NCBI GenBank assembly: GCA_913059105.1
Contig: CAJXRL010000002.1
Coordinates: 1 to 43,065 of the forward strand
Reading direction: 5' to 3'
Length of the DNA stretch: 43,065 nt
From: an uncultured Flavobacteriales bacterium
Lineage (GTDB): Bacteria; Bacteroidota; Bacteroidia; Flavobacteriales_E; Vicingaceae
The notes beneath the pieces were generated by a model that saw nothing but the letters and a program-made list of their open reading frames with translations, was not told the DNA's origin and searched no databases. The translations under genes and the position numbers were made by a program. This document shows, one piece after another, positions 1-43,065 of the stretch. How positions within the stretch are numbered: position 1 is the first letter of the stretch; every line of letters starts with the position of its first letter.

Positions 1-47
1 GAGATTTCTGCCTGTCTCGTGGGCTCGGAGATGTGTATAAGAGACAG
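1..47 (+). other. Nextera library adapter contamination: P7 tail (GAGAT) + i7 index TTCTGCCT + GTCTCGTGGGCTCGGAGATGTGTATAAGAGACAG
   Basis: Positions 14-47 match the Nextera read-2 adapter with the Tn5 mosaic end. Positions 6-13 sit in the i7 index slot and 1-5 match the end of the P7 primer. Confidence 0.98.
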
Positions 48-275
48 GAAAATACTAAAGTAACTGTGGTGCCAACATAGCATCACTCCTGTGAGAATTA
101 CACCGAAAAAAGAATAGTAAAACTCATTCTTTTGCCTTGCTTGAGGCTCATTGTAATATGCTATTGCAATTAAAAAAACAGAGAATATTAGTAAGTTTAT
201 TCCCAATTTTTCTTGCCAAAAAAGCAAATTGAAAAGCAGTAATCCTATAAGTACAGAAATGGCTTGGGTTTTCAT
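48..275 (-). CDS. Truncated membrane protein (N-terminal ~75 aa), possibly DUF4153/DUF4173-like; runs off the contig into the adapter
   Basis: Open minus-strand frame from ATG at 275: MKTQAISVLIGLLLFNLLFWQEKLGINLLIFSVFLIAIAYYNEPQARQKNEFYYSFFGVILTGVMLCWHHSYFSIF, with no stop before the adapter. Absent from the ORF track, presumably because it is open-ended. Confidence 0.6.
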
Positions 276-337
276 GTTGGTACGTTTTCATACCAACGAG
301 ATTTATAAAATGTTTATTGTTTTAGTAAAAAAAATAG

Positions 338-1045
338 CTAATCAATCAGGTCTGCCAATACCACTAGACCGTGGACATCTAATAAGCGGATCTTTTTACC
401 TTCTAAGGCAATTAATTTCTCCTTTTTAAACTCTGACAACAAACGAATAACAGCCTCCGTTGCTGTACCTACCATATTTGCAATCTCTTCGCGACTTAGC
501 TGTACATCAATACAATCATCGTCATCTAAACCAAAAGTTTCTTTGAGCCACAGTAACATCTCCGCTAATCTTTCTTTTGTCGTTTTTTGAGCCATATCGG
601 TAATTAAACGAGAGGCTTCATTCCAGTTCTTTGCCGTTAACTCCAACATTTTTAAGCTAAACTTTGGTTCAGCTTTTATCATTTCAAAAAACTGCTCGGC
701 TGGTATAAAACAAATCGCAGCATCTTCTAGAGCAACTGCTGTAGAGCCCAATGGTCTTTTACTCAACATAGAATTATAGCCCATTACATCGCCATCTGTG
801 GCAAAACGAACAATTTGCTCTTTTCCAGAGGGGCCCATTTTGCTCATTTTTACTTTACCTTTACTAACGCAATACAAACCTCTAGAGTAATTTCCTTCGC
901 TAAAAACAATCTCTCCTTTGCTAAAAAAGTCACACCCTTTGTGATCGTTTATCTCTTCTAGTTAATTGGAATCTAACGAGCAAAAAACAGACTTGTGCCG
1001 AGCTCCGCAGGTAGCACAAGAAGGAGTTGGTAGTTTTTGGCTCAT
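338..1045 (-). pseudogene. Crp/Fnr-family transcriptional regulator with an in-frame TAA at codon 28 (or a sequence error)
   Basis: The downstream 179-aa ORF has cNMP-type beta-roll and HTH sequence (LSREEIANMVGTATEAVIRLLSEF). The same frame continues upstream to ATG 1045: MSQKLPTPSCATCGARHKSVFCSLDSN*LEEINDHKGCDFFSKGEIVFSEGNYSRGLYCVSKGKV. Stop at 964-962. Confidence 0.85.
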
Positions 1046-1049
1046 ATAC

Positions 1050-1061
1050 TGACAAATATCA
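1050..1061. promoter_or_regulatory. Putative Fnr/Crp-type box TGACAAATATCA upstream of ccoI
   Basis: TGAC-N4-ATCA near-palindrome, 35 nt upstream of the weak -7-like element GAATTTCG (1085-1092) and 42 nt before the ccoI ATG (1103). Confidence 0.55.
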
Positions 1062-1102
1062 TACTTTGTCTTCAATATAAAAAGGAATTTCGAAGATTCA
1101 TA

Positions 1103-3505
1103 ATGAAAGATAATCAATCAAAAAACACACAAGAAAAAGTATGTTATCACTGCGGTGATGAGTGTGTTGATGAGCAAATTGTTTTGGAAGGAAAACTCTT
1201 CTGCTGTAACGGTTGCCAAACTGTTTTTGAAATTTTGTCTCAAAACGAAATGTGCAACTACTATGAGTTAGAAAACATGCCGGGAATCAGCATGAAATCA
1301 AAAAAGCAAGCACGATTCGAATATTTAAGCCAAGGGGATGTAATTGAAAAATTAATTGACTTTCAAGACGAAAATATTTATACCGTTCAATTTTATCTTC
1401 CTCAAATTCACTGTAGCGCATGTTTGTGGTTACTTGAAAATCTATACAAATTACATGAAGGAATAAATAGTAGCAGGGTGAACTTTCTTAAAAAAGAAAT
1501 TTATATCACCTTCGAACATCAAAAACTAAGTTTAAAAGAGTTGGTTGAGTTGCTTGCCAGTTTAGGTTATGAGCCTAAAATCACCCTTAATCAGCTTGAT
1601 GATCAAAAGAGAAAACCCATTCGTAGAAAGCTGATGTATCAGGTTGGTTTAGCGGGTTTTGCTTTTGGCAACATCATGCTGATGAGTTTACCTGAATATT
1701 TTGGGCTAGACGCTGACAGTTTTGAGAAATTTAGACCCTGGTTTACCTGGATCAACCTTGCCATAGCAACTCCAGTTGCTTTTTACAGTGGTCAAGATTA
1801 TTTTATGTCGGCCTGGAAAAGCATTCGAATAAAACGCCTTAACATAGACATTCCTATTGCTCTAGGCGTATTAGTGTTATATATAAGAAGCTTTTACGAA
1901 GTAGTTACTCAAACAGGCTCGGGTTATTTCGATTCTCTTTGCGGTCTTTTATTCTTTTTGCTATTGGGTCGAATTTTCCAAGAAAAGATTTACCATCAAT
2001 TGTCCTTTGAAAGAGATTATCGCTCTTACTTCCCTATTTCTGTAACCAAGCTCACTGAAGGAAAAGAATCAGACATTCCTATTAATGATGTAAAAAAAGG
2101 GGATAAAATTATAATTAGAAACGGCGAGTTGATTCCAGTTGACGCATATTTAATAAAAGGTCAAGCAAGGATTGACAACAGTTTCGCAACTGGTGAGTCT
2201 GCTCCAGTGCACAAAGAGCTTGGCGATAAAATTTATGCCGGTGGACGACAAGTTGGAGAAGCCGTCCAATTAGAAGTAATACAACCGCTAAACCAAAGCA
2301 AGATTACCAGATTATGGAATGAATATTCTGACAAAGAAAAGAGTACTGCAACTTTTTCTGTTATGACGGATAAAATTTCTCAATGGTTCACCCCTATCAT
2401 TCTTTTAATTGCTATTGCTGCAGGTGTCTTTCATTTAAGCTCAGGCCTAGGAAAAAGTGTTGAAGTTATTTGCGCTGTGCTTATTGTTGCTTGCCCCTGC
2501 GCATTAGCGCTGGCGGCCCCTTTCACCTTTGGGCATGCCACGAGATGGTTGGGAAAGCAAAACTGCTATTTACGAGAGGCTGCTGTTATTGAACAAATGG
2601 CTAAAATAGACGCTATCGTTTTTGACAAAACAGGAACGCTTACAGTTAACAACCAAGGGAAAGTATACTATGATGGAGCTACTTTAACATTGTATATTAA
2701 AGAGCATCTCTACAGTTTAGTACACCAAAGTACCCACCCTTTAAGCAGGTTGATAAAAGTTTATTTGGGTGAGCAAAAAAGCCATCCTGCTAAAGAATTT
2801 CAAGAGTTAGAAGGAAAGGGAATTAAAGGAAAAGTAGGCAAAACTGAGTATCGCCTTGGCTCGTCTAATTGGATTTTAAACAACACCAAAAGACAAGACC
2901 AAACACAAGTCCTGTTGGAAATGGACGGAGTTGTATTTGGTACGTTTAGTTTTGAAAACGAATACCGGCCCGGTTTAGGAAGTCTAGTAAAGAATCTGGC
3001 TAAAAACTACTCAATGAGTTTAGTTTCTGGAGACAATGAAGGGCAGAGAGCAAACTTAGAAAAACTATTCCCTGAAGGGACCCAACTATTATTTAATCAA
3101 AGCCCAAAAGACAAACTAGAGGTCATTAAAGCGCTGAACAATCAAAACCTTAATACCATGATGGTAGGTGATGGTTTGAACGATGCCGGAGCATTAAGAG
3201 AAGCCTTTGTTGGAGTTTCTATAGCTGAAGATGTAACCGCTTTCTCTCCTGCTTGCGATGTAATTATTGGAGGAGACCGATTTCAACACTTGAACCGCTT
3301 CGTTGCGTTTGCAAAAAGCAGTAAAAACATTGTGATTGTGAGCTTTATCATCTCCTTTCTATACAATATTTTTGGATTAAGTTTCGCCGTTCAAGGCCAG
3401 CTTTCTCCGGTTTTTGCAGCTATATTAATGCCCATTAGCTCAGTAACCGTGGTAGGTTTTGTAAGTCTGGCAGTCTGGTTAAAGTCAAGAAACATTCGCA
3501 ATTAA
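1103..3505 (+). CDS. ccoI: Heavy-metal-transporting P-type ATPase CcoI/FixI (cbb3 oxidase copper supply)
   Basis: N-terminal CCNGC and HCSAC metal-binding motifs, CPC transmembrane motif (VACPCALAL), DKTGTLT and GDGLNDAGAL motifs. Start moved from 1037 to ATG 1103. Confidence 0.93.
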   Translation: MKDNQSKNTQEKVCYHCGDECVDEQIVLEGKLFCCNGCQTVFEILSQNEMCNYYELENMPGISMKSKKQARFEYLSQGDVIEKLIDFQDENIYTVQFYLPQIHCSACLWLLENLYKLHEGINSSRVNFLKKEIYITFEHQKLSLKELVELLASLGYEPKITLNQLDDQKRKPIRRKLMYQVGLAGFAFGNIMLMSLPEYFGLDADSFEKFRPWFTWINLAIATPVAFYSGQDYFMSAWKSIRIKRLNIDIPIALGVLVLYIRSFYEVVTQTGSGYFDSLCGLLFFLLLGRIFQEKIYHQLSFERDYRSYFPISVTKLTEGKESDIPINDVKKGDKIIIRNGELIPVDAYLIKGQARIDNSFATGESAPVHKELGDKIYAGGRQVGEAVQLEVIQPLNQSKITRLWNEYSDKEKSTATFSVMTDKISQWFTPIILLIAIAAGVFHLSSGLGKSVEVICAVLIVACPCALALAAPFTFGHATRWLGKQNCYLREAAVIEQMAKIDAIVFDKTGTLTVNNQGKVYYDGATLTLYIKEHLYSLVHQSTHPLSRLIKVYLGEQKSHPAKEFQELEGKGIKGKVGKTEYRLGSSNWILNNTKRQDQTQVLLEMDGVVFGTFSFENEYRPGLGSLVKNLAKNYSMSLVSGDNEGQRANLEKLFPEGTQLLFNQSPKDKLEVIKALNNQNLNTMMVGDGLNDAGALREAFVGVSIAEDVTAFSPACDVIIGGDRFQHLNRFVAFAKSSKNIVIVSFIISFLYNIFGLSFAVQGQLSPVFAAILMPISSVTVVGFVSLAVWLKSRNIRN

Positions 3506-3522
3506 AACTTAGCCTATTCCCT

Positions 3523-4329
3523 CTATTTTTCTGGCAAGACTAACATTGGTAAATGAAAGTGCATAATTGCTTTTTTACTATCACTTCTTTTCATTAAACG
3601 ATCCCAAAAAGATTTCTTCCGGCTTACTAAAACCAAGAGCGAATTCAAGTCGGCTATTTCACTTCTCAGCCCTTCTTCAAAGGTATCAGAAAATGCTTCG
3701 TATAGTGAGATGTGATGATCGTTAAAACGGTCTTCAATTTCCCCCCAATTTTGCATCGGCTGGTCCGCTTTTGTACGAACGTGAAATAAACTAATCGGTA
3801 ACTTAAACGCACGAGATAGCACACCAACAAAAGAAATTGTATTCTCTGTTAGCCCTTTACCGTCGTAACTTAATAGAATGTTTTGGATGTTTTTACATCT
3901 ATATTCTTGCGGAATTGCAAAAACAGGGACAGTAGCGTCATCTATCAAATTTGATGCATTGCTCCCAAGCAAGACTTCTTTCATACCAGACGCTCCTTTG
4001 GTTCCCATTACCACAAAATCTGCTTTTTTATCGTGAGACAGGCCTGTTATTTGATCAGAAAATCCCCCCTGTAAAACTGCACTTTCTGAAGTTGCATGAA
4101 TTTTTGGAAATTTATCCTTCAAGACAAACATAAATTTCTCCATTTCCTCAAATGACTGCTTACGCAGTTGTTCCATCAAAGAAAATAAACTACTCGTTCC
4201 TCCTCTTGGTATATCATAAACAGTAGCTACAATGTATTTAAAATTCTCCCCAGTAAAAAAATCGTTCGTGAATTCAAATGCTTTTAAAGAGTTCTCAGAA
4301 AAATCTGTAGGTATAATTATAGTCTTCAT
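3523..4329 (-). CDS. Universal stress protein with tandem UspA domains
   Basis: MKTIIIPTDFSENSLKAFEF start; VVMGTKGASGMKEVLLGSNASNLID nucleotide-binding loop; a second, more degenerate Usp half. Confidence 0.9.
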   Translation of the reverse strand: MKTIIIPTDFSENSLKAFEFTNDFFTGENFKYIVATVYDIPRGGTSSLFSLMEQLRKQSFEEMEKFMFVLKDKFPKIHATSESAVLQGGFSDQITGLSHDKKADFVVMGTKGASGMKEVLLGSNASNLIDDATVPVFAIPQEYRCKNIQNILLSYDGKGLTENTISFVGVLSRAFKLPISLFHVRTKADQPMQNWGEIEDRFNDHHISLYEAFSDTFEEGLRSEIADLNSLLVLVSRKKSFWDRLMKRSDSKKAIMHFHLPMLVLPEK

Positions 4330-4376
4330 ATAAATAATATTTATTCAAATATCGAACATCTATCCTAATTATCATA

Positions 4377-4388
4377 TGACAATTATCA
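4377..4388. promoter_or_regulatory. Putative Fnr/Crp-type box TGACAATTATCA between usp and the CDO-like gene
   Basis: 35 nt upstream of a perfect TAnnTTTG (TAACTTTG, 4412-4419) on +. On - it is also 35 nt from GATATTTG (4353-4346). Confidence 0.65.
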
Positions 4389-4411
4389 TTTTAATACGAC
4401 AATTCGCGGCA

Positions 4412-4419
4412 TAACTTTG
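4412..4419 (+). promoter_or_regulatory. Bacteroidota-type -7 element TAACTTTG for the CDO-like gene
   Basis: Matches TAnnTTTG; 30 nt before the ATG at 4449. Confidence 0.5.
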
Positions 4420-4448
4420 ATTCAAGAATCAATTTAACATTAATATCC

Positions 4449-4985
4449 ATGGTATTCCCAAAAATTACAACTATTCCGCAACTTAATCGAAACCTAAATT
4501 TGGGCGCAGGCCATGGAGGGTATAATGAATTGTTTGCAGCCATTGAGCTTCCAAAAACAGAATGGGGAAACTACTGCACTTGGAAAGATAGCAGGTACAC
4601 TAGAAACTGCATCTCTTCTTGCGAAGAATACGAATTGCTTCTAATGTGCTGGGGTAAAAATCATAAATCTCCCGTTCACAATTATTCATTTCAACAAGGC
4701 TGGATCAAAGTATTGGAAGGCGAACTCACTATCCAGCGTTACGAAATGGACCGCGAAGAGCTTTGCTGCCATAAAAAAGAAATGTTAAGCATAAAAGCTG
4801 GGGAGTCCACCTATCTAAATGATAATATGGGATTTCATGAAGTTTTCAATACAAATGAAGGGAATACGATAAGTCTTCATTTAACGATTGAAAAAGTTAC
4901 CAACTGGGAAGTTTTTAGGGCTTGTCGACAAGAAACAATTAAAGTTAAACCACTCTTAGATTCTAAAAGCCCCGATTGCGAATAG
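4449..4985 (+). CDS. Cysteine dioxygenase (type I)-like cupin protein
   Basis: RYTRN...YELLLMCWGKNHKSPVHNYSFQQGWIKVLEGELTIQRY resembles the CDO core, with GFHEV and ISLHL downstream. Confidence 0.8.
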   Translation: MVFPKITTIPQLNRNLNLGAGHGGYNELFAAIELPKTEWGNYCTWKDSRYTRNCISSCEEYELLLMCWGKNHKSPVHNYSFQQGWIKVLEGELTIQRYEMDREELCCHKKEMLSIKAGESTYLNDNMGFHEVFNTNEGNTISLHLTIEKVTNWEVFRACRQETIKVKPLLDSKSPDCE

Positions 4986-5100
4986 CCGTTGTTTCGCGAT
5001 GTCTTTCAGCAACTTGCAAATATTTTTTACTCCAATTATTGTATTTAAACGTTAAAATATAATTTTTAGCACCTTATAAATTGAAAAGTTTTTAGAAAAC

Positions 5101-5112
5101 TGATAATTATCA
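5101..5112. promoter_or_regulatory. Putative Fnr box TGATAATTATCA (perfect palindrome) upstream of ccoS
   Basis: TGAT-N4-ATCA core of the Fnr consensus, 35 nt upstream of -7-like CATCTTTA (5136-5143) and 59 nt from the ccoS ATG. Confidence 0.7.
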
Positions 5113-5159
5113 TTTTTTAACACGCTCAACTCCGACATCTTTACAAAAATTTTCAATTC

Positions 5160-5342
5160 ATGAGTGTCCTCATTTTATTAATTCTCGCAAGCCTAGTGGT
5201 TGCACTTGGTTTCTTAATTGCCTTTTTCTGGTCAGTTAAGTCAGGTCAATATGAAGATGATTATACGCCATCTGTGAGAATGTTATTTGACGACACCAAG
5301 CCAACTCCTAAAAAAACGGAAGAAAAAGAAATAAACAAATAG
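5160..5342 (+). CDS. ccoS: cbb3-type cytochrome oxidase assembly protein CcoS
   Basis: Short single-TM protein, SGQYEDDYTPSVRMLFDD, directly before ccoNO. Confidence 0.9.
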   Translation: MSVLILLILASLVVALGFLIAFFWSVKSGQYEDDYTPSVRMLFDDTKPTPKKTEEKEINK

Positions 5343-5345
5343 AAA

Positions 5346-7505
5346 ATGGAAATAGAAAAATTCAAATATGACAATAACATCGTCCGGATGTTTGGGAATG
5401 CGACCATTTTGTGGGGAGCAATAGGCATGCTGGTGGGACTTTTAGTCGCCTTTCAATTTATATTCCCTTCGCTAAGCTTTATGGAGTATGTTTCCTTCGG
5501 AAGAGTTAGACCGCTGCATACCAATGCAGTGATTTTTGCATTTGTTGGCAACGGTATTTTCACTGGCGTATACTACTCCCTGCAGCGCTTGCTAAAAACA
5601 AGAATGTACAGTGATTTACTATCCAAAATTAATTTTTGGGGCTGGCAAGCCATTATTGTTTCAGCTGTTGTTACTTTACCATTGGGAATTACAACTTCAA
5701 AAGAATACGCTGAATTAGAGTGGCCAATTGATATTGCCATTACTATTATTTGGGTTGTTTTTGGTTGGAATTTATTTGCAACAATTCTTAAAAGAAGGGA
5801 AAGACATTTATATGTAGCTGTTTGGTTTTACATTGCCACATTTGTAACGGTTGCAGTTCTTCATTTGGTAAATTCATTTGAATTACCAATTAGCTTCACT
5901 AAAAGTTATTCCTGGTATGCTGGCGTTCAAGATGCTTTAGTTCAATGGTGGTACGGACACAATGCTGTTGCATTTTTCTTAACCACTCCGTACTTAGGAT
6001 TAATGTACTATTTTGTCCCAAAAGCAGCGAACAGACCTGTATTTTCCTACCGATTATCGATTATTCATTTCTGGGCCTTGATTTTCTTATACATCTGGGC
6101 CGGTCCTCACCATTTATTATATACCGCCTTGCCTGATTGGGCGCAATCTTTAGGGGTTGTATTTAGTATCATGCTAATTGCTCCTTCTTGGGGTGGCATG
6201 ATTAACGGACTATTAACATTAAGAGGTGCTTGGGATAAAGTTCGTGACAACGTGGTATTGAAATTTATGGTTGTTGCCATTACCGCTTATGGTATGTCAA
6301 CTTTTGAAGGTCCAATGTTATCGCTTAAAAACGTAAACGCAATTGCTCACTTTACAGATTGGATTGTGGCTCACGTTCATGTTGGAGCTTTGGGTTGGAA
6401 CGGTTTCTTAACCTTCGGTATGTTGTACTATTTATGGCCAATAATGTTCAACACTAAACTATACTCGAAAAAATTGGCCAACATACATTTCTGGATCGGC
6501 ACTTTAGGAATCTTATTTTATGCAATTCCATTGTATTGGGCAGGTTTCGTGCAAAGTCAAATGTGGAACGATTTTACAAATGAAGGTTTCTTAAAGTATC
6601 CAAACTTCTTAGAAACGGTTACCAACATTATCCCGATGTATGCATACAGAGCGGTTGGAGGATTATTATACTACATAGGTGTACTTGTAATGATTGTTAA
6701 CCTTATTAAAACTGCAAAATCTGGGGTATTTGTTGCGGATGAACCAGCCGAAGCGGCTCCAATTAAACCAATTGGAAAGAACTACCAAGATGAGCACTGG
6801 CATAGATTTCTGGAAAGAAAGCCTACGTTAATGTTGATCGGGTCATTGGTGGTGATTTCAATAGGAGGAATCATTGAAATGGTACCAACCTTCTTGGTAG
6901 ATTCTAACATTCCAACCATTAAAAGTGTGAAACCATACACCCCTCTTGAATTACATGGTAGAGATGTTTATATCTCTGAAGGTTGTAATAATTGTCATAG
7001 TCAGATGGTTCGCCCTTTCCGTTCTGAAACAGAACGTTACGGAGAATACTCTAAAGCAGGAGAGTTTGTCTACGATCATCCACACTTGTGGGGTTCTAAA
7101 CGCACAGGACCAGATTTGGCAAGAGAAGGAAGTAGCAAGTTGAGAAAACCAAACTCTTGGCATTTCAAGCACATGTATGATCCAAGATCGCTTTCTCCGC
7201 AATCTATCATGCCAGCTTATCCGTGGTTGTTGGATAACACGTACGACACCTCGATGACGGCTGCTAAAATTAACGCCATGATAACTTTGGGTGTTCCTTA
7301 CGATGAGGCACCATATGGCGACAACTATGCTGCAAGAGCCAACGAAGATGTTATAAAACAAGCCAACGAAATTGTGGAAGACATGAGGGCTGTTTTGGAA
7401 GAAGATGGCTTTGATGTAGAAGCAGACAAAGAAATTATTGCCTTGATTGCCTACCTACAGCGTTTGGGTGTAGACATTGAAAAAGGTCAAACCGTTAAAA
7501 AATAA
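5346..7505 (+). CDS. ccoNO: cbb3-type cytochrome c oxidase subunits I and II fused (CcoN-CcoO)
   Basis: Heme-copper oxidase core (GHNAVAFFLTTPYLGLMYYFVPK, HFTDWIVAHVHVGALGWNGF) followed in frame by a CcoO domain with a GCNNCHSQMVRPFRSE heme c motif. Confidence 0.95.
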   Translation: MEIEKFKYDNNIVRMFGNATILWGAIGMLVGLLVAFQFIFPSLSFMEYVSFGRVRPLHTNAVIFAFVGNGIFTGVYYSLQRLLKTRMYSDLLSKINFWGWQAIIVSAVVTLPLGITTSKEYAELEWPIDIAITIIWVVFGWNLFATILKRRERHLYVAVWFYIATFVTVAVLHLVNSFELPISFTKSYSWYAGVQDALVQWWYGHNAVAFFLTTPYLGLMYYFVPKAANRPVFSYRLSIIHFWALIFLYIWAGPHHLLYTALPDWAQSLGVVFSIMLIAPSWGGMINGLLTLRGAWDKVRDNVVLKFMVVAITAYGMSTFEGPMLSLKNVNAIAHFTDWIVAHVHVGALGWNGFLTFGMLYYLWPIMFNTKLYSKKLANIHFWIGTLGILFYAIPLYWAGFVQSQMWNDFTNEGFLKYPNFLETVTNIIPMYAYRAVGGLLYYIGVLVMIVNLIKTAKSGVFVADEPAEAAPIKPIGKNYQDEHWHRFLERKPTLMLIGSLVVISIGGIIEMVPTFLVDSNIPTIKSVKPYTPLELHGRDVYISEGCNNCHSQMVRPFRSETERYGEYSKAGEFVYDHPHLWGSKRTGPDLAREGSSKLRKPNSWHFKHMYDPRSLSPQSIMPAYPWLLDNTYDTSMTAAKINAMITLGVPYDEAPYGDNYAARANEDVIKQANEIVEDMRAVLEEDGFDVEADKEIIALIAYLQRLGVDIEKGQTVKK

Positions 7506-7510
7506 AAGCC

Positions 7511-7711
7511 ATGCTAAAGTTTATAAAACACAATATGGAAACGATAATCGGAATTGAGATTTTCCCACTTATCTCCTTCATCATCTTTTTTATCTTTTTC
7601 TGTGTGCTATTTATTTGGGTAGCCAGAATGCAACGTTCAGAAGTAGATGAATTAGCTGCTATGCCGTTAGATGACGGTACTACCAAAATTGACGCCCCAA
7701 CAAACCTATAA
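7511..7711 (+). CDS. ccoQ: CcoQ-like small cbb3 oxidase subunit
   Basis: 66-aa single-TM protein between ccoNO and ccoP. Confidence 0.75.
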   Translation: MLKFIKHNMETIIGIEIFPLISFIIFFIFFCVLFIWVARMQRSEVDELAAMPLDDGTTKIDAPTNL

Positions 7712-7712
7712 A

Positions 7713-8837
7713 ATGAAACCCATGAAACGATATAATTTATTGATAGCCTCATTTTTGTGTCTTCCAATGATGACATTCGCAGGTAATAGTATTGCAAAAG
7801 CTAGTGGCATTTCAGATGCTATTTTAGTAACACTTTTGGTATGCTTTATTGTTTTGCTTTTAGTGATTACAAAGGTGCTAGTTAGCAGCATTGAAGCCAT
7901 AGGAAAAGAAGGGAAAAAAGTTGAAAAAAATGATTCTCAATCAACTAAGATTGTGAGTTTAATTATTCTGAGTTCTTTAAGTTTCTCTGCTCAAGCTGCT
8001 GAAACTAATGCATCCATAGATTCCGCTTATGTTTTGAGCAATTCTCTTTTTTGGATTTTAGTAGGAGTAATTTTACTGCTCGCTGTTATTATTGGGGTGC
8101 TTTTCAAATCGCTAAATACTTTAATTAAAGTAGCAAAAGGTGAAAGTTTTGAAGAAGCAGAAGTAACCACAGATTTGTTTGCTGCGCTGAATTTAACAGA
8201 CAACATCCCAATTGAAAGAGAAGTGGACATTATGTTGGACCACAATTACGATGGAATTACGGAATTGGATAACAACTTACCGCCATGGTGGAAGTACATG
8301 TTCTATGGTACCATAGTATTTGCGTTCGTTTACATTTACCACTATCACATTGGCGATGGTCAGTTACAAACTGCTGAATACCTTACCGAAGTAGAAGCAG
8401 CTGCAGCCGAAAAAGAAACCATGATGGCAAATGCTACAGATCTAATCACAGAGGAAAATGTAACGTATCTTATTGCTGCAGCCGACCTAGCAAAAGGAGA
8501 AGCCATTTACCAAGGTAACTGTGCAACTTGTCACGGTCAATTGGGCGAAGGTGGTGCTGGACCAAACATGACGGATGAATTCTGGATTCATGGCGGTGGA
8601 ATTAGTAATATCTTTAAGACGATTAAATATGGCGTCCCAGCCAAAGGCATGATTGCTTGGCAAAGTCAATTTAGTCCTAGCCAAATGCAAAAAGTAGCAA
8701 GTTATGTTTTAAGCTTACAAGGAACTAAGCCTGCTAACGGAAAAGCCCCTCAAGGTGAAAAATACGTTGAAGAGGTTGTTGAAGACGCAACGCCTGCGGA
8801 CAGCACGGTTGTTATTGCAGCAACAATAGCAGAATAA
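7713..8837 (+). CDS. ccoP: cbb3-type cytochrome c oxidase diheme-subunit homolog CcoP (one CXXCH motif)
   Basis: CcoP N-terminal motif (NNLPPWWKYMFYGTIVFAFVYIYHYH) and a single cytochrome c domain (GNCATCHGQLGEGGAGP). Start moved from 7671 to ATG 7713. Confidence 0.92.
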   Translation: MKPMKRYNLLIASFLCLPMMTFAGNSIAKASGISDAILVTLLVCFIVLLLVITKVLVSSIEAIGKEGKKVEKNDSQSTKIVSLIILSSLSFSAQAAETNASIDSAYVLSNSLFWILVGVILLLAVIIGVLFKSLNTLIKVAKGESFEEAEVTTDLFAALNLTDNIPIEREVDIMLDHNYDGITELDNNLPPWWKYMFYGTIVFAFVYIYHYHIGDGQLQTAEYLTEVEAAAAEKETMMANATDLITEENVTYLIAAADLAKGEAIYQGNCATCHGQLGEGGAGPNMTDEFWIHGGGISNIFKTIKYGVPAKGMIAWQSQFSPSQMQKVASYVLSLQGTKPANGKAPQGEKYVEEVVEDATPADSTVVIAATIAE

Positions 8838-8889
8838 TCTATTTACTTAGCGCAAATGATTTACAGTTGCTTGTGACGAAAAAGTAAAC

Positions 8890-10314
8890 ATGGAAGACAA
8901 GGAAAAGTATATGGATCAGAGTTTTCGCGACTCCATTGGCACGATCAAAGAGGACGGAGAAAGAAAGTGGATTTTTCCAAAAAACCCAAAAGGGAGTTAT
9001 TACACCGGAAGAACATGGGTGAGCTTATTGTTGCTCGCCCTTTTGTTCTCAGGACCTTTCATTAAAATTGGAGGACGCCCCCTTTTATTATTCAATGTTA
9101 TTGAGCGAAAATTTATCATTTTAGGCCAGGTTTTTTGGCCCCAAGACTTCTATATTTTTGTATTGGTGATGTTAGCTTTTGTGCTATTTGTCGTATTGTT
9201 TACGGTAGTTTTTGGTCGCTTATTTTGCGGTTGGGCTTGCCCCCAAACCATCTTCATGGAAATGGTATTTCGAAAAATAGAATACTGGATTGAAGGAGAT
9301 TTTAAACAACAAAAAAAATTAGCTAAACAAGTTTGGAATGCTGAAAAAATTCGAAAGAAAACGCTTAAACACAGTATTTTCTTCGTCATTTCTTTTCTTA
9401 TTGCCAACACTTTTCTGGCATACATTATAGGAATTGAAGAACTCTTCTCTATTATTTCCGATAACCCATTGAATCACATTGGCGGTTTAGCCTCTATTTT
9501 ACTCTTCACTGCTGTATTTTATTGGGTGTTTACGTGGTTTAGAGAGCAGGTCTGTATCGTTGCCTGCCCTTATGGTAGGCTACAAGGCGTAATGCTCGAT
9601 CGCAATTCGATTATTGTTGCCTATGATTACATTAGAGGTGAAATTCGAGGAAAGTTCAAAAAGAACGAAAACCGTGAAGAGGCAAAAAAAGGCGATTGTA
9701 TAGATTGTAATCATTGTGTAGACGTTTGCCCTACGGGAATTGACATTCGAAATGGCACTCAGTTAGAGTGTATTAACTGTACGGCTTGTATCGACGCTTG
9801 CGACAATATCATGGAAGGCGTAGGCTTACCAAAAGGTCTAATTCGTTACGAATCTGAGGAGGGAATTGTAAACAAAAAGCACAACACGTTTTCAGTGAGA
9901 ACGTTAGCCTATTCAATCGTTCTCTTTTTATTGATCTGTGGGATTGGTGTTTTGCTCTTATATAGAACAGATGTTGATGCTACTATTTTGAAAGCTACCG
10001 GCCAAGAATATCAAAAACGAGAGAACGGGCAAATTAGTAATTTATATAACTACAAAATCATTAATAAAACATTCGAAGAAATCGATGGAGTGATTCGTCT
10101 AATTGATCATGAAGGGAACATAGAGTTTATAGGGAATAAAGGCTTAACTATTCCTTCAGAGTCAATGGCAGAAGGCACCTTCTTTTTAGTAATGGACAAA
10201 GGCCAGCTCAGTGAAAGAAAATCTGATATTAAGTTAGGGGTTTATAATGATAATGGAGAATTGCTAGACGAGGTTAAAACCTCTTTCTTAGCTCCAATTC
10301 GACGAAAAAAATAA
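8890..10314 (+). CDS. ccoG: Cytochrome c oxidase accessory protein CcoG/FixG (polyferredoxin)
   Basis: FGRLFCGWACPQTIFMEM, VACPYGRLQ, and 4Fe-4S motifs CIDCNHCVDVCPTGID and CINCTACIDAC. Confidence 0.95.
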   Translation: MEDKEKYMDQSFRDSIGTIKEDGERKWIFPKNPKGSYYTGRTWVSLLLLALLFSGPFIKIGGRPLLLFNVIERKFIILGQVFWPQDFYIFVLVMLAFVLFVVLFTVVFGRLFCGWACPQTIFMEMVFRKIEYWIEGDFKQQKKLAKQVWNAEKIRKKTLKHSIFFVISFLIANTFLAYIIGIEELFSIISDNPLNHIGGLASILLFTAVFYWVFTWFREQVCIVACPYGRLQGVMLDRNSIIVAYDYIRGEIRGKFKKNENREEAKKGDCIDCNHCVDVCPTGIDIRNGTQLECINCTACIDACDNIMEGVGLPKGLIRYESEEGIVNKKHNTFSVRTLAYSIVLFLLICGIGVLLLYRTDVDATILKATGQEYQKRENGQISNLYNYKIINKTFEEIDGVIRLIDHEGNIEFIGNKGLTIPSESMAEGTFFLVMDKGQLSERKSDIKLGVYNDNGELLDEVKTSFLAPIRRKK

Positions 10315-10318
10315 GACT

Positions 10319-10753
10319 ATGAAATTAAATTGGGGAACAGGTATTGCCATTTTTTATACCACATTTGTTGTGTTTATAGGATTTATGGTATACAAAGCTT
10401 TCGGCGAAGATTTTGACTTGGTAACAGAAGATTACTATGCTCAGGAAATAAAATTTCAAGATAAAATTGACAGCAGAACCAGAGCCGAAGCATTAGATGG
10501 TTCGTTACAAAGCGTTGTAGAAGGGAAAAATCTAAAAATCATTTTTCCTCAACAAACAGAACTTTTGACTGGGTCAATTAATTGTTTTCGTCCATCTGAC
10601 GAAACAAAAGATTTTATCGAATCATTTAAGACCGAAACAGGATCTCACACCATACCTCTAAGTAATTTTATTAAAGGCAAGTATTTAATCAAAGTAGATT
10701 GGTCTGCCAATGGGGTTGATTTTTATCAAGAACAAACCATAGTTATTCCTTGA
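10319..10753 (+). CDS. ccoH: FixH/CcoH family protein
   Basis: Position after ccoG; N-terminal TM; DFDLVTEDYYAQEIKFQDKID is typical of the family. Confidence 0.85.
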   Translation: MKLNWGTGIAIFYTTFVVFIGFMVYKAFGEDFDLVTEDYYAQEIKFQDKIDSRTRAEALDGSLQSVVEGKNLKIIFPQQTELLTGSINCFRPSDETKDFIESFKTETGSHTIPLSNFIKGKYLIKVDWSANGVDFYQEQTIVIP

Positions 10754-11442
10754 TGGAGTATTGGGCAGCCATATCAATCGGACTTCTTGGAAGTTTACAC
10801 TGTGTTGGAATGTGCGGTCCAATTGCACTCGCTCTGCCATTAGATAGAAGTAATTCATTTAATATTCTGACAGGAAGTGGTTTGTACAATATTGGCCGCC
10901 TGTCTACCTATTTTTTAATTGGATGTTTTTTCGGTGTTATTGGCAGTGGGTTTGCATTAGTAGGTTTTCAACAAAAACTATCTATTATTGTGGGTGTTTT
11001 CATGATTTTAAGTGCTCTGTGGACTCTCTTCCAACTTAAGAAATGGAATTTTCCCATTCATTTTTTATGGATTAACAGTATTAAAACAGCCATGGCAAAA
11101 CGCTTTGGCAGAACCTCTTTCGCAAATCTGTTTTTTATAGGAATGCTTAATGGACTGTTACCTTGCGGATTAGTATATATGGGACTAGCTGGCGCTGTTG
11201 CCATGGCTAGCCCACTTGAAGGGGGGCTATTTATGACTTGTTTTGGAATTGGCACTTTACCTTTAATGCTGAGCGTCGCTGTTTATGGCAACAAAATAAA
11301 AAGGAAATTCCTCCCTCCGGTCAAACGATTTGTGCCCGTCTTTTTGTTTTTACTTGGCACTTTATTCATTCTAAGGGGAATGAACTTGGGTATCCCATAC
11401 GTTAGTCCCCAAATTCAAAATCAACCCATTAATTGTCCCTAA
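10753..11442 (+). CDS. SafE/TauE-like (UreH-type) multi-pass membrane protein
   Basis: GLLGSLHCVGMCGPIALALP and NGLLPCGLVYMGLAGA motifs; the start overlaps the ccoH stop (TGATG). Confidence 0.85.
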   Translation: MEYWAAISIGLLGSLHCVGMCGPIALALPLDRSNSFNILTGSGLYNIGRLSTYFLIGCFFGVIGSGFALVGFQQKLSIIVGVFMILSALWTLFQLKKWNFPIHFLWINSIKTAMAKRFGRTSFANLFFIGMLNGLLPCGLVYMGLAGAVAMASPLEGGLFMTCFGIGTLPLMLSVAVYGNKIKRKFLPPVKRFVPVFLFLLGTLFILRGMNLGIPYVSPQIQNQPINCP

Positions 11443-11444
11443 TC

Positions 11445-12683
11445 ATGTATTGGAAGTCGATTGAAAGAAAAGCTGTAAACGAACGAATTGATAAAGCATT
11501 AAATAAAAATGCAAATTATCATAAAAACGATATGATAGGCATTCCAGGAACCTATCTTGACCGAAAGGAGTTTTACCCTGATGCTTCGTTTTTGAAAGAC
11601 GCACCGTTCCTTCGCACTTTAATTGCAAACCCCAACCATATTGGTTGCCATACCCTTAAAAAACCTGGTTCTCCGATTTTTCAAGGAACGCAAGCAATAG
11701 AAAAAGAGTTGATTTCCATTTGCGCTGAAGAGGTTTTTGCAGCCGAAAAAGATACAGTGGATGGTTATGTTGCTACAGGAGGAACAGAGGCCAACCTGGA
11801 AGCCATGTGGATTTATCGCAACTACTTAAAAAAGGAATATCAAGCGGAGTTGGGACAAATTGGAGTTCTCTTCTCTGAAGATACTCACTACTCCATTACC
11901 AAAGGGTGTGACTTATTGCAACTCAACCCGTTTATGCTATCGGTAGATAAAAGCACTCGTCAAATTGAAACGAATAACCTTCAAGAACAACTAAAAGCAG
12001 CTAAGAAGCAGGGCATAAAGTATTTTATTGTTGTTCTGAACGTTTCTACAACCATGTTTGGTTCTGTTGACGATATTGACCCAATAACTGCTCTTTTAGA
12101 ACAAGAGCAATTTATCTATAAAGTCCATTTAGATGCCGCTTTTGGTGGTTTTATTTACCCATTCACCAACCCAAATTCAATTCACAATTTCAAAAACGAG
12201 AAAATTAGTTCGGTCTCTATTGATGGCCACAAAATGCTACAAACACCTTATGGAACTGGTGTTTTCTTAATCAGAAAAGGATATATGCAATACGTAACCA
12301 ATACATATGCGCAATACGTTCCGGGCTTAGACTATACGATTTGCGGTAGTCGTAGCGGGGCCAATGCTGTTGTTATTTGGATGCTATTAATGAATTATGG
12401 ATCAGAAGGTTGGGCCATAAAGATGAATGAGCTTATTTGCCGAACTGACTTCTTGTGTAATAAACTAAAAGCCTTAAATATCGAATATTTCAGAAACCCC
12501 CATCTCAATATAGTTACCATAAAAGCGGATCAGGTTTCCTCAGATTTGGCCATGAAATTTGAACTAGTAGCTGACACCTATGAAAGTCGACCAATGTGGT
12601 GGAAAATAATTGTTATGGACCATGTTGGGTATCCTGTTCTTACTAAGTTTTTAGAAGAATTAAAAGCGAGCTTGGTAGGGTAG
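11445..12683 (+). CDS. PLP-dependent group II amino acid decarboxylase
   Basis: GTEANLEAMW, VHLDAAFGGFIYPF, SVSIDGHKMLQTPYGTGVFLIRKG (PLP lysine) and GSRSGANAVVIW. ATG is 2 nt after the upstream stop. Confidence 0.85.
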   Translation: MYWKSIERKAVNERIDKALNKNANYHKNDMIGIPGTYLDRKEFYPDASFLKDAPFLRTLIANPNHIGCHTLKKPGSPIFQGTQAIEKELISICAEEVFAAEKDTVDGYVATGGTEANLEAMWIYRNYLKKEYQAELGQIGVLFSEDTHYSITKGCDLLQLNPFMLSVDKSTRQIETNNLQEQLKAAKKQGIKYFIVVLNVSTTMFGSVDDIDPITALLEQEQFIYKVHLDAAFGGFIYPFTNPNSIHNFKNEKISSVSIDGHKMLQTPYGTGVFLIRKGYMQYVTNTYAQYVPGLDYTICGSRSGANAVVIWMLLMNYGSEGWAIKMNELICRTDFLCNKLKALNIEYFRNPHLNIVTIKADQVSSDLAMKFELVADTYESRPMWWKIIVMDHVGYPVLTKFLEELKASLVG

Positions 12684-12742
12684 TAAAAAATCGTCGAACG
12701 GAAAAGTTTATATTGAGTAAAATCGAAGTAAAGTGCCAAAAA

Positions 12743-13540
12743 TCATATAGCCTCACCCCATTTTTTCTTCAAAAAAGGCAAAGTCCCTCCATTTTTAGAT
12801 GCATGCAGCTGGACTGTTACTAGCAGAAACATTGCTGCAAAAAGCGCCGTGTACGAAATTGTTGCCTCTACTTCCCAATGCCGAACAGCAATGGCAACCA
12901 AAGCCCAAATGGCAACTAAAGCTACTTCTCTCAAATTTCGTTTTTGAATTAAGAAGAAATTTATCAACGTTACCACTCCTATCATAATGATCACCCAAGT
13001 TTGTTCCTTCAAACCCATTGAAAACCCAATTGAATTCAAATAAGATGAAGCATTGGCAACCAACGCTACCATAATCCATCCAAAGTAAAAATCTATAGGC
13101 CACCAAACTAAAGCAATAATTTTCATGGGTGCATCCCAAAGTTCCATTCTAAGTTTAAGGATAGTTTTCAACAACCAGCTGAACATCCAGAACATTATTA
13201 AGACGGAAAAGAAAATGTCTTCCGCTAACCAATAGTATACCCAAGCTCCATTAAGCAGATTGACTCCTATCATTAATGGAACTCCTTTCTCAACATAATG
13301 ATACTTATCAGGTTTGGAAAACGCCAAATACACTGCAAAAATTCCAAAAACTATTAACCCTAAAAAAATAATTCCCCAAATAGAAAAAGCATAACCTGCA
13401 GGAGTGAACATACTAGTATATTTATCGCTTAAATCGCCAATGGTCTTGCCTTCAATAAAACCAGTATTGGAAAGGTAATTCCAATAAATTAAAAGCAAAG
13501 TGATAATTAAATTTGCTACAGAGAGTAGTTTGGCTTTCAT
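12743..13540 (-). CDS. TspO/MBR-like multi-pass membrane protein
   Basis: FTPAGYAFSIWGIIFLGL and WVYYWL/FGWIMVALVANASSYL resemble tryptophan-rich TspO-family proteins. Confidence 0.7.
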   Translation of the reverse strand: MKAKLLSVANLIITLLLIYWNYLSNTGFIEGKTIGDLSDKYTSMFTPAGYAFSIWGIIFLGLIVFGIFAVYLAFSKPDKYHYVEKGVPLMIGVNLLNGAWVYYWLAEDIFFSVLIMFWMFSWLLKTILKLRMELWDAPMKIIALVWWPIDFYFGWIMVALVANASSYLNSIGFSMGLKEQTWVIIMIGVVTLINFFLIQKRNLREVALVAIWALVAIAVRHWEVEATISYTALFAAMFLLVTVQLHASKNGGTLPFLKKKWGEAI

Positions 13541-13655
13541 AATGATAAAACGGCAATGTAAGCGTTTTATTTGCTTTCGTTTTACCTTTCAAGAAGTTGT
13601 GTAAATCAACCCCGTTTTATTACCTTCGTCAATGCTTATTTAAGTAAAGAAAGCC

Positions 13656-16600
13656 ATGAGTAAATACAAAGAATACAAGCAATTAGACCTTCCTGCTGCG
13701 GCAGATGAGGTACTAAAATACTGGGAAGAAAATGACATTTTCGGACAAAGTGTTGAAAGTCGGGAAGGAAATGAACCTTTTGTGTTTTACGAAGGCCCAC
13801 CCTCTGCGAATGGAATGCCAGGTATTCACCACGTCATGGGACGTGCCATCAAAGATATTTTTTGTCGCTACAAAACTCAAAAAGGCTTTCAAGTAAAACG
13901 AAAAGCCGGTTGGGATACTCACGGTTTACCGGTTGAATTGGGCGTTGAAAAAGAGCTTGGAATTACCAAGGAAGATATTGGCAAAACCATTTCAGTTGAA
14001 GCATACAACAAGGCTTGTCGCGAGACGGTACTAAAATATACTGATGTTTGGAATGACCTGACTAAAAAAATGGGCTATTGGGTCGATATGGAAAATCCAT
14101 ATGTTACCTATGAAAATAAATACATTGAAACGGTATGGCATTTATTGCAAAAGCTGTACAATAAGGGTTTAATCTATAAAGGATATACCATACAACCCTA
14201 TTCTCCCGCAGCTGGAACTGGGTTAAGTTCACATGAGTTGAACCAACCTGGCGCGTATAAAGATGTAAAGGATACGTCAGCAACCGCTCAGTTTAAAGTT
14301 ATAGAGAACGAAGATTCTAAATTTCTGTACGACGATGTACACGGTGAGTTGTTTTTTATAGCTTGGACTACAACTCCTTGGACTTTACCTTCGAATACGG
14401 CTCTTGGAGTTGGGAAAAACATTGACTACGTTAAGGTTAAATCATTCAACAAATACACTCATCAACCAATAACGGCCATTCTTGCAAAAGACTTGGTGGG
14501 AAAATGGTTTTCTGAAAAAGCAAAAGACTTAACGCTTGCAGATTATAAAAACGATGGAAAAAATATTCCTTATGAAATTGTTGCAGAATGTAAAGGAAGC
14601 GAGTTAGAAGGTTTACGATACGAGCAATTAATGCCTTATGTTCAACCAGAAGAAGGCGATGCATTTAAAGTTTTATTAGGCGATTTTGTAACTACCTCCG
14701 ACGGTACAGGAATAGTACACCTAGCGCCAAGCTATGGAGCGGACGATTATATGGTTGCAAAAGCTAACGGAGTTGGAGCTTTACATTTGGTTGATAATCA
14801 GGGAAAATTTAAAGCTGAGGTCACCGATTATGCAGGCGAATACGTAAAAGAACAGTACTTAAACGACGAAGACAAACCTGCTGATTACAAATCGGTTGAT
14901 GTAAGAATATCAATTAAGCTAAAAGAAGAAAACAGAGCGTTTGACGTTCAAAAATACGAGCACAGTTACCCACATTGTTGGAGAACCGATAAGCCAATTT
15001 TATACTTCCCTCTGGATTCTTGGTTTATTAAAACAACTGCCGTTAAGGAACAATTAATTGCGAACAACAAAAAAATTAACTGGAAACCAGAAAGCACCGG
15101 AAAAGGGCGTTTTGGAAACTGGTTAGAAAATTTGCAAGATTGGAATTTAAGTCGTTCTAGATATTGGGGAATTCCAATACCTATATGGACAACGGAAGAT
15201 AAGGAAGAGCAAATTTGCATTGGTTCTGCCGAGCAATTGCGTGCAGAATGTGAAAAGGCAGTTGCTGCAGGAATGATGGGCAAAAACCCATTAGCCGATT
15301 TTGAACCACAAAATATGTCTAAAGAGAACTATGAAACGTTTGATTTTCACCGACCTTTTGTAGACGATATTGTTTTAGTTTCTGCTTCTGGCAAAGCCAT
15401 GAAAAGAGAAACAGATTTAATCGATGTGTGGTTTGATTCAGGTTCTATGCCTTATGCCCAATGGCATTATCCTTTCGAAAACAAAGAATTAATTGAAGAA
15501 AACGGATTCTATCCTGCTGACTTTATTGCTGAAGGAGTCGACCAAACTAGAGGGTGGTTTTTCACCCTTCACGCAATAGCAACCTTGTGTTTTGATACCA
15601 TCGCGTACAAGAATGTCGTTTCAAACGGACTAGTGTTAGATAAAAATGGTCAAAAAATGAGCAAGCGCCTAGGAAACGCTGCCGATCCTTTTGAGACGTT
15701 GAAAAATTACGGCCCTGACGCTACTCGTTGGTACATGATTACTAATGCGCAGCCTTGGGACAACTTAAAGTTTGATGTAGACGGAATAACTGAAGTTCAA
15801 CGAAAATTTTTCGGAACACTTTACAACACTTATAACTTCTTTGCATTGTACGCCAACATTGATGGTTTTAAATACGAAGAAGACAATGTTCCTTACGATA
15901 AAAAACCAGAAATTGACCGCTGGGTGCTTTCTAAACTCAACTCGTTGGTAAAAGAGGTAGATGCTGCTTTTGAAGATTACGAGCCAACCAAAGCTGGCCG
16001 TTTAATTCAAGAATTTACAACAGACCACTTGAGTAATTGGTACGTTCGGTTGTGCAGAAGAAGATTCTGGAAAGGAGACTACTCAGAAGATAAAATTTCT
16101 GCTTATCAAACGCTATACAATTGCTTAATCACCGTTGCTAAACTTTCTGCACCAATTGCTCCTTTTTTTATGGATCGGTTATTCAAGGACTTAAATGTGG
16201 TTAGCGGCAAAGAAACGGTTGATTCAATTCATCTATCTGATTTTGGAAAACTAAAAGAACAATACATAGATGTAGATTTAGAGCAACGAATGGAAATTGC
16301 TCAAAAATTATCATCCATGGTTTTAGCCTTGAGAAAGAAAGAAAGCCTAAAAGTTCGTCAACCATTACAAAAAATGATGGTCCCAATTTTAGATCCAACC
16401 TTCAAACGACAGTTACAAGAAGTTGAGGCCTTAATTCTATCGGAAGTAAATGTGAAAGAGTTAGAATATTTGGAAGAAACTGCAGGAGTGTTGGTAAAAA
16501 AGGTGAAAGCAGACTTTAAAAAATTAGGCCCAAAATTTGGAAAAGACATGAAGTTAGTTGCAGGGGCAATTAGCCAAATCACTCAAGAAAAAATCGCTGA

Positions 16601-17021
16601 ATTAGAAGTTGCTGGAAAAATTGAACTTGCCTTACCAGAAAAAACAATCGCTTTGGATATCTCTGATGTTGAAATATCTTCAGAGGACATTCCCGGTTGG
16701 TTAGTTGCCACAGAAGGTAAATATACTGTTGCATTAGATGTAACCATGAGTGAAGAATTAAAGGAAGAAGGTATTGCAAGAGAGGTGGTTAATAGAATTC
16801 AAAACTTCAGAAAAGAGGCTGGTTTTGATGTAATCGATAAGATTAACATTTCTTTGGAAACCGTTCCTCAAATAAGTAGTGCAGTTGAAAACAATAAAAA
16901 TTATATTTGTTCTGAAACATTGGCAAACGATTTAACGTTTGTAAAAGAAATTATTGGTACGAAGTACCTATTAGAAATTGACAACGAAACTAAAACTTAC
17001 GTTAGTTTAGAAAAGGTTTAA
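13656..17021 (+). CDS. ileS: Isoleucyl-tRNA synthetase
   Basis: GPPSANGMPGIHHVMGR, GWDTHGLPVE, EGVDQTRGWFFTL and KMSKRLGN motifs; 1121 aa. Confidence 0.97.
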   Translation: MSKYKEYKQLDLPAAADEVLKYWEENDIFGQSVESREGNEPFVFYEGPPSANGMPGIHHVMGRAIKDIFCRYKTQKGFQVKRKAGWDTHGLPVELGVEKELGITKEDIGKTISVEAYNKACRETVLKYTDVWNDLTKKMGYWVDMENPYVTYENKYIETVWHLLQKLYNKGLIYKGYTIQPYSPAAGTGLSSHELNQPGAYKDVKDTSATAQFKVIENEDSKFLYDDVHGELFFIAWTTTPWTLPSNTALGVGKNIDYVKVKSFNKYTHQPITAILAKDLVGKWFSEKAKDLTLADYKNDGKNIPYEIVAECKGSELEGLRYEQLMPYVQPEEGDAFKVLLGDFVTTSDGTGIVHLAPSYGADDYMVAKANGVGALHLVDNQGKFKAEVTDYAGEYVKEQYLNDEDKPADYKSVDVRISIKLKEENRAFDVQKYEHSYPHCWRTDKPILYFPLDSWFIKTTAVKEQLIANNKKINWKPESTGKGRFGNWLENLQDWNLSRSRYWGIPIPIWTTEDKEEQICIGSAEQLRAECEKAVAAGMMGKNPLADFEPQNMSKENYETFDFHRPFVDDIVLVSASGKAMKRETDLIDVWFDSGSMPYAQWHYPFENKELIEENGFYPADFIAEGVDQTRGWFFTLHAIATLCFDTIAYKNVVSNGLVLDKNGQKMSKRLGNAADPFETLKNYGPDATRWYMITNAQPWDNLKFDVDGITEVQRKFFGTLYNTYNFFALYANIDGFKYEEDNVPYDKKPEIDRWVLSKLNSLVKEVDAAFEDYEPTKAGRLIQEFTTDHLSNWYVRLCRRRFWKGDYSEDKISAYQTLYNCLITVAKLSAPIAPFFMDRLFKDLNVVSGKETVDSIHLSDFGKLKEQYIDVDLEQRMEIAQKLSSMVLALRKKESLKVRQPLQKMMVPILDPTFKRQLQEVEALILSEVNVKELEYLEETAGVLVKKVKADFKKLGPKFGKDMKLVAGAISQITQEKIAELEVAGKIELALPEKTIALDISDVEISSEDIPGWLVATEGKYTVALDVTMSEELKEEGIAREVVNRIQNFRKEAGFDVIDKINISLETVPQISSAVENNKNYICSETLANDLTFVKEIIGTKYLLEIDNETKTYVSLEKV

Positions 17022-17061
17022 ACGCCTTATCTAATTAGCAAAAGCGAAAAAATAAAATACC

Positions 17062-17436
17062 ATGGAGAAAGAAAAGTACAATGACGCAGAATTACAAGAG
17101 TTCAAAGATTTAATTGAAGGAAAATTAGGCGAAGCAAGAATCGATTATGAGGGCTTAAGAGGCTCTTTATCTCATAAAGATGACCACGGAACAGAAGACA
17201 CTTCCCCTTCGTTTAAAATGATGGAAGATGGCTCTGAAACGCTATCAAGAGAAGAAATGAGCAACTTGGCAAACCGTCAAGAAAAATTTATTGTGCATTT
17301 AGAAAACGCTTTAACAAGAATAGCTAATAAAACATACGGTGTGTGCCGAGTTACAGGTAAGCTAATTCAAAAAGAAAGGTTGAAGGCAGTTCCACATGCA
17401 ACTCTATCAATTGAAGCAAAAAACGCACAAGCGTAA
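17062..17436 (+). CDS. TraR/DksA-family protein with a degenerate zinc finger
   Basis: DksA-like coiled coil and YGVCRVTGKLIQKERLKAVPHATLSIEAK, which matches the C4 finger layout with most Cys replaced. Confidence 0.88.
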   Translation: MEKEKYNDAELQEFKDLIEGKLGEARIDYEGLRGSLSHKDDHGTEDTSPSFKMMEDGSETLSREEMSNLANRQEKFIVHLENALTRIANKTYGVCRVTGKLIQKERLKAVPHATLSIEAKNAQA

Positions 17437-17442
17437 TAAAAC

Positions 17443-18129
17443 ATGAAGAATAAGTTTTCTTCTTATGGACTGCCGCTACTAATTATAGTGGCAGTTTTGT
17501 TTTTAGACCAAGCAAGCAAGTTTTGGGTAAAACTAAACATGGAAATTTCTGAGGAAATTCCTGTTTTTGGCGATTGGTTTATCATTCACTTTACCGAGAA
17601 TAATGGTATGGCCTTCGGAATGGAGTTCGCTGGAGAGTGGGGTAAATTATTTCTAAGTCTTTTCAGAATTGTAGCCGTTACAGGTATTGGGTGGTATTTA
17701 TTTAGTTTACCTAAAAAAGGAGTTTCAACTGGCTTAATGGCGAGCGGAGCTCTAATTTTTGCTGGAGCATTAGGAAACATTGTTGACAGTGCTTTTTATG
17801 GAGTAATATTTAATGATAGTTACTATCAGGTAGCTACTTTATTTCCTCCAGAGGGAGGCTATGCTGCTCCTTTGTATGGTAGAGTTGTCGATATGTTGTA
17901 TTTCCCTTTAATGGAAGGATTCTTTCCCGATTGGTTCCCGATTTGGTCCGGAGAGCATTTTATATTTTTTAGGCCTGTATTTAACATTGCAGATGCCGCT
18001 ATTACTTGCGGAGTAGCTTCTGTATTACTTTTTCATAGAGACTTCTTTAAGGAAGAAGAAGAGATTGTTGAAGAAAGCAACAAAGAAGATACGGAAGAAG
18101 TAAGAGAAGATTCTACTCAACCGATATAG
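17443..18129 (+). CDS. lspA: Lipoprotein signal peptidase (signal peptidase II)
   Basis: FLDQASKFWVK, HFTENNGMAFG, GALGNIVDSAFYG, VFNIADAAITCG. Confidence 0.93.
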   Translation: MKNKFSSYGLPLLIIVAVLFLDQASKFWVKLNMEISEEIPVFGDWFIIHFTENNGMAFGMEFAGEWGKLFLSLFRIVAVTGIGWYLFSLPKKGVSTGLMASGALIFAGALGNIVDSAFYGVIFNDSYYQVATLFPPEGGYAAPLYGRVVDMLYFPLMEGFFPDWFPIWSGEHFIFFRPVFNIADAAITCGVASVLLFHRDFFKEEEEIVEESNKEDTEEVREDSTQPI

Positions 18130-18280
18130 AGTAGAGCAAGTCGAGCGTGAATATCAAAACAACTTTCAGCGACCCGTTTTAATCCATAAAGAACAGGTTG
18201 TTGCAACAAAGGTTGCACTAGTTTGATGAAATGATTGCGTAAAATTAATACAACCTAATTAGACTCTTAAGGAAGAATTA

Positions 18281-18314
18281 AAAAAGCCCCAACAATATAA
18301 TTGCTGGGGCTTTT
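18281..18314. terminator. Bidirectional intrinsic terminator between the convergent lspA and beta-barrel genes
   Basis: AAAAAGCCCCAACAATATAATTGCTGGGGCTTTT: GC-rich stem with flanking A and T tracts. Confidence 0.85.
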
Positions 18315-18332
18315 GTTATATTATAGGTTATC

Positions 18333-19718
18333 TTAAAACTTAAACCTAGTTCCAAAACTAATTCCTACGTATTGTAATTTCTCTGTAAATCGTGCTTCTC
18401 CTTTAGTAATTGAGTTCACGCTTCTTCTATAACTTGGAGTAATTAAAAATGACGTTTTCTCCGTGTGAAAGTAAGTAAGACCTGCAGCCAAATGAACATT
18501 TATAACTCCACTCGTTTTAAATGGATTCTCACCTTCATCTTCAAGATTTGCAACCTCATTTACAGATTGTTTGTTCGACAAATTGTGATCCTGATTAACA
18601 TAACCTTTCACAGTGCTCTTGTTTATTCGACTCAACGACTCTTTCTCTTCGCCTCCAAATACATCTACTCTTTTTAAGATATAGCCTTTGTACGAGTTCA
18701 TAATCTGCAACCCTAATCCACCTTTTACATGCCAGCCCCATCTTGAATTACGATCTTGAAATCCTAGCAATAACGGAATTTCTACAAAATTATATTGGTT
18801 GCTAAAACGCTTTTTTCCTTCAAAATACATTTCCTCATAAATCTGAGTATAATTAATACCTGTTTCTATAAAACGATGCTTTGTCAATTCATATTGTAAC
18901 AATCCGCTGACCGAATAAGCCAATCTTGTATTCTCAGCCTTTTCTCGATCTCTTAAATAAGACGAAGACAAATTATACTTTGCTTTCATTGTCTTATGAA
19001 TAGTATGCGGAGTAACAGCAAACAATACAGAACTTCTTTGCCAAAACGTTTTACGTTCAACTCTAGGTAGCACATAGTCAAAATCGATTTCTACTCTTTT
19101 TGGATCTGCTTTTACAAGAGTTCTATTTACAAATTGTTTCTCCATTAAGTCCATTTGATGATACCTAGAAAAAGCCTTTGGTCGCGCGCTTTCCCAACCA
19201 TCTAAATTTTTAATGTAAATAGAGAGTTTAGAGTTTGGTAAATCTGGTCGCACAAACCCTGCTTTCGCCAAAGAAGCAAGTTCATCGGCTGATGGATAGT
19301 AAACACCGTAATCAAAAGCAGTTTCTATTTGTTTTTGTGCTATAGGTGTCTGTTTAACTTGGTTTTCAGTTTGCCTTGATTTAGCTTGATAGTTAATTGT
19401 ATTTGAATTGTTATTGATACGTTGTTGCTCTACTTCTGTTGCATTATTACTTATTGTTGATTCATTAATCTCGTTTGCCCGGTATGTATATTGGTTACTC
19501 TCCTCCTCACCAAATAGTACGATAGAACTGCCGCCAGCCATTAACAACATCAGCAACGTTCCAAAAATTCCCCAGTTGTTCGAAATTCGGTTGGCCACCA
19601 CATGACCAAAATTTCGCTTAGCCTGAATGTTTTCCCATACGGCAGGGGGGGGAGTTGCCATTTGGTCACTCAGTCTATCTCGGAAGATTTGGTCAAAATC
19701 GTTGATTTGATCAGACAT
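18333..19718 (-). CDS. Single-TM protein with C-terminal outer-membrane beta-barrel-like region; likely partner of the adjacent ECF sigma factor
   Basis: Cytosolic N-terminus (MSDQINDFDQIFRDRL...PPPAVWENIQ), one TM (WGIFGTLLMLLMAGGSSIVLF), linker, then a barrel-like C-terminus ending GISFGTRFKF. Overlaps the sigma gene by 8 bp. Confidence 0.75.
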   Translation of the reverse strand: MSDQINDFDQIFRDRLSDQMATPPPAVWENIQAKRNFGHVVANRISNNWGIFGTLLMLLMAGGSSIVLFGEEESNQYTYRANEINESTISNNATEVEQQRINNNSNTINYQAKSRQTENQVKQTPIAQKQIETAFDYGVYYPSADELASLAKAGFVRPDLPNSKLSIYIKNLDGWESARPKAFSRYHQMDLMEKQFVNRTLVKADPKRVEIDFDYVLPRVERKTFWQRSSVLFAVTPHTIHKTMKAKYNLSSSYLRDREKAENTRLAYSVSGLLQYELTKHRFIETGINYTQIYEEMYFEGKKRFSNQYNFVEIPLLLGFQDRNSRWGWHVKGGLGLQIMNSYKGYILKRVDVFGGEEKESLSRINKSTVKGYVNQDHNLSNKQSVNEVANLEDEGENPFKTSGVINVHLAAGLTYFHTEKTSFLITPSYRRSVNSITKGEARFTEKLQYVGISFGTRFKF

Positions 19719-20250
19719 GACTTGTTATTTTTAATTTTACTAATTCGTTTTGCATCCATTTTCTTGACTTCGCTAATTGAGAGCGGGAAGTGCTTTCTGT
19801 AATATCTAGCATTTCTCCAATCTCTTTGTGGCTGAATCCCTCTATTACATACATGTTGAATACCATTCTGTATCCGTCTGGTAATTTTTGAATTAATGCC
19901 AACAATTCTTTTTCTCCTAAATTGCTTACCGCTTTTGATTCAACTACCTTGTCTTGGTAATCTTCAATACCTAATTTCTCTTGTTTAAAGCTAGATTTAC
20001 GACAATGGTTCAGCGCAGTGTTCACTACTATTCTTCTAATCCAACCCTCAAAAGAGCCGTTAAATTTGAAAGACCCTATATTGTCAAAAACCTTAATAAA
20101 GCCATCTTGTAACATATCTTGAGCTTCAGAAGCATGCCTTGCATAGCGCAAGCAGACATAGTACATTTTTGGAGAGTAGGTCTCATACAAACATTGCTGA
20201 GCAGCTTTCTGCTCGTTTATGCATCCTTGTATGATTTTTTCTTCGGTCAT
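19711..20250 (-). CDS. RNA polymerase ECF-type sigma factor
   Basis: Region 2 (DMLQDGFIKVFDNIGSFKFNGSFEGWIRRIVVNTALNHCRK) and region 4 (LPDGYRMVFNMYVIEGFSHKEIGEMLDITESTSRSQLAKSRK). Confidence 0.95.
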   Translation of the reverse strand: MTEEKIIQGCINEQKAAQQCLYETYSPKMYYVCLRYARHASEAQDMLQDGFIKVFDNIGSFKFNGSFEGWIRRIVVNTALNHCRKSSFKQEKLGIEDYQDKVVESKAVSNLGEKELLALIQKLPDGYRMVFNMYVIEGFSHKEIGEMLDITESTSRSQLAKSRKWMQNELVKLKITSHV

Positions 20251-20369
20251 TTCGTTTTGATAAATCTATTACATACCTACTCTGTAGGTATATGACCCAA
20301 CATTGTGTAGAAACGTTGCCTTGCTTATCACAATATAAGATATAATTCTGAAAAAGAAACTGTTGCGAA

Positions 20370-21359
20370 CTAGATTTTTTTCGAAGCAACCAAATATTCA
20401 GCAATTTGAATCGCGTTTGTTGCTGCTCCTTTCCGCAAATTATCAGAAACAATCCACAAATTAAGGCTCTTTTCTGCGCTTTCGTCTCTCCTTATTCTTC
20501 CTACAAAAACTTCGTCTTGTTCCTTTTTATAAAAAGGCATTGGGTATTCATTTTTAGCTGGATTGTCATGAACTACAACTCCATCTGCTTCGTTTAAAAC
20601 AGACTTAATCTCGTCTATTTTAAAGTTCTTTTTAAAGGTCACATTTACAGACTCTGAATGTCCTCCTACTACTGGAATTCTAACAGCTGTTGCAGTCACT
20701 TTTAGATTCGGTTCTCCTAAAATTTTACGGCTTTCGTGCACCAACTTCATTTCTTCCTTGGTGTAATCATTTTCTAAAAAAATATCACATTGAGGTATTG
20801 CATTTTGATGAATTTGATAATCATATGCCATTTCGCCTTTTATTCCTTGTTGCTCATTTTCGAGCTGTCGAACAGCTTTAATTCCTGTTCCTGTAATGGA
20901 TTGATAGGTCGAAATAATCATTCGTTCAATACCATATTTTTGGTGAAGTGGAGCCATTGCCATTACCAATTGAATAGTTGAACAATTCGGATTTGCAATG
21001 ATTTTATCGGCTGAAGTTATCTCTTGTCCATTTACCTCCGGTACAATTAATTTTTTTGTTGGATCCATTCTCCACGCAGAAGAATTATCAATAACCACAG
21101 TGCCGTTTGCTGCAAATTTTTCTGCAAAAGCCAAAGAGGTTTCTCCCCCTGCCGAAAACAAAGCAATAGAAGGTTTTTCATCAATTGCTTGTTGCATGCT
21201 AACCACTTTTACTTCGGTGTTTTTAAACACTATGGTTTTCCCAACGGACTTTTCCGAGGCAACTGGTAATAATTGAGTTACAGGAAATCCCCGTTCCTCT
21301 AACAAACGCAATATCACTGTTCCTACTAAACCTGTGGCTCCTACTACTGCAACTTTCAT
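20370..21359 (-). CDS. asd: Aspartate-semialdehyde dehydrogenase
   Basis: MKVAVVGATGLVGTVILRLLEER, NPNCSTIQLVMAMAPLH, STYQSITGTG, RIPVVGGHSESV. Confidence 0.96.
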   Translation of the reverse strand: MKVAVVGATGLVGTVILRLLEERGFPVTQLLPVASEKSVGKTIVFKNTEVKVVSMQQAIDEKPSIALFSAGGETSLAFAEKFAANGTVVIDNSSAWRMDPTKKLIVPEVNGQEITSADKIIANPNCSTIQLVMAMAPLHQKYGIERMIISTYQSITGTGIKAVRQLENEQQGIKGEMAYDYQIHQNAIPQCDIFLENDYTKEEMKLVHESRKILGEPNLKVTATAVRIPVVGGHSESVNVTFKKNFKIDEIKSVLNEADGVVVHDNPAKNEYPMPFYKKEQDEVFVGRIRRDESAEKSLNLWIVSDNLRKGAATNAIQIAEYLVASKKI

Positions 21360-21433
21360 CTCTCTATTCTTAACGATTTATTTACTTCCTCAACATTCAA
21401 AATTACTAACTTTACGAAGCTTATTTTTGATCT

Positions 21434-24058
21434 ATGAAGAAAGTCCTTTCTCTTTTAGCAGTCTCTCTTTTGTTTGTTTTCGCATTTCAGGCTAAGGCAC
21501 AAACTGGTTTCTCAGATAATTTTAACGACAGTAATTTCACAGTTAACCCAGTTTGGAGTGGGGAAACTAGCAAGTTTGAAATCAACGCTGCTAAAGTGCT
21601 GCAGCTAAACAATACAGGCGCTGCAAGCTCAAACGAATCCTATCTAATCACTACTTCAACTGTTATTAATAGTGCCTTTTGGGAATTTCATGTTCGGTTG
21701 AATTTTAATCCATCCACTTCCAATTTTGCTAAAGTTTACCTTGTTTCGAACAATCAAGATTTGACATCAGCGCTTAATGGCTATTACGTTCGAATTGGAG
21801 GACAGTCGGGGACAGTAGACAATGTACGATTGTACCGACAAGATGGCCTTTCTGACACTTTGCTAATTGATGGAATGAATAGTACAGTTGCCATTGCTCC
21901 TGCAGTAAAAATTAGAGTTTCAAAAAGTGCGACCAACGAATGGAGTTTATCCTTAGATCAAAGTGGAGTTGGAAACGCATACCAATTGCAAGGATCGGCG
22001 ATAGAACATAAATATGGCACCAGTAATTATTTCGGTGTTCTTTGTAAATACACCTCGACGCGATCAGATAAGTTCTTTTTTGATGATTTCCTTGTTAGCG
22101 GCACTTCGTTTCAAGACACTTCAAAACCAATAATAAGTCAAGTTAATCTGCTATCTGATCGAACGCTTGAGATTGTATTTAATGAAAAATTAGATTCAAC
22201 TTCAGCTTTAAACCTGAACAATTACTTGGTAAATCAAACTATTGGGACTCCAAGTTTAATACTTTTTACTTCTGTAGATAGCACCACGTTAGAACTAACT
22301 TTTGCAACGCCATTTACAAATGGAGGTTCATATTCTATTTCAATTCAAAATATTGAAGATGCGGCAGGCAACATAATGCTCCCTTCTTCAACCAGTTTCA
22401 CCTACTTTATTCCTGTTCCAGCAGTTTATCGCGACATTGTAATTAATGAATTGTATGCTGACTACACCCCAAGCAATGGGCTACCTGAAGCAGAGTTTCT
22501 TGAACTTTTCAATGCCTCTTCTAAAGTTTTCGACCTGAACAATTGGGTTCTTTCCGATGGGTCAACCAATTCAACATTAGGTAACCACATATTAAGGCCA
22601 GGAGAGTTTTTGATTGTCTGTCCTCAAGCTTCAACAAACGATTTTTTAAGTTATGGACAGGTGTTAGGTCAAGCAAGTTTTCCCATTTTAAATAATTCAG
22701 GGGACAACATTACATTGAAAGATAACTCAGGGCAAATTGTTGACTACGTGAACTATGACGACTCTTGGTATGCAGATGATACAAAAAAAGAAGGAGGCTT
22801 TACTTTAGAGCAGGTTAACCCTTTTACTTTGTGCGTTGGTAGGGTAAATTATAGTGGCTCTAACGCTTCAATAGGAGGAACGCCTGGAACACAAAACACT
22901 CAATTCGACACATTGCCCGACGTGACAGCGCCAAACTTAGTAGAGGTGTTAATATTGAGCGATAGTAGCCTTTCTGTTCGTTTCAATGAATTAATGGACA
23001 GTATCACTTTGAGAAGTGGAACTTACACCTTCTCTCCTAATCTATCAATTCGGTCAGTTGAACCTGTTGCCCCAGATTACGAAGTAGCTATTCTCGAATT
23101 AGATTCGAAACTAGATTCAGGCGTTTTCTACACAGTAAGCATTTCCAATGTCAACGACTGTTCGGGAAATGTAATTTCTAAAAACTCAACAACAATTGCC
23201 TTACCAAGCATTGCGGGTAAAAATGACCTAGTTATAAATGAAGTTCTATTTAATTCCCGATCTAATAGTAAAGATTTTGTAGAACTGTACAATCGTTCTG
23301 AAAAAGTAATCACACTTGAAAACTGGCTAATAGCCAACTTTGACGACACCATCGCCAACTTAAAAGTAATTACCGAGCTTCCTTTTCTTGTTTTTCCAAA
23401 AGAATATATTGTACTTACAGAAGACAAAGCAGATATCATTCAGCAATACCCCTTTAGTGTTTCTGACAACATTTTAGAAATAGCGGACCTCCCAACATAT
23501 AGTGACAGCGAAGGGAAAGTCTATATTTTTAACTCCAACTTAGAGCTAATTGACGAAATGGAATACAAAGATGATTATCATTTTGCTCTGTTAAATGACG
23601 ATGATGGTGTTTCTCTAGAGCGAATTAATAGCGAAAAATCTAGTTTGGATGAAAGCAATTGGCACTCTGCTTCAGAAAAGGTGGGTTTTGCTACTCCTGG
23701 ATACAAAAATTCACAAGACTTTAGTAATCCAAAATCTAGCTGGACTATTTCAATAGAGCCTAAAATCTTCTCGCCAGACAATGACGGGTTTCAAGATATT
23801 CTCTCCATTAATTACAAATTTAATGCTCCCGGATATGTTGCCAATGTTTCAATTTTGGACAGAAATGGAAGGTTAATTAAAAAACTCATTAACAACGAAC
23901 TGCTAGGTCGCGAAGGAAATTTCTTTTGGGACGGTATTACAGATGAAAACACTAAAGCTAGGGTAGGAATTTACATCGTTTTGTTTGAAACTTTCAACTT
24001 AAATGGTGATAAAGAGGCATTTAAAGAAGTAATTACCGTAGCTTCGCGATTAAAATAA
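21434..24058 (+). CDS. Large secreted protein with lamin-tail-like and bacterial Ig-like domains and a FlgD-like C-terminus
   Basis: Signal peptide MKKVLSLLAVSLLFVFAFQAKAQ. Two lamin-tail-like segments (DIVINELYADYTP...EFLELFNASSKVFDLNNWVLSD and DLVINEVLFNSRSNSKDFVELYNRSEKVITLENWLIA). FSPDNDGFQD...GRLIKKL...FFWDG C-terminus. Confidence 0.8.
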   Translation: MKKVLSLLAVSLLFVFAFQAKAQTGFSDNFNDSNFTVNPVWSGETSKFEINAAKVLQLNNTGAASSNESYLITTSTVINSAFWEFHVRLNFNPSTSNFAKVYLVSNNQDLTSALNGYYVRIGGQSGTVDNVRLYRQDGLSDTLLIDGMNSTVAIAPAVKIRVSKSATNEWSLSLDQSGVGNAYQLQGSAIEHKYGTSNYFGVLCKYTSTRSDKFFFDDFLVSGTSFQDTSKPIISQVNLLSDRTLEIVFNEKLDSTSALNLNNYLVNQTIGTPSLILFTSVDSTTLELTFATPFTNGGSYSISIQNIEDAAGNIMLPSSTSFTYFIPVPAVYRDIVINELYADYTPSNGLPEAEFLELFNASSKVFDLNNWVLSDGSTNSTLGNHILRPGEFLIVCPQASTNDFLSYGQVLGQASFPILNNSGDNITLKDNSGQIVDYVNYDDSWYADDTKKEGGFTLEQVNPFTLCVGRVNYSGSNASIGGTPGTQNTQFDTLPDVTAPNLVEVLILSDSSLSVRFNELMDSITLRSGTYTFSPNLSIRSVEPVAPDYEVAILELDSKLDSGVFYTVSISNVNDCSGNVISKNSTTIALPSIAGKNDLVINEVLFNSRSNSKDFVELYNRSEKVITLENWLIANFDDTIANLKVITELPFLVFPKEYIVLTEDKADIIQQYPFSVSDNILEIADLPTYSDSEGKVYIFNSNLELIDEMEYKDDYHFALLNDDDGVSLERINSEKSSLDESNWHSASEKVGFATPGYKNSQDFSNPKSSWTISIEPKIFSPDNDGFQDILSINYKFNAPGYVANVSILDRNGRLIKKLINNELLGREGNFFWDGITDENTKARVGIYIVLFETFNLNGDKEAFKEVITVASRLK

Positions 24059-24062
24059 GCGT

Positions 24063-24812
24063 ATGAAAAATCTAGTTTTATTGTTTTCTGTTCTTGTTAC
24101 TCTTAGTTCTTGTAACTTCTATAAACCAGCCATGATTCATGCGCCTGTTATAGAGGAAAAAGGAGAGCTCAACTTAGGTGTTTCTACAGGAAACGGAACA
24201 GATGTTGCCGCATCTTATGCCATAACAAACCACCTAGCCGTAACTTCAAGTTTTACATCAAACTGGAACATTACTTCAACAACAACAACTCCTGCTGGAG
24301 AAGAGCAAAAATTCATTGCAAAAAACTTCAAATATGACGCAGCAATTGGCTATTTCAATAGCGAAGAAAATTCTTTCAACTACAATTTTTTTGCAGGCTA
24401 CTCTGCTGGTCAAACTGGAGCAATTATAGATATCCAAAACGATATAATCTTTCTAGATGAACTTTATGTTAGCGCTAAGTATAATTCTTTCTTTTTACAA
24501 GGCGGCGGATTTACTAACATTGGAGATAAAAATTATATAGGTGTCATCGCTAAAGTAAGTGCGCTTGAGTTTAGCAATTTTAGATATTCTACTATTCTGA
24601 GCGTCACTTCAAATTATTACCCATCAGACGTAACTCAAACTGTTGGCCAAGCTGGGATTCAATACAACTATAAAGGACAAAAATTTGGTTTTCTAGGACA
24701 GGTTCAATATGCATTTACCGACAGTAGTGACAAGTATTTTACACTTCGAAAGTGGGGAGTACATGTTGGTGCATACTTTCGATTTAACGAAATGTTCAAG
24801 AAAAACAACTAG
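24063..24812 (+). CDS. Putative outer-membrane beta-barrel lipoprotein
   Basis: Lipobox LVTLSSCNFYKP; alternating hydrophobic pattern ending YFRFNEMF. Starts 5 nt after the upstream gene. Confidence 0.6.
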   Translation: MKNLVLLFSVLVTLSSCNFYKPAMIHAPVIEEKGELNLGVSTGNGTDVAASYAITNHLAVTSSFTSNWNITSTTTTPAGEEQKFIAKNFKYDAAIGYFNSEENSFNYNFFAGYSAGQTGAIIDIQNDIIFLDELYVSAKYNSFFLQGGGFTNIGDKNYIGVIAKVSALEFSNFRYSTILSVTSNYYPSDVTQTVGQAGIQYNYKGQKFGFLGQVQYAFTDSSDKYFTLRKWGVHVGAYFRFNEMFKKNN

Positions 24813-25393
24813 TTTTTTAGCGCTTTCTTTATTGCTTTCTTAAAAGAAGGCATTCCTGGTTGACCAAAGTTGAGAAGTTCCACTTTTCCACTTTTATTTA
24901 CAACAATAAAGCGGGGAATACTTTCTGCCCAGACTTTTTGCTCTTCATGCTCAAATTCTCCAAAAGTGAACCAAACAATAGGGTTTTCAGCCTCTTTCCC
25001 AACCCAGTATCTGTCATAGTTTACTTGGTGTTCTTCCGTGTAATTAATCCACTTATCTTCATCCTGATCTACAGATATCGATAAGAAGACTATCGCTTCA
25101 TTTTGCAATTCCTCTTTCACTTTTTCAAAGGCCGGGCTTAAAGCAATGCATGGTTTGCACCAAGTTGCCCAAATATCAATTACCACCGTCTTGCCCAATA
25201 AACTACTAAATTGAACTTCTTCAAGCCTTTCATTGACCATGGTAAAATCAGGAATAGCTTTCCCAACAGCAACAGAATCTGTTCTGCTTTGCATAAATTC
25301 AGCTTGTTCTTTCTGAATTGTACTCTCTTGCGCAGAAAGTATGTTGCAGTTGAATAGCATTGCTAAGAAAATGGGGAATTTAATATATTTCAT
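24809..25393 (-). CDS. TlpA-like thioredoxin-fold protein
   Basis: Signal peptide; GKTVVIDIWATWCKPCIALSPAFEKVKEEL. Confidence 0.92.
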   Translation of the reverse strand: MKYIKFPIFLAMLFNCNILSAQESTIQKEQAEFMQSRTDSVAVGKAIPDFTMVNERLEEVQFSSLLGKTVVIDIWATWCKPCIALSPAFEKVKEELQNEAIVFLSISVDQDEDKWINYTEEHQVNYDRYWVGKEAENPIVWFTFGEFEHEEQKVWAESIPRFIVVNKSGKVELLNFGQPGMPSFKKAIKKALKN

Positions 25394-25410
25394 AACTTAA
25401 ATGTAACAAA

Positions 25411-25442
25411 AAAAGCCCCTCTCAATTAATTGACAGGGGCTT
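25411..25442 (-). terminator. Intrinsic terminator hairpin between the two minus-strand genes
   Basis: AAAAGCCCCTCTCAATTAATTGACAGGGGCTT with an A/T tract on the 25404-25414 side. Confidence 0.6.
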
Positions 25443-25463
25443 AGAAATTAATCTTAACAGATT

Positions 25464-27785
25464 CTATCTATTCAGAATTACTTTCTGTGTTTTATTTCCA
25501 ACTTTTAAAAAGTATACTCCATTCGCTAATGCAGACAAATCAAGTTGCATTTGATTCTTTGTGCTTTGAATGTCTCTCAACAACTTTCCTTCTATAGAAA
25601 TCAATTGAATTTTTTGAATTACACTGGTTGTTGTTTCAATTGTTATAACTCCTTTTGATGGGTTTGGGAATACTTTGATAGTATTATTGTCAGAAACCAT
25701 TGTATTTATTCCAGTAGTATATGGGTTTCCTGGCGATCCAAAAACTTGAAATCCATTAACTATTACTCCAGGAACAGCTAATGCTGAAGCTATCCAGTTT
25801 GAAGCTACATTATTATCTGAAGAAAGTGCTGTTTGCAATTCGATAGACGACCCGTTTCCATCGGGACCAGTCATGCCAGCATTTGCAGGCCATGGGCTGC
25901 TGTCATCAAAATCCACAGAATCAACCGTTCTGCCAAAATTATCTACAATGGCAATGTCCTCTCCTCCGTTTGATAATCCGCCTGAAGTCCAAACCGCATC
26001 TGCATTAAGTCCATATCGGTTTCGAAATGCTGATGAATCGTAGGCAATTACAAACCGTTGTCCCGAAGCAACGTTATCGTTTACGCCGAACATATGTGTC
26101 ACTCCTTGCGAAAAACTAAATCCATTTAGATTAACAGTTGTGCTGCCTGCATTTGCAAATTCAATAAACTCAGAAGTATCTGTTCCACCTTCAGGCCCAT
26201 TGTAATTAATCTCAGTTATCACCAAACTTGCCAAAGCGCCAGGTTCCAATACTGTTGCAGAATCAATAAGTTGACAGCCTTTTGTATCTGTTACAATAAC
26301 CGAATACGTTCCTGCCGCAAGCATAATAATATCTTTTGATGTAGCAGAATTACTCCAGTTGTAAACAAACCCTGGCGTTCCGCCTGTTACAGATAAGTTA
26401 ATTGCTCCATCTGGTACTCCAACAGCAGAAGCGTTGGCGACTATTAATGACAATTGTAATGCAAAAGGCTCAACAATTACGACAGAATCTATAGCTGGTG
26501 TTCCTAGACTATCTGTAACCGTTACTGCGTATGTTCCTGCAACTAATCCCCCAATTGAATCTGTTATTGCCATGTTGCTCCACCTATATGTGTACGACCC
26601 AATGCCACCAGTAGCGCTGGCTTTAGCAGTTCCATCGGCAGCACCAAAACAGCTTATGTTGTTTGAACTCATTGCTAATACAACTGCTGCTGGATCTGAA
26701 ACCGTTGCAGAATCAACTAAAGAACATCCGTTAGCATCAATGATAGTAACCGAATATGTTCCTCCCGCTAAATTATTGTTTACGGCTGTTGTGTCTCCAT
26801 TGCTCCAAACAAATGAGAAAGGTGACGTTCCTCCGCTTACCGTAGTAGCTATTGAACCATTGCTTCCTCCAATAGTGGTTGCATTTGTGACGATAAATGT
26901 TGCCGCCAATGCAGCCGGTTCAGTAATGATTACTGTTTGGGTTGCTTGAAGTCCCAAGCTATCTAATACAACCAAAGAGTGCGTTCCAGCTGATAATCCT
27001 GTGACAATTGCCGTAGTGTCTCCTGTTGACCAAGTATAACGGTAGGGAGTTATTCCTCCGGAAGCTATTGCAGTTGCTCCTCCATTCATTAATCCATTAC
27101 ACGAAACGTTAGAGTCAATTGTAATACTAACCACAACGCTAGAAGATCCTGTCGTAACATTAAATGAAGTGCAATTGGATGTATTGGGAAGAGAATTGCT
27201 TGTTGTCCACTTCGAAGAGTCTAACAGTAAACTAAGCAGGGTTGTTTTGTTTCCAGAAAACCCATTTGTTGCACAATCGTAATAAGCGTTGTCAACTTCG
27301 GGAACAATTGCTAAAGCAAAACCACTAAGTACTGCCGGTAGTGCCGAATTGTTAGAGTTACTTGCAGTGCCAGCCCAGGCTCCATCCATATTTAATCCTG
27401 CAAGTAGAGAAGGTGCTGCAACGGTTCCTTGAAAGGCAAAAACTTGATCTCCACTACCCGAAAAAGCAGGCATTGAGCCTGTTGTGGTGCCAATGCTTGG
27501 CGCTGTTGAATTTATAGTAACAATACTTCCTTTTAAAATTGCTTGACCCGAAGTCCAAACAATTACGCCTTCCGTCGTCCTAAACGCTCCAGTTGACAAC
27601 CAACCATGATCCGTGAAGCTAATTACTGTTGCTGAATCAACATCCTCCAACAAAACAAACGAGAACTCATCTGGGTTGTCTGAAGTGTAGCTTGTAAACG
27701 CAAGATCTCCAGGAGACAAACTCGTTTGTGCCATTGAACTAAAAGCAATTAGAAATGCGGTAAGAAAAGCATATGGTTTTTTCAT
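25464..27785 (-). CDS. Secreted SprB-repeat and lamin-tail protein with T9SS type A C-terminal sorting domain
   Basis: Signal peptide; four ~70-aa SprB-like repeats (GTYSVTIIDANGC, GTYAVTVTDSLG and similar); lamin-tail ASLVITEINYNGPEGGTDTSEFIEFANAGS; C-terminus VFPNPSKGVITIE...LANGVYFLKVGNKTQKVILNR. Confidence 0.9.
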   Translation of the reverse strand: MKKPYAFLTAFLIAFSSMAQTSLSPGDLAFTSYTSDNPDEFSFVLLEDVDSATVISFTDHGWLSTGAFRTTEGVIVWTSGQAILKGSIVTINSTAPSIGTTTGSMPAFSGSGDQVFAFQGTVAAPSLLAGLNMDGAWAGTASNSNNSALPAVLSGFALAIVPEVDNAYYDCATNGFSGNKTTLLSLLLDSSKWTTSNSLPNTSNCTSFNVTTGSSSVVVSITIDSNVSCNGLMNGGATAIASGGITPYRYTWSTGDTTAIVTGLSAGTHSLVVLDSLGLQATQTVIITEPAALAATFIVTNATTIGGSNGSIATTVSGGTSPFSFVWSNGDTTAVNNNLAGGTYSVTIIDANGCSLVDSATVSDPAAVVLAMSSNNISCFGAADGTAKASATGGIGSYTYRWSNMAITDSIGGLVAGTYAVTVTDSLGTPAIDSVVIVEPFALQLSLIVANASAVGVPDGAINLSVTGGTPGFVYNWSNSATSKDIIMLAAGTYSVIVTDTKGCQLIDSATVLEPGALASLVITEINYNGPEGGTDTSEFIEFANAGSTTVNLNGFSFSQGVTHMFGVNDNVASGQRFVIAYDSSAFRNRYGLNADAVWTSGGLSNGGEDIAIVDNFGRTVDSVDFDDSSPWPANAGMTGPDGNGSSIELQTALSSDNNVASNWIASALAVPGVIVNGFQVFGSPGNPYTTGINTMVSDNNTIKVFPNPSKGVITIETTTSVIQKIQLISIEGKLLRDIQSTKNQMQLDLSALANGVYFLKVGNKTQKVILNR
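26230..27135 (-). repeat. Four tandem SprB-type protein repeats encoded within the T9SS substrate
   Basis: Repeats beginning ITIDSNVSCNG, FIVTNATTIGG, MSSNNISCFG and LIVANASAVGV, each ending in xxEP/DPxAL/V. Confidence 0.75.
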
Positions 27786-27929
27786 TATTTATTTTATTTC
27801 AAAGTTACTTTCAAAAGAGAGCTACTGTCTTATCAATGGGTTATTTTTTAAATCAAAATAAATTTTTCCTTGTCTAACATTTTTTGGCTTAGCTTGTTTA
27901 TTAGATCCAAGTTTTAGATTTTGGAGCAA

Positions 27930-28655
27930 TCATTTATACTTAAAATAAATTTTTAATAAATCGAATGGCGCCTTCAAAAAATACGTTAACCCAATTTTTG
28001 AGCCGGCTACATCTTTCCAGTTCTTTAATGGAACTTCAACAATTCTGCTTTCAAAGTCTAAATAACTATTTCTCAACCTAAAGAGTAATTCTACGTCAAA
28101 CAACCATTTAGAAGAAAATGGTTCTTTAAACACGGTTGAAATTATTTCATTGTGAATTAGCTTTGCTCCGCATTGAGTGTCATAAATTGGAAGTTGAAGC
28201 ATGTTGCTAACAATGGTTGCAAAGACTCTTCCTATATAATGTCTTCTTAACTTTCGCTGTATATTTGTAGAACCTAACAGTTTAATTCTACTTCCCATTA
28301 CGATAAATGGGGGAAGAGTTCTTTCTGTATATCCTAAAAGCCTTGGAATTTCATCCAAAGGAGTAGCCAAATCTGCGTCAAAATATCCAATGTAATCATA
28401 TCCTAAATCAACTGAATTGAGCATTCCTTGCCGGATCGCTTCGCCCTTTCCTCCATTCTTTTTCAAATCTAACACCTCTACTCGGTTAGGGTGTTCTTTT
28501 TTTATTTCTAATAACCCATCTAAGGTGTTGTCAAGGCTACCGTCATTTACAAATAGAAAATCTATCCCTTCGCTACCGCCAATAAACTCTTTAAAGCGTT
28601 CTTTTTTAAGACGTTTTTCTTCGTTAAAACAAGGAATGATGGTTAGGTTTCTCAA
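27930..28655 (-). CDS. Family 2 glycosyltransferase (dolichyl-phosphate glucosyltransferase-like)
   Basis: TIIPCFNEEKRL, FLFVNDGSLDNTLDGL, KNGGKGEAIRQGM, YFDADLATP. Confidence 0.88.
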   Translation of the reverse strand: MRNLTIIPCFNEEKRLKKERFKEFIGGSEGIDFLFVNDGSLDNTLDGLLEIKKEHPNRVEVLDLKKNGGKGEAIRQGMLNSVDLGYDYIGYFDADLATPLDEIPRLLGYTERTLPPFIVMGSRIKLLGSTNIQRKLRRHYIGRVFATIVSNMLQLPIYDTQCGAKLIHNEIISTVFKEPFSSKWLFDVELLFRLRNSYLDFESRIVEVPLKNWKDVAGSKIGLTYFLKAPFDLLKIYFKYK

Positions 28656-29024
28656 ACTAATTATTTATCAGCCAGCCAATTTAATTTATATTTGTGACTT
28701 ATCCCGTATCCATAATTAGGTCTTGCTTGTATAGGGCTATTAAGGATATACTTTATCCTGCTTTTTTATTAACGCTCCCCTATTTCTTAATAACTCTTTA
28801 AGGTTTGAAAAAATAGGTGATTTGCGCCTTAACATCTTCTATCAAGTATTTCAATCGTTGTTACTGTCAAGTCAAGATGTTAGTTTTTCTAAGTTTCGTT
28901 CTTCATCCAAATAGCATTCAGCCGAATATTTCTTCAATGAAAACCTTCTTGCTCAACAGGTTGTTTATTAATCAGTTCAAGCTCACAGGAAGCTATTCCT
29001 CAACTTCCCTTTGCTTCGCAGGAT

Positions 29025-29195
29025 GCATTGAGCGATTTAAGCATCAAGAATAGTTGATCCTAAAGAATTTAGGGTAAAGTCAACCGCACGTCCCGATTAA
29101 AACAGAATACTTGAATAAGTAGTACGATATTTTTATGCCTTTCTGATACACCATGATAGACAATTAAAATTGCTGGCAAAAGAAATAGAACGCCG
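29025..29195 (-). pseudogene. Possible decayed MBOAT-family acyltransferase N-terminal fragment
   Basis: Minus-strand conceptual reading VLFLLPAILIVYHGVSERHKNIVLLIQVFCFNRDVRLTLP, then after a frameshift LNSLGSTILDA*IAQCILRSKGKLRNSFL. Reminiscent of MBOAT N-termini but with stops and a frameshift. Confidence 0.3.
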
Positions 29196-29915
29196 CTATA
29201 ACCTATTTGCGATGTTATATTTTACAATACAATATATCGCCCTCACCCCGTCCTTCCAGCCAATTTTTTTGCCTTCTTCGTAAGTTCTTCCATAGTAAGA
29301 AATACCTACCTCGTAAATCCTAATGTTCGGCACTTTAGACAACTTAGCTGTTAACTCTGGTTCAAAACCAAATCGTTTTTCTTGAAGTTTTAGCCCTTTT
29401 GCAATTTTTGCATCCATTAACTTATAACAGGTTTCCATGTCTGTTAAGTTTAAGTTGGTAAACAGATTAGACATAAAGGTTAAAAACTGATTCCCTAAAG
29501 AATGCCAGAAGAACATAATTCGATGAGGGTTACCTCCTATGAATCTTGAACCATATACAACATCCGCAAACCCTTCAATAATTGGTTTTAACAATTTGTT
29601 ATACTCTCTAGGGTCATATTCTAAGTCTGCATCTTGAACAATCACCCAATCACCTTTTGCCAACTCGATTGCCTTATGAATGGCCGCTCCCTTGCCTTTG
29701 TTTTTATCCTGATTATAAAGAGTTATGCTCATTTCAGGGTTTGTTGCTGTATACTTCTCTATAACCTCAGCGGTGCTGTCAGACGAACAATCATTAACAA
29801 TGATAATTTCTTTCTCAATATTATCAATCAATTCTACAGCTTTCACCTTGTCTAGAATGAGGTGGATTGTTTTCTCCTCGTTGTAGGCCGGAATTAAAAT
29901 AGATAACTTTCTCAT
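29196..29915 (-). CDS. Family 2 glycosyltransferase (dolichol-phosphate mannosyltransferase-like)
   Basis: [65 protein letters not shown]. Confidence 0.92.
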
Positions 29916-29916
29916 T

Positions 29917-31806
29917 TTACCATTTTCTTTCTAAAACATCAATTTTGAAATTGTCAATATAAACAGCCTTTTCTCCACTACAATAAACATAAATATGAAA
30001 AACGTCATTTTCTTCAGACAGAGGGTACGGAGTTAAATAGTCAACCGAAAAAGTATTCCATTCCCCTAATTTTGGGTTTTGGCTTGCTAATCTCCAATCT
30101 CTTCTTTTTTCGATATACTGTCCATTATTATGATTCATCTCTATCACTAAGTTCGCCGAATTTTCTATTAAATCATGTGTTGCTAAATATGTAAAACTCA
30201 CTTTTATCCAAGCATGTTCATTTTTCGTTAAACGGTTGTAAGGAATCTTAAAAGTTGGGCCATACAAGTCTGGCGGGTTAATTTTATAACTATAAGACCC
30301 CTTAAAAACATACGACGTGTCTCTATTCCCCTTATTGTAGACAAGAGTGTTAATGTTCTCAGAATTGTCTTCAAAATTTAAATATTGGTGTGTTCTTTGC
30401 TCGTAATCATGGGGGTTCGAAAGTACATCGACTGGCAGAAAATCCCTAACAACTTCTCTGAATTTGCGATCTTCTGGAGCAACAGATGTTTTTAAGAATG
30501 TTTTCCAATAATACTCTTTAGTCATTGTATAGCCATCAAATATAAAATTATTGAATTGCCATGTTTGAAATAGATTTAAAAAAAGGAAAAAAGAGGCAAC
30601 CGGATAGAAAAAATATTTCAAGATTTTCTTTTCATTGATATAAACGATTAAATATCCAAGCGGTAGAGCAAGGATGGCATATGATTCTAAAAAATATCTT
30701 GATCCAAAGCTTCCGCCTTGCCACCAAGTGCCCCATGATGAAATCACATAAACATTAACAATAATAAATGTAAATACTGAATAGGCTATTCTTCTGTTTT
30801 TTTTATAAAGTACGATTAGTCCTAAAAAACAAAAAGCTATCATTGGTGTATACAATAACCAGCCCTTTTTATAGCTGAAAAATACTTTTTGAAAATGAGG
30901 GTCAAACCAATCAAACCCTGGTGTGACTTGATATGTATTGTGAATAAATTTACCGGTAACAAACTTCCAATATATTATTTGAATCAGTGGAAAAACACCC
31001 AGCCCTATCAACCCGAAAAGGATTTGCTTCCAATTTTTTTGAATCAGGATGATCTTTTTATTTAAACTCTCTCTATCATACACAAACCAAAGCACAGGCA
31101 TTATTGCAATAAAAATACCGCTTCCTCGTGCTAAAATGAATAAACCACTGACCATACCAAAAAAGAAGGCTGTTCGGTAAGTTGGGTTTTTATGCCACTT
31201 GTGATTTAAATACAACATCAACGAAAACCCGGCAAACATCATTGCATGTGGGCCGCATTCGTCCGCTACTGACTCATGAAAAAATGTTGTTCCTAGCAAC
31301 ATCAGAATTAAAACCAAAGAAGTCACCTTATCTGTAAAAAACTCAAGTAAAAATTTTCTGAAAATAAAAACTCCTCCAATAATGTACACCATTACACCAT
31401 TCGAAACCATGAATTGATATGGATACGAAAACCCATCTGCTGGATAATCACTAAGTAGTGCCCAAATATGCCCAATAAAGAAAAATGGAGAATATAATAT
31501 AGCAAACCCGATGGTGTACATTGGTGACCAATTCCCATTTGGCAATGGATAAGCCTGATAAAAAGTACCTGACGGTTGATAGGTGTCAAAAATGTACTTC
31601 ACTACTTCTTGATTGGAAATCCCGGGATCTCCATGTATAAAGGTAAACGGTAAATAAATGTAATAAGCCAGAACATCCCAACCGAGTACATTCTTAAAGT
31701 CTAAGTAGTTATATTTCCTAAATATAAAATGAACTGCAAAAACTAGGAGAGAAATAAAAATTGCAACTACTTTGGAGTTGGTGCTGTTTTTAAATATTGA
31801 TTTCAT
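29917..31806 (-). CDS. Multi-pass membrane protein, probable GT-C-type glycosyltransferase or related
   Basis: About ten hydrophobic segments, an N-terminal [13 protein letters not shown] loop, and a C-terminal soluble domain. One nt upstream of the GT2 gene. Confidence 0.6.
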
Positions 31807-32460
31807 CTATAATTTCATTTCTGGAACCTCGCCCGCTATTATTAATTCCCCATCGGTGGCGTTTTGGATTTCTCCAACCGTAACACCAGGGGCTCTTTCT
31901 AACAAATGAAAGGCTCCGTCCTTAACTTCTAATACCGCCAAATTGGTAACTACTTTAGTAACACAATTTACTCCAGTTAGCGGCAACGAACACTTCTTTA
32001 ATATTTTACTTTCTCCTGCTCTATTAGTGTGCATCATGGCAACAATAATGTTTTCTGCAGATGCAACTAAATCCATTGCTCCACCCATACCTTTTACCAT
32101 TTTTCCTGGTATTTTCCAATTGGCAATGTCTCCATTTTGATCCACCTCCATAGCCCCTAACACAGTTAGCTGTACTTTCCCGGCTCTTATCATAGCAAAG
32201 CTATCTGAAGAATCGAAAAACACAGAACCCGGCATCGTTGTAATCGTTTGTTTCCCTGCATTTATCAAATCCGCGTCTATGTTTTCCTCTGTTGGAAATG
32301 GGCCCATACCCAATAAGCCGTTCTCTGACTGAAGAGTAACATCTACTCCTTTAGGAATATAATTGGCCACCAAAGTTGGAATCCCAATTCCTAAATTCAC
32401 ATACCAACCATCTTGCAGTTCCTCTGCAATTCTCTTAGCTATATCCTCTTTCTTAAGCAT
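31807..32460 (-). CDS. scoB: 3-oxoacid CoA-transferase subunit B
   Basis: DGWYVNLGIGIPTLVANYIP, LQSENGLLGMGPFP, GAMEVDQNGDIANWKIPGKMVKGMGGAMDLV. Confidence 0.94.
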   Translation of the reverse strand: MLKKEDIAKRIAEELQDGWYVNLGIGIPTLVANYIPKGVDVTLQSENGLLGMGPFPTEENIDADLINAGKQTITTMPGSVFFDSSDSFAMIRAGKVQLTVLGAMEVDQNGDIANWKIPGKMVKGMGGAMDLVASAENIIVAMMHTNRAGESKILKKCSLPLTGVNCVTKVVTNLAVLEVKDGAFHLLERAPGVTVGEIQNATDGELIIAGEVPEMKL

Positions 32461-32490
32461 TTGTAATTCGTAATTAAAAGGTTCGTAATT

Positions 32491-33186
32491 CTATTGACTT
32501 ATGGTTTTCTGTTCAATTCGTTTCTCGTAGTCCTTTCCTTCAAATATTCTGTGTACAAATATTCCCGGGGTATGGATTTCGTTTGGATCTAACTCGCCTG
32601 GTTCAACCAAGTGCTCTACTTCAGCAATAGTAATCGTTCCTGCCATGGCCATTGCGGGGTTAAAATTTCTTGCAGTTGCTTTAAACACTAAATTTCCCTT
32701 AGTGTCTCCTTTCCAGGCTTTCACTATTGAATAATCAGAAACCAAGCTTTCTTCCAAAATGTACATTTTCCCGTTGTATTCTCTAGATTCTTTTCCTTCA
32801 GCTACTTCTGTTCCGTAACCTGCTGGTGTAAAAAATGCAGGAATCCCTGCGCCACCAGCCCTACACTTTTCAGCCAAGGTGCCTTGTGGTGTTAACTCTA
32901 CTTCAAGTTCTCCACTTAACATTTGTCGTTCAAACTCTGCATTCTCACCCACATAGGATGAAATCATTTTCTTTATTTGACGATTTTTAAGCAACAACCC
33001 TAAGCCAAATTCATCGACTCCTGCATTATTAGAAATACAGGTTAAGTTGGTAATTTCTGGTTTCTTTGACAATGCTTCTATGCACTTCTCAGGAATTCCA
33101 CATAAGCCAAAACCTCCTAGCATTAAGGTCATTCCGCTTTCAATACCTTCAAGCGCTTCTTCAACATCTTTTACAACTTTTTTCAT
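32491..33186 (-). CDS. scoA: 3-oxoacid CoA-transferase subunit A
   Basis: [56 protein letters not shown]. Confidence 0.94.
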
Positions 33187-33193
33187 TGTCTAA

Positions 33194-35629
33194 TTATTGT
33201 GACCAATCAACTTCTCTTCCAGAACTTGTTCCAAAATCTGTTGATGTTCCATGTTTAGCACAGTCCAGTTCAATAGAAAGTGGATTCTCCGGTTTTTCAA
33301 ACTCTCCTTTGGAGATTTGCAAGGTTGAATCGGCATATACTTTATTCATAAAATACCCCCACATAGGTAATGCCATGTTGGCTCCTTGACCATAATAAGT
33401 TCGATCAAACCGTACTGAACGATCTTCTGCACCTACCCAAACACCGGTTACTAAATCTGGTGTTATACCAATAAACCAGCCGTCTGAGTTGTTTTGTGTG
33501 GTTCCTGTTTTACCTGCAATAGGATAGGGAATTCCTACGTATGGCCTTGCTTTTGACTTCGCCCCTCGTAAACGAATTCCTGTTCCTCCAAGTGTTTTCT
33601 TTAAATCTTTATTATAATTATATGAGGTCACCCCTTTCATTAAATCCAACATAACGTAAGCGTTCTCTTCACTCAAGGCTTCTCGCGATTCGGCAATGTA
33701 CTCTACAATAATTTCTCCTTCTTTATTTTCTATTCGCGCTAAGAATTGCGGTTTGGTATAAACGCCCTTATTAGCAAAGGTTCCGAATGCCCCAACCATT
33801 TCATAAACAGACACATCTGCAACACCTAAGGCCAAAGAAGGAACCGGGTCTAAATCTGAAGTAATTCCTAAATCCCTTGCCATTTTTACAGCTGCTTCAG
33901 GTCCAAACTGCTTCATTACCCATGACGTAACAGTATTCATCGAGTTGGCCAAACCGTACTTCAACGTCACGTTGTAACCATACTCTCCATCAGAGTTTTG
34001 AGGAATCCAATCTTTTAGCAATCCAAAGGTTCCTTTTTTGAAAACATAGGGAACATTTGACACTTCGTAGCAGGGTGAAAATCCTGCTTCAATTGCTGTT
34101 GCGTAAACAAAAGGCTTAAAGGTTGAACCTACTTGCCTTTTCCCTTGACGCACATGGTCGTACGCAAAATTGTCGTAGTCTATCCCTCCAACCCAAGTTC
34201 GTATATAGCCCGATTGAGGCTCCATACTCATCATGCCAGCTTGTAAAAAACTCTTGTAATACTTTATTGAATCACTTGGGCTCAGCACGGTATCAATATC
34301 TCCATTCCATGAAAACACCTTCATGGGAACAGGGGTTTCAAAAGACTTCAAGATTTCTTCTTCGTTATACCTTTTTGTTTGGTGTCCACAATCCTCTGCT
34401 GTACAAACGGTCATCAACTCTCCCTCTATCTCTTCTTCGGCAAGAATTTTACCTCGTCTACCACAGTTTGCGCATTGCTTTCCACTCATAATCAGATAGC
34501 GTTCACTTCGCTTTGTTGCCGATTTCATGATTCTATCAATCTCGGATTGTTTCAAATCTGAACTAAAAGGATTGTTCTTTTTCTTGGCTAATGCTCGAAA
34601 AAAGTCTGCCTGCAACTGATAGCTTAGGTGTTCTTTTACAGCATACTCCGCATACTCTTGCATTTTGTAATTCAGCGTTGTATATATTTTTAATCCGTCG
34701 CTGTACAAATCATACGCCTCTCCATTTGGCTTTCTTAAAACCGGAAGACCTTCTCCATCTTTTTCCTTAAAAATCTTCTTTAATTCTGCCCGTAATATTT
34801 CTCTAAAATACGGTGCAATTCCATCTTTATGGTTAACTCGAGAATATGTAACCTCAAGAGGTAAAAGTTTCAAACTATCGAACTCTTCTCTCGTAATTTT
34901 ATCATTTTTAAGCATTTGCCCCAAAACCACATTCCTTCTGTTTTGCGTAGCCTCCGGTTTTCTTAAAGGATTAAACATGTTTGGATTTTTCAACATGCCT
35001 ACCAATGTCGCAGCCTCTTCAATTTTTAAACTATCTGCAGAAACTCCAAAATAAACTTGCGCTCCAGACTTAATACCTACCGCATTATTTAAAAAATCAA
35101 ATCGGTTGAAATACATCGCGATGATCTCATCCTTAGTGTATAACTGTTCCAATTGTGCCGAAATAATCCACTCTTGAAGCTTTTTCCCAACCCGACTAAT
35201 TAAATTCGGAGACTTTTCAGAAAATAACATCTTTGAAAGTTGCTGAGTGATAGTACTTGCTCCACCCTTTTTCCCCATATAAAAAAGAGCTCTAGCTAAA
35301 CTTTTTAAATCTATTCCTGAATGCTGATAATATCGTTCATCTTCTGTAGAGACAAAAGCATCAACAAGAAATGGTGAAATGTCATCGTAATCAACATTCA
35401 CCCTATTTTGGTAAAAATACCTTCCCAGAACCTTACCATCTGCAGTATACACCTCAGTTGCTAAATTACTTTTCGGGTTCACTAAGTCGTCAACCTTTGG
35501 TAATTCGTTAAATCCAAACCAAGCATTAGCCGCTGAAAACATTAGCAATACAAAAAGCAAAACTGGAATAATTATACACACCCAAAAAAGGCTTGCCAAT
35601 TTCATATATCCTCGTTTTTCTTTTTCCAA
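33194..35629 (-). CDS. Penicillin-binding protein 1A (transglycosylase/transpeptidase) with a Cys4 insertion
   Basis: GT51 motifs (VSTEDERYYQHSGID, GGASTITQQLSKMLF); transpeptidase STFKPFVY, SMN, KTGTTQNNSDGWFIG. Confidence 0.95.
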   Translation of the reverse strand: MEKEKRGYMKLASLFWVCIIIPVLLFVLLMFSAANAWFGFNELPKVDDLVNPKSNLATEVYTADGKVLGRYFYQNRVNVDYDDISPFLVDAFVSTEDERYYQHSGIDLKSLARALFYMGKKGGASTITQQLSKMLFSEKSPNLISRVGKKLQEWIISAQLEQLYTKDEIIAMYFNRFDFLNNAVGIKSGAQVYFGVSADSLKIEEAATLVGMLKNPNMFNPLRKPEATQNRRNVVLGQMLKNDKITREEFDSLKLLPLEVTYSRVNHKDGIAPYFREILRAELKKIFKEKDGEGLPVLRKPNGEAYDLYSDGLKIYTTLNYKMQEYAEYAVKEHLSYQLQADFFRALAKKKNNPFSSDLKQSEIDRIMKSATKRSERYLIMSGKQCANCGRRGKILAEEEIEGELMTVCTAEDCGHQTKRYNEEEILKSFETPVPMKVFSWNGDIDTVLSPSDSIKYYKSFLQAGMMSMEPQSGYIRTWVGGIDYDNFAYDHVRQGKRQVGSTFKPFVYATAIEAGFSPCYEVSNVPYVFKKGTFGLLKDWIPQNSDGEYGYNVTLKYGLANSMNTVTSWVMKQFGPEAAVKMARDLGITSDLDPVPSLALGVADVSVYEMVGAFGTFANKGVYTKPQFLARIENKEGEIIVEYIAESREALSEENAYVMLDLMKGVTSYNYNKDLKKTLGGTGIRLRGAKSKARPYVGIPYPIAGKTGTTQNNSDGWFIGITPDLVTGVWVGAEDRSVRFDRTYYGQGANMALPMWGYFMNKVYADSTLQISKGEFEKPENPLSIELDCAKHGTSTDFGTSSGREVDWSQ

Positions 35630-35632
35630 AAC

Positions 35633-36106
35633 TTAATCGTTTACTTTTTTAACTGCTATCCCAATATCCACGACATTTTCAAGTGTTTCTTCGCGCATTG
35701 CTTGTTCAATTTCAAAATAATAATTCCCGTTTTCAGGAAATAATCTTCCTTGTTTAAATCGAAACTGATAATCAAATATATCCCCAATCCCTTTACCCAT
35801 CCAACGTCCTTTATTATTTGCTAAAATCATTTGAGCTGTATCTTTCGCAATTTTCCCTGAAGGACTTTTACTTTCAATAAATAGGTAAATGTTCTGATAG
35901 GGGTAATCTCCTCCATGTCTAAAATTCAAATACAAGTCGTAAATCGCTGCACTGCCGTTTATTTCAAACTCAAAAAAAGCTTTTTCATTGCGTTCCCAGG
36001 AGGCATTCTTAATTCTCAAATTCTCTTCAAAGACCGTAGAACTATCGCAAGATACCAAGGTAACAAACAAACAAAACACAATTGCGATTGATTTAAATTG
36101 CATCAT
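35633..36106 (-). CDS. gldH: Gliding motility lipoprotein GldH
   Basis: Lipobox LVTLVSCDSS; LYLNFRHGGDYPYQNIYLFIESKSPSGK; ATGA overlap with the PSP1 gene. Confidence 0.88.
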   Translation of the reverse strand: MMQFKSIAIVFCLFVTLVSCDSSTVFEENLRIKNASWERNEKAFFEFEINGSAAIYDLYLNFRHGGDYPYQNIYLFIESKSPSGKIAKDTAQMILANNKGRWMGKGIGDIFDYQFRFKQGRLFPENGNYYFEIEQAMREETLENVVDIGIAVKKVND

Positions 36107-37428
36107 TCACTGGGCTTATTTTTAGATTCGGTATTCGGCTTATTGCGATTATTTGGTCTTCTTTTTTTGAATGGCCTTTTCTTAGTTGCTCCGTCCTTTG
36201 TTTCTCCTGCGTTATTATTGCTATTCTTTTGTGTCGAATTAGTATTGCTCGGCTGCGGTTTATTTCCACCTTGTTTGACATGTGCTTGTGCCGGCTTGTT
36301 GCTTGACTTTTTCTTTGGTCGGCGTTTCTTTTGCTTCAGTTGATTGTCAAAGCGAGTCAAATCGTCATCCCCGACAACATTTGCATAAGCAGGTTTTTCC
36401 TCAACAATAACATTGCTATAGTCTTTCAAGTTGTCTACCTTTTCTTCTTTCTTGTTGATAGCAATTACCTCTTTCACTCTTTCCAAACTCATTTCAATGA
36501 ACTCATACGGTTCATCTTGGTATGAATACCACATTTTGTTAGCAAATATGTCCATCTTTTGAAAGAAGGCATTCCCTTTTTTAGTCTTCAGTTTCAGTTT
36601 GGTATCTGGAAACTTCTTCAGTTCATCAACGTAGGTATCCAACTCAAAGTTCAAACAACATTTTAATTTTCCACACTGGCCCGCCAACTTCGTAGGATTC
36701 AATGATAGTTGCTGATAACGAGCAGCTGAAGTAGAAACCGATCTAAAGTCGGTTAACCAAGTCGAACAACATAACTCCCTTCCACAAGAACCAATCCCTC
36801 CCAATCTTCCTGCTTCTTGACGCATTCCAATTTGCTTCATTTCAATTCTAACTTTAAAAGTATCGGCCAGCTTTCTAATCAAATCTCTAAAATCAACTCT
36901 CTCTTCCGCTGTATAGTAAAATACTGCTTTCGACAAGTCGCCTTGATATTCAACATCCGAGATTTTCATCCTTAACGATAGTTCATTGGCCACGGCTCTT
37001 GCGTTTAGCATCGCTTCAGACTCTTTTGCCCTCCCTTCTAGCCATTTGTCTACGTCGTTTTCATTTGCCTTACGGTGAATTTTTTTGAGATCCGCTTTCT
37101 GCAAAAAGATATTCTTTTTTTGCATTTGCAATCTCACCAGTTCTCCAGTTAAACAAACCACTCCAACATCATAGCCAGTTGTTGCTTCAACTTTTACAAT
37201 ATCCCCTTCGTATAGGCTAAATTTCTCAGTGTTTATAAAAAACTCCTTCCTCCCGTTTTTAAACCGAACCTCAACGCAATTGAAGGGCTCTACATTGGCG
37301 GGTAGCGCCATGTTAGAAAGCCAGTTAAAGGTAGTTAATTTCGAGCATCCGCCATTGCCGCAACTTCCGTTGGATTTACAGCCATTTGGGACGCCATCTA
37401 TCTTGTTTGAGCAAGTAGCACAGCCCAT
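36103..37428 (-). CDS. PSP1 domain protein (RicT/YaaT-like) with a basic low-complexity tail
   Basis: YYTAEERVDFRDLIRKLADTFKVRIEMKQIGMRQEAGRLGGIGSCGRELCCSTWL and GQCGKLKCCLNFE. Confidence 0.93.
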   Translation of the reverse strand: MGCATCSNKIDGVPNGCKSNGSCGNGGCSKLTTFNWLSNMALPANVEPFNCVEVRFKNGRKEFFINTEKFSLYEGDIVKVEATTGYDVGVVCLTGELVRLQMQKKNIFLQKADLKKIHRKANENDVDKWLEGRAKESEAMLNARAVANELSLRMKISDVEYQGDLSKAVFYYTAEERVDFRDLIRKLADTFKVRIEMKQIGMRQEAGRLGGIGSCGRELCCSTWLTDFRSVSTSAARYQQLSLNPTKLAGQCGKLKCCLNFELDTYVDELKKFPDTKLKLKTKKGNAFFQKMDIFANKMWYSYQDEPYEFIEMSLERVKEVIAINKKEEKVDNLKDYSNVIVEEKPAYANVVGDDDLTRFDNQLKQKKRRPKKKSSNKPAQAHVKQGGNKPQPSNTNSTQKNSNNNAGETKDGATKKRPFKKRRPNNRNKPNTESKNKPSE

Positions 37429-37492
37429 AGTATTTCTATATATTCAATAGCACCTGAGCGCTAGTATCGTTAAACAAATTGGGTAAAAACCC

Positions 37493-38647
37493 TTAACTCA
37501 CAAATGTACGTTTTTTGACACGAAGCAAGTTTGCAAATTTCATCGACATATCCATAAATAATATTTTTGCATATGCATTCCTAGAAACATGATAATGGGC
37601 GTCATTTAAGATTTCCATGATGCCAAAAACGTTGTTTTCATGAACAAAAGGAGCAAATTTTTTCAAGAAATTTCCCTCTGCTCCATCAAATCGTTGTAGG
37701 GACGTTCCTGCATAATTTCGAATCATTCCTTCACGCATTACTTCTAGCGCATATTCTAGAAACTGCTTTTGCCTTTCTCTTCCAAACTTTCTATCACTAA
37801 CCTGCTCCACCCAGGCATGCATTTTTTCAATATTTGCCTCATAGCACCCTCGCATCCAACTTGCAAATAATTCAAAATCCATTTCTGAATCTTCTGATAC
37901 GTGTACTTTCTCTTCGGCCCGTAAAACGTCTCCTTCTGAAAGTACCGCAATTTGCTGTGCTCGTTCTTCTCCTACCTGCTTCTTGTTTGACAAATATTTT
38001 ACAATTTCTATAGCCTCGATCGGGGGAACACGAATCATTTGTGTTCTTGAAGTAATGGTTTTCAATAGCATCTCTTCATCTTCAGCAATTAAAATGATAA
38101 TCGTTTTCCCTACCGGCTCCTCAATAAGTTTCAACAGCTTATTTGATGCTTGAGCGTTCAGATTCTCTGGCTTCCAAATCAATAAAAACTTAAACTCCGA
38201 CTCAAAGGCTTTTAGGTTCAGCTTCTTTATAATCGCCTGGCTTTCTGCGACATTAATTAAACTTTGTTTTTGTTCAATGCCAATTGTTTTGTGCCATTCT
38301 TCCAAGTCGAAATAAGGGTTTTCTATATTTAACGCTCTCCAATCCTTTATGAAATCATCACTAACTGGTTTTGCTTTTATAGAGCTTGTTGTGCTCACGG
38401 GAAAAGAAAAGTGCAAATCAGGGTGAACTAGTTTATTGAACTTAATGCAAGAAGAACAAGTTCCGCATGAGTCTTCTTTTTGTTTGTTTTTACACGCAAC
38501 GAATTGGGCGTATGCTATAGCTAGTGGAAGTGATCCATATCCACTTTTACCAACAAACAGTTGAGCATGAGAAATTCTGCCCGCATTAACCGTTTGAATG
38601 AGTCGACTCTTTAAATGAGATTGTCCAACTATGTCTTTAAAATGCAT
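37493..38647 (-). CDS. holB: DNA polymerase III delta-prime subunit
   Basis: FKDIVGQSHLKSRLIQTVNAGRISHAQLFVGKSGYGS; Cys cluster CKNKQKEDSCGTCSSC; NKLLKLIEEP; TSRTQMI. Confidence 0.9.
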   Translation of the reverse strand: MHFKDIVGQSHLKSRLIQTVNAGRISHAQLFVGKSGYGSLPLAIAYAQFVACKNKQKEDSCGTCSSCIKFNKLVHPDLHFSFPVSTTSSIKAKPVSDDFIKDWRALNIENPYFDLEEWHKTIGIEQKQSLINVAESQAIIKKLNLKAFESEFKFLLIWKPENLNAQASNKLLKLIEEPVGKTIIILIAEDEEMLLKTITSRTQMIRVPPIEAIEIVKYLSNKKQVGEERAQQIAVLSEGDVLRAEEKVHVSEDSEMDFELFASWMRGCYEANIEKMHAWVEQVSDRKFGRERQKQFLEYALEVMREGMIRNYAGTSLQRFDGAEGNFLKKFAPFVHENNVFGIMEILNDAHYHVSRNAYAKILFMDMSMKFANLLRVKKRTFVS

Positions 38648-38739
38648 GCATCAAAGGTAAATCTTCTTTTGTTAGACAAAACATTTCTCTAAAGAAATAT
38701 TAAGTTTACCATCCACAATTTTTTGTTTAAAAGCTCCTT

Positions 38740-39927
38740 ATGAAAAATATAGAAACATTTGATTTTCAAGACAAAAAAGCACTCATTAGAGTTGATTTCA
38801 ATGTGCCTTTAAACAGCAAGTTTGAAGTAACCGATGCTACTCGAATTAATGCAGCAGTACCAACTATCAAAAAAGTGCTTGCTGGTGGTGGTTCTGTGAT
38901 CTTAATGTCACACCTAGGAAGACCAAAAGGGGAGAAACAAGATAAGTTCTCATTGAAGCACATTGTAGCAACTATTAGCGAAAAGCTTGGTGTACATGTG
39001 AAATTTGTAGAAGATTGCATTGGGGAGCCAGCGGAAACGGCTGCTGAGAATTTAGAAAACGGAGAAGTTGTGCTTTTGGAGAATCTTCGGTTTTACAACG
39101 AAGAAGCGGCAGGCGATGTTGTCTTTGCTAAAAAACTTGCTGATTTAGGCGATGTATACATCAATGATGCATTTGGAACGGCACACAGAGCGCATGCTTC
39201 GACTGCCATCATTGCTTCTTTTTTCGAAGATAAAATGTTTGGCTACGTTATAGAAAATGAACTAGAGGCAGCTCAAAAGGTAGTGGAAAGTGATGAGCGA
39301 CCCTTCACGGCAATTATGGGCGGCGCAAAAATTTCAGACAAGATTTTGCTTATTGAAAAATTACTAGACAAAGTAGATAATTTAATTATTGGAGGCGGAA
39401 TGAGCTATACCTTCTTTAAAGCTTTGGGTGGGGAAATTGGCTCTTCTTTGGTTGAAGAAGATAAATTAAGTTTAGCAAGAACAATTTTATCTTTGGCAAA
39501 AGAAAAAAACGTCAACTTGTGCTTGCCCGTAGATTCTGTTGTTTCTTCAGCATTTAGTAACGATGCCGAAATTAGTATAAGCGACAACACTTCTATTGAA
39601 CAAGGGTGGATGGGATTAGATATTGGACCAAAAGCAATTGAAGATTTTTCTAACATCATTAAAAAATCGAAAACAATTATGTGGAATGGTCCGATGGGTG
39701 TTTTTGAAATGAGCAATTTTGAAAGTGGAACCAAATCGGTGGCTCAAGCAATTGCTGATGCCACTGCAAATGGAGCGTACACTCTTATTGGTGGAGGCGA
39801 TTCTGCTGCAGCCATTAACAAGTTCAACTTCGAAAACAAAGTGAGTTACATTTCAACAGGAGGTGGCGCTTTGTTAGAATATATGGAAGGGAAAGAATTG
39901 CCGGGAATAAAGGCCATAAGAGATTAA
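38740..39927 (+). CDS. pgk: Phosphoglycerate kinase
   Basis: [73 protein letters not shown]. Confidence 0.98.
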
Positions 39928-40103
39928 ACTTAAAGCAGAAGGGGTGAAATTTAAAGTAAAAACTAGCGCACAACTACTTGTCTTTAACTGTAAATATACC
40001 CGGAAAAGCAATTTAACAATTAAGGCTAAAAAGTTAATCTTCGTTTTGAAATCTTATAACCCCCAAGATAATTACTCTTCTTCCCCATATGAATTTTCGC
40101 TTT

Positions 40104-40658
40104 TCACTTTAAACTTTTTGCTTTCTCCTCTACCGTATTTTTAAACTCATTTGCTTTTTCCTTTACCTTGCTAATTTCAAAGTCTTCCATCAATTCTTTA
40201 AATGGAGCGGTCGCTAGTTTTATTGGTTTGTACAAAACAGATTCTTCTGCGAAATCAATTGTAACAAATTCAAACTTCTTGTTTAAGTTTTCGAAAAAGT
40301 AGAGCCCTATACTAATTATTAACGCAAATTTTAGCGTTCCAAAAAGTAACCCTAAAACACGGTTTACGAAACCAAGAGCAGCTAATTTCAAAGCTTTGTT
40401 TAAAATTCGTGCTGCTAAAAAAACCACAAAAACAATTAGAACAAAAGTGACCAAAAAGCTAATTAATCCCAGCCATTCTTGAGTAATATCAACAAACTGA
40501 ACAAGTTTCCCTGCTGTAAAATCAGAGAATTTAATGGCCCCATAAATACCTAAAAATAGCCCAACTAAAGAAGCAAGCTCAAGCACCAGGCCTTTCTTAA
40601 AGCCCATTACTGCACCCCAAAGAAGAGGTATAATCAATATAATATCTATCTGACTCAT
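40104..40658 (-). CDS. CvpA family membrane protein
   Basis: MSQIDIILIIPLLWGAVMGFKKGLVLELASLVGLFLGIYGA with four TM segments. Confidence 0.9.
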   Translation of the reverse strand: MSQIDIILIIPLLWGAVMGFKKGLVLELASLVGLFLGIYGAIKFSDFTAGKLVQFVDITQEWLGLISFLVTFVLIVFVVFLAARILNKALKLAALGFVNRVLGLLFGTLKFALIISIGLYFFENLNKKFEFVTIDFAEESVLYKPIKLATAPFKELMEDFEISKVKEKANEFKNTVEEKAKSLK

Positions 40659-40761
40659 GTGTTTCTGCCTGCTAAATTAAAACCTAGATCAATTATTCAT
40701 TAGAATTCAGAACCTTAGTATATAGTAATTTATTAATCCTCTTCGCTAAAGTATTAAAATA

Positions 40762-40947
40762 TTATCCTCTATTTTTAACAATTGCAAATGTCCTTAAATT
40801 AAAAAAAGAATCTGTTTCCAAGAAGCTAAAATCTATTTTGCTTAACCCTTCAGAATATAACTCCTCCCTACCCCTTGCAAGGCGGAAAATATTTGAAAAA
40901 GCATGACTCATATAATATCCCTTCCGAAAATCTAAGTCTCTAAACAA
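40762..40947 (-). pseudogene. Orphan 61-aa ORF, possibly the C-terminal remnant of a larger gene
   Basis: FRDLDFRKGYYMSHAFSNIFRLARGREELYSEGLSKIDFSFLETDSFFNLRTFAIVKNRG has natural-looking composition but no ATG start upstream; an in-frame TGA lies just upstream. Confidence 0.3.
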
Positions 40948-40982
40948 TAATCGAGCTCAGGTTATTACTAATTTTGGTTTTT

Positions 40983-41336
40983 ATGGAAATTGAGTTTCAA
41001 AAAAAGTGGGATGAGCTTGCAAAAAAAATAAACAATCGATTTGACGATGCGTTAGATGTTGAATCTATTTTGTTTGTTATCGGCATGCAAGAGTTGGGGC
41101 AAGTAATAGACAAGTTCACAAAAGACCAAAAATTAGAGGTAATTCATGTTGCTGTTTGCGTCATTTTAGAACCCTTTGGTTTCTACAAATATGAAGGAAG
41201 AGACAAAGACGCTTGGCCGCATTGGAAAGCTGTAAAAGATCTACCAAGATTAAACAACAATGAACAAGAACAGCTTATAAAGGAAGGGATATTGGAATAT
41301 TTTAAAAACTCCCCTTTTATGGAAAAGGCTATCTAA
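40983..41336 (+). CDS. Conserved-looking hypothetical protein
   Basis: 117-aa soluble ORF (MEIEFQKKWDELAKKINNRFDDALDVESILFVIGMQELGQ) with an intact ATG at 40983. Confidence 0.65.
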   Translation: MEIEFQKKWDELAKKINNRFDDALDVESILFVIGMQELGQVIDKFTKDQKLEVIHVAVCVILEPFGFYKYEGRDKDAWPHWKAVKDLPRLNNNEQEQLIKEGILEYFKNSPFMEKAI

Positions 41337-41703
41337 AAACCAATTTTTTCTCGAATGTATTGCTGCTTCTCGGAGATTTTCTTTTTATCTCCAATAAGAC
41401 ACTAGCAGAGTCAATAATTACGACGTCATTTGGCCCTGCATATAATGCCAAATCCAACAATCGAGTGTTTTTATAGGAAAAGTACGCTTTGCCAAAATTA
41501 TCGGTTACCGTTGAGTCAATAACGTCAGCATCCAATATGCCAGATACAGCTCCAGGAGCAGATGTCTTTACCCAAACTTGCCTTACAGGGTTGTTATCGT
41601 TGTCTACTACAGTTACTTCTAAGTCTGGACTGATTTCCTTTTTGCATGAAAATGAGAATGCTACAGCAAGTAAAACAAAGAAAGTTGGGTTTAATTTTTT
41701 CAT
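41329..41703 (-). CDS. Putative lipoprotein
   Basis: Lipobox-like VAFSFSCKKE; Ig/carboxypeptidase-regulatory-like VTVVDNDNNPVRQVWVKT. Confidence 0.65.
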   Translation of the reverse strand: MKKLNPTFFVLLAVAFSFSCKKEISPDLEVTVVDNDNNPVRQVWVKTSAPGAVSGILDADVIDSTVTDNFGKAYFSYKNTRLLDLALYAGPNDVVIIDSASVLLEIKRKSPRSSNTFEKKLVFR

Positions 41704-41752
41704 ACTTTTGTTGAAATATCTAGAAAACTTCTAGCACAAATTTAATACAATT

Positions 41753-42403
41753 TTGAACAAGCTAATTCTAAGCCTACTTCTTTACTTTTCCTTTGCTATT
41801 TCTGGCCATAGTCAGTCGTTGATTTCAATGGAAACAAGTGCTGGAGAAATAATTATCAAATTGTATGATGATACCCCTTTACACAAGGCAAATTTTTTAA
41901 AATTAATAGAAAAAGAGTTCTACGATAGTTTATTGTTTCATAGAGTTATAAAAGACTTCATGATGCAAGGCGGCGATCCTAACTCTAAAAATGCATCTCG
42001 GTACAAAAAGCTAGGAACAGGAGGTCCTGGTTATACTATTGAAGCAGAAATAAGCCCACAACATATTCACAAAAAAGGCGCTTTAGCAGCAGCAAGAAAT
42101 GAGGATAACATCAACCCAAAGAAAAAAAGTAACGGTTCACAATTTTACATTGTTACAGGCAGAAAATATCCAAAAAAATATATGCCTAGGTTTGAAGAAA
42201 GCAGAGGGAAAAAATATTCCGAAAAAGAACTTATTACGTATGAAACACTAGGGGGTGCGCCACATTTAGATGGGTTGTATACCGTTTTTGGCGAAGTGAT
42301 GAGAGGGTTAGATATTATCCAGAGAGTTTGTAATAGTCCGGTTAACGGGGCTAACAGACCTCTAAAAGATATCTACATTTTAAAAATTAAGATAATTCGA
42401 TAA
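41753..42403 (+). CDS. Peptidyl-prolyl cis-trans isomerase (cyclophilin type), exported; TTG start
   Basis: ETSAGEIIIKLYDDTPLHKANFLKLIE, FHRVIKDFMMQGGDP, NGSQFYIVTG, LDGLYTVFGEVMRGLD; signal peptide only if TTG 41753 is used. Confidence 0.9.
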   Translation: MNKLILSLLLYFSFAISGHSQSLISMETSAGEIIIKLYDDTPLHKANFLKLIEKEFYDSLLFHRVIKDFMMQGGDPNSKNASRYKKLGTGGPGYTIEAEISPQHIHKKGALAAARNEDNINPKKKSNGSQFYIVTGRKYPKKYMPRFEESRGKKYSEKELITYETLGGAPHLDGLYTVFGEVMRGLDIIQRVCNSPVNGANRPLKDIYILKIKIIR

Positions 42404-43035
42404 TGTTAAGTAGAGCAAAAGAACTATTAGAAGAAACAAAGGAATTCAAAGCCAAAACAGTTGAAGAGGTGGAGGCTTTTAGAATTAAACTATTGGGTAG
42501 CAAGGGAGAACTTAAAAAACTTTTTGCGGAATTTAGAAATGTCGCAGCCGAAGAAAAAAAAGAGTTTGGGGCAATTTTGAACCAACTAAAAGAGAAGGCT
42601 CAAGAAAAAGTAGAAGCATTAAAATCTGAATTAAGCAGTTCAGCCTCATTTCAAGACTTCAGCAATTTTGACTTTAGCCGTCCAACAAACCTCAATGAAA
42701 TTGGTTCACGCCATCCAATTTCAATCATTAAAAACGAGATCATCGAAATTTTCAACAGAATTGGCTTTCAGGTATCTGAAGGTCCTGAAATTGAAGATGA
42801 TTGGCATAATTTTTCTGCACTAAATTTTCCCCCAGAGCACCCAGCAAGAGATATGCAGGATACTTTTTTTGTTGAAAAAGACCCAGACATTACGTTGAGA
42901 ACGCATACAAGTTCTGTTCAAGTTCGTGTAATGGAAAATTCTACTCCTCCAATAAGAACTATTTCTCCTGGAAGAGTTTATCGGAACGAGGCAATTTCGG
43001 CAAGAGCGCATTGCTTTTTTCACCAAGTAGAAGGT
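42403..43035 (+). CDS. pheS: Phenylalanyl-tRNA synthetase alpha subunit, 3' truncated by adapter
   Basis: NLNEIGSRHPISIIKNEIIEIFNRIGFQVSEGPEIEDDWHNFSALNFPPEHPARDMQDTFFV, LRTHTSSVQVRVME, FHQVEG. The track's terminal SLIHI* is adapter-encoded. Confidence 0.96.
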
Positions 43036-43065
43036 CTGTCTCTTATACACATCTGACGCTGCCGA
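43036..43065 (+). other. Nextera read-1 adapter read-through CTGTCTCTTATACACATCTGACGCTGCCGA
   Basis: Exact match to the mosaic end plus the read-1 adapter reverse complement. Confidence 0.98.

Follow-up and report, generated by a model that had tools for sequence, protein, structure and literature searches.

Is the cbb3 oxidase cluster of this uncultured Flavobacteriales bacterium controlled as one regulon, and does the Crp/Fnr-family protein encoded beside it act as the activator? The question is raised by three palindromes in the stretch of 43,065 nucleotides analyzed here (the window). The initial annotation matched them to the core of the Fnr consensus and placed a -7-like element at one fixed distance from each. 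The genes concerned are the following.

338..1045, - strand: fnr, Crp/Fnr-family regulator with cysteines C10, C13, C59, and C112 and an in-frame TAA at codon 28
1103..3505, + strand: ccoI, copper P-type ATPase
3523..4329, - strand: usp, universal stress protein
4449..4985, + strand: cdo, cysteine dioxygenase type I family
5160..5342, + strand: ccoS (FixS)
5346..7505, + strand: ccoNO fusion, cbb3 oxidase catalytic and mono-haem subunits

The ccoN and ccoO genes are fused in close relatives of the window, whereas some genera of the family have a stop codon separating the two (loci L106-L108 and L112-L114). A strong cbb3 CcoN match was present in the window and in genome G005; none was found in four genomes of the same genus (G001-G004), which may reflect true loss or incompleteness. 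Positions 1-48 of the window, at the contig start, are Nextera adapter sequence (GTCTCGTGGGCTCGGAGATGTGTATAAGAGACAG, with an index before it). Adapter sequence also opens six other contigs read from this genome (C38, C40, C120, C146, C255, and C292), and contig ends in this assembly therefore carry adapters.

Boxes and -7 elements in the window

The palindromes and their candidate promoter elements are as follows.

1050..1061, + strand: box 1, TGACAAATATCA, in the intergenic region of the divergent genes fnr and ccoI; predicted to act as a class II operator for ccoI, and may in addition mediate autoregulation of fnr
1085..1092, + strand: ccoI -7 element, GAATTTCG, degenerate; GA/AA/CAnnTTTG in relatives
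4346..4353, - strand: usp -7 element, GATATTTG, at precisely 35 nt from where box 2 starts on the minus strand
4377..4388, no strand assigned: box 2, TGACAATTATCA, common to divergent cdo (+) and usp (-)
4412..4419, + strand: cdo -7 element, TAACTTTG, from the genome pattern search and family alignment
5101..5112, + strand: box 3, TGATAATTATCA, perfect palindrome; predicted operator of ccoS-NOQP
5136..5143, + strand: ccoS -7 element, CATCTTTA; CAnnTTTG in most relatives

All three palindromes with TGAY-N4-ATCA were found where they had been reported (1050, 4377, and 5101), and the distance of 35 nt from box start to -7-like 8-mer was exact at each. The window held 10 matches to TGAYN4ATCA, compared with a shuffled mean of 3.1, and at least 10 were reached in 2 of 100 shuffles. 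The -7 elements were uneven in their fixed-base matches to TAnnTTTG: 6/6 for TAACTTTG (cdo), 4/6 for GAATTTCG (ccoI), and 4/6 for CATCTTTA (ccoS). The ccoI element had rightly been called weak, but it had been singled out, and ccoS is equally weak. Since a 4/6 match is reached by 9% of positions in the intergenic regions of the three promoters, the spacing called for tests beyond the window; judged from the window alone it is weak evidence, and it becomes strong with the genome-wide and family data given below.

Two features had been overlooked. Box 2 serves the usp direction too: on the minus strand, GATATTTG stands at the same distance of 35 nt, and a locus of the same genus (L143) repeats this two-way cdo/usp arrangement with CACCTTTG. 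Box 1 is separated from the fnr start codon by 4 bp and overlaps a minus-strand GATATTTG at 1060-1053, which places the predicted fnr start near 1048. Because box 1 overlaps this predicted promoter, binding of Fnr would block it, and Fnr probably limits its own synthesis through box 1, at or just ahead of the expected fnr start.

Spacing in the genome, the family, and the class

Pattern searches of the window's own genome with TGAYN4RTCA-N{8-38}-TAnnTTTG allowed 31 possible spacings. N23, which equals the 35-nt spacing, accounted for seven of the 14 box/TAnnTTTG pairs (binomial P=1e-7), so the motif is not randomly spaced genome-wide. When the -7 was relaxed to AnnTTTG with any first base, 11 sites were found at N23 and none with the reversed-pattern control. 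The genes downstream of these 11 sites include cdo and usp, both in the window, and a fused hemA-hemC gene. In the same orientation, hemB is the second gene after this fusion, and the one separating them is a hemD-like candidate. The other targets encode a cytochrome c, PdxH, a UPF0176/rhodanese protein, an MlaE permease, OsmC, an HlyD-type protein, and two unassigned products. By their predicted functions, hemA-hemC with hemB, the cytochrome c, PdxH, and the cbb3 genes fit a low-oxygen regulon.

Family promoters were aligned on the box for ccoI (n=10, window included), ccoS (n=10), and cdo (n=7). The 35-nt spacing was kept in all of them (ccoI 10/10, ccoS 10/10, cdo 7/7), and the -7 read mostly GA/AA/CAnnTTTG at ccoI, CAnnTTTG or CAnnTTTA at ccoS, and TAnnTTTG or TAnnTTTA at cdo. 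At all three promoters the box, the bases directly 3' of it, and the -7 were conserved, whereas the intervening sequence diverged at constant length. Each promoter thus has its own form of -7, mostly GAnnTTTG or AAnnTTTG at ccoI, CAnnTTTG at ccoS, and TAnnTTTG at cdo. Given these conserved forms in relatives, the weak -7 elements of the window are slightly decayed versions of conserved elements, and weak -7 elements would be compatible with activator-dependent promoters.

The layout extends well beyond the family. Across 119 Bacteroidia genomes, 437 sites had N23 and 174 had N45, compared with 60 at the control spacing N34. By row totals, 361 N23 sites fell in 61 genomes of Bacteroidia versus 67 in 186 genomes of other classes of the phylum. 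Genomes were scored as lacking an Fnr-like protein if they had none at E 1e-25 or better. Genomes with such a protein had 4.4 N23 sites each and those without had 0.48 (P=1e-10, uncorrected for genome size or kinship); the change at the control spacing was far smaller (0.58 versus 0.17), and the N23 excess is lost in genomes that lack the regulator. A fixed distance between site and core promoter was thus found in the window's own genome, at cbb3 loci (see below), in the 119 genomes, and in the family alignments. As read from these sequences, the box-to-promoter layout is a real promoter rule of an Fnr-type switch, class-wide in Bacteroidia. The same layout, box-N23-TATTTTTG, precedes a gene that, judged by eye, looks like hemN at L070:16023.

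The predicted operator is [AC]TGAY-N4-RTCAT, not the full E. coli FNR site. Of the proposed consensus TTGAT-N4-ATCAA, the core stood, as TGAY-N4-RTCA, but the outer bases did not: the left outer T occurred in 10% of functional sites versus 28% of other boxes, and the right outer A in 7% versus 29%. In F. psychrophilum the sigma-A -7 maps to -12 to -5 (PMC9723704). If the -7 occupies these positions here, the box centers at -41.5 from the predicted start, and the spacing is exact and conserved, in agreement with the class II position first suggested. These are most likely class II promoters, with a box at about -41.5, that would be activated by an Fnr-type protein. They resemble E. coli FNR/CRP class II promoters in having a Crp/Fnr dimer site at (here predicted) -41.5, a palindrome with a TGA-N6-TCA core, and genes of respiration as targets. 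They differ in that the outer T/A are depleted and in that a -7 TAnnTTTG, often with C or G at position 1, replaces the -10 TATAAT. No account of an Fnr operator or motif in Bacteroidia/Bacteroidetes turned up in our full-text literature search, which covered a minority of subscription journals.

A second architecture emerged from 80 cbb3 loci taken from named genomes. Their spacing histogram had two peaks, N23 with 34 pairs and N45 with 42 pairs, versus 0.28 pairs per other spacing. The N45 promoters are tandem: where a second box would fall, 22 bp further downstream (-41.5), TCA was present in 38/42 and TGA in 21/42. Where the regulator is encoded in the locus itself, a full box at -41.5 accompanies a four-cysteine Fnr, and one at -63.5 accompanies a REC-Crp fusion, which often adjoins a PAS histidine kinase. 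Genome-wide, the association of -63.5 sites with REC-Crp genomes was weak (P=0.03, uncorrected for kinship); the link looks clearer at cco promoters having the regulator in the locus, and we treat it as a lead only. The -63.5 architecture was not enriched in the window's own genome (seven matches versus six control matches over N32-62). In Pedobacter, Persicitalea, and related genomes (L024, L027, L047, L070, and others), PAS kinase/REC-Crp pairs occur close to cbb3 genes, and the promoters there are of the -63.5/-41.5 tandem type.

Candidate regulators of the boxes

The in-frame TAA of fnr (window 962-964) is absent from intact copies in family relatives; it may have arisen very recently or reflect an error in sequencing or assembly. 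Read through this stop for searches and fold prediction, the product has a Crp/Fnr fold with cNMP-type and Crp helix-turn-helix domains, and Foldseek matches its model (pLDDT 89) to the A. fischeri holo-FNR and to 2gau from P. gingivalis. All of 25 Fnr orthologues have the cysteines C10, C13, C59, and C112. They are kept or lost as a set: among 35 sequences, 26 have all four, eight have none, and one paralogue has C112 alone. The invariance of all four suggests that Fnr carries an iron-sulfur cluster, probably an oxygen-labile one.

Compared with the FNR [4Fe-4S] sensors of E. coli and A. fischeri (5E44), the modeled fold is similar (Foldseek TM 0.82-0.84 to holo-FNR). The protein shares with them a C-x2-C near the N-terminus, a cysteine (C112) aligned with the one preceding the IP motif of FNR (E. 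coli C122), and the recognition-helix Glu and Arg. The E. coli ligand spacing C20-C23-C29-C122 is not reproduced: C10, C13, and C112 match, whereas the third N-terminal cysteine is not conserved and C59, in the beta-roll, is invariant instead. In the recognition helix, E197 and R201 are kept and Ile stands where FNR has S212 (E. coli numbering), which, given the DNA contacts of FNR, would fit a lost contact to the outer T.

The proposal of one regulon under an Fnr-family activator was supported at the level of sequence; its assignment to the adjacent protein was borne out in part. Two outcomes named at the outset as contrary to the proposal, random spacing across the genome and a lack of conservation among relatives, were looked for and did not appear. 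The arrangement fnr-box-ccoI is conserved in the family, but fnr carries the in-frame TAA, and a REC-Crp paralogue has a recognition helix nearly identical to that of Fnr, with the same key residues. With fnr interrupted and the helices matching, sequence fits either regulator at these sites. We consider it probable that the boxes are Crp/Fnr-dimer operators near -41.5 that co-activate ccoI, ccoS-NOQP, cdo, and usp, with the neighboring Fnr as the cognate regulator for cco. A Crp/Fnr-family dimer would bind [AC]TGAY-N4-RTCAT centered near -41.5 and recruit sigma-A polymerase to the weak -7 (TA/CA/GAnnTTTG), so that the four transcription units would be switched on together. The signal is likely low oxygen; under oxygen limitation, F. 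psychrophilum induces cbb3 and haem synthesis (PMC9723704). Fnr is favored for the cco cluster across the family because fnr, ccoI, and the intervening box occur together in 8/8 close-group relatives with fnr beside ccoI (L127, L129-L134, and L143).

It is possible, though rather unlikely, that the boxes are real class II operators whose working regulator here is the PAS-kinase/REC-Crp phosphorelay paralogue and not the interrupted Fnr. The Crp part of this paralogue (TAPESVIRTLSDF) lies on C40 (L188), and the REC part lies on C146 (L191) with a histidine kinase in which PAS, HisKA, and HATPase domains were found. Adapter sequence stands at both breaks, and the two parts are apparently one gene split over two contigs. 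Sites of the genome lie beside both parts (three on C40 and one on C146), and genomes with REC-Crp only have as many N23 sites (4.0 per genome) as those with cysteine Fnr only (3.9). Against this reading stand the eight conserved fnr-box-ccoI loci and the uncertain nature of the fnr stop. Several universal-stress-type proteins are encoded on C40 as well, together with a second gene of the cysteine dioxygenase family. The pairing recalls FixL-FixJ-FixK control of fixNOQP in Alphaproteobacteria, in which a PAS histidine kinase, a receiver, and a Crp-family activator likewise occur near cbb3 genes; in Bacteroidia, however, receiver and Crp form one protein, and a FixL-like haem-PAS is only putative.

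Use of the sites by another Crp/Fnr subfamily, HcpR- or DNR-like and responsive to nitric oxide, is very improbable. HcpR and DNR sites of other phyla share the TGA-N6-TCA core, and HcpR/HcpR2 regulators belong to the Crp/Fnr family and are predicted in Bacteroides of the same phylum (PMC1274295). However, the HcpR2 motif predicted for the group including Bacteroides is GTAACnnnnGTTAC, with hcp as the target (PMC1274295), whereas the outer T of FNR, DNR, and HcpR sites is depleted here, the regulon consists of oxygen and haem genes, and the boxes adjoin a four-cysteine Fnr. Chance, by which AT-rich palindromes would have met loose -7 matches in short intergenic regions, could account for two 4/6 elements in the window, but it is refuted by the spacing peaks in genome, family, and class and by the footprints, and its probability is negligible.

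A proposed operator grammar in Bacteroidia

Oxygen regulation in Bacteroidia is poorly described. With about even confidence, we propose that the class has its own oxygen-response operator grammar, in which one non-FNR operator would be read by two regulators, a four-cysteine Fnr with a ligand set other than that of E. coli and a REC-Crp driven by a PAS kinase, either as a single dimer at -41.5 or in tandem 22 bp apart, at -63.5/-41.5. A further question is how one operator can serve two sensors with different wiring. A strict box-to-promoter rule would make low-oxygen regulons readable from sequence throughout the class, and the operators so predicted testable.
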